This document shows, piece by piece, positions 1 through 64,000 of a stretch of 64,000 bases of DNA (position 1 is the first letter of the stretch; each line of letters opens with the position of its first letter). This stretch comes from an uncultured Methanomicrobiales archaeon (GTDB taxonomy: Archaea; Halobacteriota; Methanomicrobia; Methanomicrobiales; Methanospirillaceae), in contig CASGHK010000023.1 of assembly GCA_949320185.1 (NCBI GenBank), positions 1 through 64,000 of the forward strand, given 5' to 3'. A program made the position numbers and the translations under genes. Under the pieces are notes generated by a model. It was not told the origin of the DNA and did no database searches. It was given only the letters and a program-made list of their open reading frames with translations.

Positions 1-1293
1 AAACGCGCGATCATGTCCCGCACGGCGATCATGTTCCAGCGGACGTTCGCGTTGTATGGGAACGACCGTGTGATTGAGAACGTCCTGCACGCTCTCGACG
101 ACATCCATTATCCGATCGAGAAGGCGGTGAGTCGTGCAGCGGATCTCCTCGACGAGGTGCGTCTCTCTCACCGAATGATGCACATCGCCCGTGACCTGTC
201 TGGTGGGGAGAAGCAGCGCGTGGTGCTGGCTCGCCAGCTGGCGAAGGAGCCGTTTCTTCTGTTCGCGGACGAGCCGACGGGGACTCTGGACCCCGAGACG
301 GCCGGTGTCGTCCACGGCGTCCTGAAGACGTCGGTGAAGGACAAGGGGATGGGGATGGTGGTGACGTCCCACTTCGCGAGCGTGATCGAGGATCTTGCGG
401 ACCGTGCGCTGCTGCTCGAGGACGGCGCGGTCATCGCGCTGGGATCGCCTCGCGAGGTTGTCGCTCGTTTCATGGAGGACTACGCTGACCTCGAGGCGTT
501 CGAGAAGCCGGAACTCGGGGACGTGCTGTTGCAGGCCCGGGAGGTGATGAAGCGGTACATCTCGGTGGACCGTGGTGTCGTTCGTGCGGTCAACGGGGTC
601 AGTTTCGAGGTGAAGCGCGGGGAGATCTTCGGGATCATCGGCCGTTCCGGTGCGGGGAAGACGACGCTGTCGCGGATCATCTCGGGGATCATCGAGCCGA
701 CGGGGGGCGAGATGAACATCCGTGTCGGCGACGAGTGGATCGACATGACGAAGCCCGGGATCGAGAACCGGGGTCGTGCGAAGGGGTACATCGGGCTCCT
801 GCACCAGGAGTACGACCTGTTCCCGCACCGGACGGTGCTGGACAACCTGACGGACGCGATCGGTCTGGAGTTCCCGAAGGAACTGGCGATGCGGAAGGCG
901 GTGGTGACGCTGAAGATGGCGGGCTTCTCGGACGAGAAGAGCCGTGCGGTGCTTGACCGTCTTCCAGGGCAGCTCTCGGAGGGTGAGAAGCACCGGGTGG
1001 CGCTGGCGCAGGTGCTGATCCGGGAGCCGATGCTGGTGATCCTGGACGAGCCGACGGGGACGATGGACCCGATCACCAAGATCGACGTGAAGCACTCGAT
1101 CCTGCATGCCCGCGAGGAGACGGACGAGACGTTCATCGTCGTCTCGCACGACATGGACTTCGTCCGGGACATCTGCGACCGCCTCGCCCTGATGCGGGGC
1201 GGCAGGATCATCCAGATCGGACCCACTGACGAAGTCCTCGAGGTCCTCACCGAGGAGGAGCGGCGGGTCATGGCATCGGGGAGCCCCGCCTGA
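1..1293 (+). CDS. atwA: Methyl-coenzyme M reductase activation component A2 (AtwA), tandem ABC ATPase, 5'-truncated by window edge
   Basis: Two ABC ATPase modules with LSGGEK and LSEGEK signatures and Walker B LFADEPTG / VILDEPTG; reading frame is open to base 1; followed immediately by mmp genes. Confidence 0.9.
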   Translation, partial: KRAIMSRTAIMFQRTFALYGNDRVIENVLHALDDIHYPIEKAVSRAADLLDEVRLSHRMMHIARDLSGGEKQRVVLARQLAKEPFLLFADEPTGTLDPETAGVVHGVLKTSVKDKGMGMVVTSHFASVIEDLADRALLLEDGAVIALGSPREVVARFMEDYADLEAFEKPELGDVLLQAREVMKRYISVDRGVVRAVNGVSFEVKRGEIFGIIGRSGAGKTTLSRIISGIIEPTGGEMNIRVGDEWIDMTKPGIENRGRAKGYIGLLHQEYDLFPHRTVLDNLTDAIGLEFPKELAMRKAVVTLKMAGFSDEKSRAVLDRLPGQLSEGEKHRVALAQVLIREPMLVILDEPTGTMDPITKIDVKHSILHAREETDETFIVVSHDMDFVRDICDRLALMRGGRIIQIGPTDEVLEVLTEEERRVMASGSPA

Positions 1294-1300
1294 GGCCCCG

Positions 1301-2821
1301 ATGCCAACCATCCACCTGGACGGAATTCCCCGGGACCTCCCCCCCGGAGCGACCCTGGCGGACCTCTGCGAAGGCTGTGACCCCGCCTGTGCCGTCGCGG
1401 TGATCCGTCCCTCCACGGCAGAGGCAGCCGCAACGGCCAACGTCAGGCTCGCCACCACTGCCGGTGAGGTGACGATAGAGACCCTTGGTTCCGGCCGCCT
1501 GCCGGCCGTGGACCTGATCCAGGGCCTGGCGGTCCAGTGGTCTGACCGGACCTCCGTCGCGCTCGGCCCGTTCCCAAGTGACGTCGTCCCGACCCGCCAG
1601 GTCCACCAGTACCAGCGCGGCGACGTGGTACTCGGGTGCGGCGGGTACGACCCGGCTCGGTCGTATCTCGTCCTGGTCCGGGCCCGTCATTCGGCTGATT
1701 ACGGGACCGGGGCGGACGGCGGAATCGTCGGCACGGTGGTGGCCGGACGTGCAGTCGTCGACCGTATCGGGCCAGATGATCAGGTCGAGACGGTCCAGCC
1801 CGTCCTTTCGTGGGCGGACACGAGCCGGTCTTTTACGACAACCGACCGTTCGATAGCGCTTGAGGACGGGATGGAGGTCGTCACCCGCATCGGGGTGACG
1901 GCCGAAGGCTTCGGCGGCGCTACCGTCGAGACCGGCACCGCCGCCTCGGTCGAGCACCTCCTCCTCTCGCTCGAGGCGGGCACCTTCGAGGTCGCCCGGA
2001 CCGCGTCGACCCACATCACCGAGGAGCGGCTCGCAGGGACGCCGGTGCCGTCGGAGAAGGCCCACGGACGGCGAGAGGGAGTCGTGACGGTGCGCACCTC
2101 GGGGGCACGAGCCGGCTGCCTCTACATCTACCGCGAGGATGTACCCTCCTCCCCCCAGCACACGATCGTGGGCCGGGTCAACCATGGGCTCGAGCTCGTC
2201 AAGCTGGCCCGCGAAGGGGACCGCCTGGCGGTCAGCTGTATTCCGGCCAGGTTCGATCTGCTCGGCCTTCCGCTCGAGACCGCTGTGCAGATCGCGGCCG
2301 AGCGAGGGGTCGCATTCGAGGCGGACCGGACCGAGCCAGGCCGTGTGGTTGTCGGGCAGACCCCTGGCACCACGCTCGAGGTCCTTGAGAAGGGTGCCGT
2401 GAACGTCACCACGGTCCCGCTCTCGGACGTGATCGATATCCGGCTCGACCCGGTGGCCGCTCCGGCATCCGTTGCAGTCTTCCGTCGGATCACCGGGTTG
2501 AAGTACCACGCCATCGGGACCATGCCGTTCTTCTTCTCGTTCGAGGACGTCTTCCTCTTTAAGCCGAAGCTCCCGAACGATGTCCGGCTCACCCCCGAGA
2601 ACACCCCGACGGGAGAGACTCCAGCGAATGCCCTGGCGATCACCAATGACGCTCGGAAAGGTCGAGGGATGGTCGGGATTCGACTCGCACCGAACTCCGA
2701 GTTCGGCCCCACCTCGGAGCCTTTCGAGGGGACGAACCTGATCGGAACCGTTATCGACGTCGGAAAACTGAAACGGATGAAGGAAGGAACGATCGTGCAT
2801 ATTCGGGAGGCCCGGCCGTGA
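1301..2821 (+). CDS. mmp3: Methanogenesis marker protein 3 (UPF0288 family)
   Basis: 506 aa, family-like sequence with cyclophilin-like segments; directly downstream of atwA, 4-nt overlap with next gene. Confidence 0.85.
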   Translation: MPTIHLDGIPRDLPPGATLADLCEGCDPACAVAVIRPSTAEAAATANVRLATTAGEVTIETLGSGRLPAVDLIQGLAVQWSDRTSVALGPFPSDVVPTRQVHQYQRGDVVLGCGGYDPARSYLVLVRARHSADYGTGADGGIVGTVVAGRAVVDRIGPDDQVETVQPVLSWADTSRSFTTTDRSIALEDGMEVVTRIGVTAEGFGGATVETGTAASVEHLLLSLEAGTFEVARTASTHITEERLAGTPVPSEKAHGRREGVVTVRTSGARAGCLYIYREDVPSSPQHTIVGRVNHGLELVKLAREGDRLAVSCIPARFDLLGLPLETAVQIAAERGVAFEADRTEPGRVVVGQTPGTTLEVLEKGAVNVTTVPLSDVIDIRLDPVAAPASVAVFRRITGLKYHAIGTMPFFFSFEDVFLFKPKLPNDVRLTPENTPTGETPANALAITNDARKGRGMVGIRLAPNSEFGPTSEPFEGTNLIGTVIDVGKLKRMKEGTIVHIREARP

Positions 2822-3297
2822 GCGAGGCGGCCGCAGCGGACAGGGTGTCCGCACGACCCGGCGTGCAGCCCGGCACTGCCACGAAGTATGTCTTCGTCGA
2901 CTCGCCCGAGCTGACCGCCGCCGACCTCGCACTCCGGGGGTACGAGATAGCCCCGGGTGTTCAGATCAAGGAGACCTGTTTCGGGCTGATGATCACGGGG
3001 CCCGAGGCGGATGTCGAACGACTGGTTGACGAGCTTCGGCTCCTCGATCCCGACCGGATCTTCGTGAAAGACCGGGGCTTTCCACCGGGCGACGAACGGC
3101 GCTGCCGCGCGAATCTCGGCGGCGCGCGCCCCGGCTTTTACGGTCACGAGAACGAGATGCGGCTGGTCCGATATATCTCGTCCGGCCTCCGGGCGCTCCG
3201 CGACCCGAAGAAGGCGGACCTGCTGCGTGCCAAGCCCAGGAGCCCCGACGAGCCGCTCTCCGTCGAGCGCCTGAACACGATCATCCAGGAGTCCTGA
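2818..3297 (+). CDS. mmp6: Methanogenesis marker protein 6
   Basis: 159 aa; position in mmp cluster and family-like sequence. Confidence 0.8.
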   Translation: MSEAAAADRVSARPGVQPGTATKYVFVDSPELTAADLALRGYEIAPGVQIKETCFGLMITGPEADVERLVDELRLLDPDRIFVKDRGFPPGDERRCRANLGGARPGFYGHENEMRLVRYISSGLRALRDPKKADLLRAKPRSPDEPLSVERLNTIIQES

Positions 3298-3298
3298 T

Positions 3299-3751
3299 AT
3301 GGCGAAAGTATTCATCTATCCCGGCACGAGCCTGATCCTCTCCGACCTCGTCTCCCGGTTCGGCCACCGGCCGCTCGGCTCGGCTCTCTCGGTGCGGGAG
3401 AAGGTCCAGACGGCGGGGCTCGACTCGCCGCCCCTCCAGATTACGCCCGAGGACCCGAAGAAGGGTCTCCGTTTCGCCGCGGTGGAGGTTCCCTCAGGAG
3501 TCCGCGGCCGGATGTCCCTCCATGGCCCGCAGATCGAGGAGGCCGAAGCAGGGATCATCATCCTGGACGCGGACCTCGCCTTCGGGTGCATGGGCTGCGC
3601 TCGGACCAACGAGCTGGTCCGCTTCCTCCTGCACCAGCGTGACATCCCGATCCTGGAGCTCACGTATCCTCGCAGCGACGAGGAGGGTATCCGGTTCGTC
3701 GCCGCGATCAGGGATTTCCTCTCGGCCCTTGCCGGAGGTGCGGCTGCATGA
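3299..3751 (+). CDS. mmp5: Methanogenesis marker protein 5
   Basis: 150 aa; [24 protein letters not shown]-terminus, cluster position. Confidence 0.8.
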
Positions 3752-4986
3752 GCGCACCTGTCCGAATCGCCCTGCTCGCGTGTGGGGCCGAGTACTCCGG
3801 TGTGATGCCAGAGATCTACGAGGCGGCGCGCCAGGTGGAGGCCGAGGTCTTCTACCCCGACGTGACACTCGCCGACGTCAGGGCTGCGGGCAGGGGCTTC
3901 GGCCTCGACGTCCACTCGGCCGATCTCAAGCTGATGATCGCCCGGGCGGAGGCCCTCGTGGAGGGGCGCACCGAGGCCGACGCGGTCTTCATCGCCACCT
4001 GCTTCCGCTGCGCCGAGGCGGCGATCGTCAGGAACGAGCTCAGGCGCTATATCCACGAGGGGTCCCGACTCCCCGTCGTCTCGTACTCGTTCACTGAGCG
4101 GACAACCGCGGGGACGCTCCTGACCCGGATGGAGGCGCTCGTTACGATCGCCCGCCGGCGGGCCCTGCTCGCCCGCGAGCGGCAGGAAGGGATCACGCTC
4201 GGCCTCGACTCGGGATCGGCTACCACCAAAGCGATCATCATGAAGGACAACGAGGTGATCGGGACCGGGTGGCGGCCGACGACGCAGGTACAGCAGTCGG
4301 CGGACGATGTGATTGCGCTCGCGCTCGAGGAGTCGGGGATCCGGCGCTCGGAGATCGAGGCGACCGGCGTAACCGGATACGGCCGGTTCCTGCTCGGGAA
4401 CTCGATCGGGGCGGACCTGATCCAGGAGGAGCTGACCGTCAACTCCAAGGGTGCGGTCTACCTCGCCGACCGACAGCACGGTTTTGCCACCGTGATCGAC
4501 ATCGGGGGCATGGACAACAAGGCGATCACTGTTCAGGACGGGATCCCAGGCGTCTTCACGATGGGCGGAATCTGCGCTGGCGCCTCGGGGCGGTTCCTCG
4601 AGATGACCGCAAAAAGGCTCGGCGTGGACATCACCGAGCTCGGCCCGCTCGCGATGAAGGGGATGGGCCAGAACGTCCCGATGAACTCCTACTGCATCGT
4701 CTTCGGGACTCAGTCGCTCGTGAATGCGCTCGCGGCCGGCAACACCCCCGAGGACGTCGCCGCCGCCGCCTGCCACTCGGTTGCCGAACAGGTCTACGAG
4801 CAGCAGCTCCAGGAGGTCGATATCCGTGAGCCCGTCATCATGGTCGGCGGCACCTCCCTGATCACGGGGCTCGTCCACGCGATGGGCGAGCTCCTCCAGA
4901 CCGAGGTCGTCGTCCCTCGCCACTCCCAGTTCATCGGTGCAGTCGGTTCGGCCCTGCTCGCGTCGGGCTTCATCAGGAAGGGGTGA
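3748..4986 (+). CDS. mmp15: Methanogenesis marker protein 15, BcrAD/BadFG-type ASKHA ATPase
   Basis: [16 protein letters not shown] and [12 protein letters not shown] phosphate-binding motifs; 4-nt overlap with mmp5. Confidence 0.85.
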
Positions 4987-4989
4987 GAG

Positions 4990-5574
4990 ATGGTCCTGGA
5001 CCATTTCGTGGTCGAGTCGCCCGAGGCCTGGGCCGTGTCCGCATACACGGACATCGCGAACGACGTCCTCCTGGACCATAACCTGGCCCGGGCGATCGAG
5101 CGACTCCACATCGAGATCGACCCCGAGTACCCGCTATTCATCGCGGTCGGAACGTTCGGACGGCTTCCGTCGGTCGTCCACCTCAAGGACTTCGCCGAGG
5201 TGACCCGCACCCCTGAAAAAGTCACTCTCGGAATCACAGACGAGACCCACCTTGCCGCCCTCCTCGACCAGCTCTGGGACCGGTACGGTCGCAACAGGGT
5301 CGAGCAGCCGGACCGCTGGACGATCGAGATCGCCGAGGACACCGAGCTTCCTGTCGCCCCGGATCTCATCGAGATGCTCGTCTCGGACCCCTCGATCGGC
5401 CTGGTCCGCGACCTGATCTACGCCCTCCTCGCGATCGCGCCCGAGGGCTTCCGGGTCCGAACGCACCACTACGAGAACGGCCGGTTCTGGCTCGCGGCGA
5501 GCGAGAATACCCTGCCAGACGACCTGGATGCCCGCGTCCGTTCGCTCTTTTCCCGGATGGAGGCGCCGGCATGA
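4990..5574 (+). CDS. mmp17: Methanogenesis marker protein 17
   Basis: 194 aa; cluster position, 4-nt overlap with mmp7. Confidence 0.8.
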   Translation: MVLDHFVVESPEAWAVSAYTDIANDVLLDHNLARAIERLHIEIDPEYPLFIAVGTFGRLPSVVHLKDFAEVTRTPEKVTLGITDETHLAALLDQLWDRYGRNRVEQPDRWTIEIAEDTELPVAPDLIEMLVSDPSIGLVRDLIYALLAIAPEGFRVRTHHYENGRFWLAASENTLPDDLDARVRSLFSRMEAPA

Positions 5575-6509
5575 TCCTGGTCCCCATCACCTACAAGGGC
5601 GGCGTCTACCGCCACGACGAGATCGTCGACCTGATCGCCGACCTGGGCGGGTACGTGATCCAGAAGCACGTCCTTGCCACCGAGGTCGTTCTCCTCTGCC
5701 TCGTTCCGCGTGAGGACATCCCCCTGATAGAACAGATCGGCCGGCCGCTCGGCGGCGAGGTGAAGCCCTCCCCACTGGTCGGAACCGAGGTCGCGATCGT
5801 CACCCCGTCGCTCTCGATCCACCACCTGCCCCACCCGGCATGCGACATCGCCGAGTACGTCAGGAGGCTCGGGGCGAAGTCCAACATGATCGGGCTCGCC
5901 CGGGGCTACGGCAAGCGGGTCGCTCAGACGTCCGCTGAAGAACGCGAGATCATCAACGAACACGACTGCGCCGTCTTCCTGCTCGGCAACTTCGATCACT
6001 GTATCCGCAAGAAGATGGTGGCGCTCCGGCGGGGGATCGACGTCCCGATCATCCTGACCGGCAAGCCCCCAACGGAGGACCTCCAGAAGGCGGTCGACCC
6101 ACCCGTCGCGGGCTACGTCGGGAATGTCGGCCGGTTCATGCACCGGACCAAGGAGGCGGACGAGCTCGAACGGCTCGACGCAATCGTCGCCGAGGTGACC
6201 CGCGTCCTGGACCTCCGGCGCGAGGAGATCGCGAAGGACCCGCTCTCCGCCTCACCGGCGCGGCTTATGTCCGTAATCCAGGCCCAGGTCCCCGAGGTCC
6301 TCGAGGTGACGAGTCCAACTCCGATCACGGTCCAGATCGCGGGACTCCGGGTGAAGCTCCCCTACGCCGAGTTCGCCGACCGGGTTCGGGCGGCGGAGGT
6401 CGAGGAGGGGGTCACGATCGGTCAGCTCGCCGATATCCTGCCCTCGCGGATGCGCGACTATATTCTCGTCCGGATCAAACCCTCTTCAGAGACGGACATC
6501 GTCGTCTAG
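5571..6509 (+). CDS. mmp7: Methanogenesis marker protein 7
   Basis: 312 aa; MILVPITYKGGVYRHDEIVDL N-terminus; cluster position. Confidence 0.85.
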   Translation: MILVPITYKGGVYRHDEIVDLIADLGGYVIQKHVLATEVVLLCLVPREDIPLIEQIGRPLGGEVKPSPLVGTEVAIVTPSLSIHHLPHPACDIAEYVRRLGAKSNMIGLARGYGKRVAQTSAEEREIINEHDCAVFLLGNFDHCIRKKMVALRRGIDVPIILTGKPPTEDLQKAVDPPVAGYVGNVGRFMHRTKEADELERLDAIVAEVTRVLDLRREEIAKDPLSASPARLMSVIQAQVPEVLEVTSPTPITVQIAGLRVKLPYAEFADRVRAAEVEEGVTIGQLADILPSRMRDYILVRIKPSSETDIVV

Positions 6510-6552
6510 TCTCGACTGGACGAGGATCTCCCCCCATTCTGGAGACCAGGCC

Positions 6553-7002
6553 ATGACCTTTGAAGAGGAACTGTCCGAGATAGTGAACGCCGGCACTGAG
6601 GAGACCTGTGCCGGATGGATGAAGGCGATCGAGCAGGAGTACGGTAAAGTCCCGCTGATCTTCCAGCGGATGGCTGAGCGGCCGGAGGTGCTGATATCGC
6701 ACCTGCTCTACAAGGACGCAGTGACCCAGACGTCTGCCCTCGACCCGAAGTACGTCGAGCTGATCTGCCTCGCCGTCGGGGCCGCCCTCAAGTGCACCCA
6801 CTGCACCGGGTACCATATGCAGGCGGCCTTGAGGATGGGCGCGAGCCGGGAGGAGATCCTGGAGACCGTGCTGATCGCCGGGTTGATCTCGAACTCCTCG
6901 GTCCTGGCGAACGCCTATCGTGTCATCGACGATAAACTCGCAAAATGCGTCCCCTGCGAGACTGCCGGCATCACGAAGAACGGAAACGGTTGTGACCGGT
7001 GA
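6553..7002 (+). CDS. Carboxymuconolactone decarboxylase / AhpD-like family protein
   Basis: CTHCTGYHMQAALRMGASREEILETVLIAG typical CMD/AhpD motif with CxxC. Confidence 0.85.
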   Translation: MTFEEELSEIVNAGTEETCAGWMKAIEQEYGKVPLIFQRMAERPEVLISHLLYKDAVTQTSALDPKYVELICLAVGAALKCTHCTGYHMQAALRMGASREEILETVLIAGLISNSSVLANAYRVIDDKLAKCVPCETAGITKNGNGCDR

Positions 7003-8251
7003 ATCGGCCGACGTGGTGGTGGTCGGTGGCGGGCCGGCGGGGCTCTTCTGCGCGGCCCAGCTCCCGGCAGGCCTCGACGTGCTCGTCCTCGAGCGGATGC
7101 CGGGGCCCGGAGCGAAGCTCCTCCTCTCCGGCTCTGGCCAAGCGAACCTGACCCACGAGGGGACGGTGGGAGCGTTCCTCGAGCACTACGGTGCGAAGGA
7201 CCACGGTCGGTTCCTCCGGCACGCCTTCGCCGCTCTCCCGAACGATGCGCTCTGCCGCTGGTTCACCGACCACGGAGTCCCGATCGAGGTCCGCGAGGAC
7301 GGCAAGGTCTTCCCGGTCTCGAGGCGGTCGCAGGATGTGCTCGATGCGGTGCTGGACGCCTGTTCGGCACACCGAGTCCGTGTCCGGACCGGGGTCCGGG
7401 TCCAATCGGTGGAGCGAGCCAAAGACGGGCTCCTCGTCGGGACGGGGGCGGGAGCGGTCGAGGGCCTGTCGGTCGTCATCGCGACGGGCGGCGCTTCATA
7501 CCCGCAGACGGGCTCATCGGGAGACGGCTTCCGGCTGGCCGCGGAACTCGGCCACACGGTGGTCGAGCCCCGCCCTGCTCTCACCCCGATCGAGCCTGAT
7601 CCCTATCCATTCGCCGACCTCGCGGGGGTGACGGTGCCGGGCGCGAGCCTCACGCTGGAGCGGGAAGAAAGACGCGTCGCCTTCGAACAGGGGGACCTCC
7701 TCTTCACACACCGGGGTCTCTCCGGGCCGGTCGTTCTCCACCTCTCCCGGTCGGTGCTCCCGCATGACCGTCTCCGGGTCTCGTTCCTGAATCCCCTCCG
7801 GGCAGACGAGGTCGACGCCCGGGTCGTCGCTCTCTGCGCCGAGCACGGTGCGGCCCGGCTCCCTGCGGTCCTCAGTCCTCTCGGGCTCCCCGATCGGCTC
7901 GTCCGCCGGTTGCTCGAGCTCGCTGCTCTCCCCCCGGACCTCATCGGGGCGCGGGTCACCCGCGAAGCGCGCCGGGCGCTGGTGGCGGCTCTCACAGCCC
8001 TACCTCTCGAGGTCTCGCGCGTCGGGGGGTTCGGGGTCGCGATGGCGACCGCCGGCGGGGTCGCCCTTGGGGAGGTCGACCCGCGCACGATGGGCTCACG
8101 CCTGGTTCCCGGGCTGTTTTTCGCTGGCGAGGTCCTGGATATCGACGGGGACAGCGGTGGATACAACCTCCAGGCCGCATTCTCGACCGGAGCGCTCGCC
8201 GCCGCCGGCGTCGCTCGGTACCTGGGGTCGGTGCCGTCGGGGCGGAGTTGA
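6992..8251 (+). CDS. NAD(P)/FAD-dependent oxidoreductase, HI0933/BaiN-like flavoprotein
   Basis: VVVVGGGPAGLFCAAQL dinucleotide fold; GGASYPQTGSSGDGF; C-terminal GLFFAGEVLDIDGDSGGYNLQAAFSTG. GTG start at 6992 preferred over the ORF-track start 6920. Confidence 0.85.
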   Translation: MTGESADVVVVGGGPAGLFCAAQLPAGLDVLVLERMPGPGAKLLLSGSGQANLTHEGTVGAFLEHYGAKDHGRFLRHAFAALPNDALCRWFTDHGVPIEVREDGKVFPVSRRSQDVLDAVLDACSAHRVRVRTGVRVQSVERAKDGLLVGTGAGAVEGLSVVIATGGASYPQTGSSGDGFRLAAELGHTVVEPRPALTPIEPDPYPFADLAGVTVPGASLTLEREERRVAFEQGDLLFTHRGLSGPVVLHLSRSVLPHDRLRVSFLNPLRADEVDARVVALCAEHGAARLPAVLSPLGLPDRLVRRLLELAALPPDLIGARVTREARRALVAALTALPLEVSRVGGFGVAMATAGGVALGEVDPRTMGSRLVPGLFFAGEVLDIDGDSGGYNLQAAFSTGALAAAGVARYLGSVPSGRS

Positions 8252-8295
8252 GGAGGCGGACCCTATATGCCCCCGGGCGTAGAACAGGATCTCCA

Positions 8296-8862
8296 ATGAG
8301 CTCCGCGCCACCTCCCCGCACGATCGACGATATCGCTGCCGAGTACGCGGCCTTCTGCCAGGAGGTCGCCGACCGATGCACCCGTGACATGCTGGAGATC
8401 GAACGGCTGATCTCCATCCTGGAAGAGAGGAAGCCGGTCCACTGCTACGGATTCGGCAGGAGCGGCAACGTCGCATCGGCGCTGGCTATCCGCCTCCGGC
8501 ATTTCCAGCGCGTTCTCGGGGACGTCTGGTTCTGCGGCGACCTGGTGCGCAACACATTCAACAACACGGACCTCCTCATCGTCGTCTCGAAGAACTGTTC
8601 CCGTTCCGACCTCCTCTATCACGTCGAGAGAGCCCGAAAAGGGGGGATGACATGCGCCTTCGTGACGGGTGAACCGCCCCTCCCGGAGTGCATCCAGGAT
8701 GGCGATCTGGTCTTCTCGCTCCCGTCGAAGAAGAGCAGCCCCATCTATGGCGGGGGCGATTTCGAGCTCGCGGCCTTCTTCTTCCAGGAGGTGCTCGTCT
8801 CGCGGATCGGAGCGCGCTTCAACATTGACCCAGACGATGTCGACGAGTACCATGTCCCCTGA
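8296..8862 (+). CDS. SIS-domain protein (6-phospho-3-hexuloisomerase-like)
   Basis: YGFGRSGNVASALAIRLRHF SIS motif; internal ATG at 8296 is the likelier start. Confidence 0.75.
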   Translation: MSSAPPPRTIDDIAAEYAAFCQEVADRCTRDMLEIERLISILEERKPVHCYGFGRSGNVASALAIRLRHFQRVLGDVWFCGDLVRNTFNNTDLLIVVSKNCSRSDLLYHVERARKGGMTCAFVTGEPPLPECIQDGDLVFSLPSKKSSPIYGGGDFELAAFFFQEVLVSRIGARFNIDPDDVDEYHVP

Positions 8863-8996
8863 GCCGGCACCGATCGCGCACGTGACATGATCGGGCTTCC
8901 ACCACCGGGGGTCCGCCGCCCTTCTTTTATCGACAGCGTCCATGCCGCCCCGATTCATCAGGTGTTTGCGGCGTTGTTCCACGCCGAACCTTTCCC

Positions 8997-10433
8997 TTAC
9001 GAGAACCCGACGTCGAGGGTCCGCTGGCTCTCGGCGTCCAGCCCGGTGAAAATCACGACCTTTCCCTGCTGGCGATACCGCTCCCTGACCCGAGCGATCG
9101 CCGCCACCGCCGATTGGTCCCAGACATGCGACCGCCCGAGGTCGATCCGCACCTCCGAGGGGTCGTCGTCGTAGTCGAAGAGGTCGACGAAGGCGGCCAT
9201 CGTCCCGAAGAAGAGCTGGCCCGAGACCGTGTAGACCTTCACCCCGTCCTCGCGCATCGCGGAGATCGCCGAGATCCGGGACATCTTCCAGCCGAAGACC
9301 AGTGCGGCCATCACCACGCCAGCAATCACGCCCTTCGCGAGGTTATGAGTGAAGACTACGATTGCCACCGTCCCGAGCATGATCACCGCGTCACTTCGCG
9401 GGATCTTCATGATGTCCCGGAGCGACTGCCAGTCGAAGGTGCCGACCGCGACCATGATCATCACGCCCACGAGTGCCGCCATCGGGATCTGCGCCACGAT
9501 ATCGCCGAAGACGATGATCAGGATGATAAGGAAGACCCCCGCCACCAGGGACGAAAGGCGGCCCGACCCTCCGGACTTCACATCGATAACCGACTGCCCG
9601 ATCATGGCGCAGCCGGCCATCCCGCCGAAGAGGCCGGCGACGCAGTTCGCGAGCCCCTGGCCCCGTACTTCGCGGTCCCTGTCGCTCCGGGTAACGGTCA
9701 TCTCGTCCACGATCGAGGCGGTCAGGAGCGACTCGAGCAGCCCGACGACCGTGAGAGTGGCCGCATACGGCAGGATGACCAGCAGCGTTTCGAGGGTGAG
9801 CGGCACCGCCGGCAGGACGAAGGCCGGCAGGGACCGCGAGATCGTTCCGAGGTCGCCTACGGTCTGGACGTCCAGTCTCAGGCCGATGGCGATCAGCGTC
9901 ACCACCACGATCGCCGCGAGCGATGAGGGGACCGCCTTCGTATACCGGGGTAGGACGTGGACGATCGCGATCGTCAGGGCAACGAGGGCGTAGACGACCC
10001 ACGGGACGTTGACGATGAACAGGACCTGGGCGAGGAAGATCAGGATCGCGAGCGCGTTCACGAACCCGAGCACCAAGGAATAGGGGACGTAGATGATGAA
10101 CCGGCCGACCTTCAGGACGCCCAGTCCGACCTGGATCACGCCCATCAGGAGGGTGGCCGCTAAAAGGTACTGCAGGCCGAAGTCGCGGACCAGGACCACC
10201 ATCACGAGGGCCATCGACCCGGTTGCGGCCGAGATCATGCCCGGGCGTCCGCCGACGAACGCGATGACGACCGCGATTCAGAAGGAGGCGTAGAGCCCGA
10301 CCATCGGGTCGACCCCCGCGATCAACGAAAAGGCGATCGCCTCGGGGATCAGCGCGAGGGCTACGGTCATCCCGGCGAGGACGTCGCCGCGGACGTTCGA
10401 GAACCACTCCCGATGCAGAGCGTTGAGACTCAT
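8997..10433 (-). pseudogene. SulP-family anion transporter with C-terminal STAS domain, interrupted by an in-frame TGA at codon 52
   Basis: Frame from ATG at 10433 reads [77 protein letters not shown]...; TGA at 10280-10278; rest of 479-codon frame intact. Confidence 0.8.
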
Positions 10434-10564
10434 ATAAGACTCCGAAAGTGGTGTCGACCGGCTGTAGCACGATGACGAAGAGGAAGGTCATGCGCGACCG
10501 TGACGACTGAGTGTACTAAACAACAACCCGCGACCATTTGAACCGTATGGTTCTGATAGGGGAT

Positions 10565-11125
10565 ATGGTACGCAACAGTTCACAAGGTCTCGGTTCGGAC
10601 CAGAGATTCGTGTCCACGTTTCGCACCCTGCTGCTCGCCACCGACGGATCAGAGAACGCCAGGAGAGCGACCGAGACCGCGATAACGCTCGCCACCACAC
10701 TTCACCTCACCTCGGTTCTTGTGGTCCATGTCGTCGGCAAGGCGCCCTCCGAGGCGCAGCTGGTCCGCGGGGGTCTCGACGTCCACGCCCTGTTCGACCA
10801 GGAGGCCCGGCGGGCGGCAGAACCCTCCCTCGCCCGGCTTGACGAGGCCGGGATCAGGTACACGCTCCGCTCCTCGCTCGGGGACCCAGCCATAGTGATC
10901 CTCGGGCTCGTGGAGAAGGAGACGGTGGACCTGATCGTCCTCGGAAGCCGTGGGCTCGGCGCGCTCTCGGGCCTGGTGATGGGCAGCGTGAGCCACAAAC
11001 TGGTCCACCTCGCCCCGTGCCCCGTGCTGATCGTTAAACAGATCGGTCCCACGGAAGCTCGGCAACCCGGTCTGCCCGGTCTCCCATTTTGTACCCCTTT
11101 TTCTGCGCGACGGACGATGACCTGA
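10565..11125 (+). CDS. Universal stress protein (UspA family)
   Basis: TLLLATDGSENARRATETAITLA and VLGSRGLGALSGLVMGSVSHKLVHLAPCPVLIV. Confidence 0.9.
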   Translation: MVRNSSQGLGSDQRFVSTFRTLLLATDGSENARRATETAITLATTLHLTSVLVVHVVGKAPSEAQLVRGGLDVHALFDQEARRAAEPSLARLDEAGIRYTLRSSLGDPAIVILGLVEKETVDLIVLGSRGLGALSGLVMGSVSHKLVHLAPCPVLIVKQIGPTEARQPGLPGLPFCTPFSARRTMT

Positions 11126-11326
11126 AGACCTCCTCTTCGAAGGTGTAAGGTCAGACGCGACAGGGCCATTCTCCCTCCTCCCACACCGCACGGTGTCCGT
11201 GTGCATCGGCGTATCTCGAGCCCGGGGGGACCTTGATACACCAGAGGTTGTCCCGATTGGATATCTTAAGAATAATTGAACCGAAGAAACTGATCAGGTT
11301 CCCTTCAACGACATGAGCAATCGGAG

Positions 11327-11476
11327 ATGCACCGCAGCCTCTGTCAAATCCCTGGAACCAGCTTCACGAAAGCTCTGCATCCCCGATACGGGGTCGTCTA
11401 CCTCTGCGAGACCTGTCGCGAGAGGGAGCTGGTCGTCCTCCATCCTGCCGGGCGGGAGCTGTGCCTGCGACCCTGA
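11327..11476 (+). CDS. Putative 49-aa Cys-containing small protein
   Basis: MHRSLCQIPGTSFTKALHPRYGVVYLCETCRERELVVLHPAGRELCLRP with a CETC motif; below ORF-track length cutoff. Confidence 0.3.
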   Translation: MHRSLCQIPGTSFTKALHPRYGVVYLCETCRERELVVLHPAGRELCLRP

Positions 11477-11546
11477 CATCAACAGGTGCAGACTCCTGCG
11501 GTGATTGGTCTTTGACCCCTGCTCTCGCCGGCGCCACGGCGAAAGA

Positions 11547-12020
11547 CTACTCGCTTCTCTCATCGACCCGGTCTGGATCGGCCAGATGCTCCTCGAGGAG
11601 CCTCGCCGCGGTCTGGATCAGGCCCGGGCAGATCCGTGAGCAGACCCCCTGGACCCGCGCCGCTTCGGCTTCAGCCGGGTTCCCGAGGTTGTAGCCGAGG
11701 AGCTCCGTGCACGATATGGAGCCGTGCACCTTCGTGAACCCGGCGACGTACTCCTGGACCGCGGTGTACGTCCGCTCCCGAGCAGCGCGATCGGAAGGGT
11801 CCGAACTCCCGAACGCAAGACCCAGGACGATCACACCGCCCGATACCGCGCCGCAGACCTGGTCGGTGCGCGACATGCCGGAGCCGAAACCTGTCGAAAG
11901 GCGGATTGCCATCTCGGGGGTGAGGCCGAACTCTTCTCCGAAGCATCGGCAGATCGCCTGGGAGCAGAGGTGGCCCCCATCGAAGCAGGCAACAGCCCGG
12001 TCGATACGTTCATTCGTCAT
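11547..12020 (-). CDS. C_GCAxxG_C_C family redox protein
   Basis: CFDGGHLCSQAICRCFGEEFGL ... GSGMSRTDQVCGAVSGGVIVLGLAFG. Confidence 0.75.
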   Translation of the reverse strand: MTNERIDRAVACFDGGHLCSQAICRCFGEEFGLTPEMAIRLSTGFGSGMSRTDQVCGAVSGGVIVLGLAFGSSDPSDRAARERTYTAVQEYVAGFTKVHGSISCTELLGYNLGNPAEAEAARVQGVCSRICPGLIQTAARLLEEHLADPDRVDERSE

Positions 12021-12146
12021 CCCAGAAGAACCTGTGGTGCAGGCTGATAAGGGTAAGTTATCCCCGGTGCGCCTTCGTCTTCAAGTTCTCCCCGGTTACC
12101 CGCCAACGCGTCGTCCCTTGTGCCCCTGCCCTCTCCATCACATCCT

Positions 12147-12612
12147 CTCTGGCATGGTCCACCGGTCCAACACCATCGTGATGGCAGTGAAGGCCAGCGT
12201 GAAGGCGACGAGCGCGGCACGGTCAATCCACCCGAGAGATTGTGCGTCGGTGAAGGAATACCGGACCTGTTCGGCACAGAACGTGAGGTGGAAGCAGACC
12301 GAGCGGGACAAAGATCCCCGAGATGAAGACGAGCGGGAACTTGATCAGCGTCGAGAGCATCATGATGTTCGACGGCACATTGGTCGGCGGCACGGCGAGG
12401 AGCATCCGTATCATGGCGGGACGGCCGGACACGAGGAAGGCGAGCGACAGCTGACGGCGGCCCATACGAAACGCAAGCAGGCGGAAGACCGTATGACGAC
12501 CTCGTAGATCGGTACCGGCCCCTTTAGGGGGAAGACCCGGATGTCCTTTTTCCCGATCGCCCAGGCCCGTCGGACCTGCGCGGGATGGCCGGCCGGGTTC
12601 ACGCCGTTTCTT
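12147..12612 (-). pseudogene. Remnant of an ABC-2 type transporter permease
   Basis: N-terminal-like RRAWAIGKKDIRVFPLKGPVPIYEVV, then in other frames MIRMLLAVPPTNVPSNIMMLSTLIKFPLVFISGIFVPLG and VRYSFTDAQSLGWIDRAALVAFTLAFTAITMVLDRWTMPERM*; frameshifts and apparent internal deletion. Confidence 0.6.
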
Positions 12613-12749
12613 TCCCAGTCAACCGGACCTTTGAACGGAGACGGTGCCGGGGCCATCTGCGTCAGGTGCGGTCGATGTCGAGAGGAAGAGAGATGCCGAG
12701 GGGGCTCTTACTCGCGCGGAATGCCGATCCCTCGCCGTCGTATCGTCCC

Positions 12750-13361
12750 CTAGGTGCGCACCAGCTGGAACGTCTTTGAGTACGAGTTCCCATCGGTGGT
12801 CATGATGGTGCAGCTGGCCACGAACGGGGGCCCTGTCACCCAGTCACTGGGGGGGCAGAGCTCGGTGCCGTAACATCCAACCCAGGTGTACCCGTCGTCT
12901 ATCGTGGTGGTGTCCGTCACGGGGAGTTCGGAGGGTGGGATCCCAGCCTCGGGAAGACCCGCCCAACGCTCCATGTACCGATCGACACACTGCCTGGTCC
13001 TGCCGTCCTGCAGGGTGCCGGTGATCGACCACGAGACCTTCTGCAACCGGACTCCCGGCGGGAGGTGGCTCGCGTCGTATCTGGTCACGCTACGGAGGTT
13101 CCAGTGCCATTCGTAGAGCTTCAGGTCGTTATTCCAGGTCTTGGAGGGCGAGTAACTACCCACCACGGAGATGAAGGGCGGGGCGGGCGTGGGTGTCGGC
13201 GTGGGAGAGAGCGTCATCGTGGGCAGCGTCGTCATCGGAACGATCGTCCCGGTGAGGGGCCCGCCCTGGAGACCCGGGAGAATGAGACCGACGCCGAGTC
13301 CTATTATCGCGACCGCGGTGATCGCAGTCAGGAGCTGTATCCGGTTCATGGCACGTCTCAT
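12750..13361 (-). CDS. Membrane-anchored secreted hypothetical protein
   Basis: N-terminal TM/signal IQLLTAITAVAIIGLGVGLILPG, Pro/Thr linker SPTPTPTPAPP; decayed paralogue at 18.1-18.4 kb. Confidence 0.65.
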   Translation of the reverse strand: MRRAMNRIQLLTAITAVAIIGLGVGLILPGLQGGPLTGTIVPMTTLPTMTLSPTPTPTPAPPFISVVGSYSPSKTWNNDLKLYEWHWNLRSVTRYDASHLPPGVRLQKVSWSITGTLQDGRTRQCVDRYMERWAGLPEAGIPPSELPVTDTTTIDDGYTWVGCYGTELCPPSDWVTGPPFVASCTIMTTDGNSYSKTFQLVRT

Positions 13362-13475
13362 TCCCTTGGTGAACTCCGGTTCGGCGGAAAGACAATAAGT
13401 GTATCTATATTAATCGCAGTATTCGGTGCGGTGGTCCGCCGGCCCATCAGTATCCGCTCCCGCTGAGCCGGCGAA

Positions 13476-13785
13476 CGGGTACCGTCTCCTCGTCGAGCGG
13501 CTCAGCCTCCGGGCCCTTTCCAGGAAGCGGGCACACGTGGACCTCAGGACGAAGGACGCCGGGGCGAGCACGGAGCTGCGGACGTGGTTCGCCAAGATCC
13601 CATGAAGTGGGACGAATTCCGCCTCCGGTACTTCGATGAGATCAGGGGCCGGCCGGATGTCGTTGCCGTCCTTTGCGACATGACAGGGGACCACGAGGTG
13701 GTGACGTTCCGGTTCAGACCTCGCGACGAGGACCACAACAACACCGTCGCGCTGAAAGAGTTCCTCGAATCCAGAGTGAGACCGC
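13476..13785 (+). pseudogene. DUF488-family protein, frameshifted
   Basis: YRLLVERLSLRALSRKRAHVDLRTKDAGASTELRTWFAKIP* in one frame, then PMKWDEFRLRYFDEIRGRPDVVAVLCDMTGDHEVVTFRFRPRDEDHNNTVALKEFLES in another; matches recalled DUF488 layout. Confidence 0.6.
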
Positions 13786-14431
13786 GACGGGCCCATCCCG
13801 GCTCTTCCACCGGGCTCAGGGGGCGGGTTACCGTCTCGGAACGGCAGGCCGAATGCCGGTCGTGGTCGAGTGGTACATGGTGGGTTTCCTCCGGGCGGGA
13901 CGAGAGGTGGGAGTCTGGATCACCGTGCTGTTTGGCTCTTCGAGATCCTCTCTCCGACTTCCGTTGGGGTGTCTGTCCGATACCTGGCCCCCCAGGAAAA
14001 GGTTGCCTGATGCGATGCTTCCCTCACGATTTGCGGTATCGAGTCTCTCCCCGCTCGTTGGGCACTCGACCGGGACCGACGCCCCCGGAGGGGTCCGTGT
14101 CTCGAAAAGGCCGCGCTACAGGGCACGATCGAGTCGGACGCCCCCGGGTCCGCGTTGGAATCGGCTCCCAGGGCCTCCGTCTCGATCCTCCTATCCTGAA
14201 GTTTTCCGGCGATGAAGTCCCTGGTCTCTCCTGTCGACCTCTCCGCCCTCCCATGCACTGGTGGAGTACAGATAATCGGGATCCATGTCCGGCACGTTCA
14301 TGACTGCTGGGATACCTCCCGACAATGAATCGAAGGACGGTCACGGGACGGTCATTCCCGGGTGCCGAGTAGCATATTCAACGAAGTATTGCCTGGCATA
14401 TTATTATCTTCTCTAAATGTTATTGCATGGC

Positions 14432-15874
14432 ATGGACTCCAGAGGTTCTTCGTATCTGCTGGCGGCGGTCCTGATCGCCGTCTGTGCTGCTGTTCTTTTG
14501 GCCGGCTGCACCGGCACGCCGTCAGCCACGAGTAATCAGTCCAATGGAACGACCACCCAGGCCCAGAACGCATCCGCCGCCAATGCATCGGCGGCGCCGG
14601 GAGCGAATCAGACCTCCGCGGGTCTGGGCGCGATAATGGCGGGAACACCGGTACCGGAAGTATCGGTCTCTTCGGTACAGAAGGCGACCCAGGCTAACGC
14701 GACCACGTCCGGTACGGCGTCGGTGGGCCCCACGCCCACGAAGTGCACGACCGACTTCACGGCGAGCGTCACCTCCGGCGCGGCGCCCCTGACGGTCACG
14801 TTCACCGCCACCGCGCCGTGCGCAGCCCAGAAGCGGAGCTGGAACTTCGGCGACGGTGGTCCGATGGCCTCGATCGAGGGGGGCAAGGTGGAGACCTACA
14901 CCTACGCAACACCCGGGACGTACACGGTGAAGCTCTACGAGAAGTTCTACTCCGACGATCCGGCCGACACCCAGGGATTCTACGGAGGAGAGAAAGAGAA
15001 GGTCGGGTATGTCACCGTCACCGGGACGACATCTGCCACTGGAACTGCATCCGTCACCGGGACGACCTCCGCCAAGGCGACAGCGACGATAACGGGGACG
15101 GCGTCCGTCACTGGGACGACGACCGTGAGTGTTTCGCCCACGCACTGCCAGGCCGACTTCACGGCGAGCGTCACCTCGGGCCCGGCACCCCTGACGGTCA
15201 CGTTCACGAGGACCGCCCCGTGTGCCTCCCAGAAACGGAGCTGGAACTTCGGTGACGGTGGTCCGATGTCCAGCATCGAAGGTGGCCCCGTTGAGACCTA
15301 TATCTACGAGACGCCCGGAACGTACACCGTGAGTCTCTATGAGAAGTTTTACACCGACGACAACATTGAGGGTTTCTATAGAGATACCGAGACGAAGGTC
15401 GGGTACATCACGGTCACCGGGCAGGCAGTGAGCCCCACCCCCACGCACTGCCAGGCCGACTTCACCGCCGACATCACGTCGGGCCCGGCACCCCTGACGG
15501 TTACGTTCACCTCTACCTCGCCGTGTGACTCCCAGAAATGCATATGGTGGTTCAGCGACGACGGCCCGATGTCGACGATCGAGGGGGGCAAGGTGCAGAC
15601 CTATACCTTCGAGAAGGCCGGCACGTTCACCGTGAGGCTCTCGGAGAAGTTCTACGGAACCGGTTCCGAGGACTACTACCTCGATATCAAGGAGAAGAGC
15701 GGGTATATCCACGTAACTAATGGGCTGGTCATCAAACCTTCCCTCCACCTCACGGTCATCCCCACTATCAAGGTGACGCCGAAGATCACGCTCATCAAGC
15801 CGGGCGTGACCCTGGTGAAGGATAAAAAGGAGATCATCGTCGACCCGGTCGGACCCGTATCCGGGGGCGGCTGA
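14432..15874 (+). CDS. Surface lipoprotein-like protein with three PKD-like repeats
   Basis: Lipobox-like VLLAGC; three repeats of xxADFTAxxTSGxAPLTVTFTxTxPCxxQKxxWxFxDxGPM...GYxxVT; Thr-rich linkers. Confidence 0.8.
   Translation: MDSRGSSYLLAAVLIAVCAAVLLAGCTGTPSATSNQSNGTTTQAQNASAANASAAPGANQTSAGLGAIMAGTPVPEVSVSSVQKATQANATTSGTASVGPTPTKCTTDFTASVTSGAAPLTVTFTATAPCAAQKRSWNFGDGGPMASIEGGKVETYTYATPGTYTVKLYEKFYSDDPADTQGFYGGEKEKVGYVTVTGTTSATGTASVTGTTSAKATATITGTASVTGTTTVSVSPTHCQADFTASVTSGPAPLTVTFTRTAPCASQKRSWNFGDGGPMSSIEGGPVETYIYETPGTYTVSLYEKFYTDDNIEGFYRDTETKVGYITVTGQAVSPTPTHCQADFTADITSGPAPLTVTFTSTSPCDSQKCIWWFSDDGPMSTIEGGKVQTYTFEKAGTFTVRLSEKFYGTGSEDYYLDIKEKSGYIHVTNGLVIKPSLHLTVIPTIKVTPKITLIKPGVTLVKDKKEIIVDPVGPVSGGG
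14744..15025 (+). repeat. PKD-like repeat unit 1
   Basis: CTTDFTASVTSGAAPLTVTFTATAPC...GYVTVTG. Confidence 0.75.
15145..15422 (+). repeat. PKD-like repeat unit 2
   Basis: CQADFTASVTSGPAPLTVTFTRTAPC...GYITVTG; highly similar to unit 1 at nucleotide level. Confidence 0.75.
15449..15723 (+). repeat. PKD-like repeat unit 3 (more diverged)
   Basis: CQADFTADITSGPAPLTVTFTSTSPC...GYIHVTN. Confidence 0.75.
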
Positions 15875-16196
15875 CGTAATCCTGGTGAAAAGGCCCCTCG
15901 CCTCCTCCTTTCCGCGAGATGATGATGGTATCCCGGTTCTCCCGGACCTGTGGAGAGTCGGAAGAGAGGCCAGGCCACAAGGCACCTCTATCGCCCGATT
16001 CGATGAGAGCGTGAAGACGGTATCGGGCCGGCAGCCCATGGATGCCCGGGGGACTGCCGTCCCCCCTCCTGGTTGGCGTTAGCTGCAAGATGATCGGTAT
16101 GCACCCTCTTTTCGCCTCGCACTCTCTTGGAAAACATTTTTGTCTCTCTGGGTGCTACGGAGGCTTCGTCTCCCTTCCGGAGAGCAGGCTGATGCG

Positions 16197-17930
16197 ATGG
16201 AGAAAGGGCCATTGGTCATAGTCATCGACCCGGACGAACAGCTCAGCGAAGTCAGCCTGGACCTATGCTCAACCCCGGGATCCCCGGGCCGTGTGCAGGC
16301 CAGACCGTCTCTCGAGGCGATCATGGACGCCGAATCCGTCAAGCGTGTCCGCAGTGCGCTTCACGGCCCCCCGGTACCGCACCGTCTCTCGCTCACGCTT
16401 GAGGGGCCGGGACGGGCGGGCCAGGAGGCAGGAGCGGAGCTGAGATCCACCTGCGGTGGTGGTGGTGTCCTCCTCGTCTCTCCCCCTCCGGACGCCTGGA
16501 CGGCAGAAGACGCTGCCCTCATGGTCGAACGGTGCCCGGATGTCTTGATCTCGCTCCGCGTCCGTCCCGCACTCTCCGTCAGGTATGTGAATGCCGCCCT
16601 CCTGGAGGTGACCGGATATTGCCCCGACGAGGTCAGGGCTGAACCCTACCTCCTCCGTGACGCAGTCCACCCGGCAGATCTCTCGAGGCTCAGGTCGGAC
16701 CTGAGCGCTCCGACCGGGCTCTCAGCCCCGGTCCGGTTCCGGTTCCGCCATCGCACGAAGGGCTGGCGCTGGTTGGAACTCTCGGCGATGCCCTTCCTCG
16801 ACGAGGACGGCGAGGTCGTATTCGTCGAGGGGGTTGCCCGGGACGTCACACACCGGCGCCGGCTCGAGGAACAGTTCCGTCTCCTTGCCGAGCGCTCCCC
16901 CGAGATGATCTTCAGGCTCCGCCTCTTGCCGTCGTTCGGGGTCGACTACGTCAGTTCGGCCTGTAGAGAGATGACCGGCCAGCCGCCCGAGGCCTTCCAC
17001 AGCGAACCCAGGAAGGGATTGGTTCACCTCCACCCCGAGGACGAGCCCCTCTTCGAGGACTTCATCGAGCATCCCGAGCGGTTCGACAACAGTCCCTTCC
17101 GCCTTCGGTTCTGTCATCCAGACGGCAGGACCTGCTGGACCGAGTGGGTGGGGGTGCCGATCTACGACGATGAGGACCGCATCATCGCGATCGAGGGTGT
17201 CTGTCGTGATGTCACCGAGCGTCAGGCGCAGGAGGAAGTCCTGCGGGTCATGAACCAGAAGCTGAACCTGCTCGCCAGCGTCACCCGGCACGACACCCTC
17301 AACCAGCTGACGGTCCTGATCGGCGCACTCGAACTGGCCGGTACCGCGGAGGACAGCACCGAGCTCGGGTGGTTCCTGGACCGTGCCCGGTCGTCGGCGA
17401 ACATGATCCGGCGGCTGGTCGAGTTCACCCGCGACTACCAGGAGATCGGCCAGGGTCCGCCCGCCTGGGTCCCTCTCGCGCCCACGATCCGGCGTGCCGC
17501 CGACGCATTCTTCGGGTCCAGCCTCTCGATCCGGTTCCCGGAGACGGAGGTGACCATCCTGGCCGACGCCCTTATCGAGAAGGTCTTCTTCACCCTGATC
17601 GAGAATGCGCAGCGGCACGGTGGTTCCTCCCTTACTGAGATCAGGTTCCTGGTCGAGCCCGGCCCCTCCGGCTCTCTCAAGGTGATCTGCGAGGACGACG
17701 GCGCCGGTGTTTCCGCCGCCGACAAGGGACGGATCTTCGAGAGGGGATGCGGCAAGCATACGGGGTTCGGGCTCTACCTTGCGAGAGAGATCCTGGGGAT
17801 CACGGGCATGACGATCCGGGAGATGGGGGTGCCGGGGGCGGGCGCCCGGTTTGAGATAACGGTGCCCGCAACTGCCTACCGCACCCCGGTGCTGACCGCT
17901 CCGCTGTCCCCCGAGGTTCCACCCGCCTGA
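16197..17930 (+). CDS. PAS-domain sensor histidine kinase
   Basis: Two PAS domains, H-box LLASVTRHDTLNQLTVL, HATPase CEDDGAGVSAADKGRIFERGCGKHTGFGLYLAREILGITG; ATG at 16197 preferred. Confidence 0.85.
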   Translation: MEKGPLVIVIDPDEQLSEVSLDLCSTPGSPGRVQARPSLEAIMDAESVKRVRSALHGPPVPHRLSLTLEGPGRAGQEAGAELRSTCGGGGVLLVSPPPDAWTAEDAALMVERCPDVLISLRVRPALSVRYVNAALLEVTGYCPDEVRAEPYLLRDAVHPADLSRLRSDLSAPTGLSAPVRFRFRHRTKGWRWLELSAMPFLDEDGEVVFVEGVARDVTHRRRLEEQFRLLAERSPEMIFRLRLLPSFGVDYVSSACREMTGQPPEAFHSEPRKGLVHLHPEDEPLFEDFIEHPERFDNSPFRLRFCHPDGRTCWTEWVGVPIYDDEDRIIAIEGVCRDVTERQAQEEVLRVMNQKLNLLASVTRHDTLNQLTVLIGALELAGTAEDSTELGWFLDRARSSANMIRRLVEFTRDYQEIGQGPPAWVPLAPTIRRAADAFFGSSLSIRFPETEVTILADALIEKVFFTLIENAQRHGGSSLTEIRFLVEPGPSGSLKVICEDDGAGVSAADKGRIFERGCGKHTGFGLYLAREILGITGMTIREMGVPGAGARFEITVPATAYRTPVLTAPLSPEVPPA

Positions 17931-18059
17931 AAACCCGGGTGCGGGGTCGCTTCAGGGCGCGGGAGCGCCTCCCTTCGGGTGACGCACCCACTGCCCGAGG
18001 AATGCCAGGGCACAAGTCCTGCTGTCGGTGGACAGTGCGGTCAAAAAGTGGTTGCCTCC

Positions 18060-18440
18060 TGTGGACGGACGTTCAGATCCGTCACAACGCTACCCGCGTC
18101 CCCGTCGTCAATCGTTCAGGTATCCTTCACGGGAAGTTCGGAGGGCGGGATTCCCACCTCGGGCAGACCCGTCCCGTGTTCCATGAACTGGGAGACACAC
18201 TCTTTCGTCCTGCCGTCCTCAAGCGTCGCGGTGCTCGTCCTCGATCTCTTCTCAAGCAGGATTCCTGGCGGGAGGTGGCTTATATCGTCGTTTGTCACGC
18301 TGCGGAGGTCCCAGTACCAGTCAAAGAGGATCACGTTGTCATCCCATCTTGGGTGAATTGCTTCCGATCATCGAGATGAATGGCGGGGCCGGCGTGCAGG
18401 TCATCGTGGAGGGAAGTGTCATCGTTGCATGGTCGTGATC
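18060..18440 (-). pseudogene. Decayed paralogue of the secreted protein at 12750-13361
   Basis: WYWDLRSVTNDDISHLPPGILLEKRSRTSTATLEDGRTKECVSQFMEHGTGLPEVGIPPSELPVKDT*TIDDG vs WHWNLRSVTRYDASHLPPGVRLQKVSWSITGTLQDGRTRQCVDRYMERWAGLPEAGIPPSELPVTDTTTIDDG; in-frame TGA plus N-terminal frameshift. Confidence 0.7.
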
Positions 18441-18657
18441 GGTCCAATCAACCCGTGACCGATCCTCGAAGGTCCAGGGTGACAGAACCGGAAGATCCCA
18501 GCCTTATTATGGCAAACATCGAGCTAGAACCCGAGACGAACAGCGCTACTGTTATGTCGACCTGGTGCACAAGCGATACTATCGGCGAATATTATTGCCT
18601 TGTTGGACCTCTCAAGGCCCCATCAGAACCTAGCCTGAGGCCAGGAGTGCTATCAGT

Positions 18658-19407
18658 ATGACAACATCCCCCAAGAATCACCATCGGTTCTGTCCGAACT
18701 GCGGTGCAACCAGGACCGCGAAGCAGAAGCACTGCGGTTCGTGCGGAGGCCTTCTCCCGGAGATCCCCGTCTGCCCTCACTGTGGAGAAGAAGTCCGCAG
18801 CGGAAAATCCTTCTGCGGCACCTGCGGCGGCGCCCTTGAAACATCCGCCGGCCCGGCCCCTCGGGAACCTGCCCCCGTGATGCCCCCACCCCGACCAGCT
18901 GTCCCCTCTCAGGAGCCCCGATCTCACGTCGTTCCTTCCCCCCCGGCCCAGAAGCGTTCGGCTATCGGCTGGCTCGTGATCGCCGCCGTGGGGCTGGTGG
19001 CGATCCTGGGAGTCGGTCTTGTCGGGCTGGGACTGCTCGACGAGTTCCTGACCTCGACACCCTCGGGCCCTGACGATTACATCCCAACGACTGCCAGGAC
19101 GACGCCGGTGGCGACGCCGTACGAGGCATCGAGCGAGGACGTCGCCGGTGCGAAACAGGTTCTCACCGCTGCTGCCGGCGCTCTCTCGAGCGGGAACACC
19201 GCGACGTTTCAACAGCAGGTCTCTTCGTCGCTCCGTCAGTCCGGCGCAGTATCCCCTGAACAGGCGACCGCCCTCGCCCGGGCCTTCACCGATGCCCGGA
19301 TGATCCGGGCGGATGGGCCGGGGGTCATCTCGTGGGAGATGACCCTGGACGGAGAGACGGTTCCGTTCCAGACGATCATGGAGGAGGGCTCATGGAAGAT
19401 CTACTGA
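18658..19407 (+). CDS. Double zinc-ribbon protein with a transmembrane segment
   Basis: CPNCGATRTAKQKHCGSCGG, CPHCGEEVRSGKSFCGTCGG; TM IGWLVIAAVGLVAILGVGLVGLGL. Confidence 0.8.
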   Translation: MTTSPKNHHRFCPNCGATRTAKQKHCGSCGGLLPEIPVCPHCGEEVRSGKSFCGTCGGALETSAGPAPREPAPVMPPPRPAVPSQEPRSHVVPSPPAQKRSAIGWLVIAAVGLVAILGVGLVGLGLLDEFLTSTPSGPDDYIPTTARTTPVATPYEASSEDVAGAKQVLTAAAGALSSGNTATFQQQVSSSLRQSGAVSPEQATALARAFTDARMIRADGPGVISWEMTLDGETVPFQTIMEEGSWKIY

Positions 19408-21380
19408 GGACGCACATTCTCTGTGCGGTCCTTTTCCTCTGCCTGCTCCTGGTCCCGATCGCGGTCTCCGCGTACGACGACGTGGGTGGCCTGAAGGCGC
19501 ATACCGCCATCAACACCAACGCCGTCACCCTCTTCCAGTCCCAGCTGATGCCGGCGGACCCGTATCTCAAGACCCCGCTCGCCACCCTGGACGGCACCCC
19601 CTGCTGGGGGTATGCCTGGGAGCCGGAGGAGAACGGGGGGCCCGGAGAGATGATCCTGGCACCTGCGACCCGGCCGGACCTCAAAAAGCAGAAGAGCATG
19701 AAGGACTGGATCATCGGAGGCGGCTATTCGGCGGACGAACCCGAAGGCCCGAGCGCCCTGGTTCACTTCTACGACCCGATGGCTGGAGAGGGGCAACGCC
19801 ATCTGACCGATCAGCAGTTCGTGACCAATCTCCTCCACCATGTATCGAGCACCCTCAATGCCAACCCGGAGACGGACGCGCGCGACTGGGGGCTCAAAGA
19901 CCTGAGCCGGGACATGGAGATCTACGGCATCAACTTCATCCAGGAGTACGCCTACGACGATGCAAAGGAGAACCTGAAGAAGGCCCTCGCGTCGCACGAG
20001 AATAACAACGAGTTCTACGGGAGGGCATGGCGGGGCGTCGGAGAGACCATGCACATGATCTCGGACATGACCGTTCCCGCGCACGTGAGAAACGATGGGC
20101 ATGCTTCACTCCTACAGGACTCGGACCCGTACGAAAGCACGACGAACTTTCAGCACGTGAACGCGTACGCCGGCAATAGCGCGGCGCCGCTCGTCTATCG
20201 GAAGAACCTCAACGGGCTGATGCACGACGTCGCCCTGTTTACCAATACCAATTATCTCTCGAAGGACACGATCCCGGGCCAGACGACGTCGGCGACCAAG
20301 TACTCCCTGCCTGATATCACGAAGATGGAGGTGATCAAAGGAGGCTCCCTCGACGGGTACCTCAAGGACTCTGAGGGAAGGGTGACGGCGGCGCCCAATT
20401 CATGGACGAAAAAGCTCTGGAACGGTCAGGCGTACACGATCAACCCGACCGTGGTCGATGCACAGCGCCAGGTCCTCATTCCCACTGCCGTGCGTTCCAG
20501 TGCAACTGTGCTCGATCGATTCCTCCCGCGGTTCGAGGTGACGATGAGCTACTCGCCCGTCGATCCCAACAGCCCCGATTCCGGCAGATACACGATGCAT
20601 GGAGAGATCAGGGTTGCGAAGGATGCCTGGAACCAGCTGGAATGGCCGACGCGCCTCGAGGTGAACAATGGCGCAACGATCGTCCTGACCGGAAAGGACG
20701 GCAAATCGAGGCAGGTGAAGGTGGACCCGAAGATCGTGAAGACCATGAACGAGTTCTCGTACGACTTCAGGGCGGAGCCCGGTGAGACCGTGGACCTGAT
20801 GTACGACCTGGGAGGGTACTGCGTCTATGCCAAGAAGGACGTGGGAACCGGGCTGAAACCCGGGGTCTGGAAGTTCACGGGGAAACAGGGGTGGCCCAAC
20901 GAGATCGCCATCGTCAGGAACGCACAGGGTGTCCTCGTCGCTGAGTATCGCAATCCAGCCGGCATGTCGATGGTCTATACTTTTGAAGAGAGCACTGTTC
21001 CCCTGGACTCAAAGAAGACGGATCCCGCCTTCCGAGAGCTCTTCGAGGAGGGTATTCGCCAGGGTTTCTTCACCACCGGTCAGAAGACGATCGGTGTCTT
21101 CACCGCGCGGATGAAGAACCCGGACCCAACGGAATGCAGCACCTGGGACCTCGTGATAAAAGGGGGTGTCTCGCATGACGGACGGAAGTTCATTGCCTCG
21201 TACGCAGTGGCGTATGTCTGCGGATCCAACAGTAATCAATTTTATGATGAAAATCTGATGGGGACATGGCTTCGTGATAACACCGGGGGAGCGGTCGACG
21301 GGAGTTATGCCGCTCCGGTCACCAGTACGAATAACGGGGTCGCATTGCCTGTGGGTGTTAATCCGTTAGCAAATCAGTAA
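19392..21380 (+). CDS. Secreted protein with zinc-dependent phospholipase C-like His/Asp signature
   Basis: Signal peptide MEDLLRTHILCAVLFLCLLLVPIAVSAYDDVGGLKAHTAI; GRAWRGVGETMHMISDMTVPAHVRNDGH resembles the GE-xxH-xxxD-xxxPxH motif; start overlaps the zinc-ribbon gene. Confidence 0.6.
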   Translation: MEDLLRTHILCAVLFLCLLLVPIAVSAYDDVGGLKAHTAINTNAVTLFQSQLMPADPYLKTPLATLDGTPCWGYAWEPEENGGPGEMILAPATRPDLKKQKSMKDWIIGGGYSADEPEGPSALVHFYDPMAGEGQRHLTDQQFVTNLLHHVSSTLNANPETDARDWGLKDLSRDMEIYGINFIQEYAYDDAKENLKKALASHENNNEFYGRAWRGVGETMHMISDMTVPAHVRNDGHASLLQDSDPYESTTNFQHVNAYAGNSAAPLVYRKNLNGLMHDVALFTNTNYLSKDTIPGQTTSATKYSLPDITKMEVIKGGSLDGYLKDSEGRVTAAPNSWTKKLWNGQAYTINPTVVDAQRQVLIPTAVRSSATVLDRFLPRFEVTMSYSPVDPNSPDSGRYTMHGEIRVAKDAWNQLEWPTRLEVNNGATIVLTGKDGKSRQVKVDPKIVKTMNEFSYDFRAEPGETVDLMYDLGGYCVYAKKDVGTGLKPGVWKFTGKQGWPNEIAIVRNAQGVLVAEYRNPAGMSMVYTFEESTVPLDSKKTDPAFRELFEEGIRQGFFTTGQKTIGVFTARMKNPDPTECSTWDLVIKGGVSHDGRKFIASYAVAYVCGSNSNQFYDENLMGTWLRDNTGGAVDGSYAAPVTSTNNGVALPVGVNPLANQ

Positions 21381-21710
21381 AGCCAGACCACAACCAATTT
21401 TTTTCAACCATATGCCCCTCTCCCGAACCATCTCCTGGCAGAAAGGGGAGGACGTTCTTCGGTTCGGCAGATCGCGAGCCCCGCCTCGGGGGAAGTTGTT
21501 CCTTCCAGGACAGCTGTCGTGCCTGCGTCTCTCGCTTTGTTCAGGTGGTTTGACGTGCGCCCCCGCTCTGGGGCGCCGGGTATGCAATACCACGCCTCCT
21601 GGAAAGAACGAGACACCTCTGCACCCCCATTTCGAGATTGCTGTAACTGGAGGCGTCTGTTGGAGAACCGGGCGTAAACTTGATCACCATCGTGTTTCCA
21701 CCTACTCTCG

Positions 21711-22214
21711 ATGCGACAAGCAATCCTCCTCGTCGGCATGCTCCTAGTCGGGTGTGGGTGTATCTCGCTCTTGGAGAGTGCGGACAAATGGAACAACCAG
21801 GGCGAGACCCATCACACCATGGGCCGGTACAGCGAGGCGGTGACTGCCTTCGATCGGGCTATCGCCATCGACCCGGATCATGAGGATGCCTGGAAGAACC
21901 GGGGCCTCTCGCTCGCCATGCTGAACAGGACGTCCGAGTCGGAGGAGTCCTTTGTTCGCGCCATCGCTCTCGATCCGACCGATGCAGAGATCTATTACTA
22001 CCAGGCACTTGCCAGGAATGCATCCGGAGACCACGCCGGTGCCCTCGCGAGCGTCGAGAGGGCCGTCGCGATCGCCCCGAAAGACCGTGACGATGCAATC
22101 ACCCTCTTTTCGTCCCTGAAAACCCAGGGCGACCTCCTTTCTCTCGAAGGACGCCACGAGGAGGCGAACCGGTCGTACACCCGAGCCCACGAGGTGATGC
22201 AGAGCACGATCTGA
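21711..22214 (+). CDS. Small TPR-repeat lipoprotein-like protein
   Basis: Hydrophobic N-terminus with VGCGC; WNNQGETHHTMGRYSEAVTAFDRAIAIDPDHEDAWKNRGLSLAMLN TPR units. Confidence 0.75.
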   Translation: MRQAILLVGMLLVGCGCISLLESADKWNNQGETHHTMGRYSEAVTAFDRAIAIDPDHEDAWKNRGLSLAMLNRTSESEESFVRAIALDPTDAEIYYYQALARNASGDHAGALASVERAVAIAPKDRDDAITLFSSLKTQGDLLSLEGRHEEANRSYTRAHEVMQSTI

Positions 22215-22514
22215 CTCTCGGGCAGGATCTTGCAGCGTCCAACTCATCCCAATCATGATGTCGCCGGGCTTGTCGCCGCCGTGCATTGGCGAGAACCCGG
22301 TGAAACGTGTATATGGGGAATGAAGCGAGGAACTCCCCGTACGGCTGTCTGTCCCAGGTGGGCAAAAGTTGCTCATTCATGATAATTTCGCTCGTCCTGG
22401 TTCGTTCCAGGGAACCGTTGCGGCAATGATACTGGCCTTCTGACCGGGACGACAGCCCATCACCGCCCGCGAGCAGTTCGACACCGCCAGCTGGATCAGT
22501 TCGAGGGCCATGGA

Positions 22515-22826
22515 TAGATCAGGTTCCTGGTCGAGCCCGCCCCCTCCGGCTCGATCAAGGTGATCTGCGAGGACGACGGCGCCGGTGTTTCCGCCGCCGA
22601 CAAAGGACGGATCTTCGAGCGCAGGTGCGGCCGGAACACAGGGTTCGGGCTCTACCTCGCACGGGAGATCCTGGGGATCACGAGCATGTCGTTCCTGGTG
22701 ACGGGGGCGCCGGGAGCGGGCGCCCGGTTCGAGATCGTGGCGCCGCCTAGCGCCTGCCGCCTGCCGCAATCGACCGTGCTGTCACGTCCGGGGATCGGCC
22801 CTGCTGAACTCGAGCCTCTGTCAGAA
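22515..22826 (+). pseudogene. Duplicated C-terminal fragment of a histidine kinase
   Basis: Near-identical nucleotides to 17640-17860 (gatcaggttcctggtcgagcc...); CEDDGAGVSAADKGRIFERRCGRNTGFGLYLAREILGITS with no kinase N-terminus. Confidence 0.75.
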
Positions 22827-23729
22827 TGAGACTCGTTCTGCCGGGAGGTGGTGGAGCCATACTCCCAGGGTCGGCAGAACGACGGTCTCGCCATCGACGC
22901 CCTGCTCGGTCAGCCACAGGTTTCCCCCGGCGAAGGGACGAGCGCTCGCATTCCTGATGACGAGGCCGGCCTCGCTCCCTGTGGCGATGTTCCGCGTTAT
23001 GACGGACCGCTCCGTTCGGTCGAGCCAGATAGCAGCGAGTCGGTTCCCGAAGGCCGAGGTGTCGGTGATCTCAAGGCCACCAGTATCAGCGGCAGCAACG
23101 CCTGGATAGCCGTTCTTTTCCAGGGAACATTTCCGGACACGAGCTGTCTCAGTCCTCTCGAAATAGATCCCGTTCAACCCGTTCTCCGAGGCGTTGCAGC
23201 CCTCAATTGCGATATTCTGGGAACCGGCGAGATAGAAACCGACGTCGGCATTCCCCATGGCGGTGGTCCCTGACATCCGACACCCATCCGAGGCGTCTAT
23301 AGCGATTCCGGGGAGTGCATTCCCGCTGGCGACGCAGTCCTGAACCTCGATCTCACGGCAATGCTCGACATAGATGCCGTTCGCGGTGCAGTTCTCTGCG
23401 TGCACCCGCTCGACCCGAACATGGTCGGCATCGCGCACCTCGATCCCGACCTCCCAGCCGGCAAGGCTGAGGTTCCGGACTGTCACGTTGGATACCGGCC
23501 CGTCGATGAACAGGCCGCGCGTCTCCGCGCCGGACGACCCGAGTACCTGATGACCGTTACCGTCCAGAGCGACGTCTCCGGTGCGGACCGTGATCCCCCC
23601 TTCAGCGACGTCCGCTATCAGCCGGTACTCGCCCGGTGTGGTGATCTCCGCCGGGCCCGAGATCTCAATCGCTCCCGAGGTGCCGGCGACCACCAGAGCG
23701 CAGAGGAGCGCGGCAACGGATCGGATCAT
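22821..23729 (-). CDS. Right-handed parallel beta-helix (NosD/PbH1-like) secreted protein
   Basis: Signal peptide; repeated motifs VSNVTVRNLSLAGWEVGIEVRDADHVRVERVHAENCTANGIYVEHCREIEVQDCVASGN; ATGA overlap with upstream gene. Confidence 0.75.
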   Translation of the reverse strand: MIRSVAALLCALVVAGTSGAIEISGPAEITTPGEYRLIADVAEGGITVRTGDVALDGNGHQVLGSSGAETRGLFIDGPVSNVTVRNLSLAGWEVGIEVRDADHVRVERVHAENCTANGIYVEHCREIEVQDCVASGNALPGIAIDASDGCRMSGTTAMGNADVGFYLAGSQNIAIEGCNASENGLNGIYFERTETARVRKCSLEKNGYPGVAAADTGGLEITDTSAFGNRLAAIWLDRTERSVITRNIATGSEAGLVIRNASARPFAGGNLWLTEQGVDGETVVLPTLGVWLHHLPAERVSF

Positions 23730-25726
23730 CGATCGCAGTTCTGGAAGGTGCCGGCGCATACGATGTACTCCGTGCCGTTCGAACCCCGGATCATTCGGCA
23801 GTAGGTGGTCTTATTCGAGAGGCGACTCTCGGCCAGGTTGACATAGATGTAGTCGACCCAGCCCGTCCCCTTCGATCGTGCGGTCTCGAGGAAGCGGTCA
23901 CGGAAGGGTGTCCCGGCGACATCGGTCTTGCCGTGGTAGTTCAGCCCCACCAGGCGGGGGTTCGCCGCGTGGGCGACCATCGTCAGGCCCGTATCGTAGA
24001 CAAAGGCATAGACTTCGGGATCAGACGGGTCGCGGAACGGCGCGGCGCCGCTGTTGATCCTGGCCAGGGTCCCCGGGGCGTCCGCCGCAAGCCTCTCGGC
24101 CGTAAGGTCCACAACCGCCTTCGCACCGCTCGTGTTCGACCGGGTGCTCGAGCACTCGGGGCCGACATAGCGGTAGAGTATCCTCTCGTACGGCGCGACT
24201 CCAACCGCGTCCTTCTCGGTCTTCAAGGCAGTGATCGTCGAGTTGAACGCCTCGACCACGACCGGTGAGGTGTTGCGGTTGAAGGCGAAGAACATCTCCT
24301 GCTCCCCGAGCGTCGTGGCGACCTCGAAGCTATTCGGGTCGACACCATACCGGGAGAGGAGGCTTCGGGCCGGGAGGAGGGGGTACGCAAGGGCAGCGGC
24401 ACTCCCGTTCCGGACCGCTTCGACCATGGCGGCGGGCCCGGACTCGACCCGGATCGCAGCCTCCGGGACCCCTGCCTGCCGCAGCAGCGAGACCGAGACG
24501 TCGTCGCGGATCGTCACGATCCGGAGACCGGCAAGGTCTCCGTTGACAGGTGCGTGGTCGCGGTCGACCAGGACCACATACTGGAGACGGCCGATGGGGC
24601 CTGCCCATTGGAAGAGCTCCTCGCGCTCGGGCGTCCGAGCGGTGGAGAAGACGACCGAGTGGTTGGACTCGAGCGCGGCGCGGTATCCGTCGGCCCACGT
24701 GCCGAGCCTCACCTGGTCGGGTCGGAGCGTGGCGTTCAACTGCTCAGTTGCCGCCCGGAGCATCTCCGGAGCGATCCCCTCGACCGTCCGGTTCACCCCC
24801 GTATTGAACGGCGGGTACTCCTCGGTGAGGAACGTCATCCGCGAGAGGGCTTCGGCGGGCAGGTACCGGACGAGCACCTCCTCGCGGACCGTCAGGTTGT
24901 CGGGGTTCCGCTCGACCGAGAGCCGGTCGAGGGCCGCCTGGAACCGGGCGACCGTCTCGTCGGGGGTCTGGAGGTTGAACGCGAACCACGTCTCGACCTC
25001 GGCGAGCGTGTAGATCTGCACGAAACGGGTGGGGCTCCGGTTCCCCTGCGCGGCGAGCATCTGGCCCGCCGCCTCGCCGTAGGCGAAGGCGTCGATCTCC
25101 CCCGTTTCGATCCAGGCGGGGAGGTCCTCCTGGCGATCGGCGAGCCGTACCTGCCCGGCAGGGACGCCGAGGTCGGCCAGTGTCTGGACCGCGGCATCAT
25201 CCCGGACCACGCCGATCCGGAATCGGGCAAGGTCCGCCGGCCCGGTGATCGTCACGTTCCCGCCCCGGGGCGCGAAGATGACCGACCGCTCGGGTGCGAT
25301 CGGACCGGCCCACTTGAACTCGTGCTCGCGCGATGGGAGGCGGGACGTTGCGAAGAGGACCGTGTTCGGCTCGGTGCGCGTCCGGTTGTAGGCGACCTCC
25401 CAGGGGAGGGTTTCGACCTCGTCGACGTGCTGGGTGCTTCCGAGCTGCAGAAGGGTCCTGTTCAGCAGGTCGATCGAGATCCCGGCGAGCACCCCGTTAT
25501 CGTGATAGTTGAAGGGGGGATACTCCTCGGTGAGAAAGACCAGGCGGTCAGTTGTCGATGGCGTACTCGTCGTCCCGGATGTGCTCGGGACGGGACTCCC
25601 GCCCGGGGTGCTCGGGGTGGTCGTGCAGCCCGCGATCAGCATGGCTGCCAGGAGCAGCACTGTGATAGATACGTGGATGATGGAGCGCATCACTCTTCCC
25701 GGTGATAGTATGATCTCGGTCGCCAT
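23726..25726 (-). CDS. Lipoprotein with two tandem SBP_bac_3-like solute-binding domains plus a C-terminal single Cache domain
   Basis: Lipobox MLIAGC; two LxFLTEEYPPFN...AGPI modules; C-terminal AFVYDTGLTMVAHAANPRLVGLNYHGKTDVAGTPFRDRFLETARSKGTGWVDYIYVN Cache-like. Confidence 0.8.
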   Translation of the reverse strand: MATEIILSPGRVMRSIIHVSITVLLLAAMLIAGCTTTPSTPGGSPVPSTSGTTSTPSTTDRLVFLTEEYPPFNYHDNGVLAGISIDLLNRTLLQLGSTQHVDEVETLPWEVAYNRTRTEPNTVLFATSRLPSREHEFKWAGPIAPERSVIFAPRGGNVTITGPADLARFRIGVVRDDAAVQTLADLGVPAGQVRLADRQEDLPAWIETGEIDAFAYGEAAGQMLAAQGNRSPTRFVQIYTLAEVETWFAFNLQTPDETVARFQAALDRLSVERNPDNLTVREEVLVRYLPAEALSRMTFLTEEYPPFNTGVNRTVEGIAPEMLRAATEQLNATLRPDQVRLGTWADGYRAALESNHSVVFSTARTPEREELFQWAGPIGRLQYVVLVDRDHAPVNGDLAGLRIVTIRDDVSVSLLRQAGVPEAAIRVESGPAAMVEAVRNGSAAALAYPLLPARSLLSRYGVDPNSFEVATTLGEQEMFFAFNRNTSPVVVEAFNSTITALKTEKDAVGVAPYERILYRYVGPECSSTRSNTSGAKAVVDLTAERLAADAPGTLARINSGAAPFRDPSDPEVYAFVYDTGLTMVAHAANPRLVGLNYHGKTDVAGTPFRDRFLETARSKGTGWVDYIYVNLAESRLSNKTTYCRMIRGSNGTEYIVCAGTFQNCDR

Positions 25727-25794
25727 TTATGGGTGGCGAAGAGCCCGCCCGGCCCCGACTCCCCGGGAGGGCCGGCGGGCGTCGCTGGGCTGAT

Positions 25795-27765
25795 TCAGCG
25801 CCGGAACTCGATCCAGTCGAGGTTCTGGGCGTCGCCGACAAACTGCACCCGGAGCCGATGGGTCCCCGCACCCAGTGTCATCGGCACGGTCACGGTCCGC
25901 CAGGCGCCGAAGCTTCCGGTGCGGGGCACGTCCACCACCGCCCTGCGCGCCCCGTCGACCCAGGCCCAGACCTGCCGTCCGGACCAGGGGGTTGCGACCC
26001 TGAAGGAGGCGTGGTGGGTTCCGGCCTGCCTCACCGAGAGGGTGTACTCGAGCCATTCCGACGACTTTACCCATCCGACGTCGTAGTTCGAACCGCCCGG
26101 TTCGATGTCGACGTCATCCTGCCGATATGCTCCCCCAGCGTTTCCGCGGGTCGTGTCGCGGTAACCGCCTGCGTCGTAGTCCTCCGCCTCGATGCGGCCG
26201 GGGACCGAACTGGGTGCGACCGGGGGACGGGTCGGTGTGATAGTCGGACCCATGGTGGTCGGGACCGCGGTCACCGTGACCGTCGGGGTCGGCGCCGCAC
26301 CGATGGAGAACGGCACAGTCTCTGCCGTGCCGGCCACGACGGTGCCGGCCTCGTCGCGCCCCTGGAGGCGAAGAGTATACCGGCCGGCAGGTACGCCGGC
26401 GCCGACGGCGCCGCCGAACTCGTAGGTCGAGTAGACGATCTCCGTGGGCTTTGCAGGGTTGGTCCGCCGCCCGAGTTCGACCGGAATGGTCGATCCGGCA
26501 ACCACGGTGCCTGCATCGTTCACAAGGGTCCAGTCGATCGAGGCGATCCGGTTCGTCGGTTTCCCGTCCTTGCCGGACGGCCCGGGGACGACCGGTGCTG
26601 GGATCGGTGCAACCACGCCGTACAGGAGGCAGGTCTCGCCAGGTCCGACCGCGATCCCGTCGCCGGGGGTGAGGTCGAGTCGTTTCGGCGTGTCGTCGGC
26701 AAGGTCGACCGTCGGGTCGAGGGCGCTACCTGGCCGGAGTTCCGCCCGTGTAATCGCAAGCCGGTCGGTCGGGGAGAGGTCCGAGAGGGCTGAGTCGAAC
26801 GAGACACGGGTGCCATTCTCGCGGGCCACGAAGGTGAAGGACGGCTCCCCTGCCGCGTAGTAATGGTAGGTGGTGCGGGGCGAGTCGGCGACACCCGTGC
26901 GGATGAGGGTGGAGACCTCGACCGTGTAGGTGGCCGAGTAGTTGCGGATGTCGTAGATGAAGAGATCGTTCTCGGCCGTGCCGACCATATCGACGTCCGT
27001 GCCGGGGCAGTCGTTTACGACCTCGATCGCGTTATTCACCACCCAGCGGCCCGGGATCACGAACCCATTCGAGTTCCAGTAGAAGTACCCGGGAAAGGAG
27101 TCCTGGTATGTCCGGTATCCACGCTCGTTCGCGAACGCGATCAACCGGTTCTTCTGCACCGGGGGCGAGAACCGCCCGAGGGCGGCATGCGTCTTTCCGA
27201 GCGTGATTCGCTTCTCCGCCGTCAGCCCCTCGAGCCCGTTCGAGAGCCCGGTGACGCGGACCGTATACTCGCCCGCGACCAGGTCCTCGAGGGGGCGCCC
27301 GTCCCGGTCAGTGTAGTTGGTGTCGAAGTGGCGGGTGGCGCCGCCGAGGACGAGGCCCGCATAGTACTCGGGTGTCACCACAACCTTGTTCCAGGTCTCG
27401 AGGAACCCCCCCGGCTCGCACACCAGGTCCGGGACCATCACCGTGCCCTTCGACGATCCGTTGGGATAATCGGCCTCGATCGCGGAGAGGGGTGTTGTCC
27501 CGGTGGCGGGATCGACGTGGCTCTCGACCACGCGGACAGGTATGCCGGAGGCGGTGCTTCCCCGGAAGACCTCGATCCGGATGTCGCCAGGTGCCGAGAC
27601 TCCGGCGGGGATCGGTCCCATCACGTAAAAGTCGCGCATCTCGGCCATCAGCGTCTCGTTCGGGGACGGGGCGCTGATAGTAAGGGTGTTGGCTCCTGCG
27701 GCGTCCGCGACGAAGGCGGTGCCCAGGAGCAGCAGGACGGCGATCAGGAATCGTACGCGTTTCAT
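25795..27765 (-). CDS. Secreted surface protein with C-terminal carbohydrate-binding module (CBM6-like)
   Basis: Signal peptide; Thr/Pro linker; VPGRIEAEDYDAGGYRDTTRGNAGGAYRQDDVDIEPGG...DWIEF typical of CBM6. Confidence 0.75.
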   Translation of the reverse strand: MKRVRFLIAVLLLLGTAFVADAAGANTLTISAPSPNETLMAEMRDFYVMGPIPAGVSAPGDIRIEVFRGSTASGIPVRVVESHVDPATGTTPLSAIEADYPNGSSKGTVMVPDLVCEPGGFLETWNKVVVTPEYYAGLVLGGATRHFDTNYTDRDGRPLEDLVAGEYTVRVTGLSNGLEGLTAEKRITLGKTHAALGRFSPPVQKNRLIAFANERGYRTYQDSFPGYFYWNSNGFVIPGRWVVNNAIEVVNDCPGTDVDMVGTAENDLFIYDIRNYSATYTVEVSTLIRTGVADSPRTTYHYYAAGEPSFTFVARENGTRVSFDSALSDLSPTDRLAITRAELRPGSALDPTVDLADDTPKRLDLTPGDGIAVGPGETCLLYGVVAPIPAPVVPGPSGKDGKPTNRIASIDWTLVNDAGTVVAGSTIPVELGRRTNPAKPTEIVYSTYEFGGAVGAGVPAGRYTLRLQGRDEAGTVVAGTAETVPFSIGAAPTPTVTVTAVPTTMGPTITPTRPPVAPSSVPGRIEAEDYDAGGYRDTTRGNAGGAYRQDDVDIEPGGSNYDVGWVKSSEWLEYTLSVRQAGTHHASFRVATPWSGRQVWAWVDGARRAVVDVPRTGSFGAWRTVTVPMTLGAGTHRLRVQFVGDAQNLDWIEFRR

Positions 27766-27877
27766 CAGCTCTCTCCGTAGTGAGACTGGTCCTCCCGGGC
27801 GGATATACTATTGCTGATGGTCGGGCGACCCGGAACAATTCAATGAGCTTAACACCTGCCCGAGTCTACCCCTCATC

Positions 27878-29254
27878 ATGTCACGGTCTCTTCCTGGACT
27901 GATCGCGCTGGTCCTCGTCGGCGCACTGTTGATGGCCGGCTGCACGACCCAGCCCGGAGCCGGCCCGTCAACCACGACCGCCCCTACGGTGTCCCCGGTT
28001 CCCACGGGGACGGCGAACCAGTCCCCGTCCATGCAGGAACTCGTCGCCTTCGTCGAAGAGGCGGCTACCCACGCCCGGTCGAACGGCCGGGAAGCGTCGC
28101 TTGCGGCGTTCAACGACCCGAACGGCTCGTGGGTCCGCGGTGAACTGTACGTCTTCGCCTACGACATGAACGGGACGGTGCTCGCCCTGCCGTTCCAGCC
28201 GGAGTCCATCGGGACGAACCGGTTCGGGATCGTCGACATCGACGGCGTCCCGTTCGTCCAGGAGGCGATCGCGGCGGCCCGGAACGGGTCGGGTTCCTTC
28301 CGCTACCGGTACCCGAACCCGGCCCGGAACTACGCGGTCGAGGAGAAGACCAGCTACGTGGTCGGGCTCGGCGACTGGCTCGTCGGCGCGGGCCTCTACG
28401 CCCCCGCCGGCGAGGAGGCAGCGAACGTCTCGACCCGGAGCCGGCCCGGCCTTGTCGCGTATGTCGAGAAGGCCGCGGCGTTCGCCAGGACGCATGGCCA
28501 GACGGACGCGCTTGCGGCATTCAACGACCCGAATGGTTCGTTCGTGGAGGACGACCTCTATGTCTTTGCATACGGGATGAATGGGACCACGCTCGCCCTG
28601 CCGTTCCAGCCCGAACTGATTGGGGTGAACCGTTCGGACGCGGCGGACATCCACGGGACGAGGTACATCCAGGCAGCGATCGCGGCAGCGAAGAACGGCT
28701 CGGGGTTCTACGAGCTGTACTATCCGAACCCCGCCGATCACTTTGCGGTCGAACCGAAGACCTGCTACGTGGTCGGGATGGGGGACTGGTTCCTCGGATC
28801 AGGGTATTACACGGCCCGCCTGGCTACGAACGCCACCAACCTCTCGACCCGGGAGGGGCTGGCGACCTTCGTCGAACAGGCAGCAGCCCACGCCCGCACG
28901 GTCGGGAAGGAACGGGCCCTCGCCGACTTCAACGACAGGGCCGGACAGTACGCCTCGGGCGAGGCGTATATCTACGCCCTCGACTACGACGGAGTCGCGC
29001 TCGCCCTGCCGTTCCAGCCCGAGAAGGTCGGAGCGAGTTTCCGTGACCTGGTCGATTCGACCGGCCAGTACTTCACCCGGGTCGAGATCGACCTGGCGAA
29101 GCGGGGCGGCGGATTCGTCTACTACGACTACCCGAACCCGGCGCACGGCATGGCCGTTGAACCGAAGATGAGCTATGTCCGGGACGTGGACGGGACATAC
29201 TGGATCGGGGCCGGGACCTATCTCCCGGTCGTGAACGGCACCGTGATGGGGTGA
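27878..29254 (+). CDS. Lipoprotein with three tandem single-Cache domains
   Basis: Lipobox LLMAGC; three repeats beginning ELVAFVEEAATHAR, GLVAYVEKAAAFAR, GLATFVEQAAAHAR with FNDPNGS..YVFAYxMNGTxLALPFQPE..Y.NPA. Confidence 0.85.
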   Translation: MSRSLPGLIALVLVGALLMAGCTTQPGAGPSTTTAPTVSPVPTGTANQSPSMQELVAFVEEAATHARSNGREASLAAFNDPNGSWVRGELYVFAYDMNGTVLALPFQPESIGTNRFGIVDIDGVPFVQEAIAAARNGSGSFRYRYPNPARNYAVEEKTSYVVGLGDWLVGAGLYAPAGEEAANVSTRSRPGLVAYVEKAAAFARTHGQTDALAAFNDPNGSFVEDDLYVFAYGMNGTTLALPFQPELIGVNRSDAADIHGTRYIQAAIAAAKNGSGFYELYYPNPADHFAVEPKTCYVVGMGDWFLGSGYYTARLATNATNLSTREGLATFVEQAAAHARTVGKERALADFNDRAGQYASGEAYIYALDYDGVALALPFQPEKVGASFRDLVDSTGQYFTRVEIDLAKRGGGFVYYDYPNPAHGMAVEPKMSYVRDVDGTYWIGAGTYLPVVNGTVMG

Positions 29255-29306
29255 CCCTGGTCGGGGGCGGGGTCGTCCTTAACTCCCAGGAGGCCCATCA
29301 TCCCCT

Positions 29307-30059
29307 ATGGACCGGCCTGACGACCCGTGGGTCCCCCGTCTCCTCGCCGACCTCGAGGCGGAACTCTCCCTTGGTCCCGACCTCCCCGCCACCGTGCGGC
29401 TCCTCGATCTGCTCGGCCTCCCCGTCGACCCCCGCATTCTCGACGAGGGCCGGCTGTACTGCGAATACCTGCCGGTCCCCCCGGGTGCCGGTCCCCTCTC
29501 TCTGCACGATCGATACCTCTCCTTCCTCTGGGAAGCCTTCGACCGCTCGCCGCTCTCCCTCTTCGTGAACGTGGCCTTTCCCTTCCGCCGGATGATCGCC
29601 GAACGCCTCTTCTCCCGGTGCGGAACGGGATTTGTTGCCTGCGAGAACGTCCGGTTCAACTTCGGCCGGATGATCGAGGCGGGCGATGCGCTCTTTATCA
29701 ACATGGGGACCTTCATCGACGCAAAGGGCGGCATTCAGATCGGGGACCGGGTCGGGCTCGCCGAGCAGGTCCGGATCTTCACCCACGGTCACGGGGAGGC
29801 GGACCATGCGGAGCGGTCGTATGCGCCGGTCGTGCTCCACGACGACGTCAAGGTCGCCGCCGGAGCGACGATCCTCCCGGGCGTGGAGATCGGGGAGGCG
29901 GCCCTGGTTGCGGCAGGAGCCGTGGTCACCCGTGACGTCCCGCCGGAGGCGGTCGTCTCCGGGATGCCGGCCCGTCCCGTCCGCGAGCGGCGAAGCGGGG
30001 GGCGGAAGGGGGCCGAACTGCACCACGTCTGGCTCGTCGACGGCGCGTTCCAGGACTAG
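29307..30059 (+). CDS. Hexapeptide-repeat acyltransferase (maltose O-acetyltransferase-like)
   Basis: ALFINMGTFIDAKGGIQIGDRVGLAEQVRIFTHGH...VVLHDDVKVAAGATILPGVEIGEAALVAAGAVVTRDVPPEAVVSGMPARPV. Confidence 0.85.
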   Translation: MDRPDDPWVPRLLADLEAELSLGPDLPATVRLLDLLGLPVDPRILDEGRLYCEYLPVPPGAGPLSLHDRYLSFLWEAFDRSPLSLFVNVAFPFRRMIAERLFSRCGTGFVACENVRFNFGRMIEAGDALFINMGTFIDAKGGIQIGDRVGLAEQVRIFTHGHGEADHAERSYAPVVLHDDVKVAAGATILPGVEIGEAALVAAGAVVTRDVPPEAVVSGMPARPVRERRSGGRKGAELHHVWLVDGAFQD

Positions 30060-31168
30060 GTGGGCCCGATCCTCGAACCGGAGGGGCGGGTGACGATGAC
30101 CGCCACCTCTCGTACGACGCCGTCGTCGCCCGGAAGCGGCTCGAGCGTGCAGTCCAGGGTCTGCCCGTCGAAGGCCTGACGCACCCGCACCGGCCGCCCG
30201 GTCGTGACAACGTCCTCGAACGCCTCCTCCTGAAACACTTCCCTCCCGGATGGTTCGAGGTCTCCGAGGCGCCTGCCCCGCAGATCGTCTATCCGCCGGC
30301 CGAGGAGGAGGGCAGCTCGGTCGTTCAGGTCCTGGATGACGCCATCCGGATCGGTCAGGACCACCGCCTGGGGGGAGACCTCGAGGAGCGCCCTTGCCCG
30401 CGCGGTGGCTATCCGGAGAGCCCTCTCTCCAGTCTGCTGCTCGGTGACGTCCATAGAGAAGACCGCGACCCGCTCCACCGAGCCGTCAGGCCCGCTGATG
30501 GGGGTGATGAGGGCGTCCTGGGTGCGACCGAACCGCTCGTCGCGGTATCGGACTGGCCGCCCGGTCCGCACGGCCTCCTCGACCGCAGACCGCCGTCCGA
30601 CCTCTACGTGGACACCCATCAAATCGAAGACGGACCTGCCGACGCACTCTCTCTCACTAGCGTTCCAGGTGGCAAACGCGGCCCTGTTTGCCGCAAGGAG
30701 CCGGCCGTCAGGCTCGATAAGGAGGGCAACCTCTGGGGATGCGTCCAGGAGCGCCCTCACCATCTCCTGGCTCTTTCGGACCGCCCGCTCGGCGGACCTC
30801 CGGGCGACGGCCTGCCGGCACTTCGAGGCGAGCTCGGCGAACTGGGGACGGGGGTCGCCCCCCTTCTGGAGGTAGAAGTCGACCCCCCTGTTCAGGGCAT
30901 CGATCACCACCTCTTCGCGCCCTCTGCCCGTGAAGAGGACGAACGGGATCGACGAGTCCCTGCGGATCGCCGAGAGGAGTTCGATCCCGTTCATTCCTGG
31001 CATCTGGTAGTCCGAGACGACAACGTCAATCTCCCCCTCGCGGAGCCGTGCGAGCGCCTCCTCACCGGAGTTGGTCGTTTCGACCGTGAACTCCCCGGTC
31101 CGCTCGAGAAAACGCCGGCAGAGCATCAGCAGAGTAGGCTCGTCATCGACGCAAAGGACTCGGATCAT
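30056..31168 (-). CDS. Response regulator with receiver domain plus two PAS domains, no kinase domain
   Basis: VLCVDDEPTLLMLCRRFLE...DVVVSDYQMPGMNGIELL REC; two PAS modules; ends before any HATPase. Confidence 0.85.
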   Translation of the reverse strand: MIRVLCVDDEPTLLMLCRRFLERTGEFTVETTNSGEEALARLREGEIDVVVSDYQMPGMNGIELLSAIRRDSSIPFVLFTGRGREEVVIDALNRGVDFYLQKGGDPRPQFAELASKCRQAVARRSAERAVRKSQEMVRALLDASPEVALLIEPDGRLLAANRAAFATWNASERECVGRSVFDLMGVHVEVGRRSAVEEAVRTGRPVRYRDERFGRTQDALITPISGPDGSVERVAVFSMDVTEQQTGERALRIATARARALLEVSPQAVVLTDPDGVIQDLNDRAALLLGRRIDDLRGRRLGDLEPSGREVFQEEAFEDVVTTGRPVRVRQAFDGQTLDCTLEPLPGDDGVVREVAVIVTRPSGSRIGPT

Positions 31169-31225
31169 CGGGTGACGATCGTGTCGTTCCGGAAAAAAGA
31201 AAAAGGTGTGGTTGTTTCGGGGGAC

Positions 31226-31972
31226 TCAATCATCCGTGAGCCAGTCGTAGAAGAAGGCGGCAGCCACCGCACCGACCACGGGGCCGATGATATAGATCGG
31301 CAGGTGCACCCAGAGGTTCGGTCCTCCGAAGAGCGTGTCGGCGAGGTACGGCCCGAACGTCCGGGCCGGGTTGAGCGAGGCGCCGGCGATATTACCGGTG
31401 GTTGTGATGACCCCCCCGACCGTGAGGCCGATCACGAGCCCGGCAAAGCCCGGGGGAGCCCTGCTGTCGACCGCCACGCCCATGATGACGAGCATGAGGA
31501 CGAAGGTGCCGATCGCCTCGGCGAGGATCGCCTGTCCCATGGTGATCCCCGGGAAGGGAGCGGTGGCACCGAGTCCGCCGACCAGGACGGCGTCTGGGCC
31601 GGCGGAGAGGGCGAAGAGGATGGAGCCGAGCGCCGCTCCGATGCACTGCGCCATGATGTAGACGGCCGAGTCCGACCATGGAAAGCGACGGGTCGCCGCG
31701 AGCGCGATCGTGACTGCCGGGTTCAGGTGCGCCCCCGAGATCCGCCCGAGCGCGTAGATCGCGGCGGCGATGATGATCGCGAACGCCATGCCGATGGCGA
31801 ACCAGTCCCCCAGCCCACCGAGCGCCCCAATCCCTATCGAGAAGGAGGTCGCCGGGGTCGTGCCGTTGGCGAGCATCAGTGTGATCGCCGCCGCCCCCGC
31901 GCCGAAGTAGACCAGGAGGAGGGTGCCGAGGCCTTCAGCCACAGCACGGCGTCCGATCGATGGGACTCCCAT
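31226..31972 (-). CDS. aqpM: MIP-family aquaporin
   Basis: AHLNPAVTIALA and ASLNPARTFGP double NPA motifs. Confidence 0.9.
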   Translation of the reverse strand: MGVPSIGRRAVAEGLGTLLLVYFGAGAAAITLMLANGTTPATSFSIGIGALGGLGDWFAIGMAFAIIIAAAIYALGRISGAHLNPAVTIALAATRRFPWSDSAVYIMAQCIGAALGSILFALSAGPDAVLVGGLGATAPFPGITMGQAILAEAIGTFVLMLVIMGVAVDSRAPPGFAGLVIGLTVGGVITTTGNIAGASLNPARTFGPYLADTLFGGPNLWVHLPIYIIGPVVGAVAAAFFYDWLTDD

Positions 31973-32182
31973 TCACTGACTCCGGTAGGCCTCGAAGCAC
32001 GGTGGGCAGAGCATCCGCGGCAGAGTCTTCTTCAGCGTGCGCGTCGGGAACGGGTACCCCCCCTCGACCAGCTCGACCTCTTCTCGGCGGACGTGGGTCA
32101 TGCAGACCCCCATCCCGCAGGCGATGCAGGCAGCCACCGCGTCCGAATCACGTCCCTCCTGGGCGCAGATGTAGCACTTCAC
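31973..32182 (-). CDS. DUF2180 family Cys-rich protein
   Basis: VKCYICAQEGRDSDAVAACIACGMGVCMTHVRREEVELVEGGYPFP...MLCPPC; GTG start at 32182. Confidence 0.75.
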   Translation of the reverse strand: MKCYICAQEGRDSDAVAACIACGMGVCMTHVRREEVELVEGGYPFPTRTLKKTLPRMLCPPCFEAYRSQ

Positions 32183-32184
32183 GC

Positions 32185-33687
32185 CTAGACCGCCTCCCGC
32201 CACTGGCAGTACTGGTGGTGGAGCTCCACCAGCGAGGCGGCGGCGCAGTCCTTACAGGCACGGACGGGTGCCGCCGGCTCCTGCGGCTTGAGCGCGATGA
32301 CGTTCGTCATCATGGTCGCCGTCACGGGCTCCGAGGTGAGGAGGCAGGGATAGTCCGAGAGGCGCATCATCGCCGAGAACCGCACTGTTATCGCGCAGGC
32401 CGGGTAGGCGTACCGCTGGGGGTTCATCAGCACCTCGTTTTCGTGGATCGGGGAGAGGTCGACCGGGAAACCGGCGACACGGGCCACGACTGGCCCCCCG
32501 GAGCCGTTCTTCGCCCGGCGGGCCTTGTCGATCAGCTTCCATCCGCGGTAGACCATATCCATGAAGTCACAGTTGTGCAGTTCGGCCGCCGCGCCGCGGT
32601 TCGGCTTGATCTGGACGAAGTTGTGGTATCGCCTGGTGAGCAGGTCCACGACCATCGGCGCGTTGAACCCGTCGAGCTCGAGGATATACTCGGCCGCCGC
32701 CGCCGTAGAGCCGGTTGCGAGCGCGAGCGGCTGGTAGACGTCGGTGAACCGGGGGAGCGAGTCTTTGAGGGCCTTCTCCATCACGGCGGTTGCCGCCTCG
32801 ATCACGGCCATCACCACGTCGTCCTTGCACATGTTGTAGGTGGACTGAGAGATGTGGTGCGCGATGTCCCCGACGCAGTACGCGGGCACGGTGACGATGT
32901 TGGCATAGTGGACCCCCTCGTCGAGTGCCGCCTTGACTGCCCCCTCGATCCCCTGTCGATACTGGGCCATATAGGCACGGTGGTCGAACGAGGACTGGCC
33001 GGCCTTGTCCATCAGCGCCGCCTGAGCCCCGACAGGATCGCGGTAGATCGCCTGGAGCTGTGCCACCTCGGCGGCGCACGCCTCCGCTGCTGTCTTGCCG
33101 GCCTCGATCTTGTTGGCAAAGACCTCGCCGATGCCGTACGAGGTGTTCATGCCCCAGGACTTGGCGGCCAGGATCGCCTGTTTGTGGTCGACCGGGATCG
33201 GGGTCTCTCGCAGGATCTGGTTCACCACGTTCGAGGTCGAGCCTGGGATGAGAGCGAAGTCGACCACGCACGTGGGGCCGTAGAGCCCGCCGTACCGGCG
33301 AATCGACTCCCGGCCGATCAGGGCTTCGGACTTCCCGATCTGATCGATGAAGATCTCCAGGCTCTGTCTGAAGGCCTCGTCCTGCTCGGTAAGGTACGCC
33401 AGGACGACCGGCGTCTGGTAATGCTCCACGAATGGGTCGTCCTCGGGGCGAACCCTGTCCGTCAGGCCCGAGAGGACCTTGAAGTGGGTCGCGACTGAGT
33501 CAAGGTGGAGGCGGAAGACCGCCTCCGACTGGTCCCCGATGGGGTGCATCTTCCGGGCGGCCTCGAGGTAGGCGCCGGCATCAGCGAGTGTGAACTCGGT
33601 CCCCCTCTTCTTCTTCACGGTCTCGACGTCGGCGTGCTGGGCAGCGAGCGCCTCGTCTATCATCTTTGCACAGACTTCGTTGACCAT
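32185..33687 (-). CDS. DUF2193 family protein (methanogen-associated)
   Basis: 500 aa; family-like sequence; 3' neighbour is DUF2180. Confidence 0.7.
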   Translation of the reverse strand: MVNEVCAKMIDEALAAQHADVETVKKKRGTEFTLADAGAYLEAARKMHPIGDQSEAVFRLHLDSVATHFKVLSGLTDRVRPEDDPFVEHYQTPVVLAYLTEQDEAFRQSLEIFIDQIGKSEALIGRESIRRYGGLYGPTCVVDFALIPGSTSNVVNQILRETPIPVDHKQAILAAKSWGMNTSYGIGEVFANKIEAGKTAAEACAAEVAQLQAIYRDPVGAQAALMDKAGQSSFDHRAYMAQYRQGIEGAVKAALDEGVHYANIVTVPAYCVGDIAHHISQSTYNMCKDDVVMAVIEAATAVMEKALKDSLPRFTDVYQPLALATGSTAAAAEYILELDGFNAPMVVDLLTRRYHNFVQIKPNRGAAAELHNCDFMDMVYRGWKLIDKARRAKNGSGGPVVARVAGFPVDLSPIHENEVLMNPQRYAYPACAITVRFSAMMRLSDYPCLLTSEPVTATMMTNVIALKPQEPAAPVRACKDCAAASLVELHHQYCQWREAV

Positions 33688-33797
33688 TCTGTCCCTCCTC
33701 GGAGCACATTCGACGCTCCGCTGACGGAAATTGGTTCAAAAACAGATAATCATTTGGTTTGTTCCACCCGGTTTGAACTGGCCCCACGTTCAGGCAG

Positions 33798-34391
33798 TTA
33801 TCCGGTATCGGCCTGCTCGGCCGGGCAGAAGTTGCAGATCGAGTACACGAGATCCTCCTCGCGGTCTCGGACCGGGCAGAGGAAACGGTCCTTCCGGGCT
33901 TCGACCCGGAACCCGCCGGGAAACGGAGTCCCCACCGGGTGGCCCGGACGGTCGAGGACGAACATCGAGAACCCTGCGACCAGGTAGTAGAAGAGCCGGT
34001 GACGGGGCTCGTGGAGATGGGCGTGCCGTTCGGGCTGCTCCTCCCATGCGAAGCACCCCGATGGGACCATCGCCCAGTAAGCGCGGCACCGGTCGAGGTC
34101 GGTGATCCGGGCGTCCATGCGCCTGAAGACACCGGTCCGGTACATCAGGTGGAGCTCGTGATGCGCTCCGAAGAACTGGTCGGTGAAGTACGGCCTGATC
34201 GCCTCCCGATACGGGGAGGGAAGCCTGTCGACCTCGTTCTTGAGCCGCCCGCCGATCACCTGGAGGTCGAAGATCGAGTACCGGGCGACCTCCTCCGCCA
34301 GCACGGTCCCGAGTTCTCCCTTCCGCTCGGCAGCACCGCACCGGCGACAGACCCTGGCCAGCGCCTCCATGATGGTAGGTTGCCGTTTCAT
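33798..34391 (-). CDS. DUF2115 (UPF0305)-like protein
   Basis: GTPFPGGFRVEARKDRFLCPVRDREEDLVYSICNFCPAEQ C-terminus; ATG at 34391 preferred. Confidence 0.6.
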   Translation of the reverse strand: MKRQPTIMEALARVCRRCGAAERKGELGTVLAEEVARYSIFDLQVIGGRLKNEVDRLPSPYREAIRPYFTDQFFGAHHELHLMYRTGVFRRMDARITDLDRCRAYWAMVPSGCFAWEEQPERHAHLHEPRHRLFYYLVAGFSMFVLDRPGHPVGTPFPGGFRVEARKDRFLCPVRDREEDLVYSICNFCPAEQADTG

Positions 34392-34564
34392 GGCCTTAAC
34401 CTCTCCACCCTCCTTTGCGGGCGCGACCGCGGAATAGAGCACCTGCGCTCTTCCCTGGTGATGGACCCTCAGCGCGCGAATGCACACGGGTAAGCCCATG
34501 GTAATTCGGATTGGCTCGAAACTTTTTTCTCTCTGGGCTTCGGACTACTGACCGGTTGATAATT

Positions 34565-34801
34565 ATGTCGACGAAAACTGAGGTAATTACCCAGATTGCG
34601 GCCCTCGTGACCGCTGCGTTCGGCCTGGTGGCCGCCCTTGCGTGGAACGGTGCGATCCAGGCGATCTTCAAGGCGGTATTCGGCAGCTCGGACAGCATCC
34701 CCGCCCAGCTCACGTATGCGATCATCGTGACTATCATCGCCGTTGTGGCCACGATGCTGATCGCCCGCTCGGTCGCGAGCGCGAAGGCCGAAGAGGCCTG
34801 A
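34565..34801 (+). CDS. Small two-TM protein, DUF5654-like
   Basis: MSTKTEVITQIAALVTAAFGLVAALAWNGAIQAIFKAVFG... Confidence 0.65.
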   Translation: MSTKTEVITQIAALVTAAFGLVAALAWNGAIQAIFKAVFGSSDSIPAQLTYAIIVTIIAVVATMLIARSVASAKAEEA

Positions 34802-34825
34802 TTTCCTTTTTTCCACCCCGCCGGG

Positions 34826-36028
34826 TCACACCGCCTGCCCGACGCCGCACCTGATCGCCTCTTTCCGTACCGTCTCGGCGACCGCTCGGGTCACGCCCCG
34901 GTCAAGGACGCTCGGCAGGATCCTCTCCGGGGTCGGTTCTGCGACGTAGTCGGCGAGGGCGTGGGCGGCGGCGATCTTCATCCCATCCGTGATGCGGGTT
35001 GCCCGCGCGTCCAGGGCCCCGCGAAAAACTCCGGGGAATGCGAGCACATTGTTGCACTGGTTCGGATAGTCGGAGCGTCCGGTGGCGACGACGCCCGCCC
35101 CGGCGGCGAGGGCATCCTCCGGATAGATCTCCGGGACCGGGTTCGCAAGGGCGAAGATGATCGGGTTCGGTTTCATCGACCGGACCATCTCTTTGGTTAT
35201 CACGCCGGGCCCGGAGACCCCGATCACCACGTCGGCCCCCCGGAGGGCGTCCGCGATTGTTCCGGATCGGTGATGCCGGTTCGTCTCGTCAGCGAGGATG
35301 AACTTGTACTTATTGGCGTACAGGCCCGGACGCCCCCGGTGGACGATCCCCTGGGTATCGCAGACGACGAGATCATGCACCGGGTGGCAGACACTCTCAT
35401 CATAGCCGATACAGCGGAGTAGGCGAGCGCAGGCGTACCCGGCGGCTCCCGCTCCGATAATGACGATCGAGAGGTCTTCGTATCGTCGGCCGGTAACCCG
35501 GCACGCGTTCAACAGCGCCGCGAGCACCACGATCGCCGTTCCGTGCTGGTCGTCGTGCATCACCGGGATGCCGCAGTCGAGGAGGGCCTCCTCGATCTCG
35601 AAGCATCTGGGCGCCGCGATGTCCTCCAGGTTGATCCCGCCGAAGACTGGGGTGAGGTTCCTGACCTGATCCGCGAAGTCGGCCCCGTTGGCGGCAAAGC
35701 AGAGTGGGAATGCATCGATGCCGGCGAACTCCTTGAAGAGTGCGGCCTTGCCCTCCATAACCGGAAGGGCAGCAGCTGCACCGATGGAGCCGAGACCAAG
35801 GACGGCCGTCCCATCTGTCACGATCGCGACCGTGTTCGCCTTGATCGTATAGCGGTAGGCGAGGGAGGGGTCGGCGGCGATCGCGCGGCAGACGGCGGCA
35901 ACTCCCGGGGTGTAGGCGAGAGCGAGGTCGTCCCGAGTCTCGAGCGGGACCGTCGGGCGTACCTCGAGCTTGCCCGGATTTCGTGCATGGAGGGCGATTG
36001 CGCGGGCATTCAGGTCGTCGGAGTCCAT
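34826..36028 (-). CDS. NAD(P)-dependent malic enzyme
   Basis: LALAYTPGVAAVCRAIA, GTAVLGLGSIGAAAALPVMEGKAALFKEFAGIDAFP, MHDDQHGTAIVV. Confidence 0.9.
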   Translation of the reverse strand: MDSDDLNARAIALHARNPGKLEVRPTVPLETRDDLALAYTPGVAAVCRAIAADPSLAYRYTIKANTVAIVTDGTAVLGLGSIGAAAALPVMEGKAALFKEFAGIDAFPLCFAANGADFADQVRNLTPVFGGINLEDIAAPRCFEIEEALLDCGIPVMHDDQHGTAIVVLAALLNACRVTGRRYEDLSIVIIGAGAAGYACARLLRCIGYDESVCHPVHDLVVCDTQGIVHRGRPGLYANKYKFILADETNRHHRSGTIADALRGADVVIGVSGPGVITKEMVRSMKPNPIIFALANPVPEIYPEDALAAGAGVVATGRSDYPNQCNNVLAFPGVFRGALDARATRITDGMKIAAAHALADYVAEPTPERILPSVLDRGVTRAVAETVRKEAIRCGVGQAV

Positions 36029-36500
36029 TATCGATCCAGGGGTGCGCTGCGATTTGATGGTTCCGATGGATCGAAACCACCGGGTCCTGGTGAGGAGGAC
36101 CGCCATGAGAGATCGGTGTGACTAGGACGGTTCGGCAGATGACGGTACGTTTGTCGTGGTCCCCGTCGTCGTCTCCATTCCCTGTCTGGCCCGGCTCGCC
36201 GCACTGACGGGCGGGCCACGACCGGATACTGCTCGCACTCCCGGATCGCCGTCCCGCTCGGCCCCGTCCCATCCGGTCCCGATCAGACGGTCATGGAGAC
36301 ACGGGGACCACCACGGGGCGGCGCTGCACCTCCGTTCGTGGCGGGACTGCGCTGGATCGCCCACGCGGAGAACTCTACCGCTCGTTCTAATCGAGGAGGA
36401 CCTGTTCGAGCAGCACCCCGCGCCTCCCGAAGTCGGTCCGGGTCTCGGATAGTTGATGCCGATGCATCCAGTGGTCCGGGGGGGCGCTCACCCATTTCCC

Positions 36501-36794
36501 CTACTGCTCGCTCTCGCAGCAGCACCTTTCCTCGCAGCAGCAGTCCTCCTCGTCGTCGCACTCGAGTTCCTCCTGTGTGATCATCCGGTCGTTCTCGGGA
36601 GCGAGGATGCCGATAGGAGCGTAGATCCCGTTCTCCTGCTGGCTCAGGACCCGGATATAGCGGATGTCCTCTGAGAAGGGTGACTCGGCGGAGACTGGAA
36701 GGAGGAGGCAGTTGTCATCGAGCGAGGCGAGCATCGCCCTGAGCTGTCCAACCGTGAAGCCCTCCACGTCGTATGCGATCTGAAAGAAACCCAT
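36501..36794 (-). CDS. Hypothetical small acidic protein with Cys-rich C-terminal tail
   Basis: MGFFQIAYDVEGFTVGQLRAMLASLDDNCLLLPVSAE...ECDDEEDCCCEERCCCESEQ. Confidence 0.65.
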   Translation of the reverse strand: MGFFQIAYDVEGFTVGQLRAMLASLDDNCLLLPVSAESPFSEDIRYIRVLSQQENGIYAPIGILAPENDRMITQEELECDDEEDCCCEERCCCESEQ

Positions 36795-37172
36795 GATAAC
36801 CGCGTCAACTGGTTCCTTTCCCCAAATAATGGTATCCCCCTCAGGTCTTTCTTCCGGTCAGCAGAATCCGGCTACGCGCTCGCTGCCACCTCTCCCCGAC
36901 GTCCCGTGCACCGGCATCACGGCTCGAAGAACTGCTGGGGTGGGGGGCGGATCGCCTGCCAGACTATTGCCGGGTTACGGAGGCTCTCTTCGCCCTCTGG
37001 CGGGGTCAGAAGGGAGAATCGTAGGAGATGCCCGCGGTCGAAAAAAGGGGTGTCTCTGTCGTCCACCGGAGCATCGACAGACCAACACCCTGGATTCAGG
37101 GCGGTTCCTCGGTGTGCGCGCAGGGCTGTATCGTCTTCTATCCTGGGGGAACCAGGGTCCGGCAGGCGCTGC

Positions 37173-37550
37173 TCAGTCGAGCTTGCGCTTCCCCATCGAT
37201 TCGATGTACAGAAGCTCCTTCCCGGTCTCGATTGAGTCCTGCTTCTCGGGCGGGATCTCGATCTCGAAGTTGGTGAAGTCCTTCATGTCCATCATCTGGG
37301 CCGTCGTCCCCGAGATGGAGAGGACCTGCGCCGACTTTCGCTCGACGACGGGAACGTAGGTCTTGGCCGAGACCGGCTGTACGATCGACCGCTTGACACC
37401 GTCGAAGATGCCCATCACATCGATTCGGGCCTTGGCCGCACCGTGCTTGCCCGGTTTCGAGACTGAGATGGAGAGGATCTTGCAGGGCTCGTCCTCGATG
37501 ACCACGTATCTCCCCTCCTTGAGTTTGCCGACTTCCGTCTGTTCCTTCAT
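37173..37550 (-). CDS. Translation initiation factor aIF5A
   Basis: SKPGKHGAAKARIDVMGIFDGVKRS hypusination-site motif. Confidence 0.92.
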   Translation of the reverse strand: MKEQTEVGKLKEGRYVVIEDEPCKILSISVSKPGKHGAAKARIDVMGIFDGVKRSIVQPVSAKTYVPVVERKSAQVLSISGTTAQMMDMKDFTNFEIEIPPEKQDSIETGKELLYIESMGKRKLD

Positions 37551-37701
37551 TGAAAAACACCAGTGCCTGCGAAAATGCAGTAGTAATTTATCTTGATTGG
37601 GCTACATAAATACCTCGGAGATGCGGCATCCTCCAATCCGCCCTCCTTTCGGCCTGATTGCGCTGATCGGGGGCGCCTGGAGGGGTATCTTTGGGGGAGA
37701 C

Positions 37702-38478
37702 GTGGAGTTCGAGGCGGCATGCAGGGAGATCGCGGCGGCGGTCGAGGAGAAGGCCCTACCGCTGGTCAACACGCTCGAGGGGGCGGAGCTGATCGATCCC
37801 ATGGCGGTGCACTCGGAGACCAAGCGGCTCGATCAGGTGGCCGAGGAGGCGGTGGTCGAGTACCTCGTCGACAACCAGTTCTGCCGGACGCTCATCTCCG
37901 AGGAGTGCGGACGGATCGAGATCGGGGGTGAGAAGGGGACGGTCTTCCTCGATCCAATCGACGGGACTTTCAACGCACTCAACGGCATCCCGTTCTACGC
38001 CCTCTCGATCGCCTACGCCGAGGGTGGTCGGGTGATCCGGGGCTTCGTCCGTGACCTTGCGAACGGGGAGACTTTTTTTGCCGAACGGGGGGTGGGGGCC
38101 TTCCTGGACGGAGCCCCGATCAGGACCTCGGTGACGCACCAGCTCGACCAGGCAGCAATGTCGATCTACGGTCGCAAGTTCGATCCGGCGAACGTGATGT
38201 CGCTTGGGCGGACCATCCGGCGCTGGCGTCTGCTCGGGGCGTCCGCCCTGGAACTCTGCTATGTCGGGGCTGGGCGGCTGGACGGGTTCATCGACCTGCG
38301 TGGGACCCTCCGCGTCACCGACGCCGCAGCCGGCATGCTCGTCTGCACCGAGGCGGGCGGTTTCGTCTCTGACCGTGACGGCCAGGATCTGCACTTTCCC
38401 GAAGAGGTCCGTATTGGGCGTTGCCTCGTTGCGACGAACGGCCCTCTTCACCGTAAGGTGATCGAGTACCTCCGCTAG
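37702..38478 (+). CDS. Inositol monophosphatase / archaeal fructose-1,6-bisphosphatase family
   Basis: [23 protein letters not shown] metal/substrate motif; GTG 37702 likely start. Confidence 0.85.
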
Positions 38479-38480
38479 CC

Positions 38481-39293
38481 ATGAAGGTCCTCTTCCGCTC
38501 CCGGCCCGATTCTGACGCAGCCCTCTCTCTCGCCGCCTCACTTGCCGATCGGCTCGCGTCACGCGGTGTTGAGGTCGTCTTCGACGCGGGCACCGGTGCT
38601 GTGCTGGGCAGGGAGGGAGAGCCGATCGGCAGGACCGATGCTGACCTGGTCGTCTGTATCGGTGGCGACGGAACGATCCTGCTCGCTGTCCAGGAGATGA
38701 GGCGACAACGCCCGGTCCTCGGGGTGAACCAGGGGGAGGTCGGCTTCCTCACCGATCTCGAGCCTGAGGAGGCGCCCGCGTTCCTCGACGGGATCTCTCG
38801 GGGTTTCTCGTGCGAGTCGCGAATGCGGGTCACCTTCTCTCTCGACGGTCAGGTCCTCGGGACGGCCCTCAACGAGGCGGTGATCGTGACGAGCCGGCCT
38901 GCGAAGATGCTCCGCTTCGCGATCTCCATAGATGGCACCCCCTCCGAGCAGTTTCGCGCCGATGGGATGATCATCGCGACCCCAACCGGCTCTACCGCGT
39001 ACGCCATGTCCGCTGGCGGACCCCTGGTAGATCCCCGGATCGAGGGCTTCCTCCTCGTCCCTCTCGCCCCCTACATGCTCTCCAGCCGGCCGCACCTGAT
39101 ATCGAGCGACCGGCGCGTCGAGGTCGCGCTCGGATCATCGAAACCCGCTCACCTGGTGCTCGATGGCCAGGTGCAGCACGAGATTGCCGGTGAAGCCGTC
39201 CTCCTGGTGGAACGTTCGAAGGAGTCCGCCCTCTTCGTCGACGTCGGATGCAACTTTTTCGAGAAGGTCGAGCAGAAGCTCCGCCGCCTTTAA
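38481..39293 (+). CDS. nadK: NAD kinase
   Basis: [49 protein letters not shown]. Confidence 0.92.
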
Positions 39294-39319
39294 GTGTGAC
39301 CACGCCGAGATGAACCCTG

Positions 39320-40042
39320 GTGACCAATTTGAACGAAGTCGCCTGTGATTATGCCGCCCTGTCAGAGGGTCTGAAAAAGTTGCTCGGCCTCTCCGGATCT
39401 CCAGTCGCGTTCCGCTTCGCGCACACGAAGGAGGAGATCCCCGCGGGCATGGCGGAGGTCTCCGAGCAGCTGCGGCACTGTAAGATGGTCTCGATGGCAC
39501 GGCACGAGGGAGCCGTCTTCTACGCCCCGGTCGACAAGCACCTCTGCAACGGCGGGGCGTGGGCGCTCGGGCTTCGACCGCTCACCGAGTCGCTCCAGAC
39601 GGGCGACTTCTACTTCAAGCTCGGCAAGTTCTCGTCTCGCGCCGCCTGCCGCCGGACGATCGACCGGATCCCCCACCTCAACCCGGGCGAGACCTACGCC
39701 ACCCTGTACGCACCGCTCGAGACTGCCCCGTTCGTCCCCGAGGTGGTGCTGATTGTCACCACGCCCCTCTCGATGCTGAAACTTGCACAGGCCTCGCTGT
39801 ACGAGGTCGGAGGACGGAACCAGGCGAGCTTTGCCGGGATCCAGTCGGTCTGCGCGGACGCAACGGCACAGACCTTCCTCTCGGGCCGGACGAACTTCTC
39901 ACTCGGGTGTGATGGGTCGAGGAAGTTTTCCGGGATCGAGGAGCAGGAGATGGTGATGGGTATCCCGGCCGAACGGCTCCCCGGCCTGATGGTCGGGCTC
40001 GAAACCGTGATGGGTGCGCCAGGCTCGGTGAAAAGGCGCTAA
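39320..40042 (+). CDS. DUF169 domain protein
   Basis: LKKLLGLSGSPVAFRFAHTKEEIP...CNGGAWALGL. Confidence 0.8.
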   Translation: MTNLNEVACDYAALSEGLKKLLGLSGSPVAFRFAHTKEEIPAGMAEVSEQLRHCKMVSMARHEGAVFYAPVDKHLCNGGAWALGLRPLTESLQTGDFYFKLGKFSSRAACRRTIDRIPHLNPGETYATLYAPLETAPFVPEVVLIVTTPLSMLKLAQASLYEVGGRNQASFAGIQSVCADATAQTFLSGRTNFSLGCDGSRKFSGIEEQEMVMGIPAERLPGLMVGLETVMGAPGSVKRR

Positions 40043-40072
40043 AACAGAAAGATTGGGATCTCCCCTTCCCTT

Positions 40073-41221
40073 CTACTTCTTCTTCCCGCCGAGCAGGTCC
40101 GAGAGATCGGAGAAGAATCCGCCTTTCTTTTCGTCCGGTGGCACATTTCCCCCACCGAGCTCGAGGAGACGGGTATAGAGCTCGCGCTCCTCGTCGGAGA
40201 GGTGGCGTGGAACGACGATGCGCACGCGGACCAGGAGATCCCCGGGCCGGCCCCGCCGCTTGACCCCCTCCCCGGGAATGCGGAGGGCCGTGCCGTACTG
40301 GACGCCGGCCGGCACCTTCAACTCCACCGTGCGCCCGTCGATCGTCTTCACCTCGACGGTCGACCCGAGCGCTGCCTGGGCCGGGCTCAGGTCGAGGACC
40401 GTCTCCAGGTTGTCGCCGTGCCGGGCAAACCGATCATGCGGGGCGACGTGAACCTCGATGTAGAGGTCGCCGTTCGGCGCCCCGTACTCCCCTGCCTCGC
40501 CGTATCCTTCGATCCGGAGGCGCATGCCGTGCTCGATCCCGGCGGGGACGTGTACCGAGACTTTTCGCTTCACCCGCTGGTTGCCCCGCCCGCCGCAGGC
40601 ATGGCAGGCGGTCTCGGCGATCGTGCCGCGGCCGCCGCACTGGGTGCAGGGTGTCATCCGGACGAACTGGCCGAAGATGGTCTGGTTCGCCTGGCGCATC
40701 TGACCCGTGCCACCGCACCGCGTGCAGGTGTGGCGCTTCTTGTTCTCGCTCCCGGTGCCGTCGCAGGCCTCGCACGGCTCCGTGTGCCAGACCTCGACCT
40801 CCCGGTCCGCGCCTGCCACCGCCTCCTCGAGGGTGATCTGCATGCGCATGAGGAGGTCGTCGCCCCTCTGCGGGCCGCGAGGGGCACCGCCCCGCGCTCC
40901 ACCCCCGAAGAAGGCGTCGAAGATGTCACCGAAGCCTGAGAAGTCGGACGAGAAGCCGCCCTCGTACCCGCCACCGGCATAACTTCCCTTCGAGGCGTTC
41001 GTGAACGTCTCGTGGCCCATCCGGTCGTACTGCGCTCGTTTTGCCGCGTCGGAGAGCGTAGCATAGGCCTCGTTGATCTCCTTGAACCGCTCCTCGGCGC
41101 CGGCCTCCTTGCAGACGTCAGGGTGGTACTTCCGTGCCAGGTTCCGGTACGCCCTCCTGATCTCCTTCTCGTCGGCGGTCCGGGGGACACCCAGGCGCTC
41201 GTAGTAATCTCCGGCGGCCAT
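40073..41221 (-). CDS. dnaJ: Chaperone DnaJ
   Basis: DYYERLGVPRTADEKEIRRAYRNLARKYHPDV; four CxxCxGxG repeats. Confidence 0.95.
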   Translation of the reverse strand: MAAGDYYERLGVPRTADEKEIRRAYRNLARKYHPDVCKEAGAEERFKEINEAYATLSDAAKRAQYDRMGHETFTNASKGSYAGGGYEGGFSSDFSGFGDIFDAFFGGGARGGAPRGPQRGDDLLMRMQITLEEAVAGADREVEVWHTEPCEACDGTGSENKKRHTCTRCGGTGQMRQANQTIFGQFVRMTPCTQCGGRGTIAETACHACGGRGNQRVKRKVSVHVPAGIEHGMRLRIEGYGEAGEYGAPNGDLYIEVHVAPHDRFARHGDNLETVLDLSPAQAALGSTVEVKTIDGRTVELKVPAGVQYGTALRIPGEGVKRRGRPGDLLVRVRIVVPRHLSDEERELYTRLLELGGGNVPPDEKKGGFFSDLSDLLGGKKK

Positions 41222-41235
41222 CCGAGGTGCGCTCC

Positions 41236-43086
41236 TTACTCCTTCACGTTGAAGTCGGCGTCGACCACTGTGTCATCCTTCGGGGTGGCCCCCGGGCCGT
41301 CCGTTGGCCCTGTCGATTGCGCGGCGGCCGCTTCGGCCTGTGCTTTCTGGTAGAGCTTGGTTGTCGCGGCGTAGACCGCTTCGGAGAGGGACTCCATCTC
41401 CTTCTTCATCGCCTCGATGTCATCGTCCTCGAGCGCCTTCTTGAGCCGACCCGAGGCCTCCTCGATCTGCGTCCGGTCCTGGGGATCGAGTTTGTCACCG
41501 TTCTCCTTGATCATCCGCTCCGCAGAGAAGACCGCCGTATCGGCCGAGTTGCGCAGCTCGATCTCCTCGCGCTTCTTCTGGTCCTCGTCCGCGTAGGCCT
41601 TTGCGTCGTCGACCATCTTGGAGATCTCGTCATCGGTGAGCTTCTTCGACCCCTTGATGGTGATCGTCTGCTCGTTCCCGGTCCCGAGATCCTTCGCCGA
41701 GACGTGGATGATCCCGTTGGCGTCGATGTCGAACGTGACCTCGATCTGAGGTATCCCCCGAGGCGCCGGCGGAATGCCAGTCAGTTGGAACCGGCCGAGC
41801 GTGAAGTTGTCCTTCGCGAGCGCCCGTTCTCCCTGGACCACGTGGATCTCCACCGAGGTCTGACCGTCCGCGGCTGTTGAGAAGATCTGAGACTTCCGGG
41901 TCGGGATGGTCGTGTTCCGCTCGATCAGCTTGGTTGCGATCCCGCCGAGGGTCTCGATCCCGAGCGTGAGGGGCGTCACGTCGAGGAGGACGATGTCCTT
42001 CGCCTCGCCGGTCAGCACGGCTGCCTGGATCGCTGCCCCGAGGGCAACGACCTCGTCGGGGTTGACACTCTTGTCGGGCTCGCGGCCCATCACCCGCTTC
42101 ACGGTCTCCTGGACGAGCGGCATACGCGTCTGGCCGCCGACGAGGAGGACATGCTGGATCTCCGAGGGGGAGAGCTTGGCATCGGCGAGCGCCTGCTTGA
42201 CCGGGCCGATCGTGGACTCGACCAGGTCACTGACCAGCTGCTCAAACTTCGCCCGGGTGAGGTCGATATCGAGGACCTTCGGGCCCGAGGCGTCGGTGGT
42301 GATGTACGGCAGGTTGACGTTTGTCTTCTGAACGGTGGAGAGCTCGATCTTCGCCGCCTCCGCCGCGTCACGGAGGCGCTGCAGTGCGATCTGGTCGTTC
42401 CGGAGGTCGATCCCCGAGGTCTTCTTGAACTCCTCTACGAGGAAGTCGACAATCCTCTGGTCGAAGTCGTCGCCGCCGAGGCGGTTGTTGCCCGCGGTGG
42501 ACTTGACCTCGAAGACACCGTCACCGAGGGTCAGGATCGAGACGTCGAACGTGCCTCCTCCAAGGTCGTAGACCAGGACCGTCGCCTCGTTCTCTTTGTC
42601 GATCCCGTAGGCGAGTGCGGAGGCGGTCGGCTCGTTCACGATCCGGAGGACATCGAGTCCGGCGATCGTGCCGGCGTCCTTGGTCGCCTGGCGCTGGGCA
42701 TCGTTGAAGTAGGCCGGCACGGTGATGACGGCCTTGGTGATCGTCTCGCCAAGATATGCCTCGGCGTCCCGCTTCAGCTTCTGCAGGACCATCGCCGAGA
42801 TCTCCTGGGGCGTGTAGCTCTTGTCGTCGATCGCGACCTTCTCGCTCGTTCCCATCTTCCGTTTGATCGAGAGGACGGTCCTCTGCGGGTTGGTGATCGA
42901 CTGCCTCTTCGCCAGCGAGCCGACGAGCCGCTCCCCCTCCTTACTGAATGCCACGGCGGAGGGCGTGGTGCGCGCTCCCTCTGCGTTCGGGATCACGGTG
43001 GCCTGTCCGCCCTCCATGATCGCCATGCACGAGTTCGTGGTTCCGAGATCGATACCGATTACCTTCTCTTTTGCCATGTAACTCAC
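41236..43086 (-). CDS. dnaK: Chaperone DnaK (Hsp70)
   Basis: [32 protein letters not shown]. Confidence 0.97.
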
Positions 43087-43586
43087 TCCTTGCCTTTCGA
43101 GACTGCGACCTTTGCGCAGCGGATGACCTTCTCGTTCATACAGTACCCCCGAGTGATCTCGTCGATGACGATCCCTTCCTCCGCGTCGGACGGGACGTAG
43201 GCGACCGCATCATGGTACACTGGGTCGAATCGCTGGTTACGACACTCTATAGGGCTGATGCCACGCCGCTCCAGGATGGCCCCGAAGAGCTTTCGTATCT
43301 GGAGGAGCCCCTCACGAAGCCCCTCGCCGTCGGCCCGCTCGGCCCGCTCGAGGTTGTCGTACACCTCGAGCACCTCGCACGTGAACTCCTCGAGTGCCGC
43401 GTTGACCCGAGACGCCAGGTCCTTCGCGGACCGCTTCTTGAAATTTTCGAAGTCGGCCGCGAGCCTGAGGAACCGTTCGTTCAGCTCCTCATGGGCTGCC
43501 TGGAGTTCGGCAAGCTCAGCGGACGCCTCGACGGGTTGCTCGACCGTCGTCGTGCGCTCTTCGTTCGCCTCCTCCTCTGGTTTCAT
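43083..43586 (-). CDS. grpE: Nucleotide exchange factor GrpE
   Basis: Coiled-coil N-terminus; [40 protein letters not shown]; overlaps dnaK start. Confidence 0.93.
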
Positions 43587-43613
43587 ACGTGAACCAGATT
43601 ATATTGGCTAGTG

Positions 43614-43630
43614 GTTCTATATATATGTTT
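43614..43630 (-). promoter_or_regulatory. Probable archaeal TATA/BRE element for grpE-dnaK-dnaJ
   Basis: Minus strand reads ...tttaaagaaacatatatatagaacc... about 30-45 nt upstream of the grpE ATG. Confidence 0.45.
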
Positions 43631-43786
43631 CTTTAAAGGATCCCATTTAATCGGCAATGCTTCTTCCGTTATCCGTTTTAGCCTTAAATTGCGCCTATTT
43701 GTGAATTCCCGCTTCTCAGAAGGACGTCGCCGCTTGCTCCTCCCTGCGATCATGATAAGTGATCCCGTTCCCCACACTGGTGCACC

Positions 43787-45271
43787 ATGAGGTTCGCACT
43801 CCTCTCCGTCTGGGACAAGGAAGGCCTCGTCCCGCTCGCCGGGGCCCTCGTCGAGCACGGCTACCGACTCCTCTCCTCGGGGGGGACCGGAAAGGCACTC
43901 GCGGATGCCGGAGTCCCGTTCGTCGAGGTCTCGGCTCACACCGGCTCGCCCGAGATGATGGACGGGCGCGTCAAGACCCTCCACCCCCGTATCCACGGAG
44001 GCCTGCTCGGACGCCGGGGGATCGATGACCAGGTGATGGCCGATCAGGGTATCGAGCCCATCGACCTGCTCGTCGTCAATCTCTACCCGTTTGAGGCGAT
44101 GCGCGACAAGGGACTCTCCCTACCCGAACTCGTCGAGTATATCGACATCGGGGGGCCGGCGATGATCCGCGCGGGTGCCAAGAACTACCACGACGTCGGG
44201 GTCGTCGTCGACCCGGCGCAGTATTCGATGGTGATCGCGGCCCTCGAGCGGGGCGGCCTCTCCGAGGAGGAGCGCTTCTCGCTCGCGAGGACGGCCTTCG
44301 CTCACACCGCCGCCTACGACGCGGCGATCAGCAACCACCTCCACGCGCTCGACGGAGGGCTTCCCAGCGTCTATTCCCGCCAGTGGACGAACGGCCGACC
44401 GCTCCGGTACGGCGAGAACCCCCACCAGACGGCAGCAGTCTACGGGGATCGGGGGATCGCCGGTGCCGAGCCCCTCCAGGGGCGCGAGATGTCGTACAAC
44501 AACTACCTGGACCTCGATGCGGCCGTTCGGCTCGTCGCCGAGTTCCAGGAGTGCGCGGCCGTCGTTGTCAAGCATAACAACCCCTGCGGCGTCGCAGCGG
44601 GAACGACCCCGGTCGAGGCCTACGTCACGGCTCGCGAGGTCGACCCGGTCTCTGCCTACGGTGGCGTCGTTGCCCTCAACCGGCCGGTCGACGCCGACGT
44701 CTCCCGTGAGATCGCCTCCACCTTCGTCGAGGTGCTCGCGGCACCCGGTTTCTCGGACGAGGCGCTTGCCCTCCTCGCTCCGAAGACGAACCTGCGTGTC
44801 ATCCAGACCGGTGATCGGGTCTCCGGCGATGAGGTCCGGACGATCGACGGGGGCGTCCTCGTCCAGCGGTCGCCGGTCACGCCCGAGGGGTGGCGGGTTG
44901 TCACGAAGCGGGCTCCGACCCCCGCAGAGGAAGCGTCGCTCCGCTTCGGCATCCGTGTCGCCGCTCATACCAAGTCGAACGCGATCGTCTTCGCGAACGG
45001 ACGGCAGGCCCTTGGTATCGGGGCCGGCCAGATGAGCCGCGTCGACGCCGCTCGGATCGCGATCGAGAAGGCCCGCCAGCCGCTCGCCGGATCGGGTGTC
45101 GCCTCCGATGCGTTCCTTCCGTTCCCTGACACCCTCGAGGTCGCGGCAGAGGCAGGTGCAACCGCGCTGGTCCAGCCGGGTGGCTCGATCCGCGACGACG
45201 AGGTGATCGCTGCCGCCGACCGGCTCGGAGTGGCGATGGTCTTTACCGGTGTCCGGCACTTCCGGCACTAA
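43787..45271 (+). CDS. purH: Bifunctional AICAR formyltransferase / IMP cyclohydrolase
   Basis: [68 protein letters not shown]. Confidence 0.95.
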
Positions 45272-45301
45272 TAAAAGGGCAGAAAAGGGGGTGGACCGGG
45301 C

Positions 45302-45706
45302 CTACGCGATCCGGTTCCCCGCGTCCGGGCCCGGAGTGCAGGTGAAGGCCTCCTCGACCCGGAGGACCAGGAGGCCTTTCGCCGGGTAGGCCTCGTTCTT
45401 CGCCTTCATCGCCGCCCTCATCTTTTCGTACTCCGGCCCCTCTGTCCGTACCTCGACCGACCCCTTAACCTGGAAGCACTTCTTCGAATCCGGGTCCCAG
45501 GCGAAGATCGACATTTTGGGGTTCTCCCGGACGTTTGCCAGGGTCTTCTTCATGAAGTTATCCCCAACCCAGATCTCGTCGCCGCCCACCAGCTGGACGA
45601 ACGCGATCGGGGCCACGTTCGGGGTCCCGTCCCGTGCCGCGGTTGCGACCGGGAAGACTCTGTTCTTCTCGAAGACCGCCCTGATCTCATCGTTGATGAT
45701 TGCCAT
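45302..45706 (-). CDS. Pyridoxamine 5'-phosphate oxidase-family FMN-binding protein
   Basis: VFPVATAARDGTPNVAPIAFVQLVGGDEIWVGDNFMKKTLANVRENPKMSI; start at 45706. Confidence 0.8.
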   Translation of the reverse strand: MAIINDEIRAVFEKNRVFPVATAARDGTPNVAPIAFVQLVGGDEIWVGDNFMKKTLANVRENPKMSIFAWDPDSKKCFQVKGSVEVRTEGPEYEKMRAAMKAKNEAYPAKGLLVLRVEEAFTCTPGPDAGNRIA

Positions 45707-45835
45707 CTTCCTCTCCATCCTGCGCCCTGTGGGCGTCGTCGTCTGTGGATCCCGGTACTGCATATCTCTTTCCCCGGGCCACGGGTATCTATAAATCGGC
45801 TCCCTGATCATACCTCTAGGCCGGAAGGTGCACGG

Positions 45836-46603
45836 ATGGACTACGGCGAGCTGCTCACGGATACGGTCGAATTCTCGCGAAACGCTCTCTTTGGCGATCT
45901 CCGGCGTGGAGCCCTGCTCATGGTCCTCTTCGCGCTCGCCACCTCGTCCCTCGAGGTCCTCCCTTGGATGCTTCCCCTTGCCGAGTTCCTCCGGTTCGTC
46001 GTGCTCGTCCTCCTGGTGGTCGTCTCCCTTGTTGCCCTGCTCGTCCTGAACGGATATGCCAGCGAGGTCTACCGGGGGCCCCGGGGACCTCCCCCCGTGG
46101 AAGACCCGGTCGGCCTGGCGCTCCACGGAGTCCGGCTCCTCGTCGTCTCGGTACTCTTCCTGCTCCCGGTCATCGCGGTCCTGCTGATCTTCGGTGGGCT
46201 CGGCGTGATGGGGATCCTTGCGAGCGGCCAGTCGCAGGATATGTCCGCCCTCCTCTCCTCGCTCGCGACCCTCGGACTCGGGGTGCTCCTTGCCGTGATC
46301 GTCTGGGTGGTTGTCGGCCTCGTGAGCTCGATCGCGATCGTCCGGTGCGCCCGGGCGGGGGACCTCCGGGAGGCCTTCAACCTCGAGGCGATCGTCCTGC
46401 ACATATCACGGATCGGCTGGGTGAACTACATCGTCGCCCTGCTGGTCCTATGGATCGTGCTCGGGTGCGCCTACGCCGCGATCGGCATCTTCGGCGGGCT
46501 CCCCGTCATCGGGTGGGTGATCGGGGTGGTGATCGGGACGGCGGTCTTCGTCTTCTCAGCCCGGTACCTCTCTCAGGTCTATGACAGCGTGCCCGCGCCC
46601 TAG
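45836..46603 (+). CDS. DUF4013-like polytopic membrane protein
   Basis: Multiple TM segments; GYASEVYRGPRGPPPVEDPVG. Confidence 0.65.
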   Translation: MDYGELLTDTVEFSRNALFGDLRRGALLMVLFALATSSLEVLPWMLPLAEFLRFVVLVLLVVVSLVALLVLNGYASEVYRGPRGPPPVEDPVGLALHGVRLLVVSVLFLLPVIAVLLIFGGLGVMGILASGQSQDMSALLSSLATLGLGVLLAVIVWVVVGLVSSIAIVRCARAGDLREAFNLEAIVLHISRIGWVNYIVALLVLWIVLGCAYAAIGIFGGLPVIGWVIGVVIGTAVFVFSARYLSQVYDSVPAP

Positions 46604-47061
46604 GTATCCGCTTCGGCGATCGAACGGGCGAACCGCGCCGCCCTCTCAAGGTCTTCGTCGCCGGGCCGTCCCCGGTTGATCCCGCCGAGGAGGCCGAAGA
46701 TCGCATAGGTATCGTACCCTGGCAGGCAGAGCTCACCGGCGATGGCGACGCCCCTCTTTGAGAGCTCGTCCCGGAGCGCCCGGTGCCAGAGACCCGAGAG
46801 AAATGAAAGGCCGGCGGTCGAGAAGATGAAGACCCTCGTCCCGTTCCTAAAACGTGACCGGGTCGCGAACGCGATCAGGTCGCGGTGGTGCTTCGAGCCG
46901 TATATGCCCGAGCCGAACCCGACCAGGTCATAGTCCTGGAGGTCGGCCTTTCGCCGGTCGCGGAGCCGAACGAGGTCGGCGCCGATCGCCGACGCCATCG
47001 CTTCGGCGACCTCCTTCGTGTTTCCGTGGTGGAGCGACTCGTAGACGATTGCTGCCCGCAT
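46600..47061 (-). CDS. Flavodoxin-domain protein
   Basis: AAIVYESLHHGNTKEVAEAMASAIGADLVRL; VGFGSGIYGSKHHRDL; start at 47061. Confidence 0.85.
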   Translation of the reverse strand: MRAAIVYESLHHGNTKEVAEAMASAIGADLVRLRDRRKADLQDYDLVGFGSGIYGSKHHRDLIAFATRSRFRNGTRVFIFSTAGLSFLSGLWHRALRDELSKRGVAIAGELCLPGYDTYAIFGLLGGINRGRPGDEDLERAARFARSIAEADT

Positions 47062-47106
47062 GGTGATCACCAGGTACATCATCCATGGGTGCGAACGGGT
47101 AAGAAG

Positions 47107-48168
47107 ATGACCGGAGAGGCGCTTTCGCCCGAACCTGCGATCGGGATCGTGCTGGTGAACTGGAACGGGTGGCAGGACACGGTGGAGTGCCTGGAGTCCC
47201 TGCTCCGTTGCCGGTACGACCGATGGTTCGTCGTCTGTGTCGATAACGGATCCGCCGATGGCTCGATTGAAAAGATCCAGGCGTATTGTGCTGGCGTGCT
47301 CGAGGTCGCGTCCCCCTTCTTCACGAACGAACCCACCACGAAACCGGTACGGTTCGAACGTATCTTCGCGGCGGAGGCGATGGAAAGGGCCCAAATTGGC
47401 CCCCGTCTCCCCGACCGCTCGGTGGTCGTGATCGAGAACAGCGAGAACCTCGGATTCGCCAAGGCGAACAACCAGGGGACGCGGTTCGCCATCGAGGCCC
47501 GCCGCCCGGAGTACTGCCTCTTTCTCAACAACGACACCGTGGTCGACCCCCACCTCTTCGAAGCGTTCGTCGAGGCGGCCGATCGGCACCCCCGGGGGGG
47601 ATTCTTCGGCCCCAAGACCTTCTACTACGACCACCAAGGACGCCGTGACGTGATCAACTTCGCCGGTGGACGGCTCGACATGGTCCACGGCCAGACCTGG
47701 CACATCGGGCAGAACGAGGTGGACGAGGGTCAGTACGACGAAGAGCGTGAGGTCGACTGGGTGGAGGGGTCGTGCCTTCTCGCCCGGTCGACACTCCTCG
47801 AGGAGATCGGCCTGCTCGATCCCACGTATTTCGCCTACTTCGAGGAGAACGACCTGGTCCTGCGGGGCCGACAGGCAGGGTACGGGGCGGTGTACGTCCC
47901 CAAAGCCCGGCTCTGGCATAAGGTCTCCGCCTCTTCGAAGCGGAGCCCGGCCAAGCTCTACTACCTGACCCGGAACCAGCTCTGGTTCGTCAGACGCTAC
48001 GCAAACCGGGGTGAATACGCCCGCTTCCTCGCCTGGTTCTTTGGGTTCCGGCTCTGGTTCTTACTCGGCATGTACCTCGTCCGGTACATGAGCCGGCCGT
48101 CCGCGGGTGCGGTGCTGCGCGGAGTCCGTGACGGGATGGGCCGACTGCCTCCCCAATCTGTCGAGTGA
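47107..48168 (+). CDS. Glycosyltransferase family 2
   Basis: IGIVLVNWNGWQDTVECLESLL, NSENLGFAKANNQGTRFA, DWVEGSCLLARSTLLEEIGLLDPTYFAYFEENDL. Confidence 0.9.
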   Translation: MTGEALSPEPAIGIVLVNWNGWQDTVECLESLLRCRYDRWFVVCVDNGSADGSIEKIQAYCAGVLEVASPFFTNEPTTKPVRFERIFAAEAMERAQIGPRLPDRSVVVIENSENLGFAKANNQGTRFAIEARRPEYCLFLNNDTVVDPHLFEAFVEAADRHPRGGFFGPKTFYYDHQGRRDVINFAGGRLDMVHGQTWHIGQNEVDEGQYDEEREVDWVEGSCLLARSTLLEEIGLLDPTYFAYFEENDLVLRGRQAGYGAVYVPKARLWHKVSASSKRSPAKLYYLTRNQLWFVRRYANRGEYARFLAWFFGFRLWFLLGMYLVRYMSRPSAGAVLRGVRDGMGRLPPQSVE

Positions 48169-48188
48169 GCCCCCTCGCATTCGCGGGG

Positions 48189-49133
48189 CTACTCGAGCAT
48201 CTGCTGAAAGGTGCGCTCGTCGAAGGTGGCGAGCAGGTTCATGAGAACGGCCTTCTGGACATGAAGCCGGTTCTCGGCCTCGTCCCAGACTGCCGAACGG
48301 GGTCCGTCCAGGACGGCGTCCGTGATCTCCTCGCCGCGGTGGGCGGGCAGGCAATGCATCACGATCGCACGGTCCGTAGCTCGGGCCACCAGCCGATCGT
48401 CGATGCAGTAGCCAACGAACGCCTCTCGTCGGGCCTGCTCCTCCCCCTCCGAGCCCATCGACACCCAGGTGTCGGTGAAGATGACGTCTGCCTCCTCGAC
48501 CGCCTCCTCGGGGGTCCTGGCGCAGACGATCTGCCCGCCCTCTGCCCGCCCTCTTTCGATGATCGCCGGGTCCGGAGCATATGCCGTGGGTGTCGCGATG
48601 CGCACCTCCATCCCGGTCATCCCGGCGGAGAGAACGAGGGAGTTGCAGACGTTGTTCCCGTCGCCGATCCATGCGGCGACCAGGCCGTCGGTCCGCCCGA
48701 AGCGTTCGCGGATCGTGAAGATGTCCGCCAGGATCTGACAGGGGTGCTCGAGGTCTGAGAGGCCGTTGATCACCGGGACGGTCGAGTGGGCCGCGAACTC
48801 CTCGATCGTGGCATGGGAGTAGGCCCGGATCATCACAGCCGAGACGTACCGGGAGAGGACGCGGGCCGTGTCGGCGATCGCCTCGCCCCGGCGCAGCTGC
48901 ATGTCTCCCTGGTTGAGGTGGAGGGCGTGGCCGCCGAGCTCGAACATCCCGACCTCGAACGAGACGCGGGTCCTCGTCGACGGCTTCTCGAAGATCATCC
49001 CAAGGCTCCGACCGGCGAGAAGCGGGGGGCAGCACCCCTCCGCCCGTTCTGTCTTCAGCCTCGCCGCGTCAGCCATCAGCCTCTCGAGGTCGACGACCGA
49101 GAGGTCCAGGACCGAGAGCAGGTTTTGTTTCAT
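48189..49133 (-). CDS. argF: Ornithine carbamoyltransferase
   Basis: [37 protein letters not shown]. Confidence 0.95.
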
Positions 49134-50416
49134 CGGATCGACCTCATATGGGTGCACCGCTGCTCGAGCAGGGCGCGGGTGCCGATATCGCGCCGGTAGC
49201 GGACCGGTCCCCTGACGCCAGCGGCTGCCCTCTCGGCGACTGCCTCCGCCTCTTCGAGGCTCGTTCCCGTCCCGACGAAGGCGAGCGTGCGCGATCGCCT
49301 GGTCCAGAGCCGGCCATCCAGCTCCTCGACATTCGCATAGTAGAGACGTGCCGGGCCCGGATCGCCCGTCTCGACCGGTTCGGACGGACCGGGAGCATCC
49401 GGGTACCCCTCCGGCACCAGGTATTTGCAGACCGTGGCCTCCGGCAGGAAGGATGCCGCCGAAGCGCCGACGCTACCGTCGGTACAGCGGAACGCGAGTT
49501 CACCCAGGTCCGAGGCAAGCAGGGTGAGGACGTTCATCGCCTCGGGGTCTCCGAACCGGGCGTTAAACTCTATCACCATCGGCCCGTTCGCCGTGTTCAT
49601 GAACTGGCCGTAGAGGACGCCGACGAACGGCGCCCCTTCGGCGGCCATCGCCCGGATAACCGACTCCATAATCCCGAGCGCCTGCTCGCGATCTGTCTCG
49701 GTGACGAAGGGGAGCCCGTGGTCGGGCATCGAGTACGACCCCATGCCACCGGTATTCGGCCCGAGGTCCCCCTCGAACGCCCGCTTGTGGTCCTGGACGA
49801 GCGGCATCGGGACGAGGCGAGTTCCATCGACGAAGGCCTGCAGGGTGAACTCCTCGCCCACGAGCCGTTCTTCGACCACGATCGGCCCGTTAATTTCACG
49901 GGCATAGGCGCAGGCCCCATCCCGATCAACCTGCTCGCCCATCACGCGGACGCCCTTGCCGCCGGTCAGACCTACCGGCTTGATCGCCAGGTCCCCGGGG
50001 TGGTCCTGGATGAACCGGACTGCCTCATCGCAGTCGACGAACCGCCGGTAGGCAGGGGAGCCCGCGATCCCGTGTCGGGTCATCAGGTCCCTGGCATAGG
50101 CCTTGTCGGTCTCGATCCTCGCTGCCGCCCTTGTCGGGCCGAACGCCGGTATGCCAGCCTGGACGAGCTCATCGACCAGTCCGGCTTCGAGCGGGGCCTC
50201 GGGACCGATCAACACCAGGTCCACCGACTGTTCGGACGCGAACCCGACGACACGCTCGACCTCGGTCTCCTTCGAGATCAGGACCGAATCGGCGAGCGCG
50301 GCGATCCCGGGGTTTCGGGTCGCCATCACGGACACTATGCGTGCGTCGCCCTCCCGGGCCAGCGCCGCCGCGACCGCGTGCTCCCGTCCTCCGCCACCCA
50401 CCACCAGGTACTTCAT
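49130..50416 (-). CDS. purD: Phosphoribosylamine-glycine ligase
   Basis: [26 protein letters not shown]-grasp; [17 protein letters not shown]. Confidence 0.95.
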
Positions 50417-50470
50417 AGGTACGCCTACGTGTACAGAGGGGTTCGGAGAGAATAAGCGATTGCCGGTTTC

Positions 50471-50992
50471 TCACCGGTCCATGAGCTCACGCGCACGGAC
50501 GAGTGGGACCAGCCGAACCCCGAGGGCGCCGAGCCTCTCCTCTGCGCCGCCCTCGCGGTCCACGACTGTGACGACGCAGTTCACCGTTGCCCCCGCACGA
50601 CGGAGTTCTTCCACCCCGTAGACGGCCGAACCGCCCGAGGTAGTGACGTCCTCGACGAGCAGGACGTGTCGACCTCTGACATCGCCGATCACCAGGTTCG
50701 CCTTGCCGTGGTCCTTCGCCTGGCTCCGGACGATCGCACATCGGCGTCCACTCTCGAGCGAGGTGGCAACGGCAAGTGGCACCCCGCCGACGGCCACTCC
50801 GGCCACCATCTCGAACTGGACCCGGTCCGTTACCGCCCGGGCGATCTCGCCGAGGAGCGCCGGATCGGTCATGGCCGTCTTGATGTCGACGTAGTACGGG
50901 CTCTGTGCACCGGATGCGAGCGTAAACTCGCCGAACTCGATGGCGCCGGCGGCGATCAGCCGTTCGGCGACGGGGTTTATCACAGGTGTCAT
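50471..50992 (-). CDS. pyrE: Orotate phosphoribosyltransferase
   Basis: GEFTLASGAQSPYYVDIKTAMTDP; VLLVEDVTTSGGSAVYGVEELR. Confidence 0.93.
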   Translation of the reverse strand: MTPVINPVAERLIAAGAIEFGEFTLASGAQSPYYVDIKTAMTDPALLGEIARAVTDRVQFEMVAGVAVGGVPLAVATSLESGRRCAIVRSQAKDHGKANLVIGDVRGRHVLLVEDVTTSGGSAVYGVEELRRAGATVNCVVTVVDREGGAEERLGALGVRLVPLVRARELMDR

Positions 50993-50999
50993 GTATCGT

Positions 51000-51566
51000 T
51001 CACCAGGGTTCGTCCTTGATCCCGGCGGCATACCCAACCAGGTTCATGCCCCGGTGAAGGAGCGGGGTCAGGACCAGGATGAAGGCAAGCACCGGGAGGG
51101 TGATGTTCGTTGCGATCCACTGCCAGTCGATGAGGGCAAGGACGACAAACGCCCCGACGACCAGGTCGTACTGGTCGACGATCGGCCAGGGGGCTCCCCG
51201 GTCCTTGCCCAAACGCCGCTTGAAGAACGATTTGACAAGGTCTCCGAGGAGTGCACCGACCGAGAGGGCGAGCACGCTTATCGGTGTGTGAGCCGGCAGG
51301 GATGCAAGGATCGGATGACCCTGGGCCACGAGTTGAAGGACGCCGACGAGGGCCCCGCAGAAGACTCCCGCTCCGAATCCTCGCCATGTCTTTCCGTTGC
51401 CGAAGACGCGGAACCCGTCACCGAGGGCGCGCCCACCGTCGATCGGTCGGCCTCCACCAAAGAGAGCAGCGGTGGGATTCGGGACCCATGCAGGCAGCAT
51501 TATCCAGCATGCGGCGATTGCAGCGAACGCAAGGGCTCCGGGCGCCAGGGCGTCGGCGACTGTCAC
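51000..51566 (-). CDS. carS: CDP-archaeol synthase
   Basis: MLPAWVPNPTAALFGGGRPIDGGRALGDGFRVFGNGKTWRGFGAGVFCG. Confidence 0.9.
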   Translation of the reverse strand: MTVADALAPGALAFAAIAACWIMLPAWVPNPTAALFGGGRPIDGGRALGDGFRVFGNGKTWRGFGAGVFCGALVGVLQLVAQGHPILASLPAHTPISVLALSVGALLGDLVKSFFKRRLGKDRGAPWPIVDQYDLVVGAFVVLALIDWQWIATNITLPVLAFILVLTPLLHRGMNLVGYAAGIKDEPW

Positions 51567-51702
51567 GAGTACACAATCCCACCTGTAAAGATTAATGTAT
51601 CGTAAGAGAAACTACTAGAAAACGTCGCTGGAACACCCGATCGGCCGATCCGGCCGATGAATACATCGGGTGGACCTGCGACCTCCGCGCCGGTGGATGC
51701 TG

Positions 51703-53217
51703 ATGGTGGACAAGACGACGAAGAGCCTCTGCCCGACGTGCGGGCGTGTCCTGGACGCGCGAATTCGCGACCAGGGCGGGAAGGTCTGGATAGAACGGGA
51801 GTGCCCGGAGCACGGCCCGATCCGTTCTCTCTACTGGTCCGACGTGCGCATGTACGACCGGTTCGAGAGCTACAACCACCCGGGGGACGGGGTCGAGAAC
51901 CCCCAGAGAGAGGTGGAAGAGCGGAACTGCCCGTCCGAGTGCGGGCTCTGCTCCCAGCACCGGTCGTCCACGCTACTCGCGAACATCGACCTTACCAACC
52001 GGTGTAACCTGAACTGCGACTTCTGCTTCGCCAACGCGCGGGCATGCGGTTTTGTCTACGAACCGAGCTTCGACCAGGTCATCGAGATGATGCGCATGCT
52101 CCGGGCAGAGCGACCGGTACCGCCGCCTGCTGTCCAGTTTTCTGGGGGCGAGCCGACGATGCGCGACGACCTCCCGGAGCTGATCCGCCGTGCGAAGGAG
52201 CTCGGCTTCTCGCAGGTCCAGGTGGCGACGAACGGCATCCGGATCGCGAAGGAGGACGGTTATGTCGAGACTCTGAAAGAAGCCGGCCTCTCGACCCTCT
52301 ATCTCCACTTCGACGGCGTCTCCAGGGAGACGAATCCGTTTCTCCCGTCCCACCTCCGTGCGATTGACCGGTGCATGAACGCCCGGATGGGTGTGGTGCT
52401 GGTCCCGACCGTGATCCGGGGCCGAAACGACCAGGAGGTGGGCGATATCATCCGGTTCGCCGCCCAGCGCATCAAGGTGGTGCGCGGGGTGAACTTCCAG
52501 CCGGTCGCCTTCACCGGGGCGGCAAGCGAGGACGACGTGGAGAAGGAGCGGATCACGATCCCCGACCTGACCCATGCCATCGAGGAGCAGACCGGCGGGG
52601 TGATCCGGCAGGACGATTTCTACCCGGTGCCGTGCGTCCTCCCGATCTCGCGTCTGGCTGAGGCGTATGTTGGCCAGCCGGTCGTCGAGTTCACGGTCCA
52701 CCAGCACTGCGGTGCGGCGACCTACATCTTCGTCAACGACGATGGGATCACGCCGGTGAACCGGATCGTGGACGTGGACCGGTTCTTCGAGCTGATCGAT
52801 CACATGGCGGAGACGATAGGGCGGGGCGGGTCGATCAACAAGTACCGGGCGATGCTCGAGGGGTTGAAGGACCTGCGCGGGGCCCTCAAGAAGGACTCAT
52901 CGGGGAAGGGTGCGGAGATCTGGCGCTTGATCGCCCAGGCCCTGATCTCACAGAACTTCGATGCGCTCCGTGAGTTCCACTGGAATGCCCTCTTCATCGG
53001 CACGATGCACTTCATGGACAGCTACAACTATGACACCGATCGCGTCAGCCGGTGCTGCATCCACTACGCGACCCCGGACGGTCGCATGATCCCCTTCTGC
53101 ACCTACAACTCGGGCCCGGTATACCGGGAGCAGGTCTGGCGGAAGTTCGCCCTCCCCGGCGGCGTGCCGGCCCCCTCCGACGCCGACACGGCCCCTATAC
53201 CCCTGGTCAGGGACTAG
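51703..53217 (+). CDS. Radical SAM protein, tetraether lipid synthase (Tes)-like
   Basis: CPTCG N-terminal Cys cluster, NCPSECGLCSQH, radical SAM NRCNLNCDFCF; about 500 aa; alternative upstream start 51670. Confidence 0.75.
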   Translation: MVDKTTKSLCPTCGRVLDARIRDQGGKVWIERECPEHGPIRSLYWSDVRMYDRFESYNHPGDGVENPQREVEERNCPSECGLCSQHRSSTLLANIDLTNRCNLNCDFCFANARACGFVYEPSFDQVIEMMRMLRAERPVPPPAVQFSGGEPTMRDDLPELIRRAKELGFSQVQVATNGIRIAKEDGYVETLKEAGLSTLYLHFDGVSRETNPFLPSHLRAIDRCMNARMGVVLVPTVIRGRNDQEVGDIIRFAAQRIKVVRGVNFQPVAFTGAASEDDVEKERITIPDLTHAIEEQTGGVIRQDDFYPVPCVLPISRLAEAYVGQPVVEFTVHQHCGAATYIFVNDDGITPVNRIVDVDRFFELIDHMAETIGRGGSINKYRAMLEGLKDLRGALKKDSSGKGAEIWRLIAQALISQNFDALREFHWNALFIGTMHFMDSYNYDTDRVSRCCIHYATPDGRMIPFCTYNSGPVYREQVWRKFALPGGVPAPSDADTAPIPLVRD

Positions 53218-54155
53218 GGGAAGGGGACCTCGATCCCCCGGTCTGGCCCGTCGAGGGCCACCCGGGCGATCGCGAGATCCTGGATCGCGAGACCCGTCGA
53301 GTCGAAGACCGTCACCTCGGTCTCGGAGCGTCGCCCTGTCCTTCCGAGCACGACGTCCCCAAGAGTACCGGCGATCAGCGCAGGGTCCAACAGCCCGGTG
53401 GCGATCGGAACGTTGATCTCGCCGGAATGGACTGCCTGTCTCGGGTCGTCAACGAAGAGGCGCGCCCTCGCGAGGACTGCGGGGTCGAGCTCCTGTTTTC
53501 CCGGGGCGTCCGCGCCGATTGCGTTGATGTGCGTCCCATCGCGGACCCATTCGTCCCTGACGATCGGCGTTCGCGACGGGGTGGTGGTCACCAGGAGATC
53601 GCAGTCGGTCACCCGTTCGAGGTCCGCGATCTCGACCTCGAGGTCTGGGAACCGACGCGCGAAGGCTCGAGCGCTCGTCTCGCTCCGGCTCCAGACCCGG
53701 ACCCGTTCGATGCCGAGCCAGGCGCGGGTCGCCTCGAGCTGGGCCTCCGCCTGCCGGCCAGCGCCGACGAGCCCGACCTGGACGCCGTCTGTCCTGCGGC
53801 AGAGGTGCCGGGCGGCGACCGCACCCGCGGCACCGGTGCGTCGGTCGGTCAGCATGGTTGCGTTCATCAGGGCGTACGGGAGGCCGGTCGATGGCTCGAG
53901 GAGTACGAGGAGCGCCATCACGCTCGGCAGCCCGCGCGCCGGGTTGTCGGGGTGGACGTTCACGACCTTGACGCCGGCGAGTCCGAGCGAGGGGATCGAG
54001 GCGGGCATGGTCCGAAAGTCCCCGCCGTCGATCGAGACATAGACCTTGGGGGGCATCTCCACCTCGTTCCTTCCGAAGGCGCGAAAGGCCGCTTCGATCG
54101 CCTCGTTGACCCGGACGAGGTCGATCCCCTCCTCCGGGTGGGCGTAGTAGCGCAT
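53214..54155 (-). CDS. Ornithine cyclodeaminase / archaeal alanine dehydrogenase (mu-crystallin) family
   Basis: GVKVVNVHPDNPARGLPSVMALLVLLEPSTGLPYALMNATMLTDRRTGAAGAVAARHL. Confidence 0.85.
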   Translation of the reverse strand: MRYYAHPEEGIDLVRVNEAIEAAFRAFGRNEVEMPPKVYVSIDGGDFRTMPASIPSLGLAGVKVVNVHPDNPARGLPSVMALLVLLEPSTGLPYALMNATMLTDRRTGAAGAVAARHLCRRTDGVQVGLVGAGRQAEAQLEATRAWLGIERVRVWSRSETSARAFARRFPDLEVEIADLERVTDCDLLVTTTPSRTPIVRDEWVRDGTHINAIGADAPGKQELDPAVLARARLFVDDPRQAVHSGEINVPIATGLLDPALIAGTLGDVVLGRTGRRSETEVTVFDSTGLAIQDLAIARVALDGPDRGIEVPFP

Positions 54156-54244
54156 GATGACGGTCTCGGCCCGCGCAGGGAAAAAGCTGGTTGCCGGCTG
54201 CTATATCCACACGGGGCGCCCACCCTGATCGAAGGAGAACGGCC

Positions 54245-55060
54245 ATGATCCGGATCATCCCGAAGCCGACCGATACGCCCGACGACGACTCGACCCGCAT
54301 GGTGATGGACGCGCTCGACGCACTCGGAGTGGGCTGGACCCGCCTCGAGCTCGACGATATCGACCCGTTCGCGTTCCCGGTCCGGGACGCGGTGATCTGG
54401 GCCTGCGGCCTCCGGCAGGACGGGCACCAGTTCGAGACTCTCCAGGCGCTCGCGACCCGGAACCGGGTCGTGAACTCGCCCGCCGCGATCGCGACCTGCG
54501 CCTCGAAGGTCGCGACCACCGCACGCCTCGTCGAGGCAGGCCTCCCCTCACCCGCGACCGGTCTGTTGAGGACTCGGGACCGGGCGAATGCTTTCATCGA
54601 GGCCTATGGGGGACAGGCTGTCTATAAGCCGGTCTACGGCTACGACGGCAACGGTATCCGCCTGGTGGAGTCGGCCGACGACCTCGAGGAGCCACCCTAC
54701 TACCTCCAGGAGTACGTGCCGAACGACGAGGACTACCGTATCTTCGTCATCGGAAACGAGGCGGTCGGCGCGATCCGTCGGCGTTCGGCGCATCTCACCC
54801 ATAACATCCATCAGGGCGGGCTCGGGGAGGCGGTCGACGTCACCCCGGAGATGGCGAGGCTCTCCGTCGCCGCGGCGCGCGCCGTCGGGGCGGACTACGC
54901 GGGGGTCGACCTCCTCCCGCTGGAGACGGGTGGGTTCACGGTCCTCGAGGTGAACGGGACCCCGAACTGGCACTGCATGACCGCCCCGATCCCCAGGCTG
55001 ATCGCCGTTTACCTGGTCCGGTGCGAAGAAGAGATGGCGGGGTCTATTCCTCGCCGATGA
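54245..55060 (+). CDS. RimK-like ATP-grasp ligase (MptN-like candidate)
   Basis: AVYKPVYGYDGNGIRLVE, QEYVPNDEDYRIFVIG, YAGVDLLPLETGGFTVLEVNGTPNWH. Confidence 0.8.
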   Translation: MIRIIPKPTDTPDDDSTRMVMDALDALGVGWTRLELDDIDPFAFPVRDAVIWACGLRQDGHQFETLQALATRNRVVNSPAAIATCASKVATTARLVEAGLPSPATGLLRTRDRANAFIEAYGGQAVYKPVYGYDGNGIRLVESADDLEEPPYYLQEYVPNDEDYRIFVIGNEAVGAIRRRSAHLTHNIHQGGLGEAVDVTPEMARLSVAAARAVGADYAGVDLLPLETGGFTVLEVNGTPNWHCMTAPIPRLIAVYLVRCEEEMAGSIPRR

Positions 55061-55292
55061 ACGCCTTCAACCGGTCGTAGATGAACTTCTCGACCGCCTG
55101 GGCCGTGGCGAGGTCGGAACGGAACGCCAGGAGCTCCCGTTCGTCGCCGTCCATGTTCGCGAACTTCATGCGCTGAGGTTTGTCGATCAGTTCCCCGGGG
55201 AACTTCGTGACGATCTCCCGGATGATCTTCTGCGGGACCCCCGGGGGGATCACCACGTCGTAGAGCTCGGGTGCTTCGCTGGTCTCTGCCAT
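55044..55292 (-). CDS. Small conserved-looking protein downstream of mmp14
   Basis: 82 aa MAETSEAPELYDVVIPPGVPQKIIREIVTKFPGELIDKPQRMKF...; 10 nt after mmp14 stop. Confidence 0.6.
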   Translation of the reverse strand: MAETSEAPELYDVVIPPGVPQKIIREIVTKFPGELIDKPQRMKFANMDGDERELLAFRSDLATAQAVEKFIYDRLKAFIGEE

Positions 55293-55302
55293 TGGTCTCT
55301 CC

Positions 55303-56808
55303 TTACTTTCCACACGCGATCCTCTTAGCCATGATGCATTTCCCGCCGCGCCGGCCCCCAAGCGGGAACTTCGGCTTGCCGATCGAGAGCATACAGCGCC
55401 CCATCAGGGCGGCACCGCGCGCGAGCCCGTCGTCGACGAACACGACATGGTCGAGCGCGCCGTCGGGGAAGAGCTTCATCGCTTCGATCTCTTCAAGGAT
55501 GTACTCAGGCTTTCTTCCCGAGATCGCAGCACGGCCCGTGAACCCGATCGAGGCGTTCGGCGGGACCATGTCGCGCTCCGCCGCGATCCCGATCATCCGG
55601 GTGGCCATCCTGGTACAGACCCGGTCCACCACCTCGGTGAGCGTCGCGATCCCGTGGGCCTCGTGACATTCCTTTCCGATCGCCTCCAGCTCGGGGACGG
55701 CGGAGCCGTTCACCCCGGCATCGCAGCCTATCAGGGCGATCCCGGAGGCCTCCGCCACGTCGGCGCAGAGCGGCACGCGCCCGAACCGGGGGCGGTCGGA
55801 CGGGACGATCCGGATGTCGATCTGCTCGTGGCAGCGTTCGACATATTCGTCGACGACCCGACGGTTGGTCCGCGTCATGATCGAGCCGAGCGTCGAGCGG
55901 TCGGAGAAGAGGTCGAGCGCTGTCCCGGTCTTCTTCTGGACGAGGCCGGTCCCCCGAACGATCGCGTCGGGGATCGCGCCCGCGAGCCCGGCGAAGTTAC
56001 CGATCGTCCTGGCGAAAGGGTCGCATCCGGTGTCATCGATGTCGGAGGTGATCCGGCCGTCGAGCGTGGTACCGAAGTCGATAGAGACGCAGGGGTTTCG
56101 GAAGTCGACCGGCGTCCACTTTGCCCCCTCCTTGATCCCGGCCATGGCGAGCTCCCCCTCCATCTCGTTCGCGACCATCTCGACTCCCGAGGACCCCCGC
56201 GGCGGGAGCACGCCGGCGACCGCCCCGATGAAGACGACCTTGTCCGCGAAGGAGTGGGGCTGGAGTTTCGGCGGCAGGTTCGCCTTGGACATCGGCGGGG
56301 TCATCTTTCTGGGGGGTACCCCGGCCTCGAGGCACCCGTTCGCGAGCGCGATGACGAAGTCCCCGACCTGGTCCGGGGAGTCCATCGCGGCGACCACTCC
56401 GGTCGAACGGACGACGAAGTCGAGGTCGTCCTGGATCGAGAGGCCCGCCTCACGGTGGCACTGGACCAGGGTATCCCGGACCAGCTCGGTAACGGACTCG
56501 CGGGTCAGCTCGGTGCCGTCGAGAGTCTGGCCGAAGATCTCTTCGCCGGGCTTCGGGGGGCGGACGTCCCGGCTCATCGAGACCGTTTTGTTGATCACGT
56601 AGCTATGGCCGGTCTCGAGGTTCGTCCCGGTCAGGATGCACTTCGTTGTCGTATTGCCCATCTCCACCGATGCCACGATGAAGTACGGCTTGGTCCGATA
56701 TTCGGGGACCTCCATCCCCGCACCGAGACGGATGGTCGGTGGAGGAACACTCTCGACGATATGGGGCTTGGGGCGGAAAAAACGGTCAAAAAAGCGGGCG
56801 TACATCAC
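55303..56808 (-). CDS. mmp14: Methanogenesis marker protein 14 (ASKHA-fold)
   Basis: VASVEMGNTTTKCILTGTNLETG; CVSIDFGTTLDGRIT; GFTGRAAISGRKPEYILEE; length and motifs match recalled MMP14. Confidence 0.85.
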   Translation of the reverse strand: MMYARFFDRFFRPKPHIVESVPPPTIRLGAGMEVPEYRTKPYFIVASVEMGNTTTKCILTGTNLETGHSYVINKTVSMSRDVRPPKPGEEIFGQTLDGTELTRESVTELVRDTLVQCHREAGLSIQDDLDFVVRSTGVVAAMDSPDQVGDFVIALANGCLEAGVPPRKMTPPMSKANLPPKLQPHSFADKVVFIGAVAGVLPPRGSSGVEMVANEMEGELAMAGIKEGAKWTPVDFRNPCVSIDFGTTLDGRITSDIDDTGCDPFARTIGNFAGLAGAIPDAIVRGTGLVQKKTGTALDLFSDRSTLGSIMTRTNRRVVDEYVERCHEQIDIRIVPSDRPRFGRVPLCADVAEASGIALIGCDAGVNGSAVPELEAIGKECHEAHGIATLTEVVDRVCTRMATRMIGIAAERDMVPPNASIGFTGRAAISGRKPEYILEEIEAMKLFPDGALDHVVFVDDGLARGAALMGRCMLSIGKPKFPLGGRRGGKCIMAKRIACGK

Positions 56809-57024
56809 CTTCCGTTGCCTCTGTGCTCCAATATACCTTTCGTTTTCGGCCAGGTTGCCGTTCGTTCGGCCTCGTGGTCAGATCGGGGGATTCTCTTCCG
56901 GGATTTCTATTATTGTCCGATTCCTCACCTGCCCGTCGTTCACGAATTTCGAATCATTGAAATAAGTGAAGATGTAACTAGGTACGTCGTTATCCTGCCA
57001 CAGGACGCGGGAGACGGGGTGTGC

Positions 57025-57252
57025 ATGAGGGAGCGGATTCGGCGGATCAACCTTCAGCGGCAGATGCTGACCATGATCACTTCGCGGCCCGGGTGCACCC
57101 TCCAGGAACTCTTCGAGGCCTACCGCGAGAACTACCGGGCATGGGAGATCCGCTACCACCTCCAGTGGCTCGTCCGCCACGGGGTGGTCGCGCTGCGGGC
57201 GGGCCCCCGGGCGATCCACTGTTATCCGACCGGGAAACGGCTCTCGGTCTAG
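57025..57252 (+). CDS. Small winged-helix-like DNA-binding protein
   Basis: MRERIRRINLQRQMLTMITSRPGCTLQELFEAYRENYRAWEIRYHLQWLVRHGVVALRAGPRAIHCYPTGKRLSV. Confidence 0.6.
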   Translation: MRERIRRINLQRQMLTMITSRPGCTLQELFEAYRENYRAWEIRYHLQWLVRHGVVALRAGPRAIHCYPTGKRLSV

Positions 57253-58115
57253 GTAAACCCTTTCGTCACGACCATGGCGGTGAAGAGGAGGCCGCCGAGC
57301 ATGGTGTTGAGCGCCGGGAGGCGCCAGTAGACCGTTTCTACCGGGAGTCCTGGCCTGGCGAGGAGGACCGCAGGCACCGCCGGGTATGCCAGCACGGCAA
57401 GGCTCAGGGGGTGCAGGCCGCTCGCGGTGAGCGTGATCGCGGCAAGACCACTCCAGAGGATGAGGCAGAGAATGAGCGACCGCTTCCTGCCCAGGAGGAC
57501 AGCCGTCGTCATGATACCGGCCGATCGGTCACAGGCGATGTCGGGCACGGCCGAGAAGAGGTGCATTGCGGCGATATGCAGAAACCCGCCGACGAGGAGC
57601 CATCCCGGGGGCACCTTCCCCGATGCCAGGACGAACCCGTAGACCCCCGGGAGCACGTAGAGGTAGTTCGAGCAGAAGTCCAGGAACGGGACCTGCTTGA
57701 ACCGGAGTGGCGGCGCTGAGTAGAACCCGGCGAGGAAGAGAAACCCCACGAGGACCGCGAGGAGCCTGGGATCGGGCGCGGCGGCGCCGAGGAGGAGCGT
57801 GGCGAGGAGCGAGAGGGCGACGAGGAGAATGACCCGGTTGCGGTCCGCCCCGGAGAAGCGGTACTCCCGCTCGTCCTTCTTCGGATTCGCCTGGTCGGTC
57901 GCCTCGTCGAAGAGGTCGTTGACGCCGTAGATGAAGAGATTGGCGGGGAAGAAAAAGTAGACCAGGGCGGCGGCGTACGCCGGGACCAGGAAGTCGTGCC
58001 AGTTCGCCATCCCGATCGCGTAGCCCACCACGTAGGTCCCGGCCGTGTAGATCCAGAACCGGGGGCGGGAGAGACGGATCGCGAACCCGGCCAGTCCCCC
58101 GGGCCCGCCCGTCAT
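57249..58115 (-). CDS. UbiA-family prenyltransferase, lycopene elongase (LyeJ/CrtEb)-like
   Basis: FPANLFIYGVNDLFDEATDQANPKKDEREYRF; SAPPLRFKQVPFLDF; next to crtB/crtI/cruF-like genes. Confidence 0.8.
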   Translation of the reverse strand: MTGGPGGLAGFAIRLSRPRFWIYTAGTYVVGYAIGMANWHDFLVPAYAAALVYFFFPANLFIYGVNDLFDEATDQANPKKDEREYRFSGADRNRVILLVALSLLATLLLGAAAPDPRLLAVLVGFLFLAGFYSAPPLRFKQVPFLDFCSNYLYVLPGVYGFVLASGKVPPGWLLVGGFLHIAAMHLFSAVPDIACDRSAGIMTTAVLLGRKRSLILCLILWSGLAAITLTASGLHPLSLAVLAYPAVPAVLLARPGLPVETVYWRLPALNTMLGGLLFTAMVVTKGFT

Positions 58116-58948
58116 GCGGTGGGCCGGATGCTGTTCGCAGCGAACCGGAAGACGAGCCGCGGCACGGACGGGCGGACCTTTTTGTCGAAGACGACGAACG
58201 GGTCGTGTTCGATCCGCCTGGCGGTCCAGGCGTACATGTCCGACGCGGTGATGATGGGTAGGCGCATCCTCCACGGGATAAACCGGTACCCTGCTTCGCC
58301 CTGAGCCTGCCAACCCCGGTAGTGATTGCATTGAGCGTGGATGAACTCCCTGAACGCCATCGGATGCCGCCGGAGGTATTCCGGCTCGAGGGAGTCCAGG
58401 CCGAACCGCTCAAGTTCCTCCTCGGGCAGGTAGAGCCGGCCCATTGCGCTGTCCTCGGCGATGTCCCGGATGAAGTTGATGTACTGCATCCCCCGACCGA
58501 GGTGGCGGGCGGCCAGATAACTCTCGGGGGGCAGTTCGAGGAGGCGGGCCATCATCAACCCGATAACCTCCGCCGAACCGTAGAGGTAGACGTGCAGGTC
58601 CTCGAGGGTCCGGTAGCGGTGGACGGAGAGGTCGAGCGCCATCGAGTGGAGGAACGCGTCCACCCACGCCTGGTCGATCCCGAACCGTTGCTGGAGGGCG
58701 ACGAACCCGTCGATCACCGGGTCCTGTGCGGACAGGCCGTCGATGGCCTCGCGGTAGGTATCGACGAAACTGAAGAAATCCTCCCCCCTCTGCGGCACCG
58801 AGTCCACCAGGTCGTCGGCCGTCCGCACGAACGAGTAGAGCGTGAAGACCCGCGCCTTCACCTCTGGTGGAAAGAAGAGCGTCGAGTAGAAGTAGGTCTT
58901 GGACCCGCGCTTGAAGAGGTCATAGATCGTCCGGTCGATCACGGTCAT
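58112..58948 (-). CDS. crtB: Phytoene synthase
   Basis: SKTYFYSTLFFPPEVKARVFTLYSFVRTADDLVDS; GRGMQYINFIRDIAEDSAMGRLYLP. Confidence 0.93.
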   Translation of the reverse strand: MTVIDRTIYDLFKRGSKTYFYSTLFFPPEVKARVFTLYSFVRTADDLVDSVPQRGEDFFSFVDTYREAIDGLSAQDPVIDGFVALQQRFGIDQAWVDAFLHSMALDLSVHRYRTLEDLHVYLYGSAEVIGLMMARLLELPPESYLAARHLGRGMQYINFIRDIAEDSAMGRLYLPEEELERFGLDSLEPEYLRRHPMAFREFIHAQCNHYRGWQAQGEAGYRFIPWRMRLPIITASDMYAWTARRIEHDPFVVFDKKVRPSVPRLVFRFAANSIRPTA

Positions 58949-60429
58949 CGCGGGGCTTCCTGCTCCTCGCCGACCACTCTCGCGACGATCTGGGACGAGA
59001 TCAGAGTCATGGGAACGCCGATGCCGGGGTGGGTGTACTGCCCCGAGTAGTAGAGGTTCTCGACCTTCTTGCTCCGGTGTGCCGGTCTCCAGAGCGCCGT
59101 CTGGAAGAGGGTATGCGAGAGGCCGAGCGCCGTTCCACGATAGGCGTTGTACCGCTTTGCGAAGTCCTCGAGGGCGAAGCACCGCTCGGTGACGATCGCG
59201 TCGCGGATCGGCTCCCCGATGGTGTCCTCGAGGTGGGAGAGGATCCGGTCGCGGAGCGCCTGGCGCCGCTCGGGTGTATCCGGCAGTCCGGGCGCGAGCG
59301 GAACAAGGATGAAGAGCGTCTCCCCACCCGGCGGTGCGGCGGTGGTGTCGGTCTTGGAGGGAACGTTGACGTAGTACGACGGGTTCTCGGGCCAGGCGAC
59401 CTTCTCCGGGTCGAAGAGGGTCTCGAACCCCTTCTCCCAGTCCCGGTCGAGCAGGAGGGTGTGGTGGCAGAGCCCCTCCACCTTCCGGTCGAGCCCGATA
59501 TAGAGGACCATGGCAGAGGGGGCGAGGATGCGCTTCGACCAGTACTCGGCGTCGTAAGTCCGTGATGCCCCGTCGAGGAGGTCGAGCTCGGTGTGTGCGT
59601 AGTCTGCGTTGACGATCACGACATCGGCCGGATACCGGCCCTCCGACGTTTCGACGGCGACCGCCCGGTCGTTCACGACCACGATCCGAGTCGCCGGTTC
59701 GTTGAAACGGAAGACCGCGCCGTGCTCTTCGGCCAGCCCGCGTACCGCGTCGACGACAGCCCGGATCCCGCCCTCGGGGTAGAAGACCCCCAGCGTCAGG
59801 TCGATGTGGGACATGATGTGGTAGAGGGCCGGCGTGTTCGAGGGAGCCCCGCCGAGGAACCCGATGGAGTACTGGACGATCTTCTTCGCCTCGTCGCTCG
59901 TGAAGTACCGGCCGACGAAGTGATCGAGGTGTTCGAAGGTATGGAGGAGCTTCGGGCCTTCAAAGAGGAGGCGGCCCGAGACGAAGTCGAGGACCGAGCG
60001 GTACTCCCGGTAGAGCAGGTCGTTCATGGTGATAGTGTAGAGCGCCTTCGCCGAGTCGAGGTACCGTCGGAGCTTCTCGCCGCCCCGTTCCTCGAACGTG
60101 TCGAAGAGAGCGATGGACTTCTCCGTCTCGGCGGGGATATCGACCACCCTGCCGTCCCCGAAGAAGATCCGGTAGGAGGGGTCGAGGCGCCTGAGCTCGA
60201 AGAAGTCGGCGGGCGTCCTGCCGAACTCGGCGAAGAATCGTTCGAAGACGTCGGGCATCAGGTACCACGACGGGCCCATGTCGAAGGTGAACCCCTTATC
60301 GCGGTGCACCGACGCTCGCCCCCCTGCCTGCTCGTTCTTCTCCAGCACCGTCACGTCGTTCCCGTCCCGGGCAAGCAGGGCTGCTGCGGCAAGTCCGCCG
60401 AAGCCCGCGCCGATGATCACCGTCTTCAT
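58945..60429 (-). CDS. crtI: Phytoene desaturase
   Basis: MKTVIIGAGFGGLAAAALLARDGNDVTVLEKNEQAGGRASVHRDKGFTFDMGPSWYLMPDVFERFF; C-terminal NLYYSGQYTHPGIGVPM. Confidence 0.93.
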   Translation of the reverse strand: MKTVIIGAGFGGLAAAALLARDGNDVTVLEKNEQAGGRASVHRDKGFTFDMGPSWYLMPDVFERFFAEFGRTPADFFELRRLDPSYRIFFGDGRVVDIPAETEKSIALFDTFEERGGEKLRRYLDSAKALYTITMNDLLYREYRSVLDFVSGRLLFEGPKLLHTFEHLDHFVGRYFTSDEAKKIVQYSIGFLGGAPSNTPALYHIMSHIDLTLGVFYPEGGIRAVVDAVRGLAEEHGAVFRFNEPATRIVVVNDRAVAVETSEGRYPADVVIVNADYAHTELDLLDGASRTYDAEYWSKRILAPSAMVLYIGLDRKVEGLCHHTLLLDRDWEKGFETLFDPEKVAWPENPSYYVNVPSKTDTTAAPPGGETLFILVPLAPGLPDTPERRQALRDRILSHLEDTIGEPIRDAIVTERCFALEDFAKRYNAYRGTALGLSHTLFQTALWRPAHRSKKVENLYYSGQYTHPGIGVPMTLISSQIVARVVGEEQEAPR

Positions 60430-60528
60430 GAGAGGATCCCCACCCCGATACCGCGCGGCATGCCCTCCGGCGTCGCAGGTGAACAGCATCTCTATTCGCC
60501 GACCCACGAAAAAACCTGTCGATGGTGC

Positions 60529-61287
60529 TTACCCGGGAGATTGACGGAACCAGAGCCCCTTACGGAGGAGCACCGCTCCTGAGAAGGCGGCGATGCCCGC
60601 CCCGATGAGAATCGGGACGAGCATCCCCGCGCCAAGAGCGACGCCGGTCCAGAAGCAGGTGATCAGGAGGAGGCTCCAGGCGGTCTCCAGAGGCAGGGGA
60701 TGGCGAACGGTTATGAAGACCAGCGCCGAGTAGAGCGTGCCGGTGAGAAACCAGCCCAGATAGTTCGAGAGGGGGATCCCGTAGTATGCACCCTGCTCGC
60801 TCCAGACCCAGTACCCGAGGAGGGCCGCCCCGGGGTCGAGAACCAGGTCGACGGCGACGAGGAGAAGCGCACTCGCCGCCACCCTCGTTGCGAGAGAGTG
60901 GTACGGGAGGAGTCGTCCGGCGAGGGCCGTGGTCCCCAGGAGGAGCGGGACGTAGGCGAAGCCGACCGTCCAGGGTACGGGACCGATCGCCGCCGACCCG
61001 ATCGCCTCCGCATAGTGAAACCAGCCGTACGGCACCCCCGTCACCACGCCGATCGCCTCGACGCTCATTGAGAGCAGGGAGAGGCCGATGGCGAGGGCGA
61101 TGCCCCTCTGCACCCCCTCCGATCGGGACAGGTGATAGAAGGACGGGAGGGCGAGAGCGACGATGAGGGCCCCGGAGATCACCGGGTCGAACGGCGTCCT
61201 GGGAGCATAGCGGACCAGGGTGCCCAGGATAACGAGGAGAAGAAGGAGGAGAAGGTGCGGGACGGTGGAGAGGAGCTGTCTCGCCAT
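60529..61287 (-). CDS. CruF-like carotenoid hydratase family (DUF422)
   Basis: Polytopic; MSVEAIGVVTGVPYGWFHYAEAIGSAAIGPVPWTVGFAYVPLLLG; DLVLDPGAALLGYWVWSEQGAYYGIPLSNYLGWFLTG. Confidence 0.8.
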   Translation of the reverse strand: MARQLLSTVPHLLLLLLLVILGTLVRYAPRTPFDPVISGALIVALALPSFYHLSRSEGVQRGIALAIGLSLLSMSVEAIGVVTGVPYGWFHYAEAIGSAAIGPVPWTVGFAYVPLLLGTTALAGRLLPYHSLATRVAASALLLVAVDLVLDPGAALLGYWVWSEQGAYYGIPLSNYLGWFLTGTLYSALVFITVRHPLPLETAWSLLLITCFWTGVALGAGMLVPILIGAGIAAFSGAVLLRKGLWFRQSPG

Positions 61288-61293
61288 GCGCCC

Positions 61294-63009
61294 CTACCGG
61301 TGCGTCAGGTACGCGACCACGCCGTCCGGGCCGACGCTGTCGACCCGGACAAAGCCGACGCGCTCGAACTGGATGACGCGGTCGACCTTCTCGGCGACGG
61401 CAGGTTCGCACACCCCGTGAACGTCACCCTCCGGCCGGCAAAGAGTGCATGGGAGGGTGGCCCCGAGGGGGAGCCACTGCACGATCGGGGCGTGGGCCGC
61501 CCGCGCCTCGGCGAGGTCATCGCCGGCATAGGTGAAGCGTGTGCGGTCCTGGTCCGTTCCCATCCTGACGTTGAAGAGGTCCTTTAGTCGGAGCATCGAG
61601 ACATCCTGGTCGAGCTCGTCTTTCGGGACGAGCACCACCCGGTCGAACCCGAGTTCCCGCGTGCCCCGAGCTGGGTCCCCCGGGTGCCGGAGGGGGCGGG
61701 AGACCTGGGGCATGGCTCCCGTCACCTCGACGGTGACGGGCTCTGGGACGAACCAGAGCCGGTCCGCCTCCGGGTCCACCAGCTGCCGGTTCTCAGCGAA
61801 CAGGTTCTCCCACGAGTACTGGATGTCGGTCTCCCCGCAGCCGATCGCGAGCATCGACCGCTTCACGGCTTCAGGCCGGATCCCTCGCCTCGCCAGAGCC
61901 CGGAGGGTGCCGAGCCGGATATCGTCCCAGCCGCCGTATCGCCCTTCGGCGATCCCGGCGCGCATCTCCGAGGTCGAGAGGACGACACCCTCGATCCCCA
62001 TCCGTCCGTAGTGCCGGAAGTGCGGTGGAGTCCAGCCGAACCAGTCGTAGATGAACTGCTGGCGCCGTGTGTTGGCGATGTGGTCCTTGCCTCGGATCAC
62101 GTGGGTGCACCCGAGCAGGTGGTCGTCGATCGCGACCGAGAAGTTCATCAGCGGGTAGACGGTCGCGTCCACGCGCGGGTGAAGCGTCGAGGTGAGGACC
62201 CGGAACGCCGGAAAGTCGCGGAGCGCCGGGTCGGGATGCTCGAGGTCGGTGCGGACGCGCAGCGACGCCTCTCCCTCGGCATACTCCCCCGCGAGCATCG
62301 CCTCGAACCGCGCCAGGCTCTCCTCTGTCTCCTGGGAGCGGCAGGGGCAGGCCCGCTTTGCCTGCCGGAGCTCGCGGAACCGTTCGTTCTCGCAGGTACA
62401 GAGGTAGGCCCCGCCGCGCTCGATCAGCCGGCGAGCATAGTCGTAGTAGGTCTCGAGCCGGTCCGACTGGAAGACGGTCTCGGTGATCGCGCACTCGAGC
62501 CAGGCGATGTCCTCGGGGACCGTCTCGTAGGCGGCGGGGTCGACCCTCTTCGGGTCCGTGTCCTCGATCCGGAGGATATATCGGCCGCCGTACCGCCGGA
62601 CGTAGGCGTCGTTCAGGGCGGCAGCGCGGGCGTGCCCGAGGTGGAGCGGGCCCGAAGGGTTCGGGGCGAACCGCATCACGACCCCGTTCTCGGCGTCGGG
62701 GAGCGGGGGGAGCGCGTACCGGTCGCGCACCCGCTCCTCCCGGACCGCGAGGAGCTCTGGGGCGAGAGACGCGAGGCGGGCCTCCCGCTCCTCGTGCGAG
62801 AGGGCGTCGACCTCGGCGATCACCCCGTCGATCAGGGCCTTTGCCTCCTGTGCCCGGGAGCGAAGCTCGGGATACCGGCCCATCACGGCACCGATGATCG
62901 CCCCTCCACGGGGGGTGCTCCGGTGCTTCACCGCGTTCTCAAGCGCGTGGACGAGAAGTCGCTCGGCGAGGTCGTCCACCTTATGCGCCCCGCGAGACGA
63001 AGTACTCAC
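61294..63009 (-). CDS. gltX: Archaeal glutamyl-tRNA synthetase
   Basis: VVMRFAPNPSGPLHLGHARAAALNDAYVRRYGGRYILRIEDTDPKRVDP; STSEM; start uncertain (ATG 63009 or GTG 62979). Confidence 0.93.
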   Translation of the reverse strand: MSTSSRGAHKVDDLAERLLVHALENAVKHRSTPRGGAIIGAVMGRYPELRSRAQEAKALIDGVIAEVDALSHEEREARLASLAPELLAVREERVRDRYALPPLPDAENGVVMRFAPNPSGPLHLGHARAAALNDAYVRRYGGRYILRIEDTDPKRVDPAAYETVPEDIAWLECAITETVFQSDRLETYYDYARRLIERGGAYLCTCENERFRELRQAKRACPCRSQETEESLARFEAMLAGEYAEGEASLRVRTDLEHPDPALRDFPAFRVLTSTLHPRVDATVYPLMNFSVAIDDHLLGCTHVIRGKDHIANTRRQQFIYDWFGWTPPHFRHYGRMGIEGVVLSTSEMRAGIAEGRYGGWDDIRLGTLRALARRGIRPEAVKRSMLAIGCGETDIQYSWENLFAENRQLVDPEADRLWFVPEPVTVEVTGAMPQVSRPLRHPGDPARGTRELGFDRVVLVPKDELDQDVSMLRLKDLFNVRMGTDQDRTRFTYAGDDLAEARAAHAPIVQWLPLGATLPCTLCRPEGDVHGVCEPAVAEKVDRVIQFERVGFVRVDSVGPDGVVAYLTHR

Positions 63010-63943
63010 CGAGGGCGATGAGGAGACGACGCTCCTCGGTGTCCGGGAGGGTTCGAAGGAGAGAAGAGGCGTCCCGCACGATCCGGCGGGCCTTCTCCTG
63101 GACCTCCTCGATCACCCCGTGGTCGGAGAGGAGGCCGATCAGGTCCTCGCACTCGGCCTCGGTCAGCGGGCGACGATAGGGGGCGAGGTCGATGCCCTTC
63201 TCGCGAGCCGTGATCGTGATCAGGGTCGACTTGCCCTCGCGTATGTCGGAGCCGCGGTCCTTGCCGCTCGTCCCCGGGGGAGCGAGCAGGTCGATCAGGT
63301 CGTCCTGGATCTGGAACGCGACGCCACAGGCGAGGCCGAACCGGTGGAGGACCTCGACCTGGGGATCGCTCGCCCCGGCGAGGACCGCCCCGATCGCGGC
63401 GGACGCCGCGTAGAGGGCGCCCGTCTTCTTCTCGACCATCTCCAGGTACTCGCCCTCCGTCACGTCGTCACGGTCGGAGAACGACATGTCCAGGTGCTGG
63501 CCCAGGCAGAGCTCGTCGCAGGTGATCGCGAGCATACCCACCGCCCGGAGCCGTGCGGTCTCGGGGGTGATCGCCCCGACGAGGAACGAGAATGCCCGCG
63601 AGTAGAGCACATCGCCGGCCAGGATCGCGGTCGGCTCGTTCCAGCGGTGGTTCACGGTCGGCACACCGCGCCGAAACGAGTCCCGGTCCATGATGTCGTC
63701 GTGGATCAGGGTGAACGTGTGGGTCAGTTCGAGCGCCAGCGCGGCCGGCATCAGGTCTTGGGACGAGTTCGGGCGCACCGCGTCGGCGGCGAGCATCATC
63801 AGCGCGGGGCGGAGGCGCTTGCCCCCGGCGGTCAGCAGGTGAGCAGCCGCCCGGTTCAGGTCCCCCACGGGGGCACCGAAGTACCGGTCGATCAGGCGGT
63901 CGACATGTTCGGCCGCGTCTTCGAGATAGGCATCCAGTTCCAT
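62981..63943 (-). CDS. idsA: Polyprenyl (geranylgeranyl/farnesyl) diphosphate synthase
   Basis: LIHDDIMDRDSFRRGVPTVNHRW first Asp-rich motif; QIQDDLIDLL second motif. Confidence 0.93.
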   Translation of the reverse strand: MELDAYLEDAAEHVDRLIDRYFGAPVGDLNRAAAHLLTAGGKRLRPALMMLAADAVRPNSSQDLMPAALALELTHTFTLIHDDIMDRDSFRRGVPTVNHRWNEPTAILAGDVLYSRAFSFLVGAITPETARLRAVGMLAITCDELCLGQHLDMSFSDRDDVTEGEYLEMVEKKTGALYAASAAIGAVLAGASDPQVEVLHRFGLACGVAFQIQDDLIDLLAPPGTSGKDRGSDIREGKSTLITITAREKGIDLAPYRRPLTEAECEDLIGLLSDHGVIEEVQEKARRIVRDASSLLRTLPDTEERRLLIALGEYFVSRGA

Positions 63944-63952
63944 GTTCCTCTC

Positions 63953-64000
63953 CTAGTGTATCTTCACCCGCTGCCCGTTCTGCATCAGGTGTATGTCGCT
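63953..64000 (-). CDS. 3' end of next upstream minus-strand gene (partial; product not identifiable)
   Basis: Minus strand reads ...SDIHLMQNGQRVKIH* ending 9 nt before the idsA ATG. Confidence 0.35.
   Translation of the reverse strand, partial: SDIHLMQNGQRVKIH

Follow-up and report, generated by a model that had tools for sequence, protein, structure and literature searches.

Does this methanogen carry a complete route to a C50 carotenoid, and which of the clustered genes belong to that route? C50 carotenoids are treated as a hallmark of haloarchaea and some actinobacteria. A 2022 review gave the carotenoids of methanogens as unknown (PMC9410494). Our literature search, which missed most subscription journals, found no report of methanogen carotenoid pigments and no description of the methanogen breadth, gene order or block behavior of the cassette analyzed here. 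The pathway itself is already known, and automatic annotation names its key enzyme. The locus lies in a stretch of 64,000 nucleotides (the window) from an uncultured Methanomicrobiales archaeon, and a methanogenesis marker 14 gene and an MptN-like gene adjoin it, indicating that the host is a methanogen. A preliminary description had proposed a six-gene C50 operon, idsA-gltX-cruF-crtI-crtB-lyeJ. Judging from their sequences, the four genes cruF-crtI-crtB-lyeJ probably encode an O2-independent, bacterioruberin-type C50 pathway and are acquired or lost together.

All six genes were found on the minus strand, each with a family match (Table 1). The Pfam matches in the window were far above chance, with E-values of 2e-23 for UbiA, 3e-58 for SQS_PSY, 4e-42 for Caroten_synth and 6e-67 for polyprenyl_synt. 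The genes had been described as joined mostly by short overlaps. This was correct for crtI/crtB and crtB/lyeJ, which share exactly 4 nt each (58945-58948 and 58112-58115), but not for idsA/gltX, which overlap by 29 nt provided that gltX starts at the GTG at 63009, nor for gltX-cruF and cruF-crtI, which are separated by gaps of 6 and 99 nt, respectively. A scan with bacterial-type promoter and terminator models gave no signal exceeding that of shuffled sequence. The longer frame of the small ORF beside lyeJ (56908-57252) had no family match in profile searches.

Table 1. Coordinates of the carotenoid genes, their neighbors and the cassette within the window.
Feature	Positions	Strand	Assignment and evidence
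Methanogenesis marker 14	55303-56808	-	Flank; TIGR03285, 605.8 bits
Small conserved ORF	57025-57252	+	75 aa, convergent with lyeJ; right-hand cassette flank
lyeJ	57249-58115	-	UbiA-family lycopene elongase/1,2-hydratase; NF009516, 321.9 bits, cut-off 205
crtB	58112-58948	-	Phytoene synthase family; PF00494, 2.8e-58
crtI, CrtID type	58945-60429	-	Phytoene desaturase, 3,4-desaturation also predicted; NF058655, 664 bits
cruF-like	60529-61287	-	Membrane protein, C50 carotenoid hydratase family; PF04240, 3.5e-42
gltX	61294-63009	-	Archaeal glutamyl-tRNA synthetase; TIGR00463 and NF003169 above cut-off
idsA	62981-63943	-	Short-chain prenyl (GGPP) synthase; PF00348
cruF-crtI-crtB-lyeJ	57244-61297		Presence/absence cassette; blastn against same-genus genomes

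The genes idsA and gltX were adjacent in 15 of the 15 relatives examined around gltX. In the 13 of these relatives that come from other genera, the gltX locus had neither cruF, crtI, crtB nor lyeJ. Two genomes of the same genus, G002 and G005, had the site without the cassette. In G002, the blastn alignment with the window ended at 57243 and restarted at 61298, the two flanks being 34 nt apart. G005 had the same breakpoints, with approximately 670 nt of other sequence between the flanks. In both, gltX led directly to the small convergent ORF (86-91% identical in the two genomes) and then to marker 14. Neither genome, both being incomplete, had a CrtID or PF04240 match. The two clustered with each other inside the genus in the gltX tree, a grouping that fits one single loss but is not proof of it. 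The idsA-gltX adjacency in relatives and the two cassette-free sites delimit the carotenoid unit as cruF-crtI-crtB-lyeJ and make gltX a bystander.

Upstream in the same genome were a mevalonate-kinase-like GHMP kinase gene, an amino-acid-kinase-family gene that is IPK-like as judged by position, an FMN enzyme gene and an RNase J gene; gltX is thus located in an old isoprenoid neighborhood. This is the order of the methanogen mvk-ipk-FMN enzyme-RNase J-idsA-gltX neighborhood, which is no carotenoid system but simply the landing site of the cassette. A genuine six-gene isoprenoid operon with gltX functionally integrated would account for the shared strand and the tight spacing in the window; however, idsA-gltX adjacency in genera that lack the cassette, together with the empty sites within the genus, makes such an operon very unlikely. 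Of the preliminary description, the six genes and the C50 pathway remain, while idsA and gltX fall outside the carotenoid unit. A six-gene evolutionary unit is contradicted, although co-transcription with gltX is possible.

In the proposed pathway, IdsA, encoded next door, would supply GGPP, and CrtB would condense two GGPP to phytoene. A single CrtID-type CrtI would convert phytoene to lycopene and later introduce the 3,4 double bonds. LyeJ would add a C5 unit and a tertiary hydroxyl to each end, yielding bisanhydrobacterioruberin, and the CruF-like protein may add two more waters to yield bacterioruberin. For haloarchaeal LyeJ and CruF, water is the established source of the hydroxyls, and a route of this kind would need no O2. 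Our search returned no match to a lycopene cyclase family; an acyclic product is therefore expected, and the idea that the pathway feeds retinal or a rhodopsin gained no support.

Passage of the curated models for the CrtID family by CrtI (NF058655) and for lycopene elongase/hydratase by LyeJ (NF009516) argues for the C50 pathway that had been suggested. As a control, a haloarchaeal crtI-lyeJ-cruF locus passed the same models as the window proteins; the haloarchaeal LyeJ scored 469.6 bits where the window protein scored 321.9 bits. The motifs YG(V/I)NDxxDxxxD, NxKK and DxxxD were conserved across 35 methanogen and haloarchaeal LyeJ proteins. The window LyeJ retains NDxxDxxxD, DxxxD and NPKK, so the loss of active-site residues, named earlier as grounds for rejecting the pathway, was not seen in this enzyme. 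The genome also encodes a DGGGP-synthase-like paralogue (L113), which has NRPDRP where LyeJ has NPKK. In the tree this paralogue fell far outside the LyeJ group, although both outgroup branches were very long. These data indicate that the UbiA-family protein is LyeJ and not a DGGGP synthase, a grouping that had been given as a second ground for rejection.

A separate CrtD was not apparent in the window, and CrtI had been suggested to carry out both desaturations. The window CrtI exceeded the 640-bit cut-off of NF058655 (CrtID, bifunctional phytoene/3,4-desaturase) with a score of 664 bits; the function of this family has been shown in haloarchaea only. No second CrtI or CrtD above cut-off was found in the genome, which is 84% complete and could have a missed crtD elsewhere. 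The only other substantial match, on contig 43 (L040:7732-9219), was a distant homologue with 65 bits, below every cut-off. In Haloarcula japonica, either C0507 (formerly CrtD) or D1086 suffices to bring bacterioruberin back in a double mutant, which shows that one enzyme is able to perform both phytoene and 3,4-desaturation; other bacterioruberin producers with a single CrtI probably rely on one bifunctional enzyme (PMC11946383). The model match and the genetics of the Haloarcula homologue suggest that a separate CrtD is unneeded. The methanogen CrtI is thus predicted to be bifunctional by family membership, at approximately 46-50% identity to the haloarchaeal enzymes. In the CrtI tree, methanogen-type archaeal CrtIs formed one clade (99/100) and haloarchaea a separate one (100/100); the root between the archaeal clades and bacteria was weak.

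CrtB was the sole member of the squalene/phytoene synthase family found in the genome. It scored 198.1 against a cut-off of 26 for Pfam SQS_PSY, and its D45/D49 and D162/D166 are conserved with haloarchaea, to whose CrtB it is approximately 30% identical. It was below every NCBIfam CrtB equivalog cut-off (best CrtB model, 109 vs 500). Its top NCBIfam matches were HpnD and HpnC, both below cut-off, and CrtM structures were among its nearest PDB relatives, as would be expected if CrtB were a squalene or dehydrosqualene-type synthase and the products were C30 rather than C40 or C50 carotenoids. We consider this highly improbable. The best PDB match of CrtB is a structure named phytoene synthase, and LyeJ acts on C40 ends. 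The neighboring IdsA, although under all NCBIfam equivalogs, is nearest to GGPP synthases (best PDB relative 5jfq, named geranylgeranyl pyrophosphate synthetase). In addition, the Phe position of the aligned C30-type CrtM chains is Thr in the window CrtB; in CrtM mutants, small residues at this position permit C40 synthesis.

CruF is the least certain step of the pathway. It met Pfam PF04240 (145.1 vs 25) and was below the equivalog cut-offs of TIGR03460 (122.9 vs 154.7) and NF041333 (94.1 vs 300), the former of which a Methanosalsum CruF passes (158.8). The dN/dS of cruF was approximately 0.44, compared to 0.10-0.25 for crtI, crtB and lyeJ (0.10-0.14 for crtI), values within or near the range of the flanking housekeeping genes and indicative of purifying selection; cruF is thus under weaker constraint. 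Several related cassettes were without an adjacent cruF. Because CruF is below cut-off, evolves faster and is missing beside those cassettes, the end product could be bisanhydrobacterioruberin. The pathway might also stop earlier, if CrtI proceeded only to lycopene and LyeJ then produced a C50 carotenoid with saturated ends (tetrahydrobisanhydrobacterioruberin type). The identity of CrtI to the haloarchaeal enzymes, approximately 46-50%, would allow this, and a Haloarcula c0507 mutant builds up tetrahydro and dihydro C50 forms when 3,4-desaturation is weak (PMC11946383). However, CrtI passes the curated bifunctional equivalog as the sole CrtI above cut-off, and CruF retains E77, D147 and D151, residues common to the window and haloarchaeal proteins. 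We regard an early stop, at either point, as somewhat unlikely.

Another possibility is that the genes modify isoprenoid lipids, such as hydroxyarchaeol, and make no pigment. Methanogen CrtI-like flavoproteins can act on ether lipids: in Methanosarcina acetivorans, hydroxyarchaeol synthesis involves a homologue of phytoene desaturase (Mori 2015, cited in PMC9128505 and PMC10821996). Moreover, M. acetivorans has a PF04240 match and no SQS_PSY match. In contrast, M. acetivorans is under the CrtID cut-off, and the genome of the window has the distant CrtI homologue on contig 43 as a separate gene. Archaeol modification would need neither crtB nor lyeJ, yet crtI-crtB-lyeJ are linked across orders. 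A role in lipid modification is therefore extremely unlikely, and a pigment pathway is the reading we retain.

The closest comparison is the c0507-c0506-c0505 cluster of Haloarcula japonica (crtI/D-lyeJ-cruF), which has the same enzyme families and identical LyeJ catalytic motifs, and in which one CrtI/D can do both desaturations, as predicted for the window CrtI (PMC11946383). Gene order differs: methanogens have crtI-crtB-lyeJ(-cruF), with crtB inside, whereas the haloarchaeal loci group crtI-lyeJ-cruF, and any crtB found nearby lay on the opposite strand. The CrtI clades are separate, and identity is 40-44% for LyeJ, with the values given above for CrtI and CrtB. The bacterioruberin genes of Arthrobacter share the CrtB-CrtI-Lye-CrtD-CruF logic, but a separate CrtD is annotated there (PMC9122864).

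A protein scan of genome contigs identified 42 loci. Of these, 29 were archaeal and had approximately 58-88% identity. The archaeal carriers were Methanomicrobiales, Methanosarcinales, Methanobacteriales, Methanomassiliicoccales, Methanofastidiosales, Methanomethylicota and one Borrarchaeum. The order crtI-crtB-lyeJ was present in approximately 30 distinct archaeal loci, with cruF in most of those from Methanomicrobiales. The CrtID cut-off was passed by 34 of 232 Methanomicrobiales genomes, patchily by genus; within the family (108 genomes), only the genus of the window had the cassette. This scatter of kin over many methanogen orders suggests horizontal spread. Two independently binned Methanomethylicota contigs were near-identical and fell beside a Methanomicrobiales sequence in the CrtI tree, which points to transfer, in one direction or the other, with the caution that these are short MAG contigs. 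We put forward as a tentative and rather doubtful proposal that production of bacterioruberin-type C50 carotenoids is widespread among strictly anaerobic methanogens, that the four-gene cassette behind it moves horizontally, and that CrtI is re-oxidized by a methanogen-specific electron carrier and not by O2 or a quinone.

By analogy with haloarchaea, a C50 pigment could plausibly strengthen the membrane or shield the cell from light or oxygen. Photolyase, used as a proxy for light exposure, was present in 17 of 38 cassette-bearing and 64 of 194 cassette-free genomes (Fisher p = 0.19), indicating no order-wide association. Direct testing is possible because the cassette is present in at least one cultured species, Methanosalsum natronophilum (strain AME2), where the crtI, crtB, lyeJ and cruF frames are all intact. 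The lyeJ of Methanogenium marinum looks frameshifted. If the proposed reading is true, methanogens would be able to make C50 carotenoids without O2. Conservation and selective maintenance of the cassette in many of their orders would also imply that pigmented methanogens, possibly exposed to light or oxygen, are common.

Some related cassettes have reading frames that look disrupted. In Methanogenium marinum DSM 15558, lyeJ is divided between two frames, as if frameshifted judging by its sequence, and crtI, crtB and cruF at the same locus (L046) appear intact. Genome G144 (locus L101) has the same two-frame division of lyeJ and an identical CrtI, and L101 is an apparent copy of the M. marinum cassette. 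An in-frame TAG lies in crtI of G003 close to a contig end, and contig 52 of that genome carries the C-terminal portion of crtI, spread over two frames. In this MAG crtI looks broken, though an assembly error is possible.

G004, a genome of the window's genus, has two copies of cruF on separate contigs. Immediately upstream of its crt genes on L037 is a DNA photolyase, in a region that also includes a transposase-like ORF.

Coordinates of cassette genes, neighbors and homologues in the compared loci
Feature	Location	Remarks
lyeJ, M. marinum DSM 15558	L046:10358-11178	
crtI, G003	L029:192-593	
cruF, full copy	G004 L027:12338-13063	adjoins idsA-gltX
cruF, partial copy	G004 L037:7973-8380	precedes crtI; 81%-similar
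DNA photolyase	G004 L037:5532-6890	
ABC1/UbiB-type atypical kinase	L035:1426-3231	homologues in L025, L028, L033, L034, L045, L046, L051, L054
Second UbiA-family gene	L069:12841-13776	homologues in L052, L059, L067
cruF-like and crtI-like genes	L062, about 7348-9473	
CrtI/carotenoid-isomerase-like flavoprotein	L040:7732-9219	own genome, contig 43

Nine of the 33 loci carry the kinase gene close to the cassette; PF03109 had no match in the window's genome. Some Methanosarcinales and Methanomassiliicoccales have a second UbiA-family gene near the cassette. The distant flavoprotein in the window's own genome scored below every cut-off and is possibly a hydroxyarchaeol-type enzyme.

Outside methanogens, a Candidatus Dojkabacteria MAG (CPR bacterium) has the cruF-like and crtI-like genes side by side, with 29% and 45% identity, respectively, to those of the window. 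The Asgard MAG Candidatus Borrarchaeum yapensis (L055) has crtI-crtB-lyeJ, and its CrtI groups inside the methanogen CrtI clade.

A weak match to PF04240, the CruF family, was seen in G027 (L038) with no other carotenoid gene. PF04240 is present in M. acetivorans and phytoene synthase is absent; the family is, therefore, not confined to carotenoids.
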